From Haliea sp. E1-2-M8 (GTDB lineage: Bacteria > Pseudomonadota > Gammaproteobacteria > Pseudomonadales > Halieaceae), in NCBI RefSeq assembly GCF_030649675.1, contig NZ_JAUTDR010000001.1, positions 186,001 to 250,000 of the forward strand: a DNA stretch of 64,000 nucleotides, given 5' to 3'. A program made the translations under genes and the position numbers. This document shows positions 1-64,000 of this stretch, piece after piece (the stretch's first letter is position 1; each line of letters opens with the position of its first letter). The notes under the pieces are model-generated. The model was given only the letters and a program-made list of their open reading frames with translations. It ran no database searches and was not told where the DNA came from.

Positions 1-1
1 G

Positions 2-1219
2 CAGCTGCGCAGCCGGGACACAGAGTATCCGTTCCGTCAGGACAGCGACTTTCACTACCTCTGCGGATTTCCCGAACCGGATGCGGTGCTGGTGCTGGTG
101 CCCGGTCGCGAGCATGGGGAATATGTTCTGTTCTGCCGCGAACGGGATCCCGGGATGGAACTCTGGCACGGTTATCGCGCGGGGCCCGAGGGCGCGTGCG
201 CTGACTACGGCGCCGATGATGCCTTTCCCGTCGGTGATATCGACGATATTCTGCCGGGGCTGATCGAAGGCCGGGAGCGGGTCTATTACTCCATGGGGCG
301 CAGTACCGACTATGACCGCCGGGTCATGGCCTGGGTGAATCTGATTCGCAGCAAGGAGTCCAGCGGTGCGGTGCCGCCGGGGGAATTTACCGATCTCGAC
401 CATATGCTGCACGACCTGCGGCTGAAAAAGAGCGCGGCTGAGCTGCGGCTGCTGGCCCACGCCGGGGAGATTACCGCCCGCGCCCATTGCCGGGCCATGC
501 GCCATGCCCGCCCGGGGGTTTTTGAGTACCAGCTCGAGGCTGAGCTGTTGCATGAATTCGCCAGCGGCGGCGCCCGTCAACCGGCGTATCCAAGCATTGT
601 TGGCAGCGGCCCCAACAGCTGCATCCTGCACTACACCGAAAATGGCCGCGCCCTGCGCAAAGGGGACCTGGTGCTGATCGATGCGGGCTGCGAGTATCAG
701 GGCTACGCTGCGGATGTTACCCGCACCTTTCCGGTGAGCGGACGCTTCAGCCGCCAGCAGCGCGCCATCTACAGCATTGTGCTGGAGGCGCAGCAGGCCG
801 CGATTGCGGCGGTGCGCCCGGGCAATCACTGGAACGCGCCCCACGAAGCAACCGTGGAGGTTATTACCCGGGGTCTGCGCGATCTCGGCCTGCTGCAGGG
901 TGAGGTGCAGGAATTGGTCGCCGCTGAAGCCTACAAGGAGTTCTATATGCATCGAGCCGGCCACTGGCTGGGTCTGGATGTCCACGATGTCGGCGACTAC
1001 CGCGTTGCCGGGGAATGGCGGCAGCTCGAACCCGGTATGGTGCTGACGGTTGAGCCGGGGATTTATATCGCCCCTGACAACACACGGGTGGCGCCGCGCT
1101 GGCGCGGCATCGGCATCAGGATCGAGGACGATGTGGTGGTAACCGACGCCGGTTGCCAGGTATTGACCGACGGCGTGCCGCGCCAGCCCGACGCGATTGA
1201 AGCGCTGATGGCAGGCTGA
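2..1219 (+). CDS. pepP: Xaa-Pro aminopeptidase (aminopeptidase P), 5' end outside window
   Basis: Cytosolic M24-family metallopeptidase that removes an N-terminal residue preceding proline. The reading frame is open from the first bases, so the start lies left of the window and about 405 residues are visible. The C-terminal pita-bread fold is complete: the two metal-binding Asp lie in IDAGCEYQGYAADVTRTFP, the metal His in HRAGHWLGLDVHD, and the Glu ligands in TVEPGIY and IRIEDDV. The N-terminal domain is partly present (EYPFRQDSDFHYLCGFPEP is typical of PepP). ubiH starts 5 bases after the stop, so the genes are probably cotranscribed, as in many gammaproteobacteria. Identification is firm; only the start is missing. 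Confidence 0.95.
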   Translation, partial: QLRSRDTEYPFRQDSDFHYLCGFPEPDAVLVLVPGREHGEYVLFCRERDPGMELWHGYRAGPEGACADYGADDAFPVGDIDDILPGLIEGRERVYYSMGRSTDYDRRVMAWVNLIRSKESSGAVPPGEFTDLDHMLHDLRLKKSAAELRLLAHAGEITARAHCRAMRHARPGVFEYQLEAELLHEFASGGARQPAYPSIVGSGPNSCILHYTENGRALRKGDLVLIDAGCEYQGYAADVTRTFPVSGRFSRQQRAIYSIVLEAQQAAIAAVRPGNHWNAPHEATVEVITRGLRDLGLLQGEVQELVAAEAYKEFYMHRAGHWLGLDVHDVGDYRVAGEWRQLEPGMVLTVEPGIYIAPDNTRVAPRWRGIGIRIEDDVVVTDAGCQVLTDGVPRQPDAIEALMAG

Positions 1220-1224
1220 GCAAA

Positions 1225-2460
1225 ATGACCGAACAGCGGGACATTGTGATAGCGGGTGGCGGCATGGTGGGCATAAGCCTCGCCCTGGAGCTGGGCCGGC
1301 TGCTGCCGGCAACGAGCCGCATCACGCTGGTGGAAGGCTTCACCCTGCCGCCGCCGGCCAGCTCGGCACCGGATTACCATCCGTCATTCGATGCCCGCTC
1401 CACGGCCCTGAGCTACAGCTCGCAACTGATCTACCAGGCCATGGGGCTGTGGCCGGCACTGCAGCGCTGGCTGTGCCCCATCAGCACCATTCACGTGTCC
1501 AGCCGCGGGCACTTTGGCAGCACCCTGCTGCGGGCCGCGGACTATGGCTGGCAGGCGCTGGGGCACGTGGTTGAGAATCCGTGGCTGGGCCAGACCCTGC
1601 TGCACGCGTTGCGCGGGCAGGGCCGGGTGGAACTGCTGAATCCGGCGCAAGTGGTCGCCGCCACGGCGGTCAGCGGCGGGGTCGATCTGGCACTGGAAGG
1701 CACTACTCCGGCGCGCCTGCACACGGCTCTGCTGGTGGTTGCCGATGGGGCGGATTCCGGGTTGCGCCAGGGCCTGGGCGTCAGCAGCAGTGAAAAGACC
1801 TATCGTCAGCACGCCCTGATTTGCAATATCGCCACCGCGCAGCCGCACAGCGGCTGCGCCTTCGAGCGCTTTACCGACGAGGGGCCGCTGGCGCTATTGC
1901 CGCTGCTGCCCGCCGCAGGCAGCAGCAACCGCAGTGCCCTGGTGTGGACCCTGCCCCCGGAGCGGGCGGAGAGCCTGCTAGGCTGTACCGACGATAAGTT
2001 CCTGGCGGCCCTGCAACAGCGCTTTGGCTACCGCCTCGGGCGCCTGCTGCAAGCCGGTGCGCGTCAGGCTTATCCGCTGTCCCTGCGGCACTGCGAAGAA
2101 CAGGTGCGGGCCGGTGTGGTGGTCATGGGCAATGCCGCCCATGCCCTGCATCCCGTGGCGGGGCAGGGTTTCAACCTGGCCCTGCGCGATATTGCCGCCC
2201 TGGGCCGGGTACTGGCGCCGGCGGTGGCTGCCGGAGCGAGCCCGGGCTCGCTGTCGGTGCTGCAGCGTTACCGGGAGCATCAGCGCGAGGACCAGCTGCG
2301 GACCATCCAGTTCAGCGACCGGCTGCCCGCCCTGTTCATGCACTCTGACCCGATGCTGGCGCTGGCCCGGGACCTCGCCCTGTCCGGCCTGGACTGGGCG
2401 GCACCGCTGAAACGGGCTTTCGTCGAGCACGCCGCTGGCCTGGAGGCCACCCGTGGCTGA
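1225..2460 (+). CDS. ubiH: 2-octaprenyl-6-methoxyphenol hydroxylase UbiH
   Basis: FAD-dependent monooxygenase of ubiquinone biosynthesis (C1 hydroxylation of the polyprenyl ring). 411 residues, usual for the family. The N-terminal dinucleotide-binding motif AGGGMVGISLALEL binds FAD; the second FAD motif GNAAHALHPVAGQGFNLALRD is near residue 305. Start ATG lies 5 bases after pepP, and the stop overlaps the GTG start of the next hydroxylase gene. UbiH and UbiI are paralogues; position directly after pepP and the NAAHALHPVAGQGFNL wording favour UbiH here, with the exact regiospecificity inferred rather than seen. Confidence 0.88.
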   Translation: MTEQRDIVIAGGGMVGISLALELGRLLPATSRITLVEGFTLPPPASSAPDYHPSFDARSTALSYSSQLIYQAMGLWPALQRWLCPISTIHVSSRGHFGSTLLRAADYGWQALGHVVENPWLGQTLLHALRGQGRVELLNPAQVVAATAVSGGVDLALEGTTPARLHTALLVVADGADSGLRQGLGVSSSEKTYRQHALICNIATAQPHSGCAFERFTDEGPLALLPLLPAAGSSNRSALVWTLPPERAESLLGCTDDKFLAALQQRFGYRLGRLLQAGARQAYPLSLRHCEEQVRAGVVVMGNAAHALHPVAGQGFNLALRDIAALGRVLAPAVAAGASPGSLSVLQRYREHQREDQLRTIQFSDRLPALFMHSDPMLALARDLALSGLDWAAPLKRAFVEHAAGLEATRG

Positions 2461-3679
2461 GCTGCCGGGCTGCGATGTGGCAATTGTCGGTGCCGGCATT
2501 GCCGGTAGCGCGCTGGCGCTGGGCTTGTCGGGGCACGGCTTGTCGGTGACGGTAATCGAGGCGCAGCCCCTCGATTCCGGGCCGCTGCCCGCAGGCCTGG
2601 AGCTGGAGGATTTCGACCCACGGGTGGTGGCGTTGAACCCCAGGTCGCAGGATCTGCTGGAGCAGTGGGGTGCCTGGCAGGGTGTCGTGGACTACCGCAG
2701 CTGCGCCTATCGGCATATGACGGTGTGGGATGCAGACGGCACCGGCGCGATTGATTTTGACTGCAGCGACGTCGGCGCCATCGCTCTCGGCCATATAGTG
2801 GAGAACCGGGCGTTGGTCCGCTCCCTGCTCGCCCGGCTGCAGGCCGCAGCGGATGTTCGCCTGCTCGCGCCCGAGCGGCTGCAGGCCTGTAGCCGCGAAG
2901 GGGCGGGTGGCATGCTGCTGCAGCTGGAATCCGGGAGCCAGCTGCGGGCGGGGCTGGTAGTGGCCGCCGACGGCGCCCTGTCCAGAGTGCGGGAATTGCT
3001 CGACTTCCGTACCCGCGAGTGGGACTACGGCCACCACGCCATCGTCGCCACGGTACAGGTAGAGCAGGATCACCGGGCCACCGCGTGGCAGCGCTTCCTG
3101 CCCACCGGGCCGCTGGCGTTCCTGCCCCTGCCCGGAACCGCCAGGGCGCATTACTGCTCGCTGGTCTGGTCCATCGATTCGGACCGGGTAGAGGGGCTCA
3201 TGAATATGGCCGAAGAAGAGTTCTGCCTCGCTCTCGGACGGGCCTTTGAGCAGCGTCTCGGCAAGGTGCTGGCCTGCTCCCGGCGCTATTCGTTTCCGTT
3301 GCGCCAGCGCCATGCGCTGGACTATGTGCAGCCCGGAGCGGCTCTGGTAGCCGATGCCGCGCACACCATCCACCCCCTCGCGGGCCAGGGGATCAACCTG
3401 GGTTTGCAGGATGTTGCCGTGCTGGCGGAGGAGTTGTTGCGTGCCCGGCAGCGGGGCGAGGCACCGGGAAGTCTGACGGTACTGAAGCGCTACCAGCGCC
3501 GCCGCAAGGGCGAGAACCTGGCCATGATGGTAGCCATGGACGGTTTCAAGCGCCTGTTCGAGCAGCCCGCGCTGCCGCTGCGCTGGTTGCGCAACGCGGG
3601 CATGCGCGGGGTGGATCGAGCGCGCCCGCTGAAGCAGCGGCTGATGCAGCAGGCCATGGGCGTAGCGGAGCGCGACTAG
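2453..3679 (+). CDS. ubiI: UbiI/VisC-type FAD-dependent ubiquinone hydroxylase
   Basis: Second flavin monooxygenase of ubiquinone biosynthesis, probably the C5 hydroxylase UbiI (VisC). 408 residues with FAD motif VGAGIAGSALALGLSGHG at the N-terminus and ADAAHTIHPLAGQGINLGLQD near residue 300. The GTG start is inside the last codons of ubiH (8-base overlap), which implies translational coupling. It is a paralogue of the upstream gene, so assignment as UbiI rather than UbiF is by gene order (pepP-ubiH-ubiI) and is less sure than the family call. Confidence 0.82.
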   Translation: MAELPGCDVAIVGAGIAGSALALGLSGHGLSVTVIEAQPLDSGPLPAGLELEDFDPRVVALNPRSQDLLEQWGAWQGVVDYRSCAYRHMTVWDADGTGAIDFDCSDVGAIALGHIVENRALVRSLLARLQAAADVRLLAPERLQACSREGAGGMLLQLESGSQLRAGLVVAADGALSRVRELLDFRTREWDYGHHAIVATVQVEQDHRATAWQRFLPTGPLAFLPLPGTARAHYCSLVWSIDSDRVEGLMNMAEEEFCLALGRAFEQRLGKVLACSRRYSFPLRQRHALDYVQPGAALVADAAHTIHPLAGQGINLGLQDVAVLAEELLRARQRGEAPGSLTVLKRYQRRRKGENLAMMVAMDGFKRLFEQPALPLRWLRNAGMRGVDRARPLKQRLMQQAMGVAERD

Positions 3680-3699
3680 CCGGCTTCTGCAACCGCTGA

Positions 3700-3727
3700 T
3701 TGTTTTTCATGGTCCTGCCGTTAGAAT
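3700..3727 (+). promoter_or_regulatory. candidate sigma70 promoter of gcvH
   Basis: TTGTTT, 16-base spacer, TAGAAT, placed in the 99-base gap before gcvH. The -10 matches consensus at five of six bases; the -35 is weak. Confidence 0.35.
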
Positions 3728-3778
3728 GTGGCCTTGCCAGCCCCGGCGGCCGCCGGATCCCGAACGAGAGGATGCACC

Positions 3779-4168
3779 ATGAGCCAGACCCCCAGTGAAC
3801 TGAAATACGCCAGCAGCCATGAGTGGGCGCGCCTCGAGGAAGATGGCACGGTGACCATCGGCATCACCGACCACGCCCAGGAGGCCCTGGGCGACGTGGT
3901 TTTTGTCGAGCTTCCGGAAGTGGGCGACCGCCTGGCGGCGGGGGACGAGGCCGGTGTGGTGGAATCCGTCAAGGCCGCTTCCGACATCTACGCGCCGCTC
4001 AGCGGTGAGGTCATCGCGATCAACGATACCCTGGAGGACGAGCCGGAAACGGTCAACGGGAACCCGTACAACGATGGCTGGTTCTTTCGTATCCAGCCCG
4101 ACGATAGCAACGAACTGGAAAACCTGCTGAGTGCGGAGGATTACACCGAGCACTGTGCCGACGAGTGA
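3779..4168 (+). CDS. gcvH: glycine cleavage system H protein
   Basis: Lipoyl carrier that shuttles the aminomethyl group between the P, T and L proteins of the glycine cleavage complex. 129 residues, the usual size. The lipoylated lysine is the K of [17 protein letters not shown]. The start chosen (ATG at 3779) follows a GAGAGG ribosome site; an upstream in-frame start would add 17 residues unlike any H protein. No gcvT or gcvP is seen in the window, so H is encoded apart from its partners or they lie outside it. The stop overlaps the GTG start of rlmI. Confidence 0.95.
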
Positions 4169-5364
4169 CCGCCGACCTGTTCCTGCGTCCCGGCGCTGAC
4201 CGCCGCCTCGGGGCGGGTCATCTCTGGGTCTATTCCAACGAAATTGATGTCCAGCGCAGCCCCTTGCAGGCATTTACTGCCGGCGACCGCGTGGCGGTGC
4301 GCAAGGCCGACGGCGTTCTGCTGGGCTCGGCCTACATGGAGCCCCAGGCACTGATCTGCGCCAGGCTCTACGCTCACGGCGAGGATCGGGCCCTGAATGC
4401 CCCCTTGCTGCAGGCGCTGGCGGCGCGCGCCCTGGCCAGCCGCGAGGCGCTGTTGGCGGATGCCTGTTACCGCTTGATCTATGGCGACAGCGACGGCATA
4501 CCGGGGCTGGTGGTGGACCGGTTTGGCGACTATCTGGTGCTGCAGTTCCACAACGCCGGCATCGAGTGCTACGAGGCGGAGATTGTGGCGGCCCTGGTCG
4601 CGCTACTGGAGCCGGCGGGCATTCTGTTGCGGGCCGACAGCCGCAGCCGCCGCGAGCAGAACCTGCCGGAGCGGATTGAGGTGGTCTACGGGGAGGTGCC
4701 AGAGACGGTGCCGCTGCGGGAAAACGGTGTGTCCTTTCAGGTGCCAGTATTCCAGGGCCAGAAGACCGGCTGGTTCTATGACCATCGCATGGCCCGCGCG
4801 CGATTGGCCGCCTACGCACCGGGCAAGCGGGTGCTGGACGTCTACAGCTATATCGGTGGCTGGGGCATCCAGGCCGCCGTCTTCGGCGCCAGTGAGGTGC
4901 ACTTTGTAGACAGCTCGGCGACGGCGCTGGAGGGCGTACGCGGCAACGCTCGCCTGAACGGCTTGGAGGACAGGGTTCAGCTGCGCCAGGGACCGGCGGC
5001 CGAGACCCTGCAGGCGCTGCAGCATGAGGGCGAGACCTTCGACCTGGTGATTCTGGATCCCCCCGCGTTTATCCAGCGCCGCAAGGACATCAAGAAGGGC
5101 ATCAAGGCCTACCAGCGGATCAATGAGCTGGGGCTCAGGCTGCTGCGGCCCGGCGGGGTCCTGGTGTCCGGTTCCTGCTCCATGCACCTGGCCCGGGCGG
5201 ACCTGATGGCCGCCATGCAGGGCGCGGCCCGACGCAGCGGTTGCGAACTGAGGGTACTGGAACAGGGCGGACAGGGGCCGGATCATCCGGTGCACCCGCT
5301 GATCCCGGAAACCGAGTACCTGAAGTCGGTGTTTGCCCGCCGCCTCAGCCCCGCAGGGATATGA
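4165..5364 (+). CDS. rlmI: 23S rRNA m5C1962 methyltransferase RlmI-like
   Basis: SAM-dependent class I methyltransferase, predicted to make m5C in 23S rRNA. 399 residues: an N-terminal PUA domain ([10 protein letters not shown] motif near residue 18), an intervening RlmI-like EEHEE region, and a Rossmann domain with [20 protein letters not shown] as the SAM motif and [19 protein letters not shown] as the catalytic loop; GSCSMH carries the second conserved Cys. GTG start overlaps the gcvH stop by 4 bases. The 3' end overlaps the convergent HAD gene by 20 bases. Confidence 0.9.
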
Positions 5365-6001
5365 TCGGCCAGTTGGCTTCCAGAGCCCGCGCTTTCAGGG
5401 TCGGGTCCGGGTCCACCGCCACCGCGTAATCCACTTGCTCCAGCAGGGGCAGGTCATTGTGGGAGTCGCTGTAAAACCAGCTCCCCGCCAAATCCAATTG
5501 TTGCTGCTGCAGCCAGGCCTGCAGGCGCAGTACCTTGCCACTGTGGTAGGACGGAATGCCGACCGGTTCCCCGGTATACCGCCCTTCGCTGATCTCCGCC
5601 TCGCAGGCCAGCAGGTCGGTGATACCGAGCGCGTCGACAATGGGGCGCGTGATGAAGTGGTTGGTCGCGGTGATGACCAGCAGCCGGTGGCGCTGGCGCC
5701 GGTGGCTGTCGATCAGGCGCAGTGCCTGCGGCAGCATGATGGGTTCGATCTTCTCCCGCATGAATTGCCGGTGCAGCGGCGCCAGCTCCTCCGGCGAGCG
5801 CCCTTTGAGCGGCCCCAGGGCAAAGCGCAGGTAGGCGTCAATGTCCAGGGCGCCGGCCTGGTAATCGCGGTAGAAACGCTCGTTGTCACGGGCAAAGGAA
5901 TCACCGTCCACCAGAGCCTGTTCACAGACGAATTGTCCCCACAGGTTGTCGCTGTCGCCGCCGATCAGGGTGTTGTCGAGGTCAAAAATGGCAAGAGTCA
6001 T
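5345..6001 (-). CDS. HAD-superfamily IB phosphatase (SerB-like)
   Basis: Predicted cytosolic phosphohydrolase of the HAD IB subclass (phosphoserine phosphatase/CicA-like). 218 residues from the ATG giving MTLAIFDLDNTLIGGDSD: motif I is DLDNT, motif II is the T of VITATNHF, motif III/IV is YSDSHNDLPLLE. An upstream in-frame Met at 6016 would add five residues and is less likely because family members begin directly at the first strand. Substrate unknown. Orthologues sit next to rppH-ptsP in Pseudomonas-like genomes, which agrees with its divergent position here. Confidence 0.85.
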   Translation of the reverse strand: MTLAIFDLDNTLIGGDSDNLWGQFVCEQALVDGDSFARDNERFYRDYQAGALDIDAYLRFALGPLKGRSPEELAPLHRQFMREKIEPIMLPQALRLIDSHRRQRHRLLVITATNHFITRPIVDALGITDLLACEAEISEGRYTGEPVGIPSYHSGKVLRLQAWLQQQQLDLAGSWFYSDSHNDLPLLEQVDYAVAVDPDPTLKARALEANWPIISLRG

Positions 6002-6109
6002 GGCTTCTCCAGGCAACCGCGGAGGATAGCGCGGCGAGCGCCCCGAGTAAATTTCCCGGCGGCCGGAAATTGTGGAACAATGGTCCGCCTGATAAGAAGG
6101 TAGCTATTG

Positions 6110-6604
6110 GTGATCGATTCAGATGGATTCAGGGCTAACGTAGGCATAGTGCTGGCCAATGACGCCGGCCAACTACTGTGGGCCCGGCGCGTGGGCGGCA
6201 GGGATGCCTGGCAGTTTCCGCAGGGCGGGATCAACCCGGGTGAATCTGCCGAGCAGGCCCTCTACCGCGAGCTGGAAGAAGAAGTCGGGCTGACCGAGGA
6301 CGCGGTCCGGGTGGTCGCCGCAACCCGCGGCTGGCTGCGCTACCGATTGCCCCGGCGTTTTATCCGCAAGGGGCAGAAGCCGGTCTGCATCGGCCAGAAG
6401 CAAAAATGGTTCCTGCTCCACCTGCGGACTGCCGATGATGCCGTTCGCCTGGATGGCAACGGCAAGCCGGAGTTCGACCACTGGCAGTGGGTCAGTTACT
6501 GGTATCCGCTGAACCAGGTGGTCGCATTCAAACGCGAGGTCTACCGGCGCGCCCTCAAGGAGCTGGCGCCACCGCTGGCCCGCATCACCCGGGACCACAG
6601 CTGA
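6110..6604 (+). CDS. rppH: RNA pyrophosphohydrolase RppH
   Basis: Nudix hydrolase that converts the 5' triphosphate of mRNA to monophosphate and so starts RNase E decay. 164 residues. Nudix box [23 protein letters not shown] is complete with the catalytic REXXEE. I start at the GTG at 6110 because the product then begins [14 protein letters not shown], matching the family; a TTG one codon upstream is the alternative. The stop overlaps the start of ptsP (TGATG), as in the conserved rppH-ptsP pair. Confidence 0.93.
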
Positions 6605-8886
6605 TGGCGGCAATGATGCTGGAGACACTCCGCAACATTGTGCAGGAGGTAAATGCCGCCGAGGGGCTTAACGATGCCCTGGAAATCATCGTCAAGCGCG
6701 TTCGCGATGCCATGGGCACCGAAGTCTGCAGTGTCTATATGCGCGACGAACACAGCGGGCGCCTGGTATTTCGCGCCACCGAGGGTCTGAATGCGCTGCA
6801 GATCGGCGAGGCCAGTCTGGCCCCGGGGGAGGGGCTGGTGGGCCTGGTGGCCAGCCGCGAGGAGCCGGTCAACCTGGAGGATGCCGAGAGCCACCCCAGG
6901 TTCCAGCTGCTCAAGGGCCTCGGCGAGGAATCCTTCCACGCCTTTCTCGGCGTGCCGATTATCCACCAGCGCGACGTGTTGGGCGTGCTCGTCATCCAGC
7001 AGGCGAAGCGGCGCCGCTTCGATGAAAGCGAAGAAGCCTTTCTGGTTACCATGTCGGCCCAGTTGGCGGGCGTTATTGCCCACGCCAGGGTTACCGGCGC
7101 GGTACAGGAGGAGCTGCGCGCCGGTGCCGGTGGCCCGGCCCGCATCAATGGTATCGCCGGAGCGCCGGGAGTCGCCATCGGCACCGCGGTGGTGGTGTCC
7201 CCGGTTGCAGACCTGTTTGCGGTACCGCGCAAGCCGGCCGTCAGCCGACGCGACGAACTGCGCGCGTTCAAGGCGGCGCTGGCGGCGGTGCGCACCGATA
7301 TCGAGGCGGTATCGGAGAACCTTCGGGGGGAAATGAGCCCGGAGGACCATGCCCTGTTTGATGTCTATCTGGGGATACTCGGTGACTCTGCCATCGGTGG
7401 CGAGGTCGCCCGTCTGATCAAGGCGGGGCAGTGGGCCCAGGGCGCCCTCAGCGAGGTCATGATCAGGCATATCCGCCATTTCGAGAGGATGGAGCACAGT
7501 TACCTGCGGGAGCGGGCGGTCGACGTCAAGGACCTCGGTACGCGAGTGCTTGCTTACCTGCAGGATGAGGCAAAAAAGGAGCTCAAGTCCTATCCGGAGC
7601 AGACCATTCTGGTGGGCGAGGAACTGACTGCCTCGGCTCTGGGCGAAGTCCCCAGGGAGCGGCTGGTCGGCCTTATCTCGGTGCGCGGCTCCGGCAACTC
7701 GCACGTTGCCATTCTGGCGCGGGCGATGGGGGTGCCGACGGTGATGGGCGCCGTGGACCTGCCCTATACCCGGCTCCAGGACCGGGAAGTGGTGATCGAC
7801 GGCTACAACGGCATCGTCCACCTGAACCCCCTGCCGGAAGTTCGGGCGCGGTTCCAGGCGCTGGCGGACCAGGATAAGGCTGTATCCCGGGATCTGGAAT
7901 CCCTGCGGGATCTGCCCTGCGAGACCCTCGATGGCCACCGCTTGCCTCTCTGGGTCAACACCGGCCTGATGGCTGATGTCACCCGCTCGCTCGAGCAGGG
8001 CGCGGAGGGCGTCGGTCTGTACCGCACCGAAGTCCCCTTCCTGCTGCGTGACCGCTTTCCCAGCGAGGAGGAGCAGCGCCAGATCTATCGCGAGCAGCTG
8101 GAGGCCTTCGCCCCCAGGCCGGTCACCATGCGCACCCTGGACATCGGTGGCGACAAGGCGCTGCCCTATTTCCCGATAGCGGAGGACAACCCCTTCCTGG
8201 GCTGGCGCGGAATTCGCGTCACCCTCGATCATCCGGAGATCTTTCTGGCCCAGGTCCGGGCCATGATCAAGGCCAATGCCGGCCTCGGCAACCTGCGCAT
8301 TCTGCTGCCCATGATCAGCAATATCGCCGAGCTGGAAGAGGCCATGGCGCTGATTCACCGCGGCCACCGGGAGATCGTGCAGGAAGGCACCGACGTGACA
8401 CTGCCGCCCATAGGCGTGATGGTGGAGGTGCCCTCCGCGGTGTATCAGGCCCGCGCCCTGGCGCGGCGGGCGGATTTCCTGTCGGTGGGCAGCAATGACC
8501 TTACCCAGTACCTGCTGGCGGTGGATCGCAACAACTCCAGGGTGGCGGATCTCTATCACTCCTTCCACCCCGCGGTGCTGCAGGCCCTCTGCGCGGTGGT
8601 CGAGGCGGGGCAGGCGGAAGGCAAGCCGGTCAGCATCTGCGGTGAGCTGGCGGGGGATCCGCTGGCCGCCGTGCTGCTGCTGGCGATGGGCTACGAGGTG
8701 CTGTCCATGAACGCGACCGCGCTACCGAGGGTGAAGAAAACCCTGCGCAGCATCACCCGTGCCGATGCCTGTGCTCTGCTGGCGGAGGTCATGCTGCTGG
8801 AGCATTCCGCAGCGGTTCTGCAGCGCCTGCAGCGCCTGATGACCGAGCGGGGGCTACAGCAGTTCGTTCATGCGCCAGTGGCTTGA
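6604..8886 (+). CDS. ptsP: phosphoenolpyruvate-protein phosphotransferase PtsP (nitrogen PTS enzyme I)
   Basis: Enzyme I of the nitrogen-related PTS; autophosphorylates from PEP and passes phosphate to NPr. 760 residues: GAF domain (about 1-165, possible glutamine/2-oxoglutarate sensing), PEP-utiliser N domain (about 175-300), the mobile swivelling domain with the active-site His in GSGNSHVAILARAMGVPTVMG, and the PEP-binding TIM barrel with TMRTLDIGGDKALPY, GSNDLTQYLLAVDRNN and CGELAGDP. Start ATG 6604 overlaps the rppH stop; a second Met at 6613 is possible. The 3' end overlaps the convergent NRDE gene by 19 bases. No NPr or EIIA gene is in the window. Confidence 0.95.
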   Translation: MAAMMLETLRNIVQEVNAAEGLNDALEIIVKRVRDAMGTEVCSVYMRDEHSGRLVFRATEGLNALQIGEASLAPGEGLVGLVASREEPVNLEDAESHPRFQLLKGLGEESFHAFLGVPIIHQRDVLGVLVIQQAKRRRFDESEEAFLVTMSAQLAGVIAHARVTGAVQEELRAGAGGPARINGIAGAPGVAIGTAVVVSPVADLFAVPRKPAVSRRDELRAFKAALAAVRTDIEAVSENLRGEMSPEDHALFDVYLGILGDSAIGGEVARLIKAGQWAQGALSEVMIRHIRHFERMEHSYLRERAVDVKDLGTRVLAYLQDEAKKELKSYPEQTILVGEELTASALGEVPRERLVGLISVRGSGNSHVAILARAMGVPTVMGAVDLPYTRLQDREVVIDGYNGIVHLNPLPEVRARFQALADQDKAVSRDLESLRDLPCETLDGHRLPLWVNTGLMADVTRSLEQGAEGVGLYRTEVPFLLRDRFPSEEEQRQIYREQLEAFAPRPVTMRTLDIGGDKALPYFPIAEDNPFLGWRGIRVTLDHPEIFLAQVRAMIKANAGLGNLRILLPMISNIAELEEAMALIHRGHREIVQEGTDVTLPPIGVMVEVPSAVYQARALARRADFLSVGSNDLTQYLLAVDRNNSRVADLYHSFHPAVLQALCAVVEAGQAEGKPVSICGELAGDPLAAVLLLAMGYEVLSMNATALPRVKKTLRSITRADACALLAEVMLLEHSAAVLQRLQRLMTERGLQQFVHAPVA

Positions 8887-9674
8887 GACGCGGGAGCGCA
8901 ACTGAACGCCACACTGCTGCGCCCGGTTTCGCGGCCGGCCGGGTCGAAACTGAGCTCTTCCCAGCTCGCGGCCAGGCTGCTGCCGGCGCCGCGCTGTAGC
9001 CAGAAGCTGGTTGTCGAGCGGGTCCCGTACTCTTCCGTGACAATAAACTGTGCCGAGAGCTGTCGGTCCATGGCATCGCGCAGGCCCAATGGGTGCAAGT
9101 CATTTTGATCTGCGAGACGCCGGTCCGACACCGCCTGGCGCAACGCATCGTGTGCCAGCGTGGGCGCTTCCAGCAGTGGCGCGAGTCGCGATCTCGCCAG
9201 CGCCAGTTTCGGCCAGGGCGTGTCCAGGCGCGCGTTGCTGAGACCATAGATTCCTGGTGCCAGGGCTTCCGGCCGGTGTTCGCTGCTGCTGTTGCTGAAG
9301 TACCACAGTTGGTTCCCGGCCCCCACCAACAAATTGAATCCGGCGTAGTCTCCGGCCCTTGCCGCCACCTGCCGCAAAAATGCCGCGGGCGAGTCACTGC
9401 CGGTGAGAAAAGCCAGCGGTAACTCCCCTCGGGAACGGGCGGCGGGCAGGGTGCGGTTCGGGTCGCGGTAGTTGGTGATCGCCGCGAAGCGTCCCTGGCG
9501 GGTCACTCCCATCCAGGTGCCACCCGCCTCCAGGTCCCGGCCGGCGAGAAGATCGGGCTGCTCCGGCCAGAAGTCCGAGGGCGCGGTGGGTCGCCGGTGG
9601 AACTCGTCGCGGTTGGCGGCCAGTACCAGGGGGAAGGCGGGTTTTACTTGCCAGGCAAATACGATCAGGCACAT
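8868..9674 (-). CDS. NRDE/TANGO2-family protein
   Basis: 268-residue member of the NRDE (Ser-Arg-rich/TANGO2) family, recognised by the N-terminal MCLIVFAWQ and the NRDE signature in LAANRDEFHRRPTAP, followed by GGTWMGVTRQGRFAAITNYR, which resembles an N-terminal nucleophile hydrolase fold with the Cys2 position. Biochemical role in bacteria is not settled; eukaryotic relatives are linked to haem or lipid handling. It is inserted convergently in the otherwise conserved ptsP-lgt-thyA order. Confidence 0.88.
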   Translation of the reverse strand: MCLIVFAWQVKPAFPLVLAANRDEFHRRPTAPSDFWPEQPDLLAGRDLEAGGTWMGVTRQGRFAAITNYRDPNRTLPAARSRGELPLAFLTGSDSPAAFLRQVAARAGDYAGFNLLVGAGNQLWYFSNSSSEHRPEALAPGIYGLSNARLDTPWPKLALARSRLAPLLEAPTLAHDALRQAVSDRRLADQNDLHPLGLRDAMDRQLSAQFIVTEEYGTRSTTSFWLQRGAGSSLAASWEELSFDPAGRETGRSSVAFSCAPASQATGA

Positions 9675-9831
9675 CGCGGGCTGGGACTCCTTGCATCATG
9701 GATGCATCCTGCCAGCTGCCGCTGCAATTGTGAATCGGGCCCGGGTACACGATAATGAGCGGCCTGACTTGCGGCCGGTCGGGCAGCCATTGCCAGTACC
9801 GCCCGCGGCTACGCATTCAAGACCGGAGATT

Positions 9832-10638
9832 ATGCTGCCTTACCCCGATATAGATCCCGTTGCCTTTTCCCTGGGACCGGCCCAGGTGCACTGGTACGGA
9901 CTTACCTATCTGGCCGGGCTGGCTTTTGCCTGGTGGTTGGGTGTCAGGCGCAGCGCCCGGCCCGACGTGCCGCTGCGGCGCGAGCACATAGATGACCTCG
10001 TTTTCTTCAGCGCCCTGGGGGTGGTGCTTGGCGGGCGTATTGGCTACGCCGTATTCTACGGCGGTGAACGCCTGCTGGAGGATCCGCTCTGGTTGCTGCA
10101 GGTCTGGCAGGGCGGCATGTCATTCCACGGTGGCCTGCTCGGGGTCATCATTGCCATGTTCTGGTTTGCCCGTAGCCGCGGCCTGGCGGTGGGGGCGGTG
10201 CTGGATCTTGCCGCCCTGCTGGCGCCCATGGGGCTGGCGCTGGGCAGGCTGGGCAATTTCATCGGCCAGGAACTCTGGGGTCGGCCCACCGATGTCCCCT
10301 GGGCGATGGTGTTCCCCAACGATCCGCTGCAGCTGGCGCGCCACCCCTCCCAGCTCTATCAGTTCGCCCTCGAGGGGCTGCTGCTGTTCGGCATCATGCT
10401 GTGGTTCACTGCGCGGCCGCGCCCGACCTGGGCCGCCAGCGGGCTGTTCTGTGTGGGCTACGGTTGCCTGCGTTTTCTCGCCGAGTTTTTCCGCGAGCCT
10501 GACGCCCACATCGGCTTCCAGGCCTTTGGCTGGCTCACCCGGGGCCAGCTGCTCTGCCTGCCCATGATAGCCCTCGGTCTGTTCCTGCTGTGGTGGGCCT
10601 ATCGTCACCAGAGCCTGACCGGCAAGGAGTCGCGTTGA
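9832..10638 (+). CDS. lgt: prolipoprotein diacylglyceryl transferase
   Basis: Inner-membrane enzyme that transfers diacylglycerol from phosphatidylglycerol to the lipobox Cys of prolipoproteins. 268 residues from ATG 9832 ([29 protein letters not shown]), with about seven membrane segments and the Lgt signature [20 protein letters not shown], and [12 protein letters not shown]. The open frame continues upstream but the extension covers the 5' part of the divergent NRDE gene and is not membrane-like. The stop is one base from the thyA start. A substrate, the lipoprotein protease at 60-63 kb, is in this window. Confidence 0.95.
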
Positions 10639-10639
10639 C

Positions 10640-11473
10640 ATGAGGCAATATCTCGACCTGCTGCAGGATATCCTCGACCACGGCAGCCGCAAGAGCGACC
10701 GCACCGGGACCGGCACCGTGTCGGTTTTCGGCCGCCAGTTTCGCCACGACCTGGCCCGGGGTTTCCCGCTGCTGACCACCAAGAAGCTGCACCTCAAGAG
10801 TATCGTCAACGAGCTGATCTGGTTCCTGAGTGGCGACACCAATACCCGCTGGCTGAAAGAGAACGGCGTCAGCATCTGGGATGAGTGGGCGACTGAAACC
10901 GGTGACCTAGGGCCGATCTACGGCGCCCAGTGGACCGCCTGGCCGACCCGCGACGGCGGCAGCATCAATCAGATCGACTATGTCATCGATTGCCTGCGCA
11001 ACAATCCCGACAGTCGGCGCATCCTGTTTCATGGCTGGAACGTGGAGTTTTTGCCAGACGAGAAACTGAGCCCGCAGGACAATGTCCGGGCGGGCCGGAT
11101 GGCGCTGCCTCCCTGCCATCTCCTGTACCAGTTCTATGTGGCGGATGGAAAACTCTCCTCACAGCTGCTGATCCGCTCCAGCGACTCCTTTCTCGGGCTG
11201 CCCTACAACACGGCCAGCCTGGCCCTGCTGACCCTGATGCTGGCCCAGCAGTGCGACCTGGAGGCGGGCGAAATCATCATCTGTACCGGCGACTCCCACA
11301 TATACAGCAACCACCTCGAGCAGGTGCAGGCGCAGCTGGGGCGCGAGCCGCGGCCACTGCCGCGGCTGGAGATTCTGCGCCGGCCGGCCTCGATCTACGA
11401 CTACCGGTTCGAGGACTTCAGGCTGCACGACTACGATCCGCACCCGCACATCGCGGCACCGGTGGCGATCTAG
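10640..11473 (+). CDS. thyA: thymidylate synthase
   Basis: Converts dUMP and methylene-THF to dTMP and DHF. 277 residues, slightly longer than the 264 of E. coli. Catalytic Cys in [13 protein letters not shown]; dUMP-binding [30 protein letters not shown] near the C-terminus. Starts one base after lgt and is followed two bases later by folA, which regenerates the THF that ThyA oxidises; the pairing is functionally consistent. Confidence 0.97.
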
Positions 11474-11475
11474 CG

Positions 11476-11991
11476 GTGACCGCCCGGCTCGCGCTGATGG
11501 TCGCGATGGCGTCCAATGGGGTCATCGGTCGCGACAATGGCCTGCCCTGGCATCTGCCCGAGGACTTGCGCTACTTCAAGCGCACCACCCTGGGCAAGCC
11601 GGTGATCATGGGGCGCAGGACCTTTGAATCCATCGGCAGGCCGCTGCCGGGCCGGCCCAATATTGTGGTGTCACGCAGTCCCGCCTGGTCCGCTGCGGGA
11701 GTGACAGTGGCCGACTCTCTGGTCTCGGCACTGGACCGGGCGCAGGAGCTTGCCACAGCTGGCGGCGTCCAGGAGATCGTGGTGATTGGCGGTGCGCAGA
11801 TCTACGCGGCGGCGCTGCCCCTGGCGAGTCGCCTGTACGTTACCGAAGTGCACGCTGCTGTCGCAGGTGATACCTGGTTTCCGCCCATGAATTCGACCGA
11901 GTGGCGGGAAGTTGCCAGGGAAGAGCACGAGGCAACGGCCGACAACCCATATCCCTACGCTTTCGTGGTGTGTGACCGGTTGTTGCCCTGA
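11476..11991 (+). CDS. folA: dihydrofolate reductase
   Basis: NADPH-dependent reduction of DHF to THF. 171 residues. The core motifs are LALMVAMASNGVIGRDNGLPWHLPEDL (substrate Asp/Glu region), GRRTFESIGRPLPGRPNIVVSR and VIGGAQIYAAALPLA. I take the GTG at 11476, two bases after thyA, as start; the ATG at 11497 would remove part of the first strand. Last gene of the rppH-ptsP / lgt-thyA-folA block. Confidence 0.94.
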   Translation: MTARLALMVAMASNGVIGRDNGLPWHLPEDLRYFKRTTLGKPVIMGRRTFESIGRPLPGRPNIVVSRSPAWSAAGVTVADSLVSALDRAQELATAGGVQEIVVIGGAQIYAAALPLASRLYVTEVHAAVAGDTWFPPMNSTEWREVAREEHEATADNPYPYAFVVCDRLLP

Positions 11992-12044
11992 TTTTGAAGT
12001 TGCTTGACGCCAACAAGTGTTACTTTCGGGTTTTTTGCGGGTGC

Positions 12045-12075
12045 TTTCTGTAACCTTTCTACACGTTTACAGAAA
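12045..12075. repeat. 9-bp inverted repeat in the folA-tonB operon gap
   Basis: TTTCTGTAA and TTACAGAAA separated by 13 bases. It is 54 bases past folA and about 70 bases before the candidate promoter of the next operon. No T-run follows, so a factor-independent terminator is unlikely; an operator or RNA hairpin is possible. The remainder of the 263-base gap holds no gene that I can see. Confidence 0.45.
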
Positions 12076-12142
12076 ATGCCGGAGCGTCTGCAGGTGATTG
12101 ATTGAAAATGGCGGGGTATTGGGTTTAAATTCTTTCCCTCGG

Positions 12143-12171
12143 TTTACCGACCCAGATTTTTCCACTATACA
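12143..12171 (+). promoter_or_regulatory. candidate promoter of the TonB2-type operon
   Basis: TTTACC, 17-base spacer, TATACA, 84 bases before the DUF3450 start. A partly symmetric AT-rich stretch (TATAC ... GTATA, 12166-12187) lies over and just after the -10. No Fur-like or other known operator was recognised. Confidence 0.4.
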
Positions 12172-12254
12172 AAGTAGTAAAGTATAACCTCAGTACCGAG
12201 TCGCGCTGTCTCAGCTCTGAATCACTCTTGTTGGAAATAGGAAGCCCAATTCCC

Positions 12255-13040
12255 ATGACTATGCATCGATTGAAGAACGTATTGATCGCTGCGCTGGTAG
12301 CCACCGGCACCCTCTTCGGTGCCACGGCAGCAGTGCAAGCCGATACCCTCGACTCCATTCTGGATGTCGGGGAATCCCGCAACAAGGCTGCGCGTGAGTC
12401 GCAGGTGAAGATCGACCGCCTGGCGGACGAGACGCGCGACCTGTTGTCCGACTACAAGTCGGTCATGAAGCAGGTCGATGGCCTCAAGGTCTACAATACG
12501 CGTCTGCAGCGGCAGATCGATAGCCAGATGCAGCGCATTGAAGACATTGAGGAGTCGATCAACGAAGTGACGGTCATCCAGCGCCAGATGATGCCGCTGG
12601 TGATCCGCATGATCGACAGCCTCGAGCAGTTCATCAAACTGGATATCCCGTTTAACCTGGAAGAACGCCTCGAGCGCATTGCCTTCCTGCGCAACAACGT
12701 CGACCGGTCCGATCTGGCGGTAGCCGAGAAGTTCCGCCAGGTGCTGGAAGCCTACAACATCGAGCTTCAGTACGGCCGCGGCTTCGATACCTACAGTGAC
12801 GCGATCGAAATCAACGGCGCAATCCGCGAAGTGGACTTCCTCCGCATCGGCCGGATTTCCCTGGTCTACCAGAGCACCGACGGCAACGAAAGTGGCGTCT
12901 GGAACAACGAGACCAGAAGCTGGGATCCGCTGGACTCGGGCGATTACGCTGCTGAAATCCGCAAGGGCGTGCGCATTGCCAACAGACAAGCCACTATCGA
13001 TCTTCTCAACATGCCAGTACCTGCACCGGAGGCTGAATAA
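12255..13040 (+). CDS. DUF3450 periplasmic protein of the TonB2 operon
   Basis: 261 residues from the ATG at 12255, preceded by AGGAAG ten bases upstream. Signal peptide with cleavage expected after TAAVQA (about residue 29), then a long coiled-coil (about 35-115) and an alpha/beta C-terminal half with VDFLRIGRISLVYQS and NETRSWDPL. DUF3450 proteins regularly precede TtpC-ExbB-ExbD-TonB clusters in Vibrio, Shewanella and relatives; the molecular role is not established. Overlaps the next start (TAATG). Confidence 0.88.
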   Translation: MTMHRLKNVLIAALVATGTLFGATAAVQADTLDSILDVGESRNKAARESQVKIDRLADETRDLLSDYKSVMKQVDGLKVYNTRLQRQIDSQMQRIEDIEESINEVTVIQRQMMPLVIRMIDSLEQFIKLDIPFNLEERLERIAFLRNNVDRSDLAVAEKFRQVLEAYNIELQYGRGFDTYSDAIEINGAIREVDFLRIGRISLVYQSTDGNESGVWNNETRSWDPLDSGDYAAEIRKGVRIANRQATIDLLNMPVPAPEAE

Positions 13041-14419
13041 TGAAAGCGCTGAACAAGATTTTCCCGGTCCTGCTGCTGGGTGGCGCGCTGGCCATCTCCG
13101 GAGCCGCCAATGCCCAGGAGGAAGCTGCGACCCTCGATGAGCTGCTCGGTCTGGTAAAACAGGGCCAGGTGACTGAAGCGCGTGAAAACGCTGAACGTGA
13201 AAGACAGTTCGCTGCCGCCAAGGCAGATCAGGCCCGGCTGCTGCGTGAAGCGGAGAACGAGCGGACCCGCCAGGAGGAGGAATCCACCCGCCTGGAGAAC
13301 CAGTTTGAAGAAAACGAACTGCTGGTAACCGCCAAGCAGGAGCAGCTGCGTGAGCGCCTGGGCTCCCTCACCGAACTGTTCGGCCACCTGACGGCGGCCT
13401 CTGGTGACCTCGCGTCGACTTTCGAGGTATCGCTGGTGTCTGCGCAGTATCCCAACCGGGGTGAATTTCTCCGCGAGCTTATCAACAAGATGAGCAACTC
13501 AGACAAACTGCCGCGGATCGAGGAAATCGAGCGCGTCTGGTACGAACTGCTGCGCGAAATCACCGCAACCGGCAACGTGGCGGAGTTCACTGCCGAAGTG
13601 GCCAGTGCCGCGGGCGAGCGCTCCGAGCGCGAAGTTGTGCGCGTCGGTGCCTTTAACGTCATCGACATGGAAGGCAACTACCTTGCCTACAACAACGACA
13701 CGCTGAGCGTGCTTCCGCGCCAGCCAGCCGGCCGCTTTACCAACTGGGCCGAGAACCTGGCCAATGCCGACAGCGGTATGCACCGCTTCGGTATCGACCC
13801 CACTGGTCCTACCGGCGGTTCCTTCCTGGCAGCAATCATCGACAGCCCGACGCTGGAAGAGCGCTGGCACCAGGGCGGCTATGTCGGCTATGCGATTACT
13901 GCGGTGGGCGTGTTTGCCTTCATCCTGGCCATCTACCGCCTGATCGTCCTGTCCGTGGTCGGCGCCAAGGTGAGCAGCCAGCTGAAGAGCGGTACTGCCA
14001 ACACCAATAACCCGCTCGGCCGCGTGCTCAAGGTTCACGAGGACAACCCATCCATGGATCCCGAGACCCTGGAGCTGAAGATGGCCGAGGGTGTCATGCG
14101 TGAAACTCCGCGGCTGGAATCTGGTCTCACCCTGTTGAAGATCATCGCTGCGGTAGCGCCGTTGATGGGTCTGCTGGGTACTGTTACCGGTATGATCATT
14201 ACCTTCCAGGCCATTACCATCTTTGGTGCCGGCGACCCGAAGGCAATGGCTGGCGGTATCTCCAGCGCTCTGGTGACCACGGTTCTGGGTCTGCTGGTTG
14301 CGATCCCCGTCGTTCTGCTGCACACGATTGTGAATGGTCGCGCCCAGCGCATTATCCATGTGCTCAATGAGCAGGCGACCGGTATCGTGGCAGAGCACTC
14401 CGAAGCCAACGCCAAGTAG
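13040..14419 (+). CDS. long ExbB-like proton-channel family protein (TtpC type)
   Basis: 459 residues. N-terminal signal peptide (to about 26, ANAQ), an extended coiled-coil periplasmic region (about 30-115) and a further periplasmic domain to about 280, then a membrane helix (AITAVGVFAFILAIYRLIVL) and a C-terminal MotA/TolQ/ExbB domain (about 330-450) with IIAAVAPLMGLLGTVTGMIITFQ. This matches TtpC, the extra component required by Vibrio TonB2 systems. Compared with plain ExbB it carries about 250 extra periplasmic residues. Followed 14 bases later by the short ExbB. Confidence 0.9.
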   Translation: MKALNKIFPVLLLGGALAISGAANAQEEAATLDELLGLVKQGQVTEARENAERERQFAAAKADQARLLREAENERTRQEEESTRLENQFEENELLVTAKQEQLRERLGSLTELFGHLTAASGDLASTFEVSLVSAQYPNRGEFLRELINKMSNSDKLPRIEEIERVWYELLREITATGNVAEFTAEVASAAGERSEREVVRVGAFNVIDMEGNYLAYNNDTLSVLPRQPAGRFTNWAENLANADSGMHRFGIDPTGPTGGSFLAAIIDSPTLEERWHQGGYVGYAITAVGVFAFILAIYRLIVLSVVGAKVSSQLKSGTANTNNPLGRVLKVHEDNPSMDPETLELKMAEGVMRETPRLESGLTLLKIIAAVAPLMGLLGTVTGMIITFQAITIFGAGDPKAMAGGISSALVTTVLGLLVAIPVVLLHTIVNGRAQRIIHVLNEQATGIVAEHSEANAK

Positions 14420-14433
14420 ACAGGGGTTCGACC

Positions 14434-14952
14434 ATGGGAGGTATATTCGACGCCGTTCTCGCCTTTATGGACAAGGGTGGGGACGTGCTCTGGCTCATCG
14501 CCATCCTCGTCTTCGTGATGTGGACGCTGATCTTCGAGCGCCTGTGGTATTTCACTTTCACCTGGCGCAAGGAAGTTTTTGAGGTCATCAAAACCTGGGA
14601 AGCGCGTTCTGAACGCAAGTCGTGGAACGCCAAGCAGGTGCGCATGCGCCTGCTGTCCCAGAGCCGCGAAGCGATCAACGCCAATTTGCCGGTGATCACC
14701 ACGCTGGTAGCCCTGTGCCCCTTGCTGGGTCTGCTGGGCACCGTCACCGGGATGATCGAGGTGTTTAACGTGATGGCGGTGACGGGTGGTGGCGATGCCA
14801 AGTCAATGGCTGGCGGGGTCGAGCGTTCAACCATCCCCACCATGGCGGGCATGGTTGCCGCACTCTCTGGCCTGTTTGCCAACACCTACATCAGCCGTAT
14901 GGCCGCGCGGGAACAGGAATATCTTCAGGATAACTTGACGTCCGACCACTGA
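14434..14952 (+). CDS. exbB: ExbB-type proton channel subunit
   Basis: 172 residues, MotA/TolQ/ExbB family, three membrane segments: about 15-38, and two around residues 88-145 with LCPLLGLLGTVTGMIEVF and AGGVERSTIPTMAGMVAALSGL. Forms the pentameric proton channel that with ExbD energises TonB. The start follows an AGGGG site. Shorter than E. coli ExbB, as is usual for ExbB2 of TonB2 clusters. Confidence 0.92.
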   Translation: MGGIFDAVLAFMDKGGDVLWLIAILVFVMWTLIFERLWYFTFTWRKEVFEVIKTWEARSERKSWNAKQVRMRLLSQSREAINANLPVITTLVALCPLLGLLGTVTGMIEVFNVMAVTGGGDAKSMAGGVERSTIPTMAGMVAALSGLFANTYISRMAAREQEYLQDNLTSDH

Positions 14953-14977
14953 GCGGGCGTCCAAAGGTAGCTATCAG

Positions 14978-15385
14978 ATGCGCAGACTTGCAAGACATCA
15001 TGAAGATGAAGGAGCGGAGATCGACCTGACGCCGATGTTGGACGTCGTGTTTATCATGCTCATTTTCTTCATCGTAGTGGCATCCTTTATCAAGGAAGCC
15101 GGGGTTGAGATCAGCCGGCCGGACAGTGCCAAGTCCGACCCGAGCGACGCCACCAGTATCCTGGTTCAGATTCGTAGCGACGACCAGATCTGGATGGAGA
15201 ATCGCCGCGTTGACACGCGCGCAATTCGCGCCAACATTCAACGCCTGCTGGCCAACGACCCGCAACAGGGCGTTACCATCAAGGTCGAGAAAGGTGCTCG
15301 GTCCGGTACCGTCGTTGATGTGGCTGATGCCGCTCGCGAAGCGGGCGCACCCTCGGTCAACTGGGCCAGCGGAGGGCAGCAGTAG
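14978..15385 (+). CDS. exbD: ExbD-type subunit, first copy
   Basis: 135 residues: short cytoplasmic N-terminus, one membrane helix carrying the essential Asp in DLTPMLDVVFIMLIFFIVVAS, and a periplasmic domain. AAGGTAG site six bases before the ATG. A second, different ExbD follows two bases after the stop. The two share the N-terminal membrane segment but diverge in the periplasmic half, so this is an old duplication and not a recent copy. Confidence 0.92.
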   Translation: MRRLARHHEDEGAEIDLTPMLDVVFIMLIFFIVVASFIKEAGVEISRPDSAKSDPSDATSILVQIRSDDQIWMENRRVDTRAIRANIQRLLANDPQQGVTIKVEKGARSGTVVDVADAAREAGAPSVNWASGGQQ

Positions 15386-15387
15386 CC

Positions 15388-15804
15388 ATGAGCATGAGAG
15401 AAGGCGCCGCGCGCAAGCCCGCCGGCAACGAAAGCACTATCGACCTGACGCCCATGCTGGATGTCGTGTTCATCATGTTGATTTTCTTCATCGTGACGTC
15501 ATCCTTCGTCAAGGAGCCAGGGGTTGAGCTGATGAAGCCCCAGGCAACAACGACCGAAGCGTGTGAGCGCGGCACCATCATTTTCGCGGTCGACAGTCGC
15601 GGGGAGATCCACTACGACAAGAACCGGGTGTCGCTGGACCGCGCCATGCGCCTGGCCGAGACAGCCAAGAAAGAGGCGCCGCAGGCCAATGTGGTGATTC
15701 AGGTGGACCGTGAGACACCGGCATTTGCCGTGGAACAGCTTATTGATGAGTTACGGCCCATGCTGACAGCGCCGCCGTGTATTTCAACGGATGATGAGGT
15801 TTAA
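15388..15804 (+). CDS. exbD: ExbD-type subunit, second copy
   Basis: 138 residues. Membrane helix DLTPMLDVVFIMLIFFIVTSS keeps the Asp of the proton path; the periplasmic part (ATTTEACERGTIIFAVDSRGEIHYDKNRV) differs from copy one. The operon therefore offers two ExbD partners for one TonB, which could form a mixed ExbD dimer or two alternative channels with TtpC and ExbB. The stop overlaps the tonB start (TAATG). Confidence 0.91.
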   Translation: MSMREGAARKPAGNESTIDLTPMLDVVFIMLIFFIVTSSFVKEPGVELMKPQATTTEACERGTIIFAVDSRGEIHYDKNRVSLDRAMRLAETAKKEAPQANVVIQVDRETPAFAVEQLIDELRPMLTAPPCISTDDEV

Positions 15805-16412
15805 TGGTGATGGGCAGTAGCTTTGTGAGGGTACTGGTCGGTGCACTGGTAGCGGTTCCCGTTGCGATTGGCCTGTTTTTTTTGATGCACAGCCTCATCG
15901 ACACTGAGTATGAGCAGGAAGATGTCGAGGCAAGGAAGATCGCCGATATTGTTGTGCCCGAAGATGAGATCGAAATTAACGTCAAGCAGCCGAAGCCGGA
16001 CAAGGTGGAAGATCCGGAAGAACCACCACCGGAACTGCCCACACCCGACATCGACATGGACATGGACCTGAATGTGGTCAATACCGCACCCAGGGCCTCG
16101 GTTGATGTGCAGATCAGTGCCTCGGGCATCAGTGGCGATGGTGAGTATCTGCCGATTGTGAAGGTTGCTCCCGTCTACCCGCGCCGTGCGCAGACCCGGG
16201 GTATCTCTGGCTACTGTATTGTCGAATACACGGTAACCCGCACCGGCTCTATTCGCGATCCGCGCGCGGTGGATTGCCAGCCCTCGGGCGTGTTCGAGTC
16301 CGCTTCCATCAAGGCCGCGGAGAAGTTCAAATACCGGCCCCGGGTAGTCGACGGCGAGCCCATCGAGGTAGCTGGGGTGCAAAACCTGTTTACCTACGAG
16401 CTGGAAAACTAG
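15804..16412 (+). CDS. tonB: TonB-family energy transducer (TonB2 type)
   Basis: 202 residues: N-terminal membrane anchor (about 8-30), a short acidic/proline spacer (EDPEEPPPELPTPDIDMD), and a C-terminal TonB domain with YPRRAQTRGISGYCIVEYTVTRTG and AAEKFKYRPRVVDGEPIEV. The spacer is much shorter than the Pro-Lys/Pro-Glu rod of E. coli TonB, typical of TonB2; periplasmic reach may be supplied by the TtpC extension. Likely drives the receptors at 28.7 and 34.2 kb, though a second TonB elsewhere cannot be excluded. Confidence 0.92.
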   Translation: MVMGSSFVRVLVGALVAVPVAIGLFFLMHSLIDTEYEQEDVEARKIADIVVPEDEIEINVKQPKPDKVEDPEEPPPELPTPDIDMDMDLNVVNTAPRASVDVQISASGISGDGEYLPIVKVAPVYPRRAQTRGISGYCIVEYTVTRTGSIRDPRAVDCQPSGVFESASIKAAEKFKYRPRVVDGEPIEVAGVQNLFTYELEN

Positions 16413-16425
16413 GACGGTGGTACGT

Positions 16426-17757
16426 ATGAAACTCCATGATTCCGGTGTCTGGTTGCGTGCGGCCCTGCTGGCGCTGCCGGTAGCGATCGCTCAGGTTGCG
16501 GTGACCCAGGTTCAGTCCGAGCTCGGCTTGCGGCCATTTGCCGCCGCAGTAGCCCAGGAAGGCGAACAGCGAGAGACGCGTCGTACCCCGGCGTTGCGCA
16601 ACCAGGTCTATGAAAAACTGGCGGAGGCCCAGGCCGCGGCGGAAGCCGAGGATCTGGCGGGTGCCGCACGTATCCTGGAAGACATGCTCGCTTCGGGGGG
16701 CAAGAACGAACTGAACAGCTACGAGCTTGCCAACGTATACAACCTGTATGCGTTTATCCACTACACCCGGGAAGACTACAACGCTGCGCTGAAGGCCTAC
16801 GAAAATGTGGCCAGACAGCCGGATATCCCGCTGGCAATGGAGATCAGCACCCGCTATACCATCGCCCAGCTGTACTTTGTGCAGGAGCGCTGGCAGGACG
16901 GCATCAATTCGCTGCTGGACTGGTTCAAGCTGACTGAAAATCCCAATGAGGAGGCCTATGTCCTCCTCGCTCAGGGTTATTACCAGCTGAACGACTATAC
17001 CAAGGCGCTGCTCAATGTGGAGAAGGCGATCTCCCTGTACCAGGAGAAGGGTAAAACGCCCAAGGAGCAGTGGTACAACCTCGCACGCTTCCTCTACTTT
17101 GAAAAAGGCGACATCAACAACACTGTGCGGGTGCTGGAAGAGTTGCTGAAGCACTACCCCGACAAGCAGTACTGGGTGCAGCTCTCACACATGTACGGGG
17201 AGCAGAAGAAGGATAGCGAGCAGCTGGCTGCCATGGAAACTGCCTATGTGCAGGACATGCTCGACAAGGGTACGGAGCAGGTCACCATGGCGTACCTGTA
17301 TCTGAACGCCGAAGTTCCCTACAAGGCCGCCAAGGTGTTGGACAGGGGTCTCAAAAACGATTCCATCGAGGACAACTCGCGCAACTACGAAATTCTGGGC
17401 AACGCCTGGCGTCAGGCACAGGAAGTCGACAAGGCTATTCCGGCGATGGAAAAGGCGGCGGCCAAGGCTGAAACCGGCGAGCTCTACGCCCGCCTCGGCA
17501 ATATCTACCTGGACGGCGACCGCAACGAAGAAGCCATCACGGCCATTACTCGCGGCTTGCAGCGCGGTGGTGTTCGGCGCCCCGACTCCGCGAGGCTGGT
17601 GCTCGGCATGGCCTACTTCAACACCGGGCAGTATGACAAGGCGCGCGAAGCGTTCAAGGCGGCGGGTCGCGACGAGCGTTCAGCGAAATACGCGGAGCAG
17701 TGGATCCAGTACATGGAATCCGAAATCGAGCGTCAGCGGCAGCTGGCGCAAAACTGA
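16426..17757 (+). CDS. tetratricopeptide-repeat periplasmic protein of the TonB2 operon
   Basis: 443 residues from the ATG at 16426 (AGGACGG site nine bases upstream; a GTG at 16417 would add three residues). Hydrophobic N-terminus suggests a signal sequence ending near AAAVAQ. The rest is TPR-like helix pairs (for instance NVYNLYAFIHYTREDYNAALKAYEN, VLLAQGYYQLNDYTKALLNVEKA, ELYARLGNIYLDGDRNEEAI). TPR proteins close the TonB2 clusters of Vibrio and Shewanella; probable role is scaffolding or docking in the periplasm. Last gene before the terminator. Confidence 0.88.
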   Translation: MKLHDSGVWLRAALLALPVAIAQVAVTQVQSELGLRPFAAAVAQEGEQRETRRTPALRNQVYEKLAEAQAAAEAEDLAGAARILEDMLASGGKNELNSYELANVYNLYAFIHYTREDYNAALKAYENVARQPDIPLAMEISTRYTIAQLYFVQERWQDGINSLLDWFKLTENPNEEAYVLLAQGYYQLNDYTKALLNVEKAISLYQEKGKTPKEQWYNLARFLYFEKGDINNTVRVLEELLKHYPDKQYWVQLSHMYGEQKKDSEQLAAMETAYVQDMLDKGTEQVTMAYLYLNAEVPYKAAKVLDRGLKNDSIEDNSRNYEILGNAWRQAQEVDKAIPAMEKAAAKAETGELYARLGNIYLDGDRNEEAITAITRGLQRGGVRRPDSARLVLGMAYFNTGQYDKAREAFKAAGRDERSAKYAEQWIQYMESEIERQRQLAQN

Positions 17758-17774
17758 CCAAACCATTCCGGAAT

Positions 17775-17805
17775 AAAAAAAGGAGCACAATGTGCTCCTT
17801 TTTTT
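17775..17805. terminator. bidirectional factor-independent terminator
   Basis: Seven A, stem GGAGCAC, loop AAT, stem GTGCTCC, seven T. Perfectly symmetric, so it can stop the TonB operon reading right and the cold-shock gene reading left. Confidence 0.93.
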
Positions 17806-17825
17806 ATCTGCCCAAAACTCACCCC

Positions 17826-18032
17826 TTAGACAGGGGTTACGTTTTCGGCCTGGGGGCCCTTCTGGCCATTGGTGACAGTGAACTCCACCTTCTGGCCATC
17901 AGTCAGTGTTTTGAACCCTTCGCCCTTGATGGCGCTGAAGTGAACAAAGACATCGGGGCCACCTTCGCGCTCGATAAAGCCGAATCCCTTGGTCTCGTTA
18001 AACCACTTAACGGTGCCGGTTTCTGTAGACAT
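17826..18032 (-). CDS. cold-shock-domain protein (CspA family)
   Basis: 68-residue single cold-shock domain, nucleic-acid chaperone. RNP1 is KGFGFIE and RNP2 is DVFVHFSAI, both with the aromatic residues that stack on RNA or DNA. Which Csp paralogue (cold-induced or constitutive) cannot be told. Terminates into the shared hairpin at 17775. Confidence 0.96.
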
Positions 18033-18258
18033 AAGTGTTACCTGTATAGCGTTGGGAAGCCCGTCTGGGCCCCAGGGGGTTAGTCATTCATTTATGTTCA
18101 ACGTACCGAGGAACTTGAGGGAACTTCGACCACGCGCATAAATACCACTGATTTCTCAGCTTTAAGAAGTGTAGCACCGCGTTCAGAAACTGGGATTACA
18201 GCGGGAAGAAATTTTTTGGGCAATTTTACTCGTTTGCCATCCCTGTCCGGGGCGCAAG
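18033..18258. other. 226-base gap: leader of the cold-shock gene
   Basis: Lies upstream of the minus-strand cold-shock gene and downstream of glk. Contains an 11-base near-palindrome CTGGGCCCCAG (18065-18075) that would sit in the 5' leader of the csp mRNA; long structured leaders are common for csp genes. I found no clear promoter or glk terminator. Confidence 0.35.
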
Positions 18259-19221
18259 TCAGGCCAGGGGAGCGTGTGCAGCGCCCAGCAGACCGGGCTG
18301 CGCGTGGGTGATCACCCTCACCGGCATTCGCTCGAGATGCCCGTGCATGGGGCCGCGATCGGTAAAGCGCGGATGAAAGTCGCTCAGTTGCAGAAACTCT
18401 GGAAAGGTGGGCAGGATACCTCCGGCCAGGAACAGGCCACCAAATGCGCCGCTGGCCAGAATAAAATCGGCACTGGCCACACCCAGCAGCGCGCAAAATC
18501 GGTGCAGCGTGGCAGTACACAGCGCATCCGCCCCAGACAGCGCCCGGGTGCTGATTTCCTCGCTCTGCAGGGGTTCGGCAGTAGTGCCCTGCACTAGCGC
18601 CAGCGCCTGGTAAATCCGCCCCAGGCCCGGCCCTGACAGCAATAGCTCGGTGTAGATCCGCCCGTGCTGGTGCATCAGGACGCGCCAGAGCTCGAGTTCC
18701 AGCAAGCCCTGCGGCGCAAGCGCCATGTGCCCCGGTTCGCAGGGCACGGCGCGATGGGGCTGGGCGCTGGTATCCAGTACCGCGCCACCGAGCCCGGTGC
18801 CCGGCCCCAGGACGGCGAGCCGCGGGTAGAGGGTGGTACCGGGGTGAATTTCGTAGCAGTCTCCGGGCTGTAGCCAGGGCAGGGCAAAGGCGTTGGCCTG
18901 GAAGTCGTTGAGCAGACGGACCCGGTTCCAGCCAAACCGCGCCGCGAGCTCGCTGCCGCGAAAGGACCAGTTGCAGTTGCTCATGCGCGCGAAGTCGCCT
19001 GCGGGTGGAGCCGCCACCGCGATGCAGGCCTCAAGGGGCCGGGCTTCGGGGAAGTCATCCAGCCAGCGGGTGACCACCGCCTCCAGCCCGGTGAAATCGC
19101 CATTACGGTAGCGCGTCACTGCCAGCAGCCGGGGTTCGGTGGGATCAAACAGGGCGATGCGCGTATTGGTGCCGCCGACGTCCGCTACCAGGCGTCCGCT
19201 GCGCTCCGGCACCCGGCTCAT
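18259..19221 (-). CDS. glk: glucokinase
   Basis: ATP-dependent phosphorylation of glucose, Glk (bacterial ROK-unrelated) family. 320 residues: N-terminal phosphate-binding ADVGGTNTRIALFD, catalytic Asp in LLNDFQANAFALP, LGPGTGLGGAVLD, EPGHMALAPQ, and SGAFGGLFLAGGILP near the C-terminus. Overlaps the stop of pyk by 4 bases (same strand), so the two are translationally coupled. Confidence 0.9.
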   Translation of the reverse strand: MSRVPERSGRLVADVGGTNTRIALFDPTEPRLLAVTRYRNGDFTGLEAVVTRWLDDFPEARPLEACIAVAAPPAGDFARMSNCNWSFRGSELAARFGWNRVRLLNDFQANAFALPWLQPGDCYEIHPGTTLYPRLAVLGPGTGLGGAVLDTSAQPHRAVPCEPGHMALAPQGLLELELWRVLMHQHGRIYTELLLSGPGLGRIYQALALVQGTTAEPLQSEEISTRALSGADALCTATLHRFCALLGVASADFILASGAFGGLFLAGGILPTFPEFLQLSDFHPRFTDRGPMHGHLERMPVRVITHAQPGLLGAAHAPLA

Positions 19222-20666
19222 AGAACCGGCAGGATCTTCATGATGTTGGTGGAGCCGGGCCTGCCCATGATCGCACCCTTGGTCAGCAGTACCGCATCGC
19301 CCTTGTGCAGTTGACCCTCATCACAGAGGAACTCGATGGCGCTGGCCTCGACGGTATCCTGGTCAAACACGCTGGCGTCGAAAAACAGTGGCACGACGCC
19401 GCGGCACAGACAGAGCCGTTGCAGGGTTTCACTGCGGTTACTCAGGGCGAAAATCGGCAGGCCTGAACTCAGGCGCGACATCAACAGCGGCGTGGTGCCG
19501 GACTCGGTCAGGCAGGCAATGCCGCGCACGGTCTTGTAGTGGTTGGCGGCATAGATTGCAGACATCGCAATCGTTTCCTGGGCGCTGGCAAACTGCTTGT
19601 CGAGGCGGTAGCGGGAGGTTCTCGCCACCGGATGGCGCTCGGCTCCCAGTGCCGCGTCGGCCATAGCCGTTACCACTTCCACCGGGAAGCTGCCCACGGC
19701 GGTCTCTGCCGACAGCATTACCGCGTCGGTACCGTCGAGGACCGCATTGGCCACGTCGAAGACTTCGGCCCGGGTAGGCATGGGGCTGTTGATCATCGAC
19801 TCCATCATCTGGGTGGCGGTGATAACCACCCGGTCCATCTTGCGGGCGCGGGAGATCAGGTCCTTCTGCAGACCTATCAATTCCGCGTCGCCGACTTCCA
19901 CCCCGAGGTCGCCCCTGGCTACCATGATGCCGAAAGCGGCGTCGATAATGCCGTTGAGAGTGGCGTCGTCCGCCACGACCTCTGCCCGTTCGATCTTGGC
20001 GATGATGGCGGGCTCGAGCTGATGCGCACGCAGCAGGTCGCGGGTCTGGAAAATATCCTCCGCACTGGAGACGAAGGATACGGCGACAAAATCGGGGCGT
20101 ACTTCGGCCAGGCTGTCGATGTCGGCGATGTCCTTGGTGGTCAGCGCCGGCGCGGCCAGGCCGCCACCGAGGCGGTTGATTCCCTTGCGCGAGCCGAGTG
20201 TTCCGCCGACCAGGACCGTGCAGTCGACGGTGTTGGCCTGGACCTCGTCGACCCGCAGGCGCAGACGGCCGTCATCGAGCAGCAGGGTGTCGCCGCGGAA
20301 CACGCTGGTAGTCAGTGCCGGATAGTCCAGCCCGACACTGTGGGCGTCTCCTGCGGCGTCGTCCAGACCCAGATCCAGCCGGAACCGGTCGCCGTTCTCC
20401 AGCCGCACCGAACCGTCGCGAAAACTGCCGATGCGAATTTTGGGTCCTTGCAGGTCGGCGAGGATGCCCACATAGCGGCCGGCCACGGCTGCCTGCTTGC
20501 GTATGCGCTGGGCTACCTGGGCATGCTGGGCAGCGGAGCCGTGGCTGAAATTGAGCCTGAACACATTCACCCCGGCGCTGATAAGCCGGGCTATCATGTC
20601 CTCGGATTCACTGCCGGGGCCGATGGTGGCGACAATTTTGGTGCGCCGGTTGACTCTGGGTGTCAC
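19218..20666 (-). CDS. pyk: pyruvate kinase
   Basis: PEP plus ADP to pyruvate plus ATP. 482 residues, GTG start. N-terminal [18 protein letters not shown] and [12 protein letters not shown], beta-barrel B domain, the catalytic Lys/Glu segment [10 protein letters not shown], divalent-metal Glu/Asp in [52 protein letters not shown] signature, and a C-terminal allosteric domain. First four bases overlap the end of glpQ. Together with glk it makes a small glycolytic/ED operon. Confidence 0.95.
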
Positions 20667-21703
20667 GGTGAGGTCCTGTTGTCGGGGTGCTGGAGCAAAT
20701 AATTGCTGGCGAGGTCGGGAAAGTCGGTAAACAGGCCGTCGACACCGGCCTGGTGCAGAAAAATGTCGAGCAATTCCTCGAAGCTCTCTATGCCTTCCGG
20801 CAGCTGGTCGGCGCGGAAGGTATAGGGATGTACCTGCAGCCCCCGTTCCTGGGCCAGAGCCACCAGATCGCTGAGTTCCACGCTGCCATCGGCCCGCTTG
20901 CCGCGATAGATCTGCATCAGCCAGGGGCCGATGCCATCGGCGTAGCCGGCCACAGCGTCCAGGCCGGCGGCGGTCTGCAGGAAATCGTAGTCCACCGCGC
21001 TGTCTTCGCCCCAGTTACTGTCGGCGATCAGTTGGATCAGCGGCAGGGGGGTCTGCAGGGTGTTGCGCAGATAGCGCAGGGTGGCGTCGTCAAAGCACTG
21101 CAGGAATACCTGGTCCCGGCGCTGGTCATAGCCCTTCTCCACCAGCACTTCAAGCACCCGGCGAGCAATATCCTGGCCCTCCCGGAGGTGGAAATTGGGC
21201 GCCTTGAGTTCAATGTAGAGCCCGGTTTTGCGGCCGCGGCTGTGGTCCAGCCCGCTGATAAAGTCGATTTCCTCCGCCAGGGTAGGAACGGTCAGTAGCC
21301 CCGGCCCCAGGGGGAAGCGGTTCGGGAAAGCGGCGTTTCCGTCCGGGCCGGTGCGTTCGTGGGCGCGCAGGGTGCGGATTTCCGCGATGCTGAAGTCGAT
21401 CGCGTAGTAGCGGCCGTCCTGCCGGGCGCGGTCGGGAAAGCGCGCGGCGACGTCCGTGGTGGATTCCAGGTGGATGTCGTGGAGGACGATGGGGACGCCA
21501 TCGCGGGTCAGCACCACATCCTGTTCCAGGTAATCGGCACCCATGGCGTGAGCCAGGGCCTTGGCCGCCAGAGTATGCTCCGGCAGGTAGCCGCTGGCGC
21601 CGCGGTGGGCAATAACAATCGGGGAATTGGCAGCTGTCGTCATAGCCGTCCATGGTAGCAGGACAGCGGCGATCAGGGCGAGATGCCGCTGCCCTAATCG
21701 CAT
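20663..21703 (-). CDS. glpQ: periplasmic glycerophosphodiester phosphodiesterase
   Basis: Hydrolyses glycerophosphodiesters to glycerol-3-phosphate and the alcohol. 346 residues from the ATG at 21703. Signal peptide to about residue 25, then the GDPD domain: catalytic [19 protein letters not shown], metal-binding [17 protein letters not shown], and [12 protein letters not shown] near the end. The open frame extends 112 codons further upstream but that part overlaps the aldehyde dehydrogenase gene out of phase and has no signal sequence. Its 3' end overlaps pyk by 4 bases. Confidence 0.9.
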
Positions 21704-21722
21704 CGCCAACCTGCCGATGTGC

Positions 21723-23183
21723 TCACTTCTTGACCTGCATGCTGATGGTCTTCTCCGTGGCCTTGCCGTAGGGCGGCAGCATTCCGCCCAGCTTGCCGAC
21801 GTTGATGCCCGCCTGCCGGTAGACGGATTTGGCGTGGCTGAAGGTGCGGAAGCCGGCTTCGCCGTGGTAGGCGCCCATACCGCTGGGCCCGACCCCGCCA
21901 AACGGCAGTTCCTCCTGCATGACGTGCATGATGACATCGTTGATGCAGGCGCCGCCGGAAGTCGTGCGCTTGAGCACGGCTTCTTCCTCGGCCTTGTCAC
22001 TGCCGAAGTAATACGCTGCCAGTGGCCGCGGGTTGGCATTGACGTAGTCGATGGTCTCGTTGAAATCCTTGTAGGTGCGGATCGGCAGCAGGGGGCCGAA
22101 CAGCTCCTCCTGCATCAGCTTGAGATCATCCGCGGGCTGGGGGATCAGGGTCGGGGGAATTTTCCGGTTCCCCTGCTGGGCGCTGAAATCCTCGTTGCCC
22201 GGATTGATCGCAATGGTCTTCAGGCCGCGCTCTTCGGCTTCGCGCAGATAGCCCGTCAGGCGTTCGTAGTGGCGCTCGTTGACCACGGCGGTGTACTCGG
22301 GATTGGCGAGGATAGTGGGGTACATGGCAGTGACGGCCTTTTCCGCCGCGGCAATCACTTCCTGCAGTTTTTCCTCCGGTACCATCAGGTAGTCCGGCGC
22401 CAGACAGATCTGGCCGGCGTTCAGGGTCTTGCCCAGCATGACCCGTTCCAGGCTCTGTTCGAGGTTGGCGCTGCGGGAAATGATCACCGGGGACTTGCCG
22501 CCCAGTTCCAGGGTAACCGGCACCAGGTTGCGGGCCGCCGCGGTCATGATGTGGCGGGCAACCGAGGTCGCGCCGGTAAACAGCAGGTGGTCGAAGGGCA
22601 GGGCGGAAAAAGCCTGGCCCACTTCCGGGCCGCCGGTAAAGATGGCAACTTCCTTCTCGTCCCAGGCCGCGGCGACCATTTCCGCCATCACTTCTGAGGT
22701 GGCGGGAGTGAACTCCGAGGGCTTGATCAGGGCCCGGTTGCCCGCAGCCAGAATCCCCGCCAGCGGGCCGAAGGTCAGGTTCACCGGGAAGTTCCAGGGT
22801 GAGATCACGCCGACAACCCCCAGCGGCTGGTACTCGATCCGGGAGCGGCCGCCAAGCAGGTTGAGCGGGAACATGGTGGGCCGACGCTGGGGCCGCATCC
22901 ACTTGCGCAGGTGTTTGCGCGCGTGTTTCAGCGGTGTAACCGCGGCGGCGACGTCGGTCAGCAGGCTGACCTGGCGAGCCCTGCAGCTGAAATCCGCGTT
23001 CAGCGCTTCGACGATCTTGTCCTGATACTTGAGCACTACATCGATGCCGCGATCAAGGCGGTCGATGCGCGTTTCGGCGCTGACGTCCCCTTCCCGCAGG
23101 TAGTCCTTGCGCTGGGCTTCCAGCGCCTGCAGCATGCGTTGCTCAATGCCTTCTGCCTGATTGATTGCTTGCGGTGCGTTCAT
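21723..23183 (-). CDS. coniferyl-aldehyde-dehydrogenase-like NAD(P)-dependent aldehyde dehydrogenase
   Basis: 486 residues from the ATG at 23183 (AGAGGA site upstream). ALDH fold: [29 protein letters not shown], Glu base in [12 protein letters not shown], catalytic Cys in [15 protein letters not shown], and the C-terminal [24 protein letters not shown]. The short form without a long C-terminal extension and the GQICLAPDY wording are those of the CalB/coniferyl aldehyde dehydrogenase group, which also takes medium-chain aliphatic aldehydes. Substrate is not determined from sequence. Confidence 0.9.
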
Positions 23184-23433
23184 GGCTGTTATCCTCTTGT
23201 TGGCCGAGTTGTCTGACGGCAATCGCTATGAACCCAGTATAGTAGTGCCCTCTGTCGAAATTAACCGCCACTGCCGGTCTTTTGTGGCCACGACGAACTG
23301 GTCATGGAGACAGGCAGCATTTACCAACAGGCAAGTGCAGGATGAACTGTGACCAGTGTGAGGTTGTCGAGGCAATCCCCACCTAGAGCGACCGGTATAT
23401 CTGACAGCACCGTTTGCAGCACTGGAGCGACTG
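23184..23433. other. 250-base divergent intergenic region
   Basis: Separates the minus-strand aldehyde dehydrogenase from the plus-strand c-di-GMP gene. No convincing promoter, palindrome or small gene was seen, apart from the dehydrogenase ribosome site at its left edge. Confidence 0.3.
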
Positions 23434-25932
23434 ATGAAAGATTCCGAAGGAGACAAGCTGCCCCGTTCCGGCCCTATTGATCTGGCGTCCATCATCGAGT
23501 ACTCGCCCTGCGTGGCGATTACCTGGTGCAACCGGCCGGGATGGCCCGTCGACTTTGTCAGCGCGAACTTTCTGCAGTTTGGCTACGATGCGGCCGATTT
23601 GATGTCTGGCCAATTGACGTACCGCAGCCTGATCCACCCGGATGACCTGGCCAGAATTGAGCCGGAGCTGCTGGCCCGGATCGAGCTCGGTCCCGATCAG
23701 TATCGGGAGCGGTACCGGCTGCGCCACGGTGCCGGCCACTGGATCTGGGTAGAGGGCTATAGCTGGCTTATCCGCGAACAGAGCGGAGACGTGATCCGCC
23801 TGGGCGGTTTACTGATCGATGTCACGGAGCAGGAACTGATTGCCCAGGCGTTGCAGGAAAGTGAGCACCGGTTCCGCAGCCTGTTCGAAAATCTGGAGCG
23901 GGTCTCCGTGCAGGGGTATGACCACGAGCACAAGGTCCATTTCTGGAACCGGGCCAGTGAGCAACTGTATGGCTACAGCCGCTCTGAGGCGCAGGGTCGC
24001 ACCCTGGAGTCGCTGATTATCCCGCCCCCCATGCGGGAGCAGGTGACTCGCAGTATTGATGCGTGGGCAAGCGGCGGACCGGCGATTCCCCCCGGAGAGC
24101 TGGTACTGCAGGACAAGTACGGCGATCCGGTGCCGGTATACTCCAGTCATGTCATGACAAAAGACTCCCGTGGCCGGCAGGAGCTTTACTGCATCGATAT
24201 TGACCTCAGTGAGCAGAAGGCCTACCAGCGCCAGCTGGAGCAACTGGCTCATCACGATGCGCTCACCGGGCTGCCCAATCGATTGCTGCTGACCGAGCGG
24301 CTCAAGCTCAGCATGGCCCAGGCTGAACGCCGGGCGCAGAGGGTGGCTGTGGTCTATCTCGATCTGGACAGCTTCAAGCCGATCAATGACCGCTTTGGTC
24401 ACGAGGTGGGCGACCGGCTGCTGGCCGCTCTGGCGGAGCGCATGCAGCGCGCTCTGCGCGGGGGCGACACCCTGGCTCGGCTCGGCGGTGACGAGTTTGT
24501 GGCGGTGCTGGTGGATATCGATGACGTCGACCAGAGCTTGCATGTGCTCGATCGGGTGCTGGCAGCGGCTTCCGATCCGTTGCAGCTAGAGGGGCTGCAA
24601 CTGGAGGTGTCCGCCAGTGCCGGGGTCACCTTCTATCCGCAAAGCATTGAGGACATCGATGCCGATCAGCTGCTGCGTCAGGCCGATCAGGCCATGTACC
24701 AGGCCAAACTCGCCGGCAAGAACCGGTTTCATCTGTTCGATGCCGAGTATGACCGCAGCTTGCGCAGCCGCCACGAGGTGTGTGAAGAGGTCCGTCGCGG
24801 CCTGGCCAGGGGTGAGTTCGTCCTGTTCTATCAACCCAAGGTCAATATGCGCAGCGGCGCGGTAATCGGTGCCGAAGCCCTGATTCGCTGGCAGCATCCA
24901 GAGCGTGGCCTGGTGCCCCCGCTGGGGTTTTTGCCGATGATTGCCCGCGACAGGGTGGAGGTAGAACTGGGCAACTGGGTAATGCGGGAAGCTCTGGACC
25001 AGCTTGCGCGCTGGCGCCGGCAGGGGCTGAACTTGCCGGTCACCGTCAACATTTCGGGCTTCCACCTGCAGCAGGCCGGATTCAGCGCGGAGCTTGAGAC
25101 CCTGCTGGTAAAGCATCCCGAACTACCCCCAGGCGGCTTCGGCCTTGAGGTTCTGGAAAGCAGTGCGCTGGAGGACATACAGCAGGTGTCGCGGGTCATC
25201 GGCGAATGCGCTGCGCTGGAGGTGCCGTTTTCGCTGGATGACTTTGGCACTGGCTACTCCTCGCTCACCTATCTCAAGCAATTGCCGGCCCGGGAACTGA
25301 AAATTGACCGGAGTTTTGTCAGGAATATGCTGGAGGATCCCGATGACCTCGCCATCCTTGAGGGGGTGCTCGGGCTGGCCCGGGCATTTTCCCGAAGCGT
25401 CATTGCCGAGGGTGTGGAAACGGTGACCCACGGCGAGGTTTTGTTGCACCTTGGTTGCGAGCTGGCCCAGGGTTACGGCATAGCGAGGCCAATGCCCGCT
25501 GCCGACATCCCGGCCTGGCTGGCAAGCTGGGCGCCGCCCGCTGCGTGGCGCCGGGCCACACTGCTGCCGCGAGAAGCGCTGCCGTGGCTCTATGCCAGCG
25601 TTGAGCACCGGGCCTGGATGACCGGGCTACGAAGCTACCTGGAGGGAGGTCGATCGCCGCAGCCGGTACTTGGCGCGGAGCGTTGCCGGATCAGCCAGCT
25701 GTTGGCGACTACCCCCTCCGGGAGTGTCGCTGAAAATGATGCATTCAGGGCCCTGCTTGATCTCCATGAACGTCTGCACGCGGCGGCCAATACCCTGGTG
25801 GCGGAATTTCGTGGCCAGTTACCGGAGGTTGTTGCCAGCCGTCTGCAGGCGGTGGATCAACTCAGCGCACAGCTTATCGAGCAGCTCAATCAGATAATTC
25901 GTTCGCCGCCCCACACCGGGCCTGGTCCTTGA
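23434..25932 (+). CDS. PAS-PAS-GGDEF-EAL c-di-GMP enzyme with C-terminal CZB-like zinc domain
   Basis: 832 residues, no membrane segment. PAS/PAC domain 1 (about 20-133, HWIWVEGYSWLIRE), PAS 2 (about 145-262), GGDEF (about 270-437) with intact GGDEF at 351-355 and an inhibitory RxxD site (RGGD 342-345), EAL (about 450-700) with EALIRW (480s), DDFGTGYSS (602-610), the Lys of ELKIDRSFV and AEGVET (658-663), so both synthesis and hydrolysis of c-di-GMP look possible. Residues about 715-830 form an extra helical domain: His725, Cys751, His778 and His782 have the H-x25-C-x26-H-x3-H pattern of the CZB zinc-binding fold of DgcZ and chemoreceptors. That domain call is mine from the residue pattern. 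Confidence 0.9.
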   Translation: MKDSEGDKLPRSGPIDLASIIEYSPCVAITWCNRPGWPVDFVSANFLQFGYDAADLMSGQLTYRSLIHPDDLARIEPELLARIELGPDQYRERYRLRHGAGHWIWVEGYSWLIREQSGDVIRLGGLLIDVTEQELIAQALQESEHRFRSLFENLERVSVQGYDHEHKVHFWNRASEQLYGYSRSEAQGRTLESLIIPPPMREQVTRSIDAWASGGPAIPPGELVLQDKYGDPVPVYSSHVMTKDSRGRQELYCIDIDLSEQKAYQRQLEQLAHHDALTGLPNRLLLTERLKLSMAQAERRAQRVAVVYLDLDSFKPINDRFGHEVGDRLLAALAERMQRALRGGDTLARLGGDEFVAVLVDIDDVDQSLHVLDRVLAAASDPLQLEGLQLEVSASAGVTFYPQSIEDIDADQLLRQADQAMYQAKLAGKNRFHLFDAEYDRSLRSRHEVCEEVRRGLARGEFVLFYQPKVNMRSGAVIGAEALIRWQHPERGLVPPLGFLPMIARDRVEVELGNWVMREALDQLARWRRQGLNLPVTVNISGFHLQQAGFSAELETLLVKHPELPPGGFGLEVLESSALEDIQQVSRVIGECAALEVPFSLDDFGTGYSSLTYLKQLPARELKIDRSFVRNMLEDPDDLAILEGVLGLARAFSRSVIAEGVETVTHGEVLLHLGCELAQGYGIARPMPAADIPAWLASWAPPAAWRRATLLPREALPWLYASVEHRAWMTGLRSYLEGGRSPQPVLGAERCRISQLLATTPSGSVAENDAFRALLDLHERLHAAANTLVAEFRGQLPEVVASRLQAVDQLSAQLIEQLNQIIRSPPHTGPGP

Positions 25933-25979
25933 GCGGATTCGGGCTTGGCATAGCCGGTCGCTCCTGCTAAAACAGCGCC

Positions 25980-26327
25980 ATGGAAAATACGCCCCCCAAT
26001 ATCGATTCCCGGACGCCGTCGCCGCCACATGGCTATTCGCGTCAGTGTGACTACAGCCGCGAGCAGCAGCTGCACATTGTGGCGGAGTTCCACGCCCACA
26101 GAATCCGGCCCAGCCGCATTGCCTATCGGGTCGGTATCGACATCGCCTTTATCGAGGCGCTGATCGCGGGAGAAATGGAGGAGGAGCGGTTTCCGCGCCT
26201 GGTGGCGCATTACCGGCGCCAGCGCTACCGGCAACGCATGCAGGCCAGCAACAGCCATAACGGCGTCACCCGGTTTGAACTGCAGCAGCGCATAGAGGGC
26301 GACTTCCAGCGCGAGACAGACCTCTAG
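25980..26327 (+). CDS. small basic hypothetical protein
   Basis: 115 residues beginning MENTPPNIDS. Not recognised. The middle (residues 20-85) is predicted helical with REQQLHIVAEFHAHRIRPSRIAYRVGIDIAFIEALI, which could be a helix-turn-helix, followed by a very basic stretch (RLVAHYRRQRYRQR). 47 bases downstream of the GGDEF-EAL gene on the same strand and overlapping the stop of the convergent TetR gene by 4 bases. Composition looks coding, but no strong ribosome site precedes it. A nucleic-acid-binding role is only a guess. Confidence 0.55.
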   Translation: MENTPPNIDSRTPSPPHGYSRQCDYSREQQLHIVAEFHAHRIRPSRIAYRVGIDIAFIEALIAGEMEEERFPRLVAHYRRQRYRQRMQASNSHNGVTRFELQQRIEGDFQRETDL

Positions 26328-26980
26328 CGGCTGGCGCTCTTGCCGCAGACTTGCCTGAAGCCCGCGGCGACAAACGGAATCATGTGGTTGTAGGCGGCCT
26401 CGAAATCAGCGGACAGGCACTTGCCGCCGGACAGTTTGTCGATACGGCCAGTCTGGGCCAGGGTCAGGGTCAACGCGCCGGAAAGATTGTGGTAGCACCA
26501 GTAAAGGTCCTCGTCCCGGGCGTCCGGCAGAGCCTTGCGCAGGGCGGCAATAAACTCGCTCACCAGTTGGTCAAACAGCTTGGACATCATGCGCGGCCCC
26601 CAGTAGGGGGAGTTGTTGATATAGGCAATGAGCGCGAGATAGTGCTGCCAGCCCGGGTCCCCGGTTTCCTGGGCCAGCTCCAGGGGGCGCAGAAACGCTT
26701 CGATAATCTGTTCAACGCTGGGCCCCTGGCTGTCCGCCGATTGCTGGCAGGCCCGCAGTGCGTCGAGGCGGGCGCTGTTGAGCAGCTCTGCCCGGCGCTC
26801 GAAAACCGCGTTGAACAGGTCCAGCTTCTTGCCGAAGTGGTAGCTGGCCAGCGCCACATCGACACCGGCGCCCTTCGCGATCTGGCGCAGGGTCACGCCA
26901 TCGTAGCCGTGCAGAGCAAACAGCTCCTCCGCAACATCGAGGATGCGTTCTCGTTTAGGCTGGCTGCGGGGCTTGCTCAT
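26324..26980 (-). CDS. TetR-family repressor, probable regulator of the adjacent uptake locus
   Basis: 218 residues from ATG 26980; 13 codons of open frame upstream are less likely. N-terminal HTH: RILDVAEELFALHGYDGVTLRQIAKGAGVDVALASYHFGKKLDLFNAVF. The ligand domain (about 65-215) has the WQHYLALIAYINNSPYWG segment of a subgroup of TetR proteins. Divergent from the symporter gene, with a 16-bp palindrome at 27029 in the gap and two more before the TonB receptor; it most likely represses all three and itself. Ligand unknown, likely the imported acid or its CoA ester. Confidence 0.9.
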   Translation of the reverse strand: MSKPRSQPKRERILDVAEELFALHGYDGVTLRQIAKGAGVDVALASYHFGKKLDLFNAVFERRAELLNSARLDALRACQQSADSQGPSVEQIIEAFLRPLELAQETGDPGWQHYLALIAYINNSPYWGPRMMSKLFDQLVSEFIAALRKALPDARDEDLYWCYHNLSGALTLTLAQTGRIDKLSGGKCLSADFEAAYNHMIPFVAAGFRQVCGKSASR

Positions 26981-27028
26981 GATCGATGCGTGTCTTCCTG
27001 TCCGGCGGGACCATAGCATAATCTAAAT

Positions 27029-27044
27029 TTCAACGCTTGTTGAA
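27029..27044. promoter_or_regulatory. operator 1, TTCAAC-N4-GTTGAA
   Basis: Perfect 6-bp arms with centre GCTT. It overlaps the -35 regions of candidate promoters in both directions: TTGAAT-17-CAGAAT (27040-27068) for the symporter, and TCAACA-17-TATGCT on the minus strand (27043-27015) for tetR. Same motif as 28569 and 28600. Confidence 0.75.
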
Positions 27045-27068
27045 TGTTTCGCTGATTTTGTTCAGAAT
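27040..27068 (+). promoter_or_regulatory. candidate promoter of the symporter gene
   Basis: TTGAAT, 17 bases, CAGAAT, ending 42 bases before the start codon. The -35 is inside operator 1. Confidence 0.4.
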
Positions 27069-27110
27069 CCGGTCCGGACCGACACCATAACCATAACCGG
27101 GCACCCCGCC

Positions 27111-28565
27111 ATGACTCCCGATCTGTTCAAGTACCTTATCACTGCAACCTACGTCGTACTGGTTTTCTGGTTGTCCTGGGTGGGCATGCGCCGCACCCGG
27201 GACATCCGCGGCTTCTCCATCGGCAACAAGGACATGAGCCCCTACCTGATCGGCATCACTCTGGCGGCGTCCATAGCCTCCACCGCGACCTTCGTGATCA
27301 ACCCCGGTTTTGTCTACAGCCACGGTTTGAGTGCATACCTGCATTACGGTCTCGCCGGGTCCCTGGGCATTCTCACCGCGTTTCTGGTCCTGACCCGGGG
27401 ATTCCTGCGGCTGGGTGAGAGCAGCAGGGCCCTGACCATTCCCCAGTGGATCTTCTACCGCTACAACCACCGCGGCCTGAGCCTGTTCTTCGCCTTTATC
27501 AATCTGCTGTCGATTACCTTTGTGGTGTTGATCCTGGTCGGTTGCAGCCTGTTGGTGACCGGCCTGTTTCCCGTCGACCAGAAGACCGCGCTGATTCTGG
27601 TGCTGGTGTTTGTATTTTCCTATGTGCTGATGGGCGGGACTTACGCCCACGCCTATACCAATACCCTCCAGGGTCTGATGATGCTGGCGATCACGGTGAT
27701 CCTGTTTGTGCAGGGCTGGAAATACTTCGGGGGCGATCCGCTGGCGGCGCTGCGCGGAGTCGGCGCCGGTTATGCCGGTGCCGTCAATAGCGGCAGCGAT
27801 CTCTACTTCGACTTCTTCTCGGTATTTGTCAGCGGTTTTGTGGTGACCTTTGCCCTGATGCTGCAGCCCCACATTCTGACCAAGGTGCTCTATCTGCGCA
27901 GCGAGCGCGACATCGGCAAGTTCATCGGCACCACGGTGGTGGTCGGCACCGTGTTCACCCTGATGCTGATGATCGGTTTCTACGCCCGCCTGGCCGGGCT
28001 CGAAGTGCCGGATCAGGACACTGTAGTCCGGGAGTACCTGCTGTTTGAGTTCGGCAGTTCCGTGTGGGGAGAGTACGCGCTGGTATTCATATTTCTCACC
28101 TTGCTCGCCGCGGGCATGAGTACGCTGGACGGCATTCTGGTGTCCCTGTCGGCCATGGTGGTCAGCGATATCGTCCAGCCCCTCTGGGGCGATCGCTACA
28201 ACGCGCTGGCGCTGTCGCGCATTGTGCTGGTTCTGGTGGGGGTGATCGGCGTCATCCTGGCCTGGAACCCGCCGCCCCTGATCGGTCTGTTTGCCCAGAA
28301 AGGCGTTTACGGTCTGGCGGCGGCTTCCATCGTACCGGTGTTGTTTGGAGTCCTGGTGCGGCGTCACATTCCCCTCTGGGTGGTGCTGGGGGCGGCTGTG
28401 CTGGGCCTGTTTTGCCACCTGGGACTGAACCTGACCGGGCTGGTAAAAAATCCGGCGGTGTCCGCCAGCTATGCCATTTTTCTGGCCCTGGGCTATGGGC
28501 TGCTGGGGCTGCTGCTGACCCGGCCGAAGCCCGGGATTCCTGAACCTGCCGCCAGCCCCTCTTGA
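27111..28565 (+). CDS. sodium:solute symporter family (SSS) permease
   Basis: 484 residues, about 13 membrane segments, SSS family (PutP/ActP/PanF relatives). N-terminal YVVLVFWLSWVGMRRTRDIRGFSIGNKDMSPYLIGITLAASIASTATFV fits the sodium-site region of helix 1 and the ASxxSt motif; TLLAAGMSTLDGILVSLSAMVVSDIV is the conserved helix 8 region with Ser/Thr sodium ligands. Substrate is not known; the neighbours (acyl-CoA ligase, TonB receptor) suggest an organic acid. Ends 3 bases into the -35 box of the next promoter. Confidence 0.9.
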   Translation: MTPDLFKYLITATYVVLVFWLSWVGMRRTRDIRGFSIGNKDMSPYLIGITLAASIASTATFVINPGFVYSHGLSAYLHYGLAGSLGILTAFLVLTRGFLRLGESSRALTIPQWIFYRYNHRGLSLFFAFINLLSITFVVLILVGCSLLVTGLFPVDQKTALILVLVFVFSYVLMGGTYAHAYTNTLQGLMMLAITVILFVQGWKYFGGDPLAALRGVGAGYAGAVNSGSDLYFDFFSVFVSGFVVTFALMLQPHILTKVLYLRSERDIGKFIGTTVVVGTVFTLMLMIGFYARLAGLEVPDQDTVVREYLLFEFGSSVWGEYALVFIFLTLLAAGMSTLDGILVSLSAMVVSDIVQPLWGDRYNALALSRIVLVLVGVIGVILAWNPPPLIGLFAQKGVYGLAAASIVPVLFGVLVRRHIPLWVVLGAAVLGLFCHLGLNLTGLVKNPAVSASYAIFLALGYGLLGLLLTRPKPGIPEPAASPS

Positions 28566-28590
28566 CATTTCAACAAATGTTGAATACTTT
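28562..28590 (+). promoter_or_regulatory. promoter of the TonB-receptor/ligase operon
   Basis: Consensus -35 TTGACA (28562-28567), 17-base spacer, -10 TACTTT (28585-28590). Operator 2 fills bases 2-17 of the spacer exactly, and operator 3 begins 9 bases after the -10. Confidence 0.68.
28569..28584. promoter_or_regulatory. operator 2, TTCAACAAATGTTGAA
   Basis: Perfect palindrome arms, sitting between -35 and -10. A bound repressor here would block RNA polymerase directly. Confidence 0.78.
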
Positions 28591-28599
28591 GCTCCCGAA

Positions 28600-28615
28600 T
28601 TCAACAACTGTTGAA
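28600..28615. promoter_or_regulatory. operator 3, TTCAACAACTGTTGAA
   Basis: Third copy of the motif, 31 bases from operator 2 (three helical turns, same face), over the expected transcription start region. Confidence 0.78.
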
Positions 28616-28671
28616 TCTGCGTCGCAAGCGCAGAGTCGACCAGACTACTCATAATGAAAAAGGTGATCACC

Positions 28672-30921
28672 ATGAAAGCACTCGCACCGCGTTCCGCTAT
28701 AGCTCTCGCAGTTTCCCTGGCGTCTGCAGCCCAGTTCAGCCCCGCCCTGGCCCAGACCGGCCCGGCCCTGGCGCTGGAAGAAGTGGTGGTTACCGCCCGG
28801 CGCCGGTCCGAGAACCTGCAGGATGTCCCCATCGCGGTCACCGCCCTGTCCGGCGACGCCCTGCGCCTGCGCGGCGCCACCGATATCAGCGAGCTGGCGC
28901 AGATGATTCCCAGCGTAACCCTGGAGCCCTCCCGGGCCACCAGCACCACGCTCACCGCCTTTATCCGTGGTGTTGGCCAGCAGGACCCTCTCGCCGGTTT
29001 TGAACAGGGTGTCGCCCTGTACCTGGACGATGTGTACATAGCCCGTCCCCAGGCCGCCCTGCTCGACATCTACGACGTGGAGCGGGTGGAAGTACTGCGC
29101 GGCCCCCAGGGCACGCTGTACGGACGCAATGCCGTGGGCGGGGCCATCAAGTACGTGACCCGCCGGCTCAGCGACGAGTTTGACGTGCGCCTGAAAGCGT
29201 CCTACGGCAGCTATGACCAGATGGACCTGGTGGGCACAGTATCGGCGCCGGTGTCTGATACCTTCCGCGTCGGGGCGACTGTGGCCTCGCTGACCCGCGA
29301 CGGCTACGGCAAGAACCTGACCACCGGCGACGAGCACTACGACAAGGATCTGTTCGCCTGGCGCGCCAGTGCCGAGTGGCTGCCCAGCGACGACTGGTTG
29401 GTGCGCATTGCCTACGACAAGCTCAACGACAAGACCAATCCCGTTGCCGGCTTCCGGCCATTCCCGGGCGCCGTGAGCGGCGTACCTGTGCTCGACAACC
29501 CCTATGACACCACCGCCGGCGCGTCCGAGTCGGTGTCCACCGCCGGGATCAATGGCAACAACGAGATCGACGCCGAAGGCCTGATGCTATCGGTGGACTG
29601 GAACCTGAATGCAACCACCACCCTGCGCTCGATCAGCGCCTGGCGTGAAGACTATACCGAATCCGTGATCGATTTCGACGGCCTCGCCGTCATGGATTTT
29701 GATGCTCCGGTTATCTATGACAACGAGCAGTTCAGCCAGGAATTCCAGCTGCTGTACAACGCCGACCGCTGGAACGTGGTCACGGGTTTCTATTACCTCG
29801 ATGCGACCGCCTCCAACGACTTTGACGTGGTTCTGGGGCAGCTCGGCCCGGTGACGGCCTACACCGGCGGTACCGTGGATACGGAAGCCTGGTCGGTGTT
29901 TGCGGACGCGACTTACCGCCTGACCGACGCCCTATCGCTCTCTCTCGGCGGCCGCTACACCGAAGACAAGCGTAGCGCAGATATTTTCCGCGCCGCCTAC
30001 CTCGGCTTCGGATCGCCTTTCCTCGGCAATGACAGTGCGATCTTCCTCGGCGCCACCAGCGACTATGAAGCCAGCAAGACCTATACCGACTTCTCGCCGC
30101 GGGTCAATCTCAGCTACGCGCTGAACGACGACACTACGGTCTACGCCAGCTACAGCCAGGGCTGGAAGGCAGGTAGTTTCGATCCCCGCGGTGCCAACTT
30201 CGCGACCCCCGAAGTCGAGCGCGGTTTTGATCCGGAAACCCTCGATTCAATGGAATTGGGCTACAAGACCACCTGGATGGACGGGCGCGCGGTCACCAAC
30301 ATCGCGGTGTTCTACAGCGACTATCAGGACATGCAGATTCCCGGCTCAGTGGGGACCGACAGTGACGGCGATGGCATCAACGACGGCTTCGTGGGCACCG
30401 TGACCAACGCGGCCGAGGCGGAGATCTCAGGTATCGAGCTGGAAGGCAACATGCTGCTGGGGCAGGGCTTCAGCCTGCAGCTTGCGCTCAGTTTCCTGGA
30501 TGCCGAGATCAAGGATTGGCAGGTCAATGGAGTGGATGTGTCCGACCAGCGTGCGGTGCAAAATACGCCGGAGGAAATGGCGTACGTCGGCTTTACCTAC
30601 ACCACCGGGCTCGCGGAGGGTGACGTCACCGCCAACCTGAACTGGTCCTACAAGGGCGACATCACCCAGTTCGAGGCGCCGGTGGCGGTTATCGACCAGG
30701 AGAGCTATGACGTCCTCAATGCCAGCATTGTCTGGCTCAGCGCCGACGAGCAGTGGCTCTTTGGCGTCCACGGCAAGAACCTGACCGATGAGCTGATCAA
30801 GACCGCGGGCTACTGTTTCGGCTCCGGCGGCTGCCCCTCGACACTGGGGCTGGAAGACAACACCTCGGTGTTCTATGCGCCGCCACGCACGGTTACTGCC
30901 ACGGTGGAATACCGCTTCTAG
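28672..30921 (+). CDS. TonB-dependent outer-membrane receptor (substrate unknown)
   Basis: 749 residues. I start at ATG 28672, which has AAAGGTGA eight bases upstream; an ATG at 28654 has no site. Signal peptide to about 28 (PALAQ), TonB-box-like EEVVVTAR near residue 37, plug domain with NLQDVPIAVTALSGDALRLRG and VERVEVLRGPQGTLYGRNAVGGAIKYVT, then a 22-strand barrel ending in YRF. The plug phrase is that of the large group common in sphingomonads and marine heterotrophs, which import organic nutrients as well as iron. It heads an operon with an acyl-CoA ligase and hydrolase, so an ester or organic acid is more likely than a siderophore. Powered by the TonB system. Confidence 0.92.
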   Translation: MKALAPRSAIALAVSLASAAQFSPALAQTGPALALEEVVVTARRRSENLQDVPIAVTALSGDALRLRGATDISELAQMIPSVTLEPSRATSTTLTAFIRGVGQQDPLAGFEQGVALYLDDVYIARPQAALLDIYDVERVEVLRGPQGTLYGRNAVGGAIKYVTRRLSDEFDVRLKASYGSYDQMDLVGTVSAPVSDTFRVGATVASLTRDGYGKNLTTGDEHYDKDLFAWRASAEWLPSDDWLVRIAYDKLNDKTNPVAGFRPFPGAVSGVPVLDNPYDTTAGASESVSTAGINGNNEIDAEGLMLSVDWNLNATTTLRSISAWREDYTESVIDFDGLAVMDFDAPVIYDNEQFSQEFQLLYNADRWNVVTGFYYLDATASNDFDVVLGQLGPVTAYTGGTVDTEAWSVFADATYRLTDALSLSLGGRYTEDKRSADIFRAAYLGFGSPFLGNDSAIFLGATSDYEASKTYTDFSPRVNLSYALNDDTTVYASYSQGWKAGSFDPRGANFATPEVERGFDPETLDSMELGYKTTWMDGRAVTNIAVFYSDYQDMQIPGSVGTDSDGDGINDGFVGTVTNAAEAEISGIELEGNMLLGQGFSLQLALSFLDAEIKDWQVNGVDVSDQRAVQNTPEEMAYVGFTYTTGLAEGDVTANLNWSYKGDITQFEAPVAVIDQESYDVLNASIVWLSADEQWLFGVHGKNLTDELIKTAGYCFGSGGCPSTLGLEDNTSVFYAPPRTVTATVEYRF

Positions 30922-30936
30922 GCTGGAGTCAACAGC

Positions 30937-32496
30937 ATGAGCGGATTTGAGGCGCCGGTGCCCCTGTTGCCGGAGATTCTGGCACTGCACGGTAAATGGC
31001 GCGCGCACAAGCCGGCGGTGGTCTGTGCCGACACTCGCCTGGACTGGGCGCAGTTTACCGCGGCCAACCACCAGTTTGCCCACGGTCTGCTGGCGCGCGG
31101 GGTGGTACCCGGCGATCGCGTCGGCGTGGTCATGAGCAACGGCCTGCCGATGGTGCAGGCCCTGTTCGGGACCATGGCCGCGGGCGCGGTTTCGGTGCCG
31201 ATCAACCTGTCGGTCAGTGACGAGGCCCTGGTTTCCATGTTGCGGGACGCCGGTGTCGCGGCTCTCGTGGTCAGCGCGGACCAGCAGGCGCGTCTGCAGC
31301 CCCTGCTGTCATCCCTGCCCGAATCACTGCGCCTGTGCCTCAGTGCGGGGGGCTGTGACGGTGCCTGGGTCGGGCTCGATGAACTCAGCAATGGGCAACC
31401 GACAGAGCTGCCGGCCGTTTCGCTGGTGCCGGATGCGCCGCTCAATATCATTTACAGTTCAGGGACCACCGGGCAACCCAAGGGGATTCTGCACAGTCAC
31501 CGCACCCGCCGCGACTGGGCCTATGACCTGGCTATTGCTTTGCGCTATCACGGCGCCGCGCGCACGCTGCTCACCCTGGGCCTGTACTCCAACATCTCCT
31601 GGGTGGCGATGCTATGCACGGTGCTCGCGGGCGGCACCCTGGTGGTACACAACCGGTTTGATCCCGCGGAGTTTCTTGCGACCGTGGAGCGGGAGCACAT
31701 TACCCACACCGCCATGGTGCCGGTGCAGTTCCAGCGGGTGTGCGAACGGATGGCCCAGGGCGGTTTCGACGTCAGCAGCATGCACGCCATGATGAGCTGT
31801 GGTTCGCCCCTGCGCGAGGGCCTCAAGCGGGAAATCTTCCGCCACTTCCCGTGCGGTATTATCGAGCTCTACGGGCTGACAGAGGGCATTATCACCACCC
31901 TCGAACCGGAAGAGGCGGAGGGCCGCTGGGATTCGGTGGGCAAACCGCTGATCGGCACCGACATCTGCATCGTCGACGACGACGATCGCGTGCTGGGCGC
32001 CAACAGCCCCGGGGAGATTGCCTCCCGGGGGCGGATCACCATGCCCGGCTATTGGCATCGCGACGACGCCAATAGCGAGTCTGAATTTGTCGATGGACAG
32101 GGCGTGCAGTGGCTGCGCTCGGGCGATATCGGCTATGTTGACGATGACGGTTTCCTGTTTATTGTCGACCGGAAAAAGGACATGATCCTGTCCGGGGGGC
32201 AGAATGTTTACCCACAGGATATAGAGGCAGTGCTGGTGCAGCACCCGTCGGTCAACGACGTCGCCGTTATCGGCATCGTCAGTGAGCGCTGGGGAGAAAC
32301 GCCGCTGGCGGTGGTGGTACCGGAAGCGGATGCCGCGGACAGTGCCGAGGAGCTGCTGGCCTGGGCCAACACTCGCCTCGGCAAGCAGCAGCGGCTGGCG
32401 GAAGTCCGCTTTGCCGACAGCCTGCCGCGCAATCCCAATGGCAAGATTCTCAAGCGCGAGCTGCGCACACAGTTTACGGAGCTGCGACATGACTGA
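30937..32496 (+). CDS. AMP-forming acyl-CoA ligase (class I adenylate-forming)
   Basis: 519 residues, cytosolic. Activates a carboxylic acid to its acyl-AMP then CoA thioester. P-loop IIYSSGTTGQPKGILHSH (about 168-185), substrate/AMP motif ELYGLTEG, hinge LRSGDIGYVDDDGFLFIVDRKKDMILSGGQNVYPQDIEAVL, catalytic Lys in LPRNPNGKILKRELR. Chain length and substrate cannot be read from sequence. Starts 15 bases after the receptor and overlaps the next gene by 8 bases. Confidence 0.92.
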   Translation: MSGFEAPVPLLPEILALHGKWRAHKPAVVCADTRLDWAQFTAANHQFAHGLLARGVVPGDRVGVVMSNGLPMVQALFGTMAAGAVSVPINLSVSDEALVSMLRDAGVAALVVSADQQARLQPLLSSLPESLRLCLSAGGCDGAWVGLDELSNGQPTELPAVSLVPDAPLNIIYSSGTTGQPKGILHSHRTRRDWAYDLAIALRYHGAARTLLTLGLYSNISWVAMLCTVLAGGTLVVHNRFDPAEFLATVEREHITHTAMVPVQFQRVCERMAQGGFDVSSMHAMMSCGSPLREGLKREIFRHFPCGIIELYGLTEGIITTLEPEEAEGRWDSVGKPLIGTDICIVDDDDRVLGANSPGEIASRGRITMPGYWHRDDANSESEFVDGQGVQWLRSGDIGYVDDDGFLFIVDRKKDMILSGGQNVYPQDIEAVLVQHPSVNDVAVIGIVSERWGETPLAVVVPEADAADSAEELLAWANTRLGKQQRLAEVRFADSLPRNPNGKILKRELRTQFTELRHD

Positions 32497-33340
32497 GTTT
32501 GCGGACCTCTGGTATCACAGCACTGACGGCCTGCGCCTGTATGCGCGCGATTACGCCGGGCCCGGGCCGGATGCGCCGGTAGCCCTGTGCATGCATGGCC
32601 TGACCCGCAATTCCGCCGATTTTGCCGGCCTGGCGCCGCACCTGGCGCAGCGCTACCGGGTGCTGGTGGCGGACCAGCGCGGACGCGGCCGCTCGGACTA
32701 CGACCCCGCCCCGGCCAACTACCAGCCGGGCACCTACGTGCAGGACATGTTTGCCCTGCTGGACAGCCAGGGGGTGGAGCAGGCCCTGCTGGTGGGAACG
32801 TCGATGGGTGGCCTGATGGCCATGCTGATGGCGGCCATGCAGCCAGCACGGGTCAGCGGCATTATTCTCAACGATATCGGCCCGGTGGTGGATCCGGCCG
32901 GGCTGGAGCGGATCAAATCCTATGTTGGCAAATCCGAGCCGGTTGCCGACTGGCAGCAGGCCGCTGCCCAGGTTCGCGCAATTAACGGCGATGCCTTCCC
33001 CGATTTTACCGACGAGGATTGGCTGGCATTTTCTCGCGCTCTGTATCGCGAGATGGACGGCCGGCCAGTGCTTGCCTATGACCCAGCGATCGCCCAGCCG
33101 ATGGCCGCCAGCGACGACAACGCGGTACCACCCGATCTGTGGCCGGTGTTTGAGTCCATCCGGGCGCTGCCGATCCTGGTCCTGCGGGGCGCACACTCCG
33201 ACATTCTCGCCAGTAGCTGTGTGGCGGAGATGCAGCGGCGCAAGCCTGACCTGGTCAGCGCGGAGATTCCCCGGCGCGGCCATGCGCCCACCCTGGATGA
33301 GCCGGAATCCCGGCGCGCAATCGATTCGTTCCTCAACTAG
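32489..33340 (+). CDS. alpha/beta-hydrolase fold esterase
   Basis: 283 residues. Nucleophile elbow GTSMGG (Ser near residue 111), oxyanion region CMHGLTRNSADF, and GHAPTLDEPESRRAI carrying the catalytic His. Acid residue likely in the strand before RGAHSDIL. No signal peptide, so cytosolic. The ATG overlaps the ligase stop; the long upstream open frame is a shadow of the ligase gene. Plausible role: release of the acid from an imported ester or lactone, feeding the ligase. Inference from the operon. Confidence 0.85.
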   Translation: MTEFADLWYHSTDGLRLYARDYAGPGPDAPVALCMHGLTRNSADFAGLAPHLAQRYRVLVADQRGRGRSDYDPAPANYQPGTYVQDMFALLDSQGVEQALLVGTSMGGLMAMLMAAMQPARVSGIILNDIGPVVDPAGLERIKSYVGKSEPVADWQQAAAQVRAINGDAFPDFTDEDWLAFSRALYREMDGRPVLAYDPAIAQPMAASDDNAVPPDLWPVFESIRALPILVLRGAHSDILASSCVAEMQRRKPDLVSAEIPRRGHAPTLDEPESRRAIDSFLN

Positions 33341-33349
33341 GGAGGCACC

Positions 33350-33736
33350 ATGCTGCAAGCACTGACTGAGTGGCACGAGATCGTCAAATCGGGCGACCCT
33401 TCACGTCTGGATACGCTGCTGGCGGAGGACTGTGTGTTCTGGTCTCCCGTCGTGCACCGGCCGCAGGAGGGGCGCGATCTCACTCGCATGTACCTGACCG
33501 GTGCCATGGCGGTGTTCAATGACAGCTTCCGCTATGTCAAGGAAGTGGTCGCCGAACCCCACGCGGTGCTGGAATTTACCTGCGATATCGACGGCATTAC
33601 CGTCAATGGCGTCGACATCATCACCTTTAATGCGGACGGCAAAATCGTCGAGTTCAAGGTCATGGTGCGGCCGCTGAAGGCCGTCAACCTGTTGCACGCG
33701 AAAATGGCCGCCATGCTGGAACAGCTCTCCGCCTGA
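33350..33736 (+). CDS. NTF2-like (SnoaL-type) small protein
   Basis: 128 residues of the nuclear-transport-factor-2 fold: N-terminal EWHEIVKSGDPSRLDTLLAEDCVFWSPV, then FTCDIDGITVNGVDIITFNADGKIVEFKVMVRPLKAV. Members are enzymes (ketosteroid isomerase-like, limonene epoxide hydrolase-like) or ligand binders; active-site residues are not clear here. Last gene of the TetR-controlled operon, 9 bases after the hydrolase. Confidence 0.82.
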   Translation: MLQALTEWHEIVKSGDPSRLDTLLAEDCVFWSPVVHRPQEGRDLTRMYLTGAMAVFNDSFRYVKEVVAEPHAVLEFTCDIDGITVNGVDIITFNADGKIVEFKVMVRPLKAVNLLHAKMAAMLEQLSA

Positions 33737-33848
33737 GGCGGGGCGCAGCGAAAAACAGGGCTACCGAAAGGGGTACCGAAAAACTTGGCTGCTCTCTGGA
33801 GGAGCCGGTATACTCCGCCGTCAACCTGTTTGCTGTACTGAAAACGTC

Positions 33849-34148
33849 ATGGTTTTTTCGTTCACCCTGAAAGCCCGCAGTGGCCGCGTCGCCCGCATTA
33901 TCGCGGTGCTGGCACTGCTGTGCCTCACGGGTGTCCAGGCCCTGGAGGCCAGCCATGCCCACGGGCTTGGCGACGCACCGGCGGAATGTCTGCTGTGCAA
34001 GACCTCCGCGCCCCTGCCGCTGGCAAGCGCACTGCCTCCCCTGGTGCTCTCCCTGCTGCTGGCACTGCTCCTGCCGGTGCCCCTGGCTGCCCGCGCCTGC
34101 AATCGCTACCTGCCCCGCCAGACCACAGGTCCCCCCGCACACTCCTGA
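33849..34148 (+). CDS. DUF2946-like small membrane protein (zinc-locus type)
   Basis: 99 residues: N-terminal membrane segment (RIIAVLALLCLTGVQALE), a His/Cys stretch SHAHGLGDAPAECLLC, and a second hydrophobic segment (LPPLVLSLLLALLLPV). Such proteins sit immediately before metal-linked TonB receptors and are often named zinc-uptake chaperones; function unproven. The two Cys (CLLC) and the His pair could bind a metal. The ZnuD-like receptor starts 33 bases downstream, probably one transcript. Confidence 0.7.
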   Translation: MVFSFTLKARSGRVARIIAVLALLCLTGVQALEASHAHGLGDAPAECLLCKTSAPLPLASALPPLVLSLLLALLLPVPLAARACNRYLPRQTTGPPAHS

Positions 34149-34181
34149 AAAGAACCTTTTTCTTTCTATCAGGAGTCCACC

Positions 34182-36230
34182 ATGAGACGTTTCATACCTC
34201 TCGCGCTGGCGGTTGCCAGTGCGAACATGGCGGCGCAGCCGCTGCCTATCGAACATGTACTGGTGTCTGCGCCGCTGCAAAAGCAGGAAGCGGAAACCGC
34301 CCTGCCGGTCACCGTGCTTAACGGTGACGACCTCCGGCGCGCCGCCCGCGCCAGCATCGGCGATACCCTGGGCGATATCCCCGGCCTGGCCAATGCATCC
34401 TTCGGCCCGGGTGTGGGCCAGCCGGTTATCCGGGGCCAGCAGGGCCCGCGGGTCACGGTCCTGCAGAACGGTACCAGCAGCGCCGATGCCTCGGCGGTCA
34501 GCGCCGACCACGCGGTCTCGGTCGAAACCCTGTTGGCGGACAGTATCGAGGTGCTGCGCGGCCCCGCGACCATGTTATACGGCGCAGGGGCCATCGGCGG
34601 GGTCGTGAACGTCATCGATAACCGAATTCCACGGCAGCGGCTTGACGGGGTCGAGGGCGGCGCGGAAATGCGCCACGATTCCGCCTCGGATATGGATACC
34701 GGGGTACTGCGGCTCGATGCCGGCAGTGGCAACCTCGCCTTTCACCTCGACGCGCTGTACCGGGACTGGAACAACCTCAATATCCCCGGTCTGGCTGGCC
34801 GCGAGCATGACGACGGCCACGACGATGAAGAGTTCGAGACTACCGACGGCTACATCGACAATACCGGTGGCCGTACCCGGACGCTGACTCTCGGCTCCAG
34901 CTATCATTTCGACCGCGGCCTGGTCGGGCTCGCCGTCAGTCGGCTGGAGAACAACTACGGGATTGGTGACCACGATGAAGAGCACGACGAAGAGCATGAG
35001 GACGAACACGGTGCTGAGGAGGAGGAAGGTGGAATTCGCCTCGACGTCGAGCAGACCCGCTATGATCTGGCGTTCGAGCTCCACGAACCCCTGCCCGGCT
35101 TTGAGTCCCTGCGCAGCACGGTGACTTACACGGACTACGAGCACGCGGAAATCGAGGGCAACGGCGAAGTAGGCACCCTGTACAGCAACGAAACCTGGGA
35201 GACCCGGGTCGAGTTGGTGCACGCCGAGGTCGCCGGCTTCCGCGGCGCCCTGGGCCTGCAAGCCAGGGACGGCGAATTCAGCGCCCTGGGTGAAGAGGCC
35301 TTCATCCCGCTGACTGACAGCCGCGACCTGGGGCTGTTCCTGATCGAGGACTGGCGCAGCGACAACTGGATTTTCGAGACCGGCCTGCGGCTGGACCGCG
35401 ATGAGCGTGACCCGGAAGCGGCAAGCTCGAGCAAGCAGGACTTCACCTCGGTGAGCGTGTCCGGCTCCGCCATCTGGAATGCCGGCGAAGACTGGCAGCT
35501 GCGCCTGCATCTGGCCAGGTCAGAGCGTGCACCGTCCATTGAAGAGCTGTTTTCCAATGTCGACGGCAGCGGCCCGGAGGACTGGATTGAGCACGCCGCC
35601 ACCGCCGCGGTCGAGTTGGGCAATCCCGGTCTGGACACCGAGGTGTCGCGCAACGTCGACCTGTCGCTGCACTGGCACAATGGCAACAAGGATCTGGAGG
35701 TCACCTTTTACTACAATGATTTTGCCGACTACATCAACCTGATGAACACCGGGCTGGAGGTGGATGAACTGCCCGTACTCGCCTACATCCAGGAGGACGC
35801 CGAATTCCATGGGGTGGAAGTCAACGGCCAGTTTGGCCTCGGCAGTTTTGCCGGGGGCGAGTTCCGGCTCGGCGTATTTGGTGACGTCACCCGCGGCAAG
35901 CTGGACAACGGCGACTCTGTGCCGCGCCTGCCACCCCGGCGCATCGGTGGGCGCCTGAGCTGGGGCGGTGATGCCCTGGAGCTGTGGACCCGGGTAGTGG
36001 GGGCGTCCAGCCAGGACCGCGCCGGCGTCAACGAGGAGCCTACTGACGGCTATACACGCTGGGATCTCGGGGCCGACTACCGCCTGCCGCTGGGCGCCAG
36101 CGAGCTGACCCTGTTCCTCGCTGCGCGCAATCTCGGGGATGAGGAGATTCGGCTCAGTACCTCCTTCCTGCGCGATGTGGCGCCGGAAGGCGGGCGCTCG
36201 ATCGAAGCGGGGTTACGCTACCGGTTCTGA
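34182..36230 (+). CDS. ZnuD-like TonB-dependent receptor with His/Asp/Glu-rich loops
   Basis: 682 residues. Signal peptide to about 18, plug (VIRGQQGPRVTVLQNG, SIEVLRGPATMLYGAGAIGGVVNVID) and barrel ending in YRF. Residues 208-219 and 263-283 are acidic and His-rich extracellular-loop-like stretches (for instance GDHDEEHDEEHEDEHG), the kind of zinc-capture loop seen in Neisseria ZnuD. No Zur-box sequence was recognised upstream. The 3' end overlaps the convergent GNAT gene by 18 bases. Confidence 0.85.
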   Translation: MRRFIPLALAVASANMAAQPLPIEHVLVSAPLQKQEAETALPVTVLNGDDLRRAARASIGDTLGDIPGLANASFGPGVGQPVIRGQQGPRVTVLQNGTSSADASAVSADHAVSVETLLADSIEVLRGPATMLYGAGAIGGVVNVIDNRIPRQRLDGVEGGAEMRHDSASDMDTGVLRLDAGSGNLAFHLDALYRDWNNLNIPGLAGREHDDGHDDEEFETTDGYIDNTGGRTRTLTLGSSYHFDRGLVGLAVSRLENNYGIGDHDEEHDEEHEDEHGAEEEEGGIRLDVEQTRYDLAFELHEPLPGFESLRSTVTYTDYEHAEIEGNGEVGTLYSNETWETRVELVHAEVAGFRGALGLQARDGEFSALGEEAFIPLTDSRDLGLFLIEDWRSDNWIFETGLRLDRDERDPEAASSSKQDFTSVSVSGSAIWNAGEDWQLRLHLARSERAPSIEELFSNVDGSGPEDWIEHAATAAVELGNPGLDTEVSRNVDLSLHWHNGNKDLEVTFYYNDFADYINLMNTGLEVDELPVLAYIQEDAEFHGVEVNGQFGLGSFAGGEFRLGVFGDVTRGKLDNGDSVPRLPPRRIGGRLSWGGDALELWTRVVGASSQDRAGVNEEPTDGYTRWDLGADYRLPLGASELTLFLAARNLGDEEIRLSTSFLRDVAPEGGRSIEAGLRYRF

Positions 36231-36728
36231 GGCGTCCCAGCCATACAGGCAGAGGTTTTCGGCGTCGGACGTGAGCTGCACCGTGCTCTCATGCCCGAAG
36301 CCGAGGCTTGCCAGCAGCGCCCGTGAGGGCGCATTCCCCGGCGCTACCACGGCCACCAGCCGGGCCAGCCCCAGGGTCTCCCGGGCGTAGAGCACTACCG
36401 CCTGCGCCGCCTCCCTGGCGAATCCCCTGCCACGCGCCTGCGGCAGCAGAGCATAGCCGATATCCACGTCCGCCAGCGTTTCTCGCCGCAGCAGTCCGCA
36501 GACTCCAATCGCGTCGCCGCCGCGCAGGCGCACCGCCCAGAGCCCGAAACCGTGCTGGCGATAGCTCGCCAGTGGACCCTCCTCCAGGTAACGCCTGGCC
36601 GCGGCCTCGTCGCGGACCCCGCGGTCGGCAATCTGGGCGATAAAGTCCGGGTCGTTCAGCAGTGCCAGGATGAAGGGGGCATCGTCCAGGGTAAGGGGCT
36701 CAATGGTGAGGCGCTCTGTCTGCAGCAT
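36213..36728 (-). CDS. GNAT-family (RimJ/RimL-type) acetyltransferase
   Basis: 171 residues. N-terminal TERLTIEPLTLDDAPFILALLNDPDFIAQIADRGV is RimL-like; the acetyl-CoA site is ALLPQARGRGFAREAAQAVV. Substrate unknown (protein N-terminus or small molecule). Its 3' end runs 18 bases into the end of the ZnuD-like gene. Confidence 0.88.
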   Translation of the reverse strand: MLQTERLTIEPLTLDDAPFILALLNDPDFIAQIADRGVRDEAAARRYLEEGPLASYRQHGFGLWAVRLRGGDAIGVCGLLRRETLADVDIGYALLPQARGRGFAREAAQAVVLYARETLGLARLVAVVAPGNAPSRALLASLGFGHESTVQLTSDAENLCLYGWDASEPVA

Positions 36729-36863
36729 GGCTGGCCGGGTTCCCTGAGTGATACCCCATTAGCCTACTACAGTGGGGCCAACGAGGCGCCCGCCGGGCAG
36801 TGAAATCCGACGGGTGTACTGGTAAAGTGCAGGGTCTTTTCGCGGGGCGGGGCGGGGCAGGGC

Positions 36864-37427
36864 ATGGCACAGCGCATTATTGTCGGTATCAGTGGCGCCT
36901 CCGGCATTGTCTACGGCGTTCGTGCCCTGCAGCTTTTGCGCGACTGCGGGGTGGAAACCCACCTGGTCATGACCCGGTCCGCGGAACTTACCCTGCACTA
37001 TGAAATGGACCTCTCCGCGGACGAGGTGAAAGCGCTGGCGACGAAGGTGCACGCCATTCGCAATGTCGGGGCCTCCATCGCCAGCGGTTCGTTCCGGACC
37101 GCCGGCATGCTGATCGCACCCTGCTCCATTCGCAGCATGGCGGAGATAGCCACCGGGGTAACGTCCAGCCTGCTGACCCGGGCCGCCGACGTCGTGCTCA
37201 AGGAGCGGCGCCGACTGGTGCTCATGGTACGGGAGACCCCCCTGCACACGGGGCACCTTCGCAGCATGACCCAGCTTTCGGAGATGGGCGCGGTGATTGC
37301 ACCCCCGGTACCGGCCTTTTACGCCAGGCCGGACTCGCTGGATGCGATGGTCACCCAGACCGTGGCGCGGGTGCTGGAGCTGTTCGATATCGACACGGGG
37401 CAGGTGACACGCTGGCAGGACGGCTGA
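36864..37427 (+). CDS. ubiX: flavin prenyltransferase UbiX
   Basis: Makes prenylated FMN, the cofactor of UbiD-type decarboxylases. 187 residues: VGISGASGIVYGVRALQLL at the N-terminus, SFRTAGMLIAPCSIRSMAEIATGVTSSLLTRAADVVLKERRRLVLMVRETPLHTGHLRSM and AFYARPDSLD. No UbiD is in the window. Followed by an MFS transporter 37 bases on. It may serve ubiquinone synthesis or a catabolic decarboxylase. Confidence 0.95.
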   Translation: MAQRIIVGISGASGIVYGVRALQLLRDCGVETHLVMTRSAELTLHYEMDLSADEVKALATKVHAIRNVGASIASGSFRTAGMLIAPCSIRSMAEIATGVTSSLLTRAADVVLKERRRLVLMVRETPLHTGHLRSMTQLSEMGAVIAPPVPAFYARPDSLDAMVTQTVARVLELFDIDTGQVTRWQDG

Positions 37428-37464
37428 ATATGCCGCGCCACGCGCTATTGCTGGCGGCCGGCTG

Positions 37465-38658
37465 ATGCCGATCCTGTTCGGCGTTGTCCTGCTGGATCTG
37501 ATCGGGTTTGGCATTGTCATTCCCATCCTGCCGTTTCTGTCCCCGCAGCTGGGGGCCGACAAGATCGATATCGCCCTCATCATCGTCACCTATGCGGCCT
37601 TTGCGGGGATTTCAGGTCCGTTCTGGGGCAGGTTGTCCGACCGGCTGGGGCGTAAACCGGTGATCATGTTGTGCCTGGGAGGCGCTGCGGTTTCCTATGT
37701 GATGCTGGCCCTGGCTTCGCAGCTGTGGATGATTTTTGCGGCGCGGGGATTTGCCGGGATCATGGCGGGCAATCTCGGGGTGGCCTCTGCGATGATGAGC
37801 GACATCACCACCCACGAGAAACGCGCCAGGGGCATGGGTATGCTCGGGGCGGCCTTCGGCCTGGGCATGGTGTTGGGCCCACTGCTGGGTGGGCTGCTGG
37901 CCGGGGACAGCGGCAGCTTCACCTTGCCCTGCCTGGTGGCCGGCGGCATGTCGCTGCTGGCCATCGTAGCGGCGGCGCTGTTCCTGCCGGAGTCAGTGAG
38001 CCCGGAGCGTCGCGCTGCCAACCTGCGTCAGCAGCGCGACGGTTCCCGCCTCTCCACCTGGACGATGCTGCGACAGACCGGGAGCCGCATGCTGGCGCTG
38101 CAATATGTGCTGCACGCGGCGACAATCAGCGCCGTGACCTACCTGGTGCCCCTGTGGCTGGGTGACCTGCTGGGCTGGGGCGCACGGCAGGTCGGCATGG
38201 TGTTCGGTGTCCAGGGTGTCATCATGGTGCTGCTGCAGGGTGGTCTGCTGGGCCCTCTGGTGCGGCTGACCGGGGAATGGCAACTCCTGCGGATCTGTAT
38301 TGCCAGCCTGATGCTCGGCCTGTGGCTGGCGGTGTTCGCCGGCAGCATGCCGTGGATGCTGGCGGCACTGTACCTCGCCATGTCCGGCGCGACCCTGTGC
38401 ATGCCTCTGCTCAACACCATCACCAGCCATCGCACTCCCCAGCAGTTGCGGGGGCAGATGCTGGGCACGACGGCCTCTGCCTCCTCCTGGGGTCGGGTAT
38501 TGGGGCCGCTACTGGCGGGCGCCAATCTCACCCTGTTCGGCTACGCCGGGGCCTGGCTGGGGTGTATCGTGCTGGTGCTGTTCTACCTGGCGTGGGCTCT
38601 GGGGCCCCCGCCTTCGCGGCTTTCCGCCGCGCCGGCCACGCCGGCAGACCTTCAATAA
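37465..38658 (+). CDS. MFS transporter, tetracycline-resistance-like (12 TM)
   Basis: 397 residues, about 12 membrane segments. N-terminal FGVVLLDLIGFGIVIPILPFLSPQLG and the MFS A-motif GRLSDRLGRKPVIMLCLGG resemble the TCR/TetA branch, so multidrug or metabolite efflux is expected. Acts in the inner membrane as a proton antiporter if typical. In line with ubiX and the SDR gene on the same strand, gap of 22 bases to the SDR. Confidence 0.88.
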   Translation: MPILFGVVLLDLIGFGIVIPILPFLSPQLGADKIDIALIIVTYAAFAGISGPFWGRLSDRLGRKPVIMLCLGGAAVSYVMLALASQLWMIFAARGFAGIMAGNLGVASAMMSDITTHEKRARGMGMLGAAFGLGMVLGPLLGGLLAGDSGSFTLPCLVAGGMSLLAIVAAALFLPESVSPERRAANLRQQRDGSRLSTWTMLRQTGSRMLALQYVLHAATISAVTYLVPLWLGDLLGWGARQVGMVFGVQGVIMVLLQGGLLGPLVRLTGEWQLLRICIASLMLGLWLAVFAGSMPWMLAALYLAMSGATLCMPLLNTITSHRTPQQLRGQMLGTTASASSWGRVLGPLLAGANLTLFGYAGAWLGCIVLVLFYLAWALGPPPSRLSAAPATPADLQ

Positions 38659-38680
38659 CCCTGCAAGGAGAACCCGAAGC

Positions 38681-39445
38681 ATGACCACCAAACTGTTTGA
38701 CCTGACCGGGCGCATCGCGCTGGTGAGTGGCGCCAGCCGCGGTATCGGGGAGGCTATTGCGCGCCTGCTTGCAGAGCAGGGAGCGCATGTGATCGTGTCC
38801 AGCCGCAAGTTGGACGGCTGTACGTCGGTAGCGGACTCCATCTGTGCGAGTGGCGGCAGCGCCGAGGCCTTTGCCTGCAATGTCGGCGACATGGGCGCTA
38901 TCCAGGCGCTGTTCGAGCACATCCACGGCGCCCACGGGCGGCTGGATATCTGTGTCAACAACGGCGCCGCCAATCCCTATTTTGGCCATGTGCTGGACAC
39001 GGACCTCGCCGCCTTCCAGAAGACCGTGGACGTCAACATCCGCGGTTACTTCTTCATGTCGGTGGAGGCGGGCAAGCTGATGCGGGAGCAGGGTAGCGGC
39101 GCGATCGTCAATACCGCCTCGGTGAACGCCCTGCAGCCCGGCCCCATGCAGGGCATCTACTCAATCACCAAGGCCGCGGTGGTGAACATGACCAAGGTGT
39201 TCGCGAAAGAGTGTGGGGGGCTTGGTATTCGCTGCAATGCCCTGTTGCCGGGGCTCACCAAAACCAAATTTGCCGGCGCCCTGTTCAGCAATGACGAGAT
39301 CTATCAGACCGCAATCGAGAAAATCCCCATGCAACGCCATGCGGATCCGGAGGAGATGGCGGGCGCCGTGCTGTACCTGGTCTCGGATGCGTCCAGCTAC
39401 ACCAACGGTGAGTGCATTGTGGTGGACGGCGGCCTCACCCTGTAG
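38681..39445 (+). CDS. short-chain dehydrogenase/reductase
   Basis: 254 residues of the classical SDR family. Cofactor motif SGASRGIGEAIARLLAEQG; NNGAANP; catalytic Ser with YSITKAA (Tyr and Lys); ends GECIVVDGGLTL. Weakly favours NAD(H) because an Arg follows the second strand only as SSRKLDG; not conclusive. The 3' end overlaps the convergent cupin gene by 11 bases. Substrate unknown; a 3-hydroxyacyl or alcohol substrate is reasonable for this neighbourhood. Confidence 0.92.
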   Translation: MTTKLFDLTGRIALVSGASRGIGEAIARLLAEQGAHVIVSSRKLDGCTSVADSICASGGSAEAFACNVGDMGAIQALFEHIHGAHGRLDICVNNGAANPYFGHVLDTDLAAFQKTVDVNIRGYFFMSVEAGKLMREQGSGAIVNTASVNALQPGPMQGIYSITKAAVVNMTKVFAKECGGLGIRCNALLPGLTKTKFAGALFSNDEIYQTAIEKIPMQRHADPEEMAGAVLYLVSDASSYTNGECIVVDGGLTL

Positions 39446-40145
39446 CCGCCAGGGGGGCGCTGCGCAGGTAGCTGAAACCGCCCTCCTTGATATAGAGCTC
39501 GCAGTACTCGTTACTGGTCGGGTGCACGGAGCCGCCAGCGGGGATCCGCAGCCAACAGTGGGTGCGGTAGTGGCCCCGGTCGTCGCTGAAGCTGCCTTTC
39601 AGGACCAGTATCTCCGCACCCTGGGGGAAGTTGATCTGGCCGATTGCGGCTGGCGTGTCCCAGCTTTCCAGGCGCATGAAGTCGGTGTAGGGCTCCTGGG
39701 CATAGAGCTTTTTCCAGCTGGTATTCTTGCGCACCGACGGCTGCCAGGGCCGGGATCCGGTAGCCACCACCACGTGCTCCCGGTCCGCGCCCGGGTACTG
39801 CCGCAACTTCACGAACAGCAGGCAACCGTCGCTGGAAAACGGCGCGTGGCGGAACCCCTCCGGATTGAGCAGGTAGGTGCCGGCCGGCCAGTCACCGTGC
39901 TCGTCCGAGAAGGTACCCTCCAGGACCAGGATTTCCTCGCCCTGGGGATGGTCGTGGGCGGGAAACCGGGCTCCCGGCTCGTAGCGCACCAGGGAGGTAA
40001 CCTGACCGGACTCCGCCTGGCCCACCCGGTGCAGGCGCTTGCGCAACACATGGCCGCCGGGGCTGGGCGTCCAGTCCAGGGTTTGCGTGTCTACGACCAC
40101 GTGCAGGGAAAGGTCGCCATTCAGTGCAACACTGCTGTCATTCAT
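39435..40145 (-). CDS. tandem ChrR-like cupin protein
   Basis: 236 residues, two cupin repeats of the ChrR anti-sigma type: RFPAHDHPQGEEILVLEGTFSDEHGDWPAGTYLLNP (first, about 60-95) and INFPQGAEILVLKGSFSDDRGHYRTHCWLRIPAGG (second, about 170-205). The first repeat has the His-x-His...Glu set for a metal; the second has lost the first His pair (INFPQGAE). It lacks the N-terminal sigma-binding zinc domain of ChrR, and no ECF sigma gene is adjacent. Enzyme or sensor; not decided. Confidence 0.8.
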   Translation of the reverse strand: MNDSSVALNGDLSLHVVVDTQTLDWTPSPGGHVLRKRLHRVGQAESGQVTSLVRYEPGARFPAHDHPQGEEILVLEGTFSDEHGDWPAGTYLLNPEGFRHAPFSSDGCLLFVKLRQYPGADREHVVVATGSRPWQPSVRKNTSWKKLYAQEPYTDFMRLESWDTPAAIGQINFPQGAEILVLKGSFSDDRGHYRTHCWLRIPAGGSVHPTSNEYCELYIKEGGFSYLRSAPLAATG

Positions 40146-40334
40146 GTTCGGGCCTGTCAGATAAAGTCGGATCTGCGGTGGCAGGGAGTTTCGACTGCCG
40201 GGAGGGGTGTCTGTTCCCCGGCACATGCGCCTATCATAATCCGATTGCGGGCGCGCAGAAACCATCGCAGTAGGACAGCCAAAAGGCCCGGTTCCCGCTG
40301 TTGCCGGTCATCGGGTTTGCGGTATGCTCGCCCC

Positions 40335-41309
40335 ATGAACAGAAAAGTTTTCGTTACTCATGAACTGCCCGGGTGCCGCATCCACGAGCTGTCGGAGCAC
40401 TGCGACGTGAACGTATGGCTGGGTCCGGGCCTGTTGCCAGCAAAGTCCCTGCACGAGGAACTGGCGGGCTGCCAGGGCCTGGTCTGCCTGCTGACCGACC
40501 GCATTGACCGCGACCTGCTGGACGCGATGCCCGACCTGGAGTTCGTCTCCAGCATGGCGGTGGGCGTTGACCACGTCGACGTGGCGGCGCTGACGGCACG
40601 CGGCATTCCCCTTGGGCATACGCCGGGGGTGCTCACGGATACAACCGCGGACACGACTTTCGCGCTGCTGCTGGCAGCTGCCCGGCGCATCTCCGAGGCG
40701 GATCGTTTTGTCCGCCAGGGAGAGTGGCGCAGGGAAAACCGCTGGTCGCCGGACTTCTTTACCGGCAAGGATGTCAGCGGCGCCACCCTGGGTATTGTCG
40801 GTCTGGGCGAGATCGGGCAGGCGGTGGCCCGGCGCGCGGCGGCGTTCGGCATGGAGGTGGTGGGCTGGAATCGGAGCCCGAAGGACGTTCCCGGGGTCGA
40901 ACAGCTGTCCCTGGCGGCACTGCTGGCGCGCAGCGACTTCGTCAGTGTGCATGTCGCCCTGACTCCAGATACCCGCTGCTTGCTCGGTGCCGCGGAAATC
41001 GCCGCGATGAAGCCGGGGGCGGTGCTGGTGAATACCGCCCGCGGCGGCATAGTCGATGAACCGGCGCTGGCGGCGGCGCTGGCCAGCGGTGCTCTCTATG
41101 CCGCCGGCGTCGATGTCTTTGCCGAGGAACCGGTGCCGGTGGACAACCCGCTGCTGGCGCTGCCGAACGTGGTGCTGGCGCCCCACATCGGCAGCGCTAC
41201 CACTCGCACCCGGGCGCGCATGGCGGACATGGCAGCAGCCAACGCCATCGCCGCCCTGCAGGGGCAGCCCATGCCCCATTGCGCGAATCCCGAGGTATAC
41301 ACGCGCTGA
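40335..41309 (+). CDS. D-2-hydroxyacid dehydrogenase (glyoxylate/hydroxypyruvate reductase-like)
   Basis: 324 residues from the ATG at 40335. NAD-binding LGIVGLGEIGQAVARRAAAFGM; active site triad Arg in NTARGGIVDEPALAAAL, Glu in VFAEEPVP, His in LAPHIGSATTRTR. NADP preference of the GhrB group is possible because of WNRSPK after the second strand. The start is set by homology; the frame stays open across the preceding two genes, which is chance. Likely role is reduction of glyoxylate or hydroxypyruvate. Confidence 0.9.
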   Translation: MNRKVFVTHELPGCRIHELSEHCDVNVWLGPGLLPAKSLHEELAGCQGLVCLLTDRIDRDLLDAMPDLEFVSSMAVGVDHVDVAALTARGIPLGHTPGVLTDTTADTTFALLLAAARRISEADRFVRQGEWRRENRWSPDFFTGKDVSGATLGIVGLGEIGQAVARRAAAFGMEVVGWNRSPKDVPGVEQLSLAALLARSDFVSVHVALTPDTRCLLGAAEIAAMKPGAVLVNTARGGIVDEPALAAALASGALYAAGVDVFAEEPVPVDNPLLALPNVVLAPHIGSATTRTRARMADMAAANAIAALQGQPMPHCANPEVYTR

Positions 41310-41341
41310 CAAGCCCGCCGGGGCCCGGCTGGTGGGAAGCG

Positions 41342-42223
41342 CTACTTGCGCACCGAGCTGCGATAGGCCCGCGGTGACAGCCCTACGGTCTGCCGGAACA
41401 GGCGCGAGAAATACAGGGCATCCCCATAACCCACGGCAGCCGCAATCGCTTTTACGCTGAGGTCGGTGCTGTCGAGCAGCTGGCAGGCGTACTCGATTTT
41501 CATGTGCAGGAAGTGCTTGATCGGCGAGTAGCCGGTCAGGGCCTTGTAGCGGCTGGCAAAGTGGTATTTGGACAGGTGTGCGACCGCTGCCAGCTCTTCC
41601 AGCTCCAGGCTGCCGTGGATCCGGTCCTGCATGATGCCCTGGATTGCCTCCAGGTCCAGGCCCGCGGTGTGGGTGGCGCGCTGGCGGTTGGCCTCCAGCA
41701 CGATCTGGGTGAACAGATGGCGGCACTGGTTGGCGGCATTGATAAAGGCGCTGCTGCTGTAGCCGGTGCGATTGACCGCCAGCAAGGTGTGGAAGGCCGC
41801 GATCAGGCCGGGAGCAACACCCGCGTGGACCACCGCCCGGCCTTCACGGTAGCCGAGATACTCCATGAAGATCCGGCTGCTGATGCCCTGGAAATGGATC
41901 CAGTACAGGCTCCAGGGGTGCTCCCGGTCGGCGCTGTAGCTATGGCCCAGGCCCTGGGGCAGCAGGATCAGGTCGCCGGCGCCTATATCCTGGCGCTGGC
42001 CGCCAATGCGCAGCCGGCCCCGGCCGTCGACACAGTACAGCAGCAGATTATCGTCGTGGCGCGGCCGCCGCATGCGGTGCCCGCTCGCCTGCGGGTAGTA
42101 GCCCATAGCGGTCGGATAGCAATCCCGGGTGAGGGGGTGGCGGTGCAGCTGCTCCAGCATGAATGCCGGCGTCAGGAAGCGTACGCCCTCGGCGGGCAGC
42201 GGCCACTGTGAAGTGCTGCTCAT
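41342..42223 (-). CDS. AraC-family transcriptional regulator
   Basis: 293 residues. N-terminal AraC-type cupin (about 45-150, LYCVDGRGRLRIGGQRQDIGAGDLILLPQGLGHSY) and two C-terminal HTHs (about 190-290, LELEELAAVAHLSKYHFASRYKALTGYSPIKHFLHMKIEYACQLL and SVKAIAAAVGYGDALYFSRLFRQTVGLSPRAYR). Effector unknown, sugar-like binders are common in this group. It overlaps the end of the DUF4340 gene by 4 bases and so reads as the last gene of the gor-gld operon; regulation of that operon or of nearby sugar genes is possible. Confidence 0.9.
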   Translation of the reverse strand: MSSTSQWPLPAEGVRFLTPAFMLEQLHRHPLTRDCYPTAMGYYPQASGHRMRRPRHDDNLLLYCVDGRGRLRIGGQRQDIGAGDLILLPQGLGHSYSADREHPWSLYWIHFQGISSRIFMEYLGYREGRAVVHAGVAPGLIAAFHTLLAVNRTGYSSSAFINAANQCRHLFTQIVLEANRQRATHTAGLDLEAIQGIMQDRIHGSLELEELAAVAHLSKYHFASRYKALTGYSPIKHFLHMKIEYACQLLDSTDLSVKAIAAAVGYGDALYFSRLFRQTVGLSPRAYRSSVRK

Positions 42224-43119
42224 GGCCTGCCGTTCAGGCGCTCTGAATCCAGCGTGTTCAGGCGGTCGAAATCGTAGGCGCTGATGCTAAAAAACAGGTC
42301 GTAGCGAGGATCGTGGACAAAGTGCTCTTCCTCCAGCAGATAGAATGTCAGGTTACGTTCTCCCGCTGCGGTAGCAACGCTGACGCTGAAGGCCGGCGCT
42401 GCTTCGGCCAGGCTGCGCTGCTGGTCGTCGCTGGCGATCCCGTCCACCTGCAGGTTAGCCAGGGAACCCAGCAGCGCCTCCAGTTCCCGCGGCTCTGGCG
42501 TTGCGCCATCGAAGGTCCTCCAGTCGCCGCTGTCGGTTTGCGCCACGGCGAAACCCGGACCCTGGATGCTGCGAGGCTGTGGCACCTGCAACAGGCGCCG
42601 GTCCAGCCAGTCCGCGTCGCGGGCGGGTGCATCAAAGCTGTTGAAAGCAATGCTGTAGATGGCGTCAGCCGCGTCATTGCGGGCGTGGATGCGACGAAAC
42701 GCAGGCGCGGTACCGAGAAACACAGTGCCCAGTTGCGCGTCGTCGCTGCCGGTCAGGGTCACCCGGCGCTGGAAGCGGTAGCTGGCCACTTCAAAGCGCT
42801 GCCGGGCGGCGATACTGGTGGCGACCGGGTAGCCGTGCTGCTCTCTGGTCAGCACCCGCAGCAGCCTCTCGATCAGGGCGCTGTCCGCGGGCAGTTCCTG
42901 CCGCAGCGGTAACTGCCAGCGCCCGTCAATGCGCTGCAGGAAAGCCTCGTTTCCCTGCTCGTCAGCCAGCTGGATCCCGGTAACCGCGGCGGGGTCGATT
43001 GCCAGCAACGGTGCCGCGGGGTCCGCCACAATTTCTGCCTGCTGCGGCCAGTAGACCACGGCGGCCAGAAAAACCTGAATCACCAGAATCAGCAGCAGGG
43101 CACTGTTGATGCGGTTCAC
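42220..43119 (-). CDS. DUF4340-domain membrane-anchored protein
   Basis: 299 residues from the GTG at 43119, which overlaps the stop of the GldF-GldG gene. One N-terminal membrane helix (SALLLILVIQVFLAAVVYW), then a periplasmic domain of beta-rich repeats (ITGIQLADEQGNEAFLQRIDGRWQLP and similar) typical of DUF4340. These proteins accompany Gld-type ABC systems in many bacteria; role unknown. Overlaps the AraC gene by 4 bases. Confidence 0.82.
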   Translation of the reverse strand: MNRINSALLLILVIQVFLAAVVYWPQQAEIVADPAAPLLAIDPAAVTGIQLADEQGNEAFLQRIDGRWQLPLRQELPADSALIERLLRVLTREQHGYPVATSIAARQRFEVASYRFQRRVTLTGSDDAQLGTVFLGTAPAFRRIHARNDAADAIYSIAFNSFDAPARDADWLDRRLLQVPQPRSIQGPGFAVAQTDSGDWRTFDGATPEPRELEALLGSLANLQVDGIASDDQQRSLAEAAPAFSVSVATAAGERNLTFYLLEEEHFVHDPRYDLFFSISAYDFDRLNTLDSERLNGRP

Positions 43120-45950
43120 AGCCCCAGGCTCCTGCGGTAATGGCGCTTGCGCAGCAGGGTGCGCAGCCAATGCACTGCGGCCAGCAGGAGCAGCCAGGCA
43201 ACCGCCAGGCCATAGTTCAGGTACTCAACGAACTGCTGCGCCTCCCGGCTCATGGGAGGCAGGGTGCGGTTGAAATGGGCGCGGGAGCGGATTTGCAGCA
43301 GGGATTCATCCTGCAGCGACCACTCCAGGGTATTCAGCAACAGCTCCAGCGGGCCGAGATACTGGGTGCCGGCGGCGGCGACCACCGCGTTCAGCATCTG
43401 GTCATCCATGAAATCGTTGGAGGCAAGCACGATCAGGCGCGCGGATTCCGGCGAACGTTCCAGCACGGTCCGCACCTCGGCGGTGGCATCATTTGCCAGC
43501 GGCGGCGGCTTGCGCTCCGCGAACCAGGAGCTGAATCGGCCCTCCAGGGCCACGCCCAGCCGGAACTGCTGGCGCTCCGTGGCCGGGGTGAACACCGGTG
43601 TGGCGCCATCCTCCTGCCGCGGCAGGATGTCGCGCTCGGTGGAGGTCCAGGCCGTAGCCGAGCTTTGCAGCAGGCTGGTCAGGCGCAATCCGTGGGGCGG
43701 GTCGACGCTGATCGGAGAGGCCCAGCCCATGGTCAGCTGGGGCAGATTGGCGGTCACCGGGTGCTCCGGGTTCAGCCCGGGCGGCCGCAGGTCGATAAAG
43801 TAGGGGTAGTCAATCATCTGCACATCGCGAAATTCGTAATCGCCCACCTTGCGCAGTATCGGTGCCGGGAAGGTGGCGCTTTGCGGGTCCAGCACGAGGC
43901 TCTTGCCGATGCTGATGCCGTGTCCCGCCAGCCAGTCGTCGAGGCCGCTGGGGTAGTCCAGCAGTCGCATCTGCCCCGCGGTCAGCTCAACGCTGAACGG
44001 TGAGGTTGCCAGAATCACGGTGCCGCCGCGCATCAGGAACTGGTCGATGGCGAACAGGGCGGCGCTGTCCAGCTCGCGCGGGGCGACGACGGCGAGGATA
44101 TCGGCTGCCGGGTCGACCCGGCCATCCTCCAGCTGTTCCAGGCGGATGCTGTAGTCGCGGGTGATGGCCTGCTCCAGGTTAGAAAAGGTGGGTGCGCCGA
44201 GATGATAGCGGGCCATCTGCTCGTTGAGTTCCGGGACAGCCAGGGCAACCGTGCGGGTGAAGCCGCTGGCGAAGCGCTTGAGGCCGGCATCCAGCATGGT
44301 TGCAAAATCCGCTGGATCAAACTCCTCGGTGGGCAGCTGTACGACCTGGTGGTCATCCTCCAGGGTCAGGTAGAACCAGAACTCCTGTTCCTCGCCCAGC
44401 GCCGAGATCATGGGGCGAAAGCCCCAGTCCTCGCCCAGCTTGCGGGCAACCTCGCCGCCGTTCGCTTCCGGTTCCACGAAACGGTAACTGAACAGGCCGC
44501 CGGACTGGGCCACTTTCTGCTCCAGTTGCGGGAGGATGGCGCTCTTGTAGTTGCGCAGCAGGTCCGGCAGCAGCGCATCGTCAGAGGCGTAGGCTACCAG
44601 TTCCACCGGCTGGCGCAGGCTCGGGAACAGATTGCCGCCGAGCTGATAGCTGAACAGCACATCCCGGATCGCCCGGGTGAGGTCAAATTCGGGATTGCGC
44701 AGGCGCACCTCGGCCTCGGTATTGCCCGCGGTGCGGACATCGATCAGGTCGCTGAAGCCCAGGGTGGCGAACTCATCGCCGTAGCTGACCAGGACATGGA
44801 ACCAGGCGTTTACCAGGGCGGACTGGTAGCGGTCTGCAACCTGCAGGGGTGTTGCATTCATCTGGTAGCGCTCGTTGGCTTCCTGTTCCAGCTCCGGATG
44901 CTCGGCGGGGTCGATGAACTCCACGCGCACCCGCTCGCCACCGGCGATGGCGTACTCCTCGATCAGGTCGCGCAGTTGGGGTACCAGTGGAGCCAGCAGT
45001 GGATGGGTGCGGGCACTGAAGTAACCGCGTATCAGCAGGGGCTCCTCCAGCTGTGCCAACAGGTTCCGGGTGGGCGCGGAGATGGAGTACAGGCGGCCCT
45101 CGGTGACGTCCAGGCGCAGACCCGGCAGGCGTTGCAGCCAGACATTGGCCAGCACCAGGTTGGCCAGCAGCAGCACAATCCCGACGCGCCAGCGTCGCTG
45201 CCGGGCGGTTCGGACATCCCGGGCCCAGCGCTCCCGCTCCAGGCTGTAGACGTTCAGCGCCAGGAAGCCGGCCACCAGTCCCAGGTACCAGGCCAGGTCC
45301 CGCAGGTCGAGCACGCCGCGGCTGATACTCTCGAACCGCGAACCGGTGCCCAGCAGCCGCAGCAGTTCGCCGCTGCGGTCGTCGAAGAAGCCGGTCAGGG
45401 TGCTGCTGCCCAGCAGATACAGCAGGCCGCAGACCGCCACAGTGCCGATCAGGCTGACGATGGGGTTGTCGGTGCGGGAAGAAACGAACAGACCGATGCT
45501 GAGGTAGGCGGCGCCCAGCAGGGCGGTGGCCAGATAGCCTGCGGCCACCGGCCCCCAATCCAGATCCGCCATCAGGCTGGCAGTGACCGGCAGGGGCAGG
45601 GTGGCCAGCAGGGCCAGCAGCAGCAGACTGAAGCAGGCCCAGAATTTGCCGAGCACAAAGCGCCAGATGCCGGCGGGTTGGATCAACACGTGCTCAAGGG
45701 TGCCCGTGCGGCGCTCCTCGCTCCACATGCGCATGGTCAGGGCGGCGCTGAGCGGTATCAACAGCAGGGGCATCCACTCGAACAGCGGCCTGACATCGGC
45801 GATGTTGCGGGCAAACCAGGACTCGACCCAGAAGAAAATGAACAGGGTGACCGCGGCAAACACCGCCAGGAACAGCCATGCCACGGGCGAGCCGAAGAAC
45901 AGGCGCATTTCCTTCTGCGCCACCCGGCGGCTGATGCTGGAGGTACTCAT
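43116..45950 (-). CDS. fused GldF-type permease and GldG-type auxiliary protein
   Basis: 944 residues. Residues 1-265 are an ABC-2 permease with six membrane segments, signature RMWSEERRTGTLEHVLIQP. A further helix (about 280) begins the GldG part (about 290-900), an IFT52-like periplasmic domain with VVAPRELDSAALFAIDQFLMRGGTVILATSPFSVEL, and a last membrane helix (YGLAVAWLLLLAAVHWL). In Bacteroidetes GldF and GldG are separate gliding-motility proteins; here they are one chain. The N-terminal TM helices and ATPase partner form the exporter; substrate unknown. Confidence 0.85.
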   Translation of the reverse strand: MSTSSISRRVAQKEMRLFFGSPVAWLFLAVFAAVTLFIFFWVESWFARNIADVRPLFEWMPLLLIPLSAALTMRMWSEERRTGTLEHVLIQPAGIWRFVLGKFWACFSLLLLALLATLPLPVTASLMADLDWGPVAAGYLATALLGAAYLSIGLFVSSRTDNPIVSLIGTVAVCGLLYLLGSSTLTGFFDDRSGELLRLLGTGSRFESISRGVLDLRDLAWYLGLVAGFLALNVYSLERERWARDVRTARQRRWRVGIVLLLANLVLANVWLQRLPGLRLDVTEGRLYSISAPTRNLLAQLEEPLLIRGYFSARTHPLLAPLVPQLRDLIEEYAIAGGERVRVEFIDPAEHPELEQEANERYQMNATPLQVADRYQSALVNAWFHVLVSYGDEFATLGFSDLIDVRTAGNTEAEVRLRNPEFDLTRAIRDVLFSYQLGGNLFPSLRQPVELVAYASDDALLPDLLRNYKSAILPQLEQKVAQSGGLFSYRFVEPEANGGEVARKLGEDWGFRPMISALGEEQEFWFYLTLEDDHQVVQLPTEEFDPADFATMLDAGLKRFASGFTRTVALAVPELNEQMARYHLGAPTFSNLEQAITRDYSIRLEQLEDGRVDPAADILAVVAPRELDSAALFAIDQFLMRGGTVILATSPFSVELTAGQMRLLDYPSGLDDWLAGHGISIGKSLVLDPQSATFPAPILRKVGDYEFRDVQMIDYPYFIDLRPPGLNPEHPVTANLPQLTMGWASPISVDPPHGLRLTSLLQSSATAWTSTERDILPRQEDGATPVFTPATERQQFRLGVALEGRFSSWFAERKPPPLANDATAEVRTVLERSPESARLIVLASNDFMDDQMLNAVVAAAGTQYLGPLELLLNTLEWSLQDESLLQIRSRAHFNRTLPPMSREAQQFVEYLNYGLAVAWLLLLAAVHWLRTLLRKRHYRRSLGL

Positions 45951-46900
45951 GCCACCGTCCCGCCTTGCGTGGCCCGGCCTTTGGTGGCCCCGCGAAAAAT
46001 GCTGTCCAGATCGCGCCGCACCGGTTGCAGCTCATAGAGGCAGACACCGGCTCCGATAACGCACTTGGCGATGTTGTTGGCGGCGGTGTCGATATCGGCC
46101 TTTGCATGCAGCTGTAACAGCCAGGTTCTCTCGTCGGTCGCACCGTCTTCGCTGTTGACGCTGGCGATCTGCGGCAGCCGCTTGAGCCAGCTTTCCAGCG
46201 CCGGCTCTTCCAGCCCGGCGCGCAGTTTCAGGGTCCGGCTTTGGCGCAGGGCCTGCAAGGGCTGGTCCAGCACCAGTCGGCCCGCGGCCAGCACCAGCAC
46301 GCGGTCACAGACCGCTTCCACCTCCTGCATGATGTGGGTGGAGAGAATCACGGTGGCGCGCGCGGACAGGCGTCGCAGCAGCTCCCGCATCTGCGCCGTC
46401 TGCTCCGGATCCAGGCCGTTGGTGGGCTCATCCAGGATCAGCAGGCGCGGTTGTCCGAGGATGGCCTGGGCCACGCCGACCCGCTGGCGCAGGCCCCGGG
46501 ACAGGCGATTGATGGGATCCAGGGCTCGCGCGCCGAGGTCGGTGGCGGCGATGGCCTCGCGCAGGGCCAGGTGCCGGTCGGCCGCGGCGATACCCTTGAG
46601 GGTCGCGGCGTACTCCAGATAATCCGCCACCGGCATCTCCGGGTACACCGGCAGGTGCTCCGGCAGGTAGCCGAGCTGCCGCTGTACTGCGCGCGCCTGG
46701 GTCGCCATATTGGCGCCGGCGATGATGATGCTGCCCGCCGACGGTTCCAGGAAGCCGCTGAGCATGCGCATGATGGTGGTCTTGCCGGCGCCATTGTGGC
46801 CCAGCAGCCCGACCACTTCGTTGGCGCCGATACGGAAGCTGACATTGTCCACCGCCGGGGTAGTCCCGTAGTTGCGCGTCAGCGAATCGACCTCAATCAT
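45947..46900 (-). CDS. GldA-type ABC transporter ATPase
   Basis: 317 residues from the ATG at 46900. Walker A GLLGHNGAGKTTIMRML, Q-loop YLPEHLPVYPEM, signature LSRGLRQRVGVAQA, Walker B LLILDEPTNGLDPEQ, H-loop STHIMQEVEAVCDR. C-terminal 80 residues are extra and resemble the small regulatory domain of ABC-2 ATPases. Pairs with the fused permease, whose start it overlaps by 4 bases. 32 codons of open frame before the start do not look coding. Confidence 0.92.
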   Translation of the reverse strand: MIEVDSLTRNYGTTPAVDNVSFRIGANEVVGLLGHNGAGKTTIMRMLSGFLEPSAGSIIIAGANMATQARAVQRQLGYLPEHLPVYPEMPVADYLEYAATLKGIAAADRHLALREAIAATDLGARALDPINRLSRGLRQRVGVAQAILGQPRLLILDEPTNGLDPEQTAQMRELLRRLSARATVILSTHIMQEVEAVCDRVLVLAAGRLVLDQPLQALRQSRTLKLRAGLEEPALESWLKRLPQIASVNSEDGATDERTWLLQLHAKADIDTAANNIAKCVIGAGVCLYELQPVRRDLDSIFRGATKGRATQGGTVA

Positions 46901-46919
46901 GCAGCGCGCCCCGGATGCC

Positions 46920-48278
46920 TCAGTCTTCCGTCCACGGCTCGCGCATGGTGACAAACTCCTCCGCCGCGGTTGGGTGAATGCCGATAGTGGAATCAAACAC
47001 AGCCTTGGTTGCGCCGGCGCGCAGGGCTATGGCTATCCCCTGGATGATCTCACCGGCATCCGGGCCCATCATGTGCACACCGACAACCCGGTCGCTGGCC
47101 TTGTCCACGATCAGCTTCATGAAGGTCTGTTCGTCGCGGCCGCTGATGGTGTGCTTCATGGGCCGGAAGGAGGCCTTGAACATGCGTATATGGCCGTACT
47201 TTGCCCGCGCTTCTTCCTCGGTGAAGCCGACGGTACCAATGTTGGGCTGGCAGAACACTGCGGTCGGGACGAAATCGTGGTCCACCTCCTGGCCGGGTTC
47301 GCCGAACTGGCGCCGGGCGAAGGCCATGCCCTCGGCCAGGGCAACCGGGGTCAGTTCCATGCCGCCGATGACATCGCCCACCGCGAAGATGCTTGCTTCG
47401 CTGGTCTGGTAGTGTTCGTCGACCGCGATGGTGCCGAACTCGGTGAGCTCGACATTGACGTTTTCCAGCCCCAGGCCGTCGAGGTGGGGCATCCTGCCGG
47501 TGGCGTAAAGCACGGCGTCCGCGGTTAGCTGGGTACCGTCGGTCAGCTGCAGGTCGAGGCCGTCCGGGCCCCGGCTGATGGACTCCAGGTTGACCTCAAA
47601 ACGCAGGTCGACGCCGGTCTTGGCAATTTCGCGGGCCGCGTGGGCGCGGATATCCGGGTCGAAACCGCGCAGGAACAGGGGGCCGCGGTAGAGCTGGGTG
47701 ACCTGGGCGCCGAGCCCGTTGAAAATCCCGGCAAACTCCACCGCGATATAGCCGCCGCCGACAATGACCAGCCGCTCCGGAAAGTAGTCCAGATCGAAAA
47801 CTTCGTTGGAGCTGATGGCCAGGTCGCTCCCCGGGATCGCCGGAATGTGGGGCCAGCCGCCGGTCGCGAGCAATATTTTCCCGGCAGTGTACTGCTGGTC
47901 ACCTACCGCTACGGTGTGGGCGTCTACCAACCGCGCCCGACCGTCAATTATGTCGGCATTGGCGCCGGTAAGGAGCCTGCGGTAAATGGCGTTGAGTCGC
48001 GAGATCTCGGTTTTCTTGTTGTCGCGCAAGGTGGCCCAGTGGAAGGCCGGTTTGCTGCTGTCCCAGCCAAAACCGCGTGCATCCTCGAAGGCCTTGCCGA
48101 ATTCCGAAGCGTAAACGTACAGCTTCTTGGGAACGCAGCCGACATTGACGCAGGTCCCGCCCATATAGCGGTCCTCGGCAATCGCTACCCGGGCGCCAAA
48201 GCCCGCGGCCATGCGCGCTGCGCGAACGCCGCCGGAACCGGCGCCGATGACAAAGAGGTCGTAATCCGTGTTGCTCAC
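46920..48278 (-). CDS. gor: glutathione-disulfide reductase
   Basis: NADPH-dependent flavoprotein regenerating GSH. 452 residues, GTG start with AGGAGA eight bases upstream. FAD motif [15 protein letters not shown], redox-active CVNVGC (about 45-50), NADPH motif [20 protein letters not shown] followed by the Arg of [12 protein letters not shown] that selects NADPH, and the C-terminal [11 protein letters not shown] catalytic His-Glu. The ABC genes follow 19 bases downstream on the same strand; cotranscription likely though functionally unlinked on present knowledge. Confidence 0.95.
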
Positions 48279-48388
48279 AGTTGTCTCCTATGGGGGGTAC
48301 AGCATTCTAGCAGTGTTGGCGAGGCCACATAACCGCTGCAAATCCAGTATTATAGGCGCTTCCCCCCTGTTTCAAGGAACTGCATCTG

Positions 48389-49435
48389 ATGGCATTCAAT
48401 TTCTACCCTGTGGGCCGAATATCCGTGGCGATGGTGGCACTGGCTGCCGGCCTGGCCGCGACTGGTGCGGTGGCGGCCCCGGACGAGCTGGTACTCAGGA
48501 ACGGCTCGCGAATTGTCGGCACCGTCCAGGGCGTCCGCGACGGCGTGGTAACGGTCGAGACGGAGTTTGCCGGCAGCATTCGAATCCAGCAGGACCAGAT
48601 TGTCAGCCTGCAGTCAGACGGCCCCGTGGTACTCAAGCTGACGGACGGGGAAGTACTCACCGAGCCTGGCCTGACCGTCGCGGAGGAGCAACTGGTACTG
48701 ACTTCCGGGGACGCACCTGCGGGCAGCTACTCTTTGCGCGACCTGGCGCTGAGCGACCCCGAGCCCTGGGAGCTGGGGCGCGGCTATCACTGGACCGGCC
48801 AGGCCAGTGCGGCCCTCGGCTTGCAGCGGGGCAATACCGAAACCGACGAATTTGACTATCGCGTCGACAGTGTCTGGCGCAGCCTGCAGGATCGCTACAC
48901 CACCCTTCTCAACGGCGAGGTCGACGAGGCCAACGGGGTCAAGAATGCCGAAAACTGGTCGGCGCTGGTCAAATATGACCGCTTCCTGGAGGGGCCGCTG
49001 TATTGGGGTGTGAATGCCTCCGCCGAGCAGGACAAGTTCGCCGACCTCGACCTGCGTTACTACCTCGGTCCCTATATGGGCCGGCAGTTTTACGAGCAGC
49101 CGGTATTGACCCTCTCGGGCGAGGCGGGCCTGGTCTTTGTCGACGAGGATTTCATTATTGCCGAAGACCAGGATTACCTCGGTGCCAACTGGACGGTGGA
49201 CGCCAGCAGCAACTACCTGAACGGCAAATCCCTGCTCTACCTCAAGCACACGGGGATCTGGAACCTGGACGAAACCGACAATGTCGTCCTCAACCTCACC
49301 ATGGGGCTTTCGTTTCCGCTGTTGCTGAACGTCGAGGGCGCAGCTGAAGTGCAGCTGACGTACGACAGCGCCGTGCCCAGCGAGCTGGACAAGCTGGACC
49401 AGAGCTACCGGTTCCGGATCGGCTACGCCTGGTAG
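48389..49435 (+). CDS. DUF481-family outer-membrane protein (YdiY-like)
   Basis: 348 residues. Signal peptide to about 30 (GAVAA), an N-terminal beta module (about 33-110, ELVLRNGSRIVGTVQGVRDGVVTVETEFAGSIRIQQDQIVSLQS) and a DUF481 beta-barrel (about 130-348, SAALGLQRGNTETDEFDYRVD...) ending in YRFRIGYAW with a terminal aromatic residue as needed for Bam insertion. Divergent from gor across 110 bases. Function unknown; members are salt- or envelope-stress linked in some species. Confidence 0.88.
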   Translation: MAFNFYPVGRISVAMVALAAGLAATGAVAAPDELVLRNGSRIVGTVQGVRDGVVTVETEFAGSIRIQQDQIVSLQSDGPVVLKLTDGEVLTEPGLTVAEEQLVLTSGDAPAGSYSLRDLALSDPEPWELGRGYHWTGQASAALGLQRGNTETDEFDYRVDSVWRSLQDRYTTLLNGEVDEANGVKNAENWSALVKYDRFLEGPLYWGVNASAEQDKFADLDLRYYLGPYMGRQFYEQPVLTLSGEAGLVFVDEDFIIAEDQDYLGANWTVDASSNYLNGKSLLYLKHTGIWNLDETDNVVLNLTMGLSFPLLLNVEGAAEVQLTYDSAVPSELDKLDQSYRFRIGYAW

Positions 49436-49441
49436 GCAGGA

Positions 49442-50542
49442 TCAGCCGCGGCGTCGCACTGCCGCCGCCAGCTGTTCCAGCAGAGGCAGCGTTTCTGCAA
49501 GTGACAGGCAGGCATCGGTGATGCTCTGGCCGTAGTTCAGCTGGTCGCGATCCGCCATTGGCTGGGTGCCCCCGACCAGGTGGCTCTCCAGCATGACGCC
49601 GCGGATGGCCTGTTGCCCCTGCTCGATCTGGTCACAAAGTGAAGACACCACCGCCGCTTGCTGCTGTGGATCCTTGTCGCTGTTGCCGTGGCTGCAGTCG
49701 ACGATCAGGGATGCGGGCAGCTCCTTGGCCGCAAGCGCCACGGCCGCGGCCTGAATTGCCTCGGGATGGTAGTTGGGCCCGGAGTCTCCGCCCCCGCGCA
49801 GGATCAGGTAGCAATGCGGGTTGCCGGTGGAGTGCAGGATCGCGGGGGTGCCCTCCTTGGTCAACGACGGGAACCAGTGGCTGTGGCTGGCTGAGCGAAT
49901 GGCGTCGATGGCGACGGTGACATTGCCGTTGGTGCCGTTCTTGAACCCCACCGGCATGGACAGACCGGAGGCCAGCTCGCGATGGATCTGGCTCTCCACG
50001 GTGCGCGCGCCGATGGCGCCGAAGCTGACCAGGTCCGCGTAGTACTGGCCGAAAGTGGTATCGAGAAACTCGCTGGCCGCCGGCAGCCCCAGTGTGGCGA
50101 CATCCAGCAGCACTTTGCGTGCCTGGCGCAGGCCCTTGTTGATATGGAAGCTGCCGTCCAGGTCCGGGTCGTTGATCAGGCCTTTCCAGCCCACCACCGT
50201 GCGCGGTTTCTCGAAATAGACCCGCAACACCGGCAGGATGGCATCCGCCAGCGGCGCGCAGCCTCCCTGCAGGCGCGCGGCGAAGTCGAGCAGGGCGGCG
50301 GGGTCATGGACGGAGCAGGGTCCGACGATCGCCAGCAGGCGACGGTCCTCACCCTGCAGCACGGCCTCGATCTCGCGCCGGGCGCCGGCAATGCCGCGGC
50401 GCTGGCCCTCGGCCAGCGGCAGCTCCTCCGCCAGCACCCAGGGCGTGATCAGCGGCTGGGCCCCGTGGATGCGGACGTCATCAGTAAGGTCAGTCGGGCT
50501 GCGATCAGTCGGGCTGCGGTCAGTCGGGCTGCGGTCAGTCAT
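49442..50542 (-). CDS. 3-deoxy-7-phosphoheptulonate (DAHP) synthase, class I alpha
   Basis: First enzyme of the shikimate pathway, PEP plus erythrose-4-phosphate. 366 residues from ATG 50542. Metal/substrate motifs LAIVGPCSVHDPAALLDFA, VYFEKPRTVVGWKGLINDPDLDGSF, GFKNGTNGNVTVAID and VDCSHGNSDKDPQQQ. Feedback class (Phe, Tyr or Trp) is not readable. The N-terminus contains three in-frame DRSPT repeats (residues 3-17) coded by a 15-bp tandem repeat, ahead of the DDVRIHG segment where the family usually begins. Confidence 0.93.
   Translation of the reverse strand: MTDRSPTDRSPTDRSPTDLTDDVRIHGAQPLITPWVLAEELPLAEGQRRGIAGARREIEAVLQGEDRRLLAIVGPCSVHDPAALLDFAARLQGGCAPLADAILPVLRVYFEKPRTVVGWKGLINDPDLDGSFHINKGLRQARKVLLDVATLGLPAASEFLDTTFGQYYADLVSFGAIGARTVESQIHRELASGLSMPVGFKNGTNGNVTVAIDAIRSASHSHWFPSLTKEGTPAILHSTGNPHCYLILRGGGDSGPNYHPEAIQAAAVALAAKELPASLIVDCSHGNSDKDPQQQAAVVSSLCDQIEQGQQAIRGVMLESHLVGGTQPMADRDQLNYGQSITDACLSLAETLPLLEQLAAAVRRRG
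50491..50540. repeat. 15-bp in-frame tandem repeat in DAHP synthase
   Basis: CAGTCGGGCTGCGRT three times (50491-50535) plus a 5-base partial copy. Encodes DRSPT repeats; the first copy differs by one base. Confidence 0.88.
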
Positions 50543-50641
50543 GCTGTTCTCGGTGGCGCGTGGGGGGGCATTTTGACCCAGGGGTTGCGTCCGGGCAACC
50601 GGGGCCACTGCCCGCGGCGCTCGCTGCAGGTTGGCTCCGGC

Positions 50642-52075
50642 TCACTCTGCCAGCGCGCGCCGGGCAGCGATTTTTGCCTGCACCGCCTCGACCTGGGCCT
50701 GGCTGGTACGGATCCGGGAAATGATCCACAGGGCGACCAGCAGCGGCGGGATGACGCCGAGCCCCAGCGCATAAACCAGGCCATGCAGAGTCTCCAGGGG
50801 AACTTCGCCGGGGCGCATGCCGGTTTCCAGGCCGATGATATCCAGCGCCAGGCCGCCGTAGAGTGGCCCGGCCACCGTAGCCATCTTGCTGACAAAGTTG
50901 GTCATCGAAAAGAAGCCAGCCTCCTGGCGCACGCCGTGGTCCAGTTCGTGCTCGTCGGTCAGGTCCGCGACGATGGAGGTGCTGTTCACGATCCGCAGCA
51001 TGAACAGGTACATGAACAGCAGCATGAAGATGAAGTTGAGGGCGAAGACCAGCCGGTCACTGTCCGCGGGCAGCAGCTCAAACAGCTGCAAGGGGTAAAG
51101 CCACAGGCAGTTGAGAATAAGCCCGAGCAGCGACAGCTGCACCAGCCGCTGCTTCGACAGACGCCTGCCCAGCGGGCCCAGGGTCACCGCAGCCAAAAGC
51201 ACAGCCAGCAGCGTCGGCAGTGACAGGATGATGGAAATCTGGGTGGCCGAGAACTCCCAGAAAAAAGTCCACACCAGCATGTTCAGGCTGCTGATCACTC
51301 CATAGGCGGAGGTGGCAGCGACATCGTAGGCAATCAGGAGGCGAAAGTTGCGGTTGCCCAGGGTGCGCCAGAGGTCGCGCATCAGGGCCAACAAGGTCGT
51401 GCGGTCGCCGTCGTCGTCGCCGGGCCGCGGAGCCTCAGGCCGGATGTGGTGCCGTGTACCTACCGTGCTGAGCGTTGCCATGACCCAGACCACGGCGCAG
51501 GACAGCATCCCGTATAGAGGATAGCGCGATTGCTCGAAGCGCCCGTCGATGCCGTTCTGCTCCGGGAACACCAGCACCAGGGCCGCCGCGGGCAGCAGAA
51601 CCGCGAACAGGAACATCAGCCCCATGCGGGCGCCCAGCACCTGGGTGCGATCGTGGTAGTCGGTGGTGATCTCCGCCGACAGTGCGAGGTGGGGAATGGT
51701 GAAGGTGGTGACGAAGGTCCGCACCCACAGGGACCAGAACAGGAGCCAGGCCGCCAGCAATGTGCTGTTGTCGATCACCGCCTGGGGTGGTGAAAACAGG
51801 CCGACGAAGCCCAGGCCAAGGGGCAGGATACTCAGCGCCATGAACGGATGGCGGCGGCCAAAGCGGCTGCGCAGACGGTCGGAAAGAGACCCGACCAGGG
51901 GGTCCGAGACCCCGTCCCAGATAAGGCTGACGGCGATGATGAGGCCGGTGACGGTGCCGCTCAACCCCAGGACCTGAGTGTAGAACAGCAGGATGAACAT
52001 GGTGTAGGCCGCTTCCTTGGCAGCGGCGACCGCACCTCCTGTGCCATACAGGAGGCGGGTTTTGAAAGCTATCAC
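50642..52075 (-). CDS. GPH-family (MelB-like) cation symporter
   Basis: 477 residues, 12 membrane segments. DGVSDPLVGSLSDRLRSRFGRRHPFM is the signature of glycoside-pentoside-hexuronide:cation symporters, with the sodium-site Asp residues, and TNFVSKMATVAGPLYGGLALDI near the C-terminal half. Sugar or glycoside substrate probable but not known. Confidence 0.9.
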   Translation of the reverse strand: MIAFKTRLLYGTGGAVAAAKEAAYTMFILLFYTQVLGLSGTVTGLIIAVSLIWDGVSDPLVGSLSDRLRSRFGRRHPFMALSILPLGLGFVGLFSPPQAVIDNSTLLAAWLLFWSLWVRTFVTTFTIPHLALSAEITTDYHDRTQVLGARMGLMFLFAVLLPAAALVLVFPEQNGIDGRFEQSRYPLYGMLSCAVVWVMATLSTVGTRHHIRPEAPRPGDDDGDRTTLLALMRDLWRTLGNRNFRLLIAYDVAATSAYGVISSLNMLVWTFFWEFSATQISIILSLPTLLAVLLAAVTLGPLGRRLSKQRLVQLSLLGLILNCLWLYPLQLFELLPADSDRLVFALNFIFMLLFMYLFMLRIVNSTSIVADLTDEHELDHGVRQEAGFFSMTNFVSKMATVAGPLYGGLALDIIGLETGMRPGEVPLETLHGLVYALGLGVIPPLLVALWIISRIRTSQAQVEAVQAKIAARRALAE

Positions 52076-52120
52076 GGCGTCAGGATGAGGCGGGCGTGGC
52101 GTCCTGTGTCAGTGGGCGGG

Positions 52121-52516
52121 TCAACGTCCGCCCTTGACCAGACTGCGGAAGCGGTCGAGCAGAGTTTCGTGCTTGTAGTCGGTGAACTCCCCTGAGTCCA
52201 TGAACATGCCGTGTTCGCTGCAGGTCTCGTACCAGATGTGTTTCTGCTTGGGGTCGGAGGTCTTTTCCATGTCCTTGCCGCAGCGCGGGCAGGCGATGTC
52301 GGCCACCTTGTCCCATTGCTTGCCCTCGGTGGGGTTGCCGAGGTCGAGGGCATCGCCCATCCACCTGGCCTTCAGCTTGTCCGCTTCACCGGTGTCGAAC
52401 CAGAGGCCCATGCAGTTGCTGCAACGGTCGATGGTGACATCGCCGTAGGTGACTTCCTCCATGCCATGTCCGCACTTGGGGCATTTCAGGCTGTGTTGGT
52501 CTGGGTTGTATTCCAT
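52121..52516 (-). CDS. zf-TFIIB (double zinc-ribbon) protein
   Basis: 131 residues. First ribbon CPKCGHGMEEV...RCSNCMGLWFDTGEADKL (two CxxC pairs), second with CPRCGKDM, CSEHG and a FMDSGEFTD tail. Typical of small bacterial zf-TFIIB proteins; role unknown, probably metal or nucleic-acid related. Confidence 0.85.
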   Translation of the reverse strand: MEYNPDQHSLKCPKCGHGMEEVTYGDVTIDRCSNCMGLWFDTGEADKLKARWMGDALDLGNPTEGKQWDKVADIACPRCGKDMEKTSDPKQKHIWYETCSEHGMFMDSGEFTDYKHETLLDRFRSLVKGGR

Positions 52517-52748
52517 CGGTCGTCCCTGTCAGGTCAGTTTATTCTGTTCGTCACTGGTGCTCCCGCGGAGCAGTTAGAGGCGAGTCTAGCGCAGGGCTGC
52601 GAATTTGTCGTCCCCCCTGGTTACCCCCCTGGATTCGCAGCGGGCGCGGTCCGCATTCTGTCCGGACCGCAGTTGCCGCTGAGCGATACTACGGTTGGTG
52701 AAAAGCTGCTAAATTCCCCGGTTGAAGGTTTCTGCCGGGAACAACACG
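52517..52748. other. 232-base divergent gap with a 9-bp inverted repeat
   Basis: Between the zf-TFIIB gene and the cytochrome operon. Holds GCTGCGAAT (52606-52614) and ATTCGCAGC (52633-52641) 18 bases apart. No good promoter was located. Confidence 0.4.
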
Positions 52749-53381
52749 ATGCGTTTAGCTCTTCTACCCCTGCTGGTGCTGCTCGCCGCCACATCCGGTG
52801 CGGTCAGTGCGGCCCCCGACACCAGTGCCGCCGAACTCTACCAGCCCTGCGCTGCCTGCCACGGTGTCGCTGCCGGGGGCAATGCCGCGTTGCGGGCCCC
52901 GCGGCTGAACCATCTGCGGCCGGTATATATCCTGGCGCAGCTGGACAAGTTCCAGCGCGGCCTGCGGGGTGGTGACGGCGCCACCGAGGTGGCGCAGCAA
53001 ATGGCCGCGGGGGTCGCGATGCTGCCGCCGCGGGAACGCTGGCCGGACCTGGCCCTGTATATCAGCGAGCTGGCGGGCAGCCCGTCAGCGGCTACCCTGG
53101 CGCAGGGCGATCCGACCCTGGGCGGCGACTACTTCAATCAGTTCTGTGGTGCCTGTCACGGGCCCGCGGCCGGCGGCAACGTGGCACTCAGCGCGCCCGC
53201 CCTGGCGGGGGCAGACGACTGGTACCTGGCCGCGCAACTGCACGCGTTTCGCGAAGGCCGCCGCGGCCAGCACCGCGAGGATCGCGGCGGCAGGCAAATG
53301 CGCTCCATGGCGGCAGTGTTGCCCGGCGAACAGGCGATACTCGATGTCATTGCGTTCATTCGCAGCCAGCCAGAGGAGTAG
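52749..53381 (+). CDS. periplasmic dihaem c-type cytochrome (c4-like)
   Basis: 210 residues, ATG at 52749. Signal peptide to about 22 (VSAAPD). Two cytochrome c domains with CAACH (34-38) and CGACH (133-137), each followed by APxL-type loops (RAPRLNHL, SAPALAGA) and later methionines (M85/M91, M187) that could be the distal ligands. Likely the electron donor or acceptor of the dihaem peroxidase-like protein whose start codon lies inside the last codons of this gene. Duplicated domain arrangement like c4, shown by internal similarity. Confidence 0.88.
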   Translation: MRLALLPLLVLLAATSGAVSAAPDTSAAELYQPCAACHGVAAGGNAALRAPRLNHLRPVYILAQLDKFQRGLRGGDGATEVAQQMAAGVAMLPPRERWPDLALYISELAGSPSAATLAQGDPTLGGDYFNQFCGACHGPAAGGNVALSAPALAGADDWYLAAQLHAFREGRRGQHREDRGGRQMRSMAAVLPGEQAILDVIAFIRSQPEE

Positions 53382-54591
53382 GCGCTGTTGGCCGGCCTGT
53401 TGGCTGGTCGTCATTGTGTTCCTGGTGGGATGGGGGCCGGGCGCTGCCGCGGCTGACGGTTCGCCCGGGTTCAAGCTTAGCCAGACTTGCCCTCCGGGGT
53501 TCGAACTGACGCAGGGTGCCTGCAAGCTGCGCAGCCTCTACCAGCGCTATGGCTCGCTGCAGGGTGCCGGTGTCGGCGGTCTGAAAACCGGCCTGCCACC
53601 CTGGCGCGACGGCTTTAGCCCGCAGCAAATTGATCTCGGCCGCTACCTGTTTTTTGATCCACTGCTGTCCGCGGATCACACCCTGTCCTGTGCCAGCTGT
53701 CACCAGCCCGATCGCGGTTTCGCCGACGGCATGGGGCGCAGTGTCGGTACTGACGGCCAGTTGAGTACGCGCTCTGCGCCCAGCCTGTGGAACGTTGCAT
53801 TTCTGCAAAGCCTGTTCTGGGATGGCCGCGCCGGCAGCCTGGAACAGCAGATGCTGGAGCCTCTCTTTGGCGCTGCCGAAATGGCCAATTCAGCAACCAC
53901 CCTGTTGGCCAGCCTGCGCGCTTCCGCCGTTTATCGCCCTCTTTTTGCCCAGGCCTATCCCGAGCACTTCAGCCACCCCGGCGCCAGCATCCAGCTGGAC
54001 CAGCTATACACGGCCCTGGCCGCGTTCCAGGCTTCGCTGATCTCCCTCAACAGCCGTTACGACCAGTACGCCCACGGCTACAGCGATGCCCTCAACGCGC
54101 GCGAGCAGGCAGGGCTGAATGTGTTCCGCTCCTTTGTAGCCCGCTGTGCCGAGTGCCATACGCCGCCTTTGTTCAGCAATCAGCAGCTTGCGGTCATTGG
54201 CACGCCGGAGCCCGAAGGCATGCCATTCGACCCCGGCGCCGGGCCAGGCCTGGGCGAGCCCACTCTGCGCGGCGCCTTTCGCACTCCGGGCCTGCGCAAC
54301 ATCGCCCTGACCGCGCCCTATATGCACTCGGGCCGCTTTGCAACGCTGCGCGAGGCGGTGGCCTTCTACACCGGTGGCCGCGGCCATGCGGTACCCGCCG
54401 GTGAAGATCTCAGGATACACTGGCATATCTGGGAGCCGCGGTTAACGGATGAGGAACTGGACCAGCTGGTCGAATTCCTGCACACCTTGACCGATGAGAG
54501 CCTGAAGCCGGTTACCCCCGTGGCCGTGCCCTCGGGCTTGCCGCTGATGCACGGCCCCGCGACACCAATAACAACAGGGAACGCGCCATGA
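53344..54591 (+). CDS. MauG/cytochrome c peroxidase-family dihaem protein
   Basis: 415 residues from the ATG at 53344, which overlaps the previous gene by 38 bases and gives a signal peptide with RSRR before LVVIVFLVGW; the start is inferred. Haem motifs CASCH (116-120) and CAECH (268-272), GRYLFFDPLLSADHTLSCASCH, LWNVAFLQSLFWDGRAGSLEQQ and GLRNIALTAPYMHSGRFATLREAVAFY as in the family. It has an N-terminal Cys pair (Cys49, Cys60) of unknown use. MauG-type members modify partner proteins; CCP members detoxify peroxide. The Met in PYMHSG needs alignment to choose. Stop overlaps the next start (ATGA). Confidence 0.86.
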   Translation: MSLRSFAASQRSRRCWPACWLVVIVFLVGWGPGAAAADGSPGFKLSQTCPPGFELTQGACKLRSLYQRYGSLQGAGVGGLKTGLPPWRDGFSPQQIDLGRYLFFDPLLSADHTLSCASCHQPDRGFADGMGRSVGTDGQLSTRSAPSLWNVAFLQSLFWDGRAGSLEQQMLEPLFGAAEMANSATTLLASLRASAVYRPLFAQAYPEHFSHPGASIQLDQLYTALAAFQASLISLNSRYDQYAHGYSDALNAREQAGLNVFRSFVARCAECHTPPLFSNQQLAVIGTPEPEGMPFDPGAGPGLGEPTLRGAFRTPGLRNIALTAPYMHSGRFATLREAVAFYTGGRGHAVPAGEDLRIHWHIWEPRLTDEELDQLVEFLHTLTDESLKPVTPVAVPSGLPLMHGPATPITTGNAP

Positions 54592-56096
54592 AAAAAACCT
54601 TGGGTATTGCCATCGCCGCGGTGCTGCTGATCGCCGGCGGATTCTATGCCGGCCAGGCGCGCCAGCCACCGCCCACGGTGATCCAGGCGCCCGCGGCAGC
54701 CAAGGCGGCTTTTGTACCGGCGGATATTGCCCCGCCGGCCTCGGGGCCGGTGCGCACGCTGGCGACCCCGGTCAGCGGTGAACTGATCCTGGTGCGCGAC
54801 GGCGAGTCTATCCAGGCGGCAATCAGCGAGGCGGCCCCGGGCGCGGTGATCAGGGTGCTGCCCGGCACCTACCGGGAGACCGTCTACATCGACAAGGACA
54901 ATATCACTCTGTCCGGGGTGATCGAGCGCGGCGCCTATCCGGTGCTGGACGGTGAGGGTTTCCGCAACGATGCGGTCCTGTACTCGGGTAACGGCGTGAC
55001 CATTGAAAACCTGTACATCACCCGGTACAAGGGCAACGGCATCATGGGCCAGGCGGGCAACAACTACATCATCCGCAACAACATCGTTGTCGATACCGGC
55101 GTCTACGGGATCTTCCCCCAGCTGGGGAAGAACGGCATCGTTGCCCACAATGTCGTCTCCGGCATCGAGGATGCCGCGATCTACATCGGCATGTCGGACA
55201 ATGTCGATGTGGTATTCAACGAAGTGTTCGAGAGCGTGGCCGGCATTGAGATCGAAAACAGCCGCGGCGCACTGGTGGAAGGGAATTATGTCTACAACAA
55301 CACCGGCGGTATCCTCGCGTTCATCACTCCCGGCCTGCCGATCAAGACCTGCGGCGATGTGATCATCCGCAACAACTTCATTTCCGGGAACAACCACGAG
55401 AACTTTGCCATTCCCGGTTCGCTGGTATCGAATATTCCGCCCGGCACCGGGGTGCTGGTGATGGCCTGCGACGATGTGATGCTGGAGGGCAACATCATCA
55501 CCAACAACGATTCCGTCGGTATAACCTTCACCGATTTTTCCCTGGCCTCCAATGCCGCAGTGGATCCAGAATCGGACCCCTACCCGAACCGCCCGGTGAT
55601 CCTCAACAACATCATGCTCAACAACGGCGGCAACCCGGCACCGGTTGTGCGGGCAATTCTCGCAGCCATGCTGGAGACCCGGGGCCCGGATATTATCGAC
55701 ACGGTGGGCATGGACGACGGCTGTATCCTGAATCCGGAGCGCTTCCGCACTATCGGCCTTGGCCAGTACGGGGACTGCGCGTTCGATACCACCGCCAACG
55801 TTGCAACCTACACCTTGCCGGAACCGGTGCCGGCCCGGGACCTCGCCGACGCGGATACCGGGCGCCTGGTGTACTACGGCATCTGCGCCGGCTGCCATGC
55901 CTATAATTCCAGACTCATCGGCCCGCCGGTGCAGGTAGTGCAGGCGCTATATATGGATGATCCCGAGGGCATTGCGGCCTATATTGCTGACCCGGAACGC
56001 AAGCGGCCGGATTATCCGGAGATGCCACCGCAGGCGCACCTGGATGCGGCTACACGTCTTGCCGCCGCCGAGTTCATGTTGCAGCTGGAGAACTGA
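54588..56096 (+). CDS. right-handed beta-helix protein fused to a cytochrome c domain
   Basis: 502 residues. N-terminal membrane/signal segment (to about 22), proline/alanine linker to about 58, a parallel beta-helix (about 65-380) with repeated NN...I.NN turns (IIRNNIVVDT, VVFNEVFES, IEIENSRGALVEGNYVYNN, VILNNIMLNN), then a cytochrome c domain (about 415-502) with CAGCH at 433-437 and a Met in PEMPP (479). No lipobox. Resembles a known family of beta-helix proteins of unknown function that pair with haem or uncharacterised partners. Starts 4 bases inside the MauG-like gene, so the three genes form one operon. Confidence 0.85.
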   Translation: MKKTLGIAIAAVLLIAGGFYAGQARQPPPTVIQAPAAAKAAFVPADIAPPASGPVRTLATPVSGELILVRDGESIQAAISEAAPGAVIRVLPGTYRETVYIDKDNITLSGVIERGAYPVLDGEGFRNDAVLYSGNGVTIENLYITRYKGNGIMGQAGNNYIIRNNIVVDTGVYGIFPQLGKNGIVAHNVVSGIEDAAIYIGMSDNVDVVFNEVFESVAGIEIENSRGALVEGNYVYNNTGGILAFITPGLPIKTCGDVIIRNNFISGNNHENFAIPGSLVSNIPPGTGVLVMACDDVMLEGNIITNNDSVGITFTDFSLASNAAVDPESDPYPNRPVILNNIMLNNGGNPAPVVRAILAAMLETRGPDIIDTVGMDDGCILNPERFRTIGLGQYGDCAFDTTANVATYTLPEPVPARDLADADTGRLVYYGICAGCHAYNSRLIGPPVQVVQALYMDDPEGIAAYIADPERKRPDYPEMPPQAHLDAATRLAAAEFMLQLEN

Positions 56097-56105
56097 ATTG
56101 GAGCG

Positions 56106-56145
56106 AGTGCTCAAACCACCTGAATTATCAGTTGGTTTGAGCACT
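56106..56145. repeat. long hairpin (13-bp perfect stem)
   Basis: AGTGCTCAAACCA and TGGTTTGAGCACT (56106-56118, 56133-56145), with an inner CTGA/TCAG stem in the 14-base loop. Starts 10 bases after the stop of the beta-helix gene. No T-run follows. May be a transcript end structure or a REP-like element. Confidence 0.65.
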
Positions 56146-56259
56146 TGACCCTTGCGACAGATCAAAAAATAGACATTGCGCCTGCCGTTATTACGCCTAC
56201 ACTTAAGCTGCGGTACCCGTTCAACTACCAGAGTGATAACGACCATGTTGGAGAAAGAA

Positions 56260-56859
56260 ATGGCCCAGGCTGTGAAGATGGCAGAGCAGGCAAACAAGAA
56301 AGTCGTGCAGCTGCAGAAGCAGCTGTTGTCGGAAACAGAAAAGGCACATGCCAGGGTCAAGGCTGACCTGACCGCTGCCCGGAAAAAACATACTTCCGCC
56401 AACACGCGCCTGAAGAAAGCGCGCAATTCCTTTCGCGGCAAAGCCAACAGCGCCAGCCAGAAGCATATCGAAGACCTGGTAACGCAAGTGCAGGATCTGG
56501 CGGAGTCAGTCGCGAAGATCGCCAAGACTGCCTACAGCTCCTTCGAGAAGCTGCTGCCGATTCAGGCAGATCTGGCGCTGGAGTCCCGCAGGGCTGAAGC
56601 GGCGGACAAGGCGGCATCAATGGTCGAGAAGGCCGCTGATCGTCGCAGCAAGATCCAGCATTCAGCAGCCGGGAAAAAAGGGGCAGCGGTGACAAACGCA
56701 GCGGCCAAGAAATCGGCAGCCAAAAAGAAAACGGCAGCCAAGAAATCGGCAGCCAAAAAGAAAGCGGCCCCGAAGAAGAAAGCAGCTCCGAAGAAAAAGG
56801 CGGCGCCGAAAAAGGCAGCGGCGAAAAAGACCAAGGCCGCCCCGGCGAAATCCAGCTGA
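56260..56859 (+). CDS. histone-H1/AlgP-like lysine-alanine-rich protein
   Basis: 199 residues. N-terminal 150 residues are a coiled-coil (VKMAEQANKKVVQLQKQLLSETEKA...); the last 60 residues are nearly all Ala, Lys and Pro with AAKK and APKKK repeats. The architecture is that of AlgP/AlgR3 and H1-like proteins that bind DNA non-specifically. GGAG at 56250 sits 6 bases before ATG 56260; an earlier in-frame ATG at 56245 is possible. Confidence 0.82.
   Translation: MAQAVKMAEQANKKVVQLQKQLLSETEKAHARVKADLTAARKKHTSANTRLKKARNSFRGKANSASQKHIEDLVTQVQDLAESVAKIAKTAYSSFEKLLPIQADLALESRRAEAADKAASMVEKAADRRSKIQHSAAGKKGAAVTNAAAKKSAAKKKTAAKKSAAKKKAAPKKKAAPKKKAAPKKAAAKKTKAAPAKSS
56698..56850. repeat. Lys/Ala/Pro low-complexity repeat region
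   Basis: Imperfect repeats of GCAGCCAAGAAATCG and CCGAAGAAGAAAGC type in the AlgP-like gene; a place for copy-number slippage. Confidence 0.7.
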
Positions 56860-56907
56860 GGCGTTGACAGATTAGCTACACCACTCGCAAAGAAGTGGTA
56901 TAGCTGT

Positions 56908-58038
56908 TCAGTTCGCCGGCGGCACCTCAGCCGGCCACACCTCAGCCGGCCGCACCCGCAGCAGGGCGCCGTCTTCGGCATCCGTAAGCAGGTAGATGAA
57001 ACCATCTGCTCCGGTGCGGACATCGCGGATGCGCGCGTCCAGTTCACTGAACAAGGCAACTTCATTGCTCACCTGGCCGTCTTGCAGGGTAAGCAGCCTT
57101 ACCTCCTTGTCCACCAGCGCACCGACCAGCAGCTTGCCATGCCAGGCGGGAAACTGGTCGCCGTCATACCAGGTCATTCCCGAAGGCGCGATGCTGGGTA
57201 CCCACACGTGCAGGGGCGCAACCATTCCCGGCAGCTCATTGAAAGGTGAGACATAGGCGCCACTGTAGTCAACGCCATGGGTTGCCAGGGGCCAGCCGTA
57301 ATTGTTACCCGCTTGCAGCAGGTTGACCTCATCGCCCCCCTTGGGGCCGTGCTCGTGCAGGTACACCGCGCCGGAATCGCCGGCGGCAACCAGGCCCTGG
57401 GGGTTGCGGTGCCCCAGGGTCCAGACCCGCTCGCTACCGGGCTCACTGAAGGGGTTGTCTGCCGGTACGCTGCCGTCATCCATGATGCGCAGCACCTTGC
57501 CCAGCTCACTGACCGGGTTCTGGGCCTGTTCGCGAAAATCAAAGCCATCGCCGGTGGTGAGCAGCAGGCTGTTGTCCGGCAGGAACAGCATGCGGCCGCC
57601 ATAGTGCTGGGCGGTGTTCTTCTTGTCCGCCACCCACAGGATGTCACTGCCATCCAGCAGCGCATTGCCCTCCAGCCGGCCGCGCCAGACGGCGGTGCCG
57701 TTGGCGCCCCGGTCACCCCGGGCATAGGCGAGGTACAGCAGCCGGTTAAGCGCAAACTCCGGGTGCAGCACAACATCGAAAAAACCGCCCTGGCCGGCCA
57801 GCCAGGTGGAGGGCACCCCGCTGATTTCCTCGCGGCGGCTGCCATCGGCACTGATGTGCAGCAGCTTGCCGCGACGCTCGGTGACCAGCAGGCTGCCATC
57901 GGGAAGTTGGGCGACAGACCACGGGTGGTGCAGGCCACTTGCTACCGTTTCCAGTTGGTAGTCTGGCGCCGCGACCGCCAGGCCAGCCACAAGGAATATT
58001 GCGGCCAGAGCGTGACGGAGTATCGCTATCGCATTCAT
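56908..58038 (-). CDS. periplasmic PQQ-dependent aldose sugar dehydrogenase (YliI-type)
   Basis: 376 residues from ATG 58038 (AAGGAAAA site). Signal peptide to about 22 (AVAAP). Six-blade beta-propeller of the glucose/sorbosone dehydrogenase family: HPWSVAQLPDGSLLVTERRGKLLHI, GGRMLFLPDNSLLLTTGDGFDF, LGHRNPQGLV, HEHGPKGGDEVNLLQAGNNYGWP. The catalytic base His and Ca/PQQ Arg positions are present in these motifs. Predicted to oxidise aldoses outside the cytoplasm; electron acceptor may be a cytochrome. No PQQ-synthesis gene is in the window. Confidence 0.88.
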   Translation of the reverse strand: MNAIAILRHALAAIFLVAGLAVAAPDYQLETVASGLHHPWSVAQLPDGSLLVTERRGKLLHISADGSRREEISGVPSTWLAGQGGFFDVVLHPEFALNRLLYLAYARGDRGANGTAVWRGRLEGNALLDGSDILWVADKKNTAQHYGGRMLFLPDNSLLLTTGDGFDFREQAQNPVSELGKVLRIMDDGSVPADNPFSEPGSERVWTLGHRNPQGLVAAGDSGAVYLHEHGPKGGDEVNLLQAGNNYGWPLATHGVDYSGAYVSPFNELPGMVAPLHVWVPSIAPSGMTWYDGDQFPAWHGKLLVGALVDKEVRLLTLQDGQVSNEVALFSELDARIRDVRTGADGFIYLLTDAEDGALLRVRPAEVWPAEVPPAN

Positions 58039-58101
58039 GGGCTTTTCCTTTGCGGTTTGTGCGGTCATTATAAACAGGCACAGCGCCAGAGGTGGTCACC
58101 C

Positions 58102-58539
58102 ATGATACGTGTGCTCAAGGCATTTTTCCCCGCGGTTATTACGGCCTATATTGTTGGCTGTCTGTTGGCGACGCAGGTGGTGCTCGGCAACCTGGGGGAT
58201 ATGGGTGTTGACGTTACTCTGGCCACGCGTCTCCAGGCCAGCTTGCACGATCTCCTGGGCATGATCGCTTACCTGCTGTTGATCCTGGTGGCGTTTGTGA
58301 TTGCGATGCCGGTTGCCGCCGGTCTGGTGCGCGTTCATGTGGTGCCGGGCACCCGGGTGTTCTGGTTCACCCTGGCAGGTTTTGTCGCGCTGGTGGCACT
58401 GCACCTGATCATGCGTCAGGTGCTGGGTGTTTATCCGGTAGCTGCGGCCAGGGAGTGGGACGGATTGTTGCTGCAGGGGCTCGCCGGTGCCGTTGGCGGG
58501 TTCCTCTACAGCGTCATCAGCAGCAGTGGCCGCCGCTGA
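58102..58539 (+). CDS. small four-helix membrane protein, unknown function
   Basis: 145 residues, ATG with AGAGG 9 bases before. Four hydrophobic segments (8-30, 50-75, 87-108, 122-140). Reads FPAVITAYIVGCLLATQVVLGNLG. Not recognised. Convergent with hemN, whose stop is 3 bases from its own stop, and divergent from the sugar dehydrogenase across 63 bases. Confidence 0.65.
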   Translation: MIRVLKAFFPAVITAYIVGCLLATQVVLGNLGDMGVDVTLATRLQASLHDLLGMIAYLLLILVAFVIAMPVAAGLVRVHVVPGTRVFWFTLAGFVALVALHLIMRQVLGVYPVAAAREWDGLLLQGLAGAVGGFLYSVISSSGRR

Positions 58540-58541
58540 TT

Positions 58542-59963
58542 CTAGATAATGCGCGAGAAGCGGTTGCCGGACAGTTGGCTGGGGTCGATGTAGGCGTCGA
58601 ACTCCATGCAGATGCGCCGCACCAGCAGGCGCCCGGCCGGCAGCACTGCAATGCCACCGGCGGATAGCGCCAGCAGGCCATCCGCCGCAAGCGCGGGCAA
58701 GCGTTCGAGTTCGGCGCTGAAATAGTCCGCGAAACGAATCCCGAATTGTTCCTCGATGGCCTGGTAGTCCAGGGCAAAATTGCAGATCAATTCGTTGATG
58801 ACGGCCCTGCGGATAATGTCGTCGCGACTGAGTGTGATCCGTTTCGCCAGCGGCAGCTTGCCCGCCGTGATGGCGGCGGTATAGGACGGCTCATCCTTGA
58901 AATTCTGGAAATGGTTATTGCCCAGGGCATTGATGGCGGAGACGCCGAAGGCCAACAGTTCGCAGTCCTTGTGGGTGGAATAGCCCTGGAAGTTGCGGTG
59001 CAGGGTGCCCTGCATCTGCGCCAGGGCCAGCTCGTCACCCGGCCGGGCAAAGTGGTCCATGCCAATGTATTCGTAACCCTCCTGCAACAACCGGTCTATG
59101 CTCTGCTGCAGGATTGCCAGCTTGACTCCGGCCGCGGGCAGCTGGCTTTCGTCAATCTGGCGCTGGGTCTTGAATAATTGCGGCATGTGCGCGTAGTTGA
59201 ACAGTGACAGTCGGTCCGGCTGCAGGCGGATAACCTGGTCCAGGGTGCGGGCGAAGGAGTGTTCGCTCTGCAGCGGCAGGCCGTAGATCAGGTCCATGCT
59301 GAGGGACTTGAAGCCCGAGGTGCGGATCTCCGCCACCAGTGCCGCGACTTCTGCAACATTGTTGAAGCGGTTGACCGCCTGCTGGACCTCCGGGTCGAAA
59401 TCCTGCACGCCCATGCTGAGGCGGTTGAAGCCGAGCTTGCGCAGCTGCCGGATGCGCTCGGGGGCCATGCCCCCGGGGTGGACCTCGATCGAGAACTCGC
59501 CCTCGTCGTCCGTGGCCAGGCGGAATTCCTGGCGTATGGTTGTCATCAGCGACTGCATCTCGCTGTCGCTGATGTAGGTCGGTGTGCCGCCGCCCCAGTG
59601 CAGCTGGCGCACGATCCGCTCCGGGTTGACCGCGGCGGCCTGCAGCTCGATTTCCCGGTGCAGGAACCGCAAATAGTCGCTGGCCCGCTGGCGGTTGGCG
59701 GTGACGATTTTGTTGCAAGCGCAGTAGTAGCAAACTGTATTGCAGAAGGGGATATGAAAATACAGCGACAGGGGTGCGCTTACTTCATTGCTGGCGGTTA
59801 TCGCCTCGCGCCACTGCGTTTCGCTGACATCGTCCCGAAACTGGGCGGCGGTCGGGTAGGAGGTGTAGCGTGGGCCGGCCAGGTTGTAGCGCGCGATCAA
59901 GGCCGGGTCCCACAGCGATGCGGTGGTCAGTTCCCGGGTCGGGGCTGCGTTTGGGGATGCCAT
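58542..59963 (-). CDS. hemN: oxygen-independent coproporphyrinogen III oxidase
   Basis: Radical-SAM enzyme making protoporphyrinogen IX without oxygen. 473 residues; Fe-S motif CNTVCYYCAC (CxxxCxxC with the following Cys), HWGGGTPTYISDSEMQ, SIEVHPGG, GFNRLSMGVQDFDPEVQQAVNR, and the C-terminal HemN extension with NYAHMPQLFKTQRQI. HemN rather than HemW because of the TSYPTA N-terminal and C-terminal domain. A possible FNR/Anr site lies 59 bases before the start. Confidence 0.94.
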   Translation of the reverse strand: MASPNAAPTRELTTASLWDPALIARYNLAGPRYTSYPTAAQFRDDVSETQWREAITASNEVSAPLSLYFHIPFCNTVCYYCACNKIVTANRQRASDYLRFLHREIELQAAAVNPERIVRQLHWGGGTPTYISDSEMQSLMTTIRQEFRLATDDEGEFSIEVHPGGMAPERIRQLRKLGFNRLSMGVQDFDPEVQQAVNRFNNVAEVAALVAEIRTSGFKSLSMDLIYGLPLQSEHSFARTLDQVIRLQPDRLSLFNYAHMPQLFKTQRQIDESQLPAAGVKLAILQQSIDRLLQEGYEYIGMDHFARPGDELALAQMQGTLHRNFQGYSTHKDCELLAFGVSAINALGNNHFQNFKDEPSYTAAITAGKLPLAKRITLSRDDIIRRAVINELICNFALDYQAIEEQFGIRFADYFSAELERLPALAADGLLALSAGGIAVLPAGRLLVRRICMEFDAYIDPSQLSGNRFSRII

Positions 59964-60021
59964 GGCGATCTGCCTGCACGGGTAATGGCATTCAGTCTAC
60001 CGCGGCGGCCCCCCGCGACTG

Positions 60022-60035
60022 TTGACCTGCGTCAA
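60022..60035. promoter_or_regulatory. candidate FNR/Anr box for hemN
   Basis: TTGACCTGCGTCAA, a perfect TTGAC-N4-GTCAA palindrome. The canonical site is TTGAT-N4-ATCAA, so this variant differs at one base per half; Anr sites of Pseudomonas hemN vary similarly. Confidence 0.5.
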
Positions 60036-60050
60036 GCCAAAGGCCGACTC

Positions 60051-62903
60051 TCAGGGTCTGCGCGGCAGGCCGGGCCGGGCCGCTCCCCCGGCGGTGGCGG
60101 TGGCGGCATCGGGCAGGCTGATCAGGTAGTCGGCCGGGAACTCGATATTATCCCGATTGCGGTCCAGATTGATCTCGGCCGGCTGGTCCGTGGTCAGCCA
60201 GGCGCCGCAGGCCTCGCCGGCATCACAGATAAACAGGTCATTGTCCGCATCGGAGCCGGCGAAAACCAGGTAACGTCCAGCCGCCAGCGCGGGGAAACTG
60301 AATTCGTAGCGGCCATCGCGAGCCCTGACTGCAGTCTGCTCCACCGCATCATCCAGTGCCGGGTCGAACACCAGGATGTACAGCACCCCCACGTCTGCCA
60401 CCGCCGCATTGCCTGCCGAGACCAGTACCCGGATCTGCAGACTGTTGGCACTGGAGCGTGCCGTAACCTTGGCGGCATAAAGGCCGTCGCCCAGTTGCCC
60501 GCGATCCACCGTCAGCCGGTAGCGGCCCAGGCCCTGGCCGTCGACCTCCGCGGCGCTGACCTGTAACCATGGTACGTCGCTGTCCACCCCGGTGACCCGC
60601 AGCTCGCCGCTGCCAGCATTGCTCAGGAACAGGGTCAGGGTGTCCAGGCTGGTGCCGAAATTCAGATTGAGGCTGGATGCCTGCAGCGACGCCGGTGCGA
60701 CAAATTCCGCGCCGATACTCTCCAACGCTGCCTCCACCGCCCGGCGCGCGTTGATCAGGCCGTAGCCATAGAGATCATCGCGGCCCGGCGCACCCAGATC
60801 ATCGGTCAGGCGACCGCTCTGGAGCAGGGTTGTCAGCTGCGCCGGGGTGAGGTCCGGGTTGATGCTTTTCATCAGCGCGATGACGCCGGAGACATGGGGA
60901 GCGGCCATCGAGGTGCCGCTAAGGAATACATAGGCATACTCAAGCGTGGAGTCGGTCGCGCTGCCGCCAGTACTGAGCACGCCGTCGGGATAGCCGTCGC
61001 CGTTGACATCGGGGCCGCTGTCACCGCCCGGCGCGGCGAGGTCGATGGTAGTTCCGCGGTTGCTGTAGCTGGTTATCTGGCGCTGGATGTCGACAGCCGA
61101 CACCGAAATCACACTGTCGTAGGCTGCGGGATACCCCGGAGCACTGCTCGCCTCGTTGCCCGCAGAGCTGACCGCGAAGACGCCCGCCTGGCGCAGATCC
61201 CGGTATAGCTGCTGGTTGATCTGGCTGAAGCCCTCTCCGCCGAGGCTTAAGTTGACGATGTCGGCGCGCCGTGCCGGCACGGTGCCGGAGTCGTTGGGCA
61301 GCCCGGCGGCAAAGCGCACTGCCTGGGCGACATCGTAGGAGGTGCCACCGCTGGCACCCAGGGCGCGCAGGGGCATGACCCGGGTATCCCAGGCGACCCC
61401 GACCACGCCTATGCCGTTGTTACCCCGGGCGGCAATGGTGCCGGCCACGTGGGTGCCGTGGAAGCTGCTGGCAGCGGGGTTCTCGCGGTCGCCGGGGTCC
61501 GCGGGGTTGGGGTCGATGCCGTTGCCGTCCCCGGCTGTCGTGCGGTCCCGGACAAAGTCATAGCCGGGCACCAGTTGCCCCGCAAGATCGGGGTGACCCG
61601 CCAGGATGCCGGTGTCCACCACCGCGACGATCACGCCCGGGTCCCCGGTGGTTACGTCCCAGGCAGCCGGCAGAGAAATCAGGGGGTAGTGCCAATGCAG
61701 GTGGTAAGCGCTGTCATTGGGCTGCAGGGATGCCCGCACCCGGTAGTTGGGTTCAGCCCAGCGCACCCCGGGTGTGCGCCGCAGCGACTTGATGCTGAGC
61801 AGCGTCTCCCAGCGTTGCTGTTGCGTCGAGTCGCTGAACTGTTGCCTGCGGTCAGCAGCGGTGCCAAGGCGGCGCTGTAGCGCCTGGCCGGCCCGCAGCG
61901 CCAGCAGACGTGCCCGGCCCCGGGCACCGGCGCGCTGCTCCATGCCCATCTGGTGGGCCAGGTCCTCCAGCGGCTGCCCCGGTTGCTCTGCCGCCGCATC
62001 GAGGTACTCGACCACGATTTCTCCGGGGATGATTTCAGGCCGTTGCCGGGTGCCTTCCAGCGCCTGGTTGCCGACCGCCAGAATGTAGTTGGTGGCATCG
62101 GTGAAGGCGGTGACATTGACGATCCAGCTGCCGCTGCCGGGCGCGGTCACGGTTTCGATTTCCCCGGTTTCGACGGAGAAGTCGACGATCTCTCCCTGCT
62201 CCGAATAGAGATAGAGGTCCGCATCCGCGGTCTCGAAGTCGGCGACCAGCAGTGTGACCGACTGGCCCTCGAACAGTTCCAGGCGGTAGTAGTCGTCGAT
62301 GTCGCCGATTGTCTGCGAGCGTCCCTCGGCGCCCGTGCCCGGCTGGTTGACATAGCCCCCGAGAGTGATCGGATTGGCCAGGGCCAGGGCCTGGGCCGTG
62401 GCCAGGGTGTCGTTGGGGCTGTAGAGGTTGGCGGGGTCGTTGGTGTCGCCGTCCACGGCCTGGTTGGCAGACGCCAGCACGCTGCCGCTGAGGCTGAACG
62501 TCACGCCGCCGGCGCTGCCGGCAACGACCACACTGGCGCTGCGGCTCGCCTCGGCGCCAGCATTGTCCGCGACGGTCAGGGAGAAGGCGAGGGTAGTGTC
62601 GCCGTTGACACTGGGGGCGGTGAAGCTGGCCCGGGCGCTGGTGCTGCCCGCCAATTCCACATCCGGCCCCTCAACCTGCTGCCACTGGTAGCTGACGATA
62701 CTGCCATCGCTGTCGCTGGAGCCGCTGCCATCCAGGGTCACGGTGGCACCGATGTCGACGGATGCGGGCGCGGAGATGTCGGCGATGGGTGGCTGGTTGG
62801 GCGGGGGTGGCGTCGAACTGCCGCCGCCTCCGCCGCCACAGGCGGACAGAGTGAGGATCAGGAGCAGCGCCAATGGCGGGAGGTTGTGGTGACTGACCAG
62901 CAT
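60051..62903 (-). CDS. S8 subtilisin-like protease, outer lipoprotein with PKD-like domain
   Basis: 950 residues from ATG 62903. Lipoprotein signal with LSAC lipobox (Cys22), Gly/Pro linker, PKD-like domain (about 38-130), a pre-peptidase C-terminal-like domain (about 180-285, DDYYRLELFEGQSVTLLV), an inhibitor-like pro-region (about 290-390), and the peptidase S8 domain (about 415-700) with Asp430 (VVDTG), His482 (FHGTHVAGT), Asn583 (AGNE) and Ser665 (GTSMAAPH), all present. C-terminal beta domains follow. Hydrolyses protein outside the cell or at its surface. Lgt at 9.8 kb would modify Cys22. A longer 5' frame to 63011 lies in the REP-like element and is not used. Confidence 0.92.
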   Translation of the reverse strand: MLVSHHNLPPLALLLILTLSACGGGGGGSSTPPPPNQPPIADISAPASVDIGATVTLDGSGSSDSDGSIVSYQWQQVEGPDVELAGSTSARASFTAPSVNGDTTLAFSLTVADNAGAEASRSASVVVAGSAGGVTFSLSGSVLASANQAVDGDTNDPANLYSPNDTLATAQALALANPITLGGYVNQPGTGAEGRSQTIGDIDDYYRLELFEGQSVTLLVADFETADADLYLYSEQGEIVDFSVETGEIETVTAPGSGSWIVNVTAFTDATNYILAVGNQALEGTRQRPEIIPGEIVVEYLDAAAEQPGQPLEDLAHQMGMEQRAGARGRARLLALRAGQALQRRLGTAADRRQQFSDSTQQQRWETLLSIKSLRRTPGVRWAEPNYRVRASLQPNDSAYHLHWHYPLISLPAAWDVTTGDPGVIVAVVDTGILAGHPDLAGQLVPGYDFVRDRTTAGDGNGIDPNPADPGDRENPAASSFHGTHVAGTIAARGNNGIGVVGVAWDTRVMPLRALGASGGTSYDVAQAVRFAAGLPNDSGTVPARRADIVNLSLGGEGFSQINQQLYRDLRQAGVFAVSSAGNEASSAPGYPAAYDSVISVSAVDIQRQITSYSNRGTTIDLAAPGGDSGPDVNGDGYPDGVLSTGGSATDSTLEYAYVFLSGTSMAAPHVSGVIALMKSINPDLTPAQLTTLLQSGRLTDDLGAPGRDDLYGYGLINARRAVEAALESIGAEFVAPASLQASSLNLNFGTSLDTLTLFLSNAGSGELRVTGVDSDVPWLQVSAAEVDGQGLGRYRLTVDRGQLGDGLYAAKVTARSSANSLQIRVLVSAGNAAVADVGVLYILVFDPALDDAVEQTAVRARDGRYEFSFPALAAGRYLVFAGSDADNDLFICDAGEACGAWLTTDQPAEINLDRNRDNIEFPADYLISLPDAATATAGGAARPGLPRRP

Positions 62904-62917
62904 GGTGGCCTCTCGGA

Positions 62918-62971
62918 GGGTCAGGTCCCGCATTGTTGCATCCTCTGATGCAACAATGCGAGACCTGACCC
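62918..62971. repeat. REP-like inverted repeat
   Basis: Arms of 25 bases (62918-62942 and 62947-62971) with one mismatch and loop CTCT. The arm contains GGGTCAGGTC, CATTGTTGCA. The outer sequence on the minus strand reads GTGGGGTCAGGTCTCGCA, like extragenic palindromes mobilised by REP-associated tyrosine transposases. It lies in the 91-base gap between two same-strand genes. Confidence 0.7.
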
Positions 62972-62994
62972 CACTTTCACATGCCCGGGTGTGC

Positions 62995-63612
62995 TCAGTC
63001 CCTGCAAACAATACTTTCGAACATGTGCCGCGCCTCCTCCAGCTTGGCGAAGATGGGGTAGCTGCTGTCCATGGCCCAGCTTACGGTGAGAACGTTCAGG
63101 GTGCCGACGACCATGGCGGCGAGGATTTCGGGGCTGAAGGTCGAGCGGGCGTCGCCCTGTGCCTGGCCGGCGGCAAACAGGCGGGCAAAGCTGTCCAGTG
63201 CGGAGCTGTTTATCTCGCGCTGGGTTTCGGGGTCGTTGGCGAACACGGTCGGCGCCGCCAGGATCAGCTGCCGGTCGATCTCCTCATAGCTGGCAAAGGT
63301 GGCCTCGATAAAGTCGATCATGGCCCGCAGCCGGGCCTGGGTGCTGCTGTAATTGTCGATCAACACCTGCAGCATCGGGCCGGACTGGCTGAACAGGCGG
63401 GACACGCCCAGGCCGCCGAGCAGGGCGTGTTTGTTGGGGAAATAGCTGTAGAAGGTGCGCCGGGCGACGTCGGCCTCGGTGCAGATCTGTTCGATGCTGG
63501 TGTCGTCGATTCCCTGGCGCCGGAACAGCTCGTAGGCGGCATCTTCGATGCGCGTGCGGGTCTCAAGCTTGCGCTTTTCCCTGCGTCCCTGCGGTGCCTC
63601 GGCTATGCCCAT
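62995..63612 (-). CDS. TetR-family transcriptional regulator
   Basis: 205 residues from ATG 63612 (GGAAA site 7 bases before); ATG 63648 would add 12. HTH: TRTRIEDAAYELFRRQGIDDTSIEQICTEADVARRTFYSYFPNKHALL. C-terminal ligand domain with ARLRAMIDFIEATFASYEEIDRQLILAA. Divergent from the amidohydrolase gene; the gap contains symmetric sequences that may be its operator. Effector unknown. Confidence 0.9.
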   Translation of the reverse strand: MGIAEAPQGRREKRKLETRTRIEDAAYELFRRQGIDDTSIEQICTEADVARRTFYSYFPNKHALLGGLGVSRLFSQSGPMLQVLIDNYSSTQARLRAMIDFIEATFASYEEIDRQLILAAPTVFANDPETQREINSSALDSFARLFAAGQAQGDARSTFSPEILAAMVVGTLNVLTVSWAMDSSYPIFAKLEEARHMFESIVCRD

Positions 63613-63658
63613 GAAATTTCCGTAATTCGGTTGCTTTTCAGCAGCCATTAAACTAATT

Positions 63659-63723
63659 TGTAGACAAATGTGCAACTTTGCACAAGTGAGTGCGCTCACA
63701 ACAATGGTTTGCAACTGTCTACA
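63659..63723. promoter_or_regulatory. candidate operator region, TetR/amidohydrolase
   Basis: TGTAGACA (63659-63666) is repeated inverted as TGTCTACA (63716-63723), each next to a TGCAA block; between them lies the palindrome TGTGCAA-CT-TTGCACA (63669-63684) and GTGAG-TGCG-CTCAC (63686-63699). Confidence 0.5.
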
Positions 63724-63735
63724 GAGAGTAAGTTC

Positions 63736-64000
63736 ATGTCCGATCGATTGCTAGTGGTGTCTTCGGACTGCCACGCCGGCCTTCACATCGCCGATTACAA
63801 ACCCTACGTCGAGGCGAAGTATCACGACATCATGGACATGGCGGTGCCGGTCCAGGTGGAGCTCACGGAAAAGGCGGAACAGAGTTTCCTGATCAAGGAA
63901 ATCAACGATGCCTGGCGCGCCCCCATCAAGAAGCAGTTGACCGGGGCCTGGGATTATCGGGAGCGGGTGCGAATGCTGGCCGAGGACGGCATCGCCGCGG
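63736..64000 (+). CDS. amidohydrolase-family protein, 3' end outside window
   Basis: Only the first 88 codons are inside the window. Begins MSDRLLVVSSDCHAGLHIADYKPYVEAKYHDIM, a TIM-barrel amidohydrolase (amidohydrolase 2) opening where SSDCHAG supplies the first metal-binding region; then INDAWRAPIKKQLTGAWDYRERVRMLAEDGIAA, also typical. GAGAG ribosome site 7 bases before ATG. Divergent from the TetR gene. Substrate not determined. Confidence 0.82.
   Translation, partial: MSDRLLVVSSDCHAGLHIADYKPYVEAKYHDIMDMAVPVQVELTEKAEQSFLIKEINDAWRAPIKKQLTGAWDYRERVRMLAEDGIAA

What the first reader, a model, noticed from the sequence alone, without database searches (positions are those of the whole stretch)
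52749..56096. Three-gene operon: dihaem cytochrome, MauG/CCP-like protein, beta-helix-cytochrome fusion
Seen: overlapping reading frames (38-base and 4-base overlaps), each product with a signal segment and CxxCH haem motifs (2, 2 and 1). Known: MauG-type dihaem proteins oxidise residues in partner proteins, CCP-type reduce peroxide; NosD-like beta-helix proteins help copper-site assembly. Inference: the cytochrome feeds a dihaem enzyme that acts on the beta-helix protein, or the beta-helix-cytochrome is an electron acceptor for a surface-polymer reaction. I do not know a described pathway with this set.
Basis: partly seen in the sequence, partly recalled or inferred. Interest (0 to 1): 0.75.

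Follow-up and report, generated by a model that had tools for sequence, protein, structure and literature searches.

The report
Di-haem oxidase paired with beta-helix cytochrome
Three neighbouring genes in a marine bacterium encode a di-haem enzyme of the MauG/peroxidase superfamily, its near-constant partner (a coil-shaped protein fused to a cytochrome) and a small electron carrier; relatives in distant bacteria keep the set together, so it looks like a real but uncharacterised oxidation module.

Summary
In detail: three + strand genes (52749-53381, 53344-54591, 54588-56096), overlaps of 38 and 4 bases, CxxCH counts 2, 2, 1. They are P1 (cytochrome c4-like), P2 (CCP_MauG superfamily) and P3 (TIGR03805 beta-helix plus one-haem C-terminal domain). 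The set is conserved: of 140 genomes of the family, 91 have both P2 and P3, 2 only P2, 1 only P3, and 89 of 95 P2 places have P3 directly downstream. Named relatives occur in Halieaceae, Spongiibacteraceae, Exilibacterium, Bacteroidota and, with one gene inserted, Ruegeria pomeroyi DSS-3. P2 forms its own clade, has Tyr where classical peroxidases have the Met ligand, and a private H...H-W-H motif. P3 has no conserved tryptophan (none at all in this window), so MauG- or MbnH-type tryptophan chemistry on P3 is disfavoured. In 16 of 48 loci a TonB receptor lies next to the set. Best reading, unproven: P2 is a peroxide-driven oxidase dedicated to P3 or to a ligand P3 holds, with electrons moving through the P3 haem and P1. 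The main rival is a peroxidase with P1/P3 as donors. Substrate unknown. New variant of a known kind.

The parts
52749..53381 (+). P1: periplasmic di-haem cytochrome c of cytochrome c4 type, 210 aa
   Evidence: Pfam PF00034 two stretches; best solved relatives are cytochromes c4, 6q2u E 4.8e-12 and 1etp 1.8e-11; M85 and M184 invariant in 31 P1, taken as the Met ligands (inference)
53344..54591 (+). P2: di-haem enzyme of the CCP_MauG superfamily, separate clade, 415 aa
   Evidence: PF03150 172.4 bits; TIGR04039 223.7 bits (cut-off 362.85) and TIGR03791 179.3 (cut-off 443.85); own clade 100/100
53689..53703 (+). P2 first CxxCH (residues 116-120), peroxidatic haem by homology
54145..54159 (+). P2 second CxxCH (residues 268-272), electron-transfer haem by homology
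54367..54369 (+). P2 Tyr342, at the position of the Met ligand of classical bCCP
   Evidence: Met in 3 of 3 bCCP references, Tyr in the other 16 of 19 references; Y342 invariant in 31 P2
54385..54426 (+). P2 private motif H348 ... H359-W360-H361
   Evidence: invariant in 31 P2; W360 and H361 in 0 of 19 references, three of which (the bCCP) have a gap or end before this stretch; kept in the Ruegeria pomeroyi P2
54588..56096 (+). P3: parallel beta-helix protein with C-terminal one-haem cytochrome domain, 502 aa
   Evidence: TIGR03805 177.4 bits, above cut-off 141.5; AlphaFold2 model mean pLDDT 81.5, poor around the haem motif
54810..55670 (+). P3 beta-helix region (residues 75-361)
   Evidence: 42 residues shared by 32 P3 and the 7 paralogs aligned (of 8 found), among them Y173, D195, Y199, E221, E223, N224, N238, T239, F245
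55836..56093 (+). P3 one-haem cytochrome domain (about residues 417-502; CxxCH 433-437, Met479 as likely ligand)
   Evidence: C433, C436, H437, M479 invariant in 32 P3
56107..56144 (+). strong hairpin 10 bases after the P3 stop codon, possibly the end of the operon (function inferred; no T run)
   Evidence: fold of 56094-56165 -33.3 kcal/mol, z -6.8; single copy in the window; not called as a terminator by the scan

Best explanation
P1-P2-P3 is a periplasmic oxidation module. P2 is a peroxide-activated di-haem oxidase of the MauG/MbnH/BthA kind (tyrosine at the second haem) dedicated to one partner, P3. The P3 beta-helix presents a conserved face that holds a ligand (a small molecule or a metal); its attached haem, together with the P1 cytochrome, carries the electrons between this pair and the respiratory chain. 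P2 oxidises the bound ligand or a non-tryptophan residue of P3. In several lineages the ligand would be brought in by the neighbouring TonB receptor. Shown: gene set, conservation, haem motifs, P2 clade, P2-P3 linkage, TonB neighbours. Inferred: peroxide use, that P2 acts on P3, direction of electrons, the ligand and the face that holds it.
For: Near-obligate pairing of P2 with P3: of 140 family genomes 91 have both, 3 have one only, 46 neither; P3 directly downstream at 89 of 95 P2 places. Same set in distant bacteria: Bacteroidota and Ruegeria. P2 lacks the Met ligand of classical peroxidases and has Tyr, with Glu179 and Trp159 at the catalytic-Glu and inter-haem-Trp positions kept (the roles are recalled). 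P2 is its own clade with a private His-Trp-His motif kept in Ruegeria. The P3 haem motif is invariant in 32 of 32. TonB receptor next to the set in 16 of 48 loci and a regulator upstream in 12 of 48. Precedent: MbnH-MbnP gene pairs, the isolated pairs in Methylosinus lying near TonB transporters (PMC3621798, passages).
Against: No experiment links any of these proteins to a substrate. Linkage does not say that P2 modifies P3; P3 could only pass electrons. A profile of P2 matches a classical peroxidase slightly better than the MbnH chain (1iqc 195.6 bits, 1zzh 188.6, 6e1c 188.3). BthA has the same Tyr ligand yet converts H2O2 to water (PMC6405878, passages and section 6). P1 is missing in 4 of 48 loci and lies after P3 in one. 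Ruegeria P3 keeps 99 of 139 P3 invariants but not T239 and F245 of the proposed face. The window's own locus has no TonB receptor or regulator beside it. The P2 structure model was poor (mean pLDDT 54.7) and no complex was modelled.
Confidence: 0.42

Rival explanations
1. A periplasmic peroxidase system: P1 and the haem of P3 deliver electrons to P2, which reduces H2O2 to water; the beta-helix is a docking or anchoring scaffold.
For: P2 belongs to PF03150 and is the only member over the cut-off in this genome. The Glu and inter-haem Trp positions are kept. A P2 profile scores classical peroxidases as high as MbnH. P1 is c4-like. BthA is Tyr-ligated and still a peroxidase.
Against: A plain peroxidase needs no 300-residue beta-helix with many invariant residues, no near-constant partner and no TonB neighbour. 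P2 lacks the Met ligand, and a His at the position of the bCCP second ligand is not conserved.
Confidence: 0.3
2. P3 is itself a cytochrome-linked oxidoreductase whose beta-helix carries a protein-derived (tyrosine-based) cofactor made by P2; P1 is its electron acceptor.
For: The logic is that of MauG with its dehydrogenase. Y95 and Y100 are invariant in 32 P3 and kept in Ruegeria; Y100 is Ser or Met in the 7 paralogs aligned. The sister TIGR03805 proteins are fused to or adjacent to a di-haem cytochrome, and in L114 one lies beside a DUF7133 protein with a cytochrome domain.
Against: No conserved Trp in P3. The tyrosines shared with the sister family (Y173, Y199) occur in a same-genus genome without a P2 of this type (G018; other CCP_MauG proteins in G018 were not searched for), so they do not seem to need P2. 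No beta-helix quinoprotein is known to me (recall).
Confidence: 0.15
3. A copper (or other metal) handling module: P3 works like NosD or MbnP, P2 oxidises the metal or its site.
For: Weak NosD similarity (PF05048 46 bits). TIGR04039 (MbnH) is the best-scoring NCBIfam model for P2, and 6e1c, named 'Di-heme enzyme' in the PDB listing and MbnH from recall, is the best phmmer hit. TonB neighbours. Met153, Met202 and Met292 invariant in 32 P3.
Against: NosD equivalog model 57.9 bits against cut-off 300. I recognised no nos, SCO or copper-chaperone gene among the recurrent neighbours, though most were named by eye and not searched. Copper binding of MbnP relatives rests on Trp/kynurenine (recall), absent here.
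Confidence: 0.1

Closest known systems
MbnH-MbnP pair (TIGR04039 / TIGR04052)
   Same: di-haem CCP_MauG enzyme beside one constant periplasmic partner; isolated pairs in Methylosinus lie near TonB transporters (PMC3621798, passages); Tyr at the ligand position
   Different: P2 is under the TIGR04039 cut-off and in a separate clade; genome G265 holds both kinds; the partner is a beta-helix cytochrome, not MbnP, and lacks conserved Trp
MauG with methylamine dehydrogenase
   Same: superfamily, Tyr ligand, dedicated partner (the last two recalled for MauG; MauG itself was not in my alignment)
   Different: 179.3 bits against cut-off 443.85; no conserved Trp target in P3
Bacterial di-haem cytochrome c peroxidase (bCCP)
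   Same: superfamily, Glu and inter-haem Trp positions; profile scores up to 195.6 bits
   Different: Tyr instead of Met ligand; second His ligand not conserved; near-constant beta-helix partner
BthA of Burkholderia (PMC6405878)
   Same: Tyr-ligated di-haem enzyme, shown to be a peroxidase
   Different: weak sequence match (6nx0, which is BthA from recall; E 9.1e-26); the word beta-helix does not occur in the paper
TIGR03805 plus TIGR03806 (beta-helix with SO2930-family di-haem cytochrome)
   Same: same beta-helix subfamily domain tied to a c-type cytochrome, fused or adjacent; a paralog is in this genome
   Different: the cytochrome part is a different, two-haem family; no CCP_MauG gene was seen beside the pairs looked at
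Methanethiol oxidase operon mtoX-SCO1-mauG-like (PMC5739008)
   Same: a MauG-like gene kept beside one partner enzyme in marine bacteria (passages)
   Different: partner is a copper-dependent SBP56 protein; different locus in Ruegeria pomeroyi (SPOA0268-0272)

Membership tests
MauG (TIGR03791) | score over the curated cut-off 443.85 bits | tested here: not met
   179.3 bits; no genome of 398 drawn from the phylum passes it either
MauG (TIGR03791) | Tyr as distal ligand of the six-coordinate haem | tested here: met
   Y342 aligns with Tyr of 16 of 19 references and with Met of the 3 bCCP; true MauG was not in the alignment, only MauG-like proteins below the cut-off
MauG (TIGR03791) | Trp pair to be cross-linked in a neighbouring partner | tested here: not met
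   no conserved Trp in 32 P3; 0 Trp in the P3 of the window and of L035
MbnH (TIGR04039) | score over cut-off 362.85 bits | tested here: not met
   223.7 bits; 10 of 299 phylum genomes do pass it
MbnH (TIGR04039) | falls in the MbnH clade | tested here: not met
   MbnH 7 rows and cassette P2 31 rows are separate groups, each 100/100
MbnH (TIGR04039) | MbnP partner gene beside it | tested here: not met
   neither P1 nor P3 matches an MbnP model in the NCBIfam scan; other neighbours in the window were not scanned for it
classical bCCP | Met ligand on the electron-transfer haem | tested here: not met
classical bCCP | His as second ligand of the peroxidatic haem in the resting enzyme | tested here: not met
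   Thr136 in the window; position not conserved among P2, His in a few such as L036 and L037
classical bCCP | H2O2 reduction with a cytochrome donor | not testable with these tools
   needs enzyme assay
TIGR03805 beta_helix_1 | score over cut-off 141.5 bits | tested here: met
   177.4 bits
TIGR03805 beta_helix_1 | TIGR03806 cytochrome partner (usual, not defining) | tested here: not met
   P3 carries a one-haem domain with no TIGR03806 match
NosD (TIGR04247) | score over cut-off 300 bits | tested here: not met
   57.9 bits
cytochrome c4 (P1) | two class I haem domains, closest solved relatives are c4 | tested here: met
   redox behaviour not tested

The most novel reading that the evidence does not exclude
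P2 installs a new, non-tryptophan protein-derived cofactor (or oxidises a bound ligand) in a beta-helix scaffold, which then works as a cytochrome-linked oxidoreductase fed through a TonB receptor: a new type of di-haem-enzyme/partner system on a right-handed beta-helix.
Probability: 0.13. Interest if true: 0.85.

Novelty: new variant of a known kind. Interest (0 to 1): 0.5.

Why it matters
Di-haem MauG-type enzymes with a dedicated partner are few as far as I recall (MauG, MbnH/CorB, the MauG-like neighbours of methanethiol oxidase), and those studied revealed unusual protein chemistry. This set adds a partner of a quite different fold. It is conserved across Halieaceae, including one genus of mostly 2-3 Mb genomes (g21), and occurs in Bacteroidota and in Ruegeria pomeroyi DSS-3, a laboratory strain in which it can be tested. 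It also ties the unexplained TIGR03805 beta-helix family to c-type cytochromes in a second way.

Tried and rejected
Trp-derived cofactor or kynurenine in P3: rejected, no conserved Trp. P2 as true MauG, MbnH or bCCP: rejected by score, tree or ligand residues. P3 as NosD: rejected by cut-off. Polysaccharide enzyme from fold: Foldseek top hits are alginate and inulin enzymes at TM about 0.4, not specific, left open. Structure of P2: model too poor to search. Sigma-70 promoter scan: none found in 52400-56300. Literature: all 10 searches used; from titles and abstract starts, no listed paper appeared to describe this three-gene set. The Ruegeria old locus tags were guessed and may be wrong, so that empty result says little. 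Papers opened: PMC6405878 (passages and section 6), PMC3621798, PMC5739008 and PMC8756737 (passages; the last was irrelevant). All others were seen as listings only.

The 16 were chosen by me to widen the range, not drawn at random. For co-occurrence I counted P3 only at E <= 1e-80, a line set after seeing the gap to the 33-37% paralogs; this drops fragments such as those in G085 (right after its P2) and G036. Many of the 140 genomes are incomplete, so some of the 46 'neither' may be missing data. Of 8 beta-helix paralogs found, L116 was left out of the alignment (no cytochrome part); I did not test whether it keeps the 42 residues. L034 is not in the P2 alignments because its frame is interrupted; one search used a piece of it. 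The TonB and regulator counts rest on BLAST clusters; Pfam was run on L055, L046 and L072 (receptors) and L072, L048 and L046 (regulators) only. Three loci of the receptor cluster d4 (L040, L076, L081) have it farther away and are not counted. Loci L104-L109, L118 and L119 were fetched and not used in any conclusion.
Full report
Observation. Call the genes P1, P2, P3. The window lies in a 4.84 Mb genome; its nearest named relative found is an uncultured Haliea (P3 92% identical). A strong hairpin (56107-56144, z -6.8) follows P3 and may close the operon; it has no T run and the terminator scan did not call it.

What the proteins are. P1 is a cytochrome c4-like di-haem protein. P2 is a CCP_MauG protein (PF03150 172.4 bits) that fails the curated cut-offs of MbnH (223.7 against 362.85) and MauG (179.3 against 443.85). 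It is the only PF03150 protein over the cut-off in this genome. P3 passes the TIGR03805 cut-off (177.4 against 141.5) and carries a C-terminal one-haem domain. AlphaFold2 gives a right-handed beta-helix with good confidence in that part and low confidence around the haem motif; no solved chain matched P3 by sequence at E 0.01.

Is the set real? In 140 genomes of the family, P2 (E <= 1e-100) is in 93 and P3 (E <= 1e-80) in 92; 91 have both, G006 and G085 only P2, G129 only P3, and 46 have neither. Of 95 P2 places, 89 have P3 directly downstream on the same strand. G006 has its P2 at a contig end, and G085 has a P3 fragment right after P2. In the window's own genus only 2 of 8 genomes have the set, so it seems gained or lost as a unit. 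By tblastn, P2 and P3 lie together in all 31 named loci and in the 16 further loci fetched; P1 is found in 44 of the 48 loci including the window (missing in L034, L076, L082, L083; after P3 in L081). The named loci were found with P3 as query, so they say nothing about P3 without P2 beyond close relatives. Outside the family the set is rare: 3 of 299 genomes drawn from the phylum carry a P2 of this type (this one included), with a wide gap to the next match (2.4e-187 against 7.2e-74); 4 of 369 class genomes (this one included) carry P3 at E <= 1e-90. A plasmid search found the set in Ruegeria pomeroyi DSS-3 (alphaproteobacterium): divergent AraC regulator, P1 (38.5%), P2 (51.8%), a TPR gene, P3 (44.2%). 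Ruegeria keeps 110 of 127 P2 invariants and 99 of 139 P3 invariants.

P2 in detail. In an alignment with 19 references, P2 has Tyr342 where the three classical peroxidases have their Met ligand and the other 16 have Tyr; Glu179 and Trp159 are kept; the second His ligand of resting peroxidases is not conserved. Invariant H348 and H359-W360-H361 form a motif whose W360 and H361 are in none of the 19, the three bCCP having a gap or ending there, but are kept in Ruegeria. A tree of 50 sequences puts the 31 P2 on their own branch (100/100), as it does the 7 MbnH (100/100); the order of the groups is weak (65/85) and long branches were flagged. Profile scores do not single out one known family: with a single P2 sequence the best solved chain is 6e1c (MbnH from recall), with a P2 profile it is the peroxidase 1iqc (195.6 bits, against 188.3 for 6e1c). 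One genome, G265, holds both a P2 of this type and an MbnH over the cut-off. No protein over the MauG cut-off was found in 398 phylum genomes, so MauG itself is represented only by near relatives. The Tyr ligand does not settle function: BthA has it and is a peroxidase (PMC6405878; passages and section 6 read).

P3 in detail. Forty-two residues are invariant in 32 P3 and in the 7 paralogs aligned (of 8 found; L116 left out), among them Y173, D195, Y199, E221, E223, N224, N238, T239 and F245. Ruegeria P3 keeps these except T239 and F245. From the strand pattern I infer that Y199, E221, E223 and F245 point outward on one face; no coordinates were available to check this. Inferred outward or edge positions M153, Q155, Q178 and M202 are invariant in P3 but Lys, Lys/Glu/Asn, Val and Gln in the paralogs, as expected if the two subfamilies bind different ligands. 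The paralogs are fused to (L110) or adjacent to (L115) a TIGR03806 di-haem cytochrome, and on a Novosphingobium plasmid such a pair is flanked by TonB receptors. So TIGR03805 beta-helices are tied to c-type cytochromes in two ways. There is no conserved Trp in P3.

Neighbours. Next to the set (or separated only by the regulator) is a TonB-dependent receptor in 16 of 48 loci: cluster d4 in L055, L058, L059, L060, L063, L072, L073, L075, L079, L084, and cluster d16 in six Bacteroidota loci (Pfam checked on L055, L046 and L072). In L073 two short frames lie between. The arrangements differ (downstream, upstream, divergent), which argues for repeated association, though the loci are related and I ran no statistical test. 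A regulator is upstream on the same strand in 12 of 48: AraC type in 7, LytTR type in 5; in L077 an opposite-strand frame lies between. The window's locus has neither.

History. The P3 and P2 trees agree on the main groups (Bacteroidota; Spongiibacter/Exilibacterium) and place Ruegeria on a long branch. In the P2 tree the Bacteroidota join a gammaproteobacterial sequence with weak support (80/76); in the P3 tree the order of the groups is unresolved. Occurrence in three distant groups makes transfer of the set likely; its direction is uncertain.

Mechanism. Established knowledge: MauG oxidises Trp pairs of its partner; MbnH turns Trp of MbnP into kynurenine (recalled; the latter is not in the passages read here). 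PMC3621798 (passages) describes MbnH-MbnP pairs conserved far beyond methanobactin producers, with isolated pairs in Methylosinus near TonB transporters; PMC5739008 (passages) describes MauG-like genes kept beside methanethiol oxidase. The P2-P3 pairing fits this one-enzyme-one-partner pattern, so I favour oxidation of P3 or of its ligand by P2 (0.42), with electron traffic through the P3 haem and P1. A peroxidase with P1/P3 as donors is the main rival (0.30). Peroxide use, direction of electrons, ligand and modification are inferred, none shown.

Novelty. No single part is new as a family: P1, P3 and the P2 superfamily have names. From the listings of my ten searches (open-licence library only) no paper appeared to describe the P2 clade or its pairing with a cytochrome-fused beta-helix. 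I rate it a new variant of a known kind, interest 0.5.

Noticed in passing
L117:5231-8869 (own genome G000:C12), also L002: A second TIGR03805 beta-helix in the same genome, in one frame with a C-terminal part carrying CxxCH motifs; the frame as called probably starts too early (1212 aa), homologs are about 790-860 aa.
   Followed up: partly
L114:1879-7297: In a related genus the beta-helix gene and an adjacent two-CxxCH gene lie next to a 949-aa protein with DUF7133 and a cytochrome c domain, another possible redox partner of TIGR03805.
   Followed up: partly
L125 (Novosphingobium sp. EMRT-2 plasmid pABRDHK22): The TIGR03805/SO2930 pair is flanked by TonB-dependent receptor genes, one of them apparently split by an IS5 transposase gene.
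   Followed up: no
L034 (Kineobactrum sediminis): P1 has no tblastn match and the P2 frame is interrupted while the P3 frame is open; decay or assembly error.
   Followed up: no
L124:7856-8932: Ruegeria pomeroyi has a TPR gene inserted between P2 and P3.
   Followed up: partly
L078:8041-11998 and L044: An SDR, acyl-CoA dehydrogenase, CoA-transferase and hydratase-like gene string lies downstream of the set on the same strand in two loci (names from reading the sequences, no family search).
   Followed up: no
own genus, genomes G017-G022: Six of eight genomes of the genus lack both P2 and P3 at the cut-offs used but keep a TIGR03805-like paralog; a natural contrast for finding the phenotype.
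   Followed up: no
window 56107-56144: Near-perfect long hairpin without a T run after P3.
   Followed up: partly
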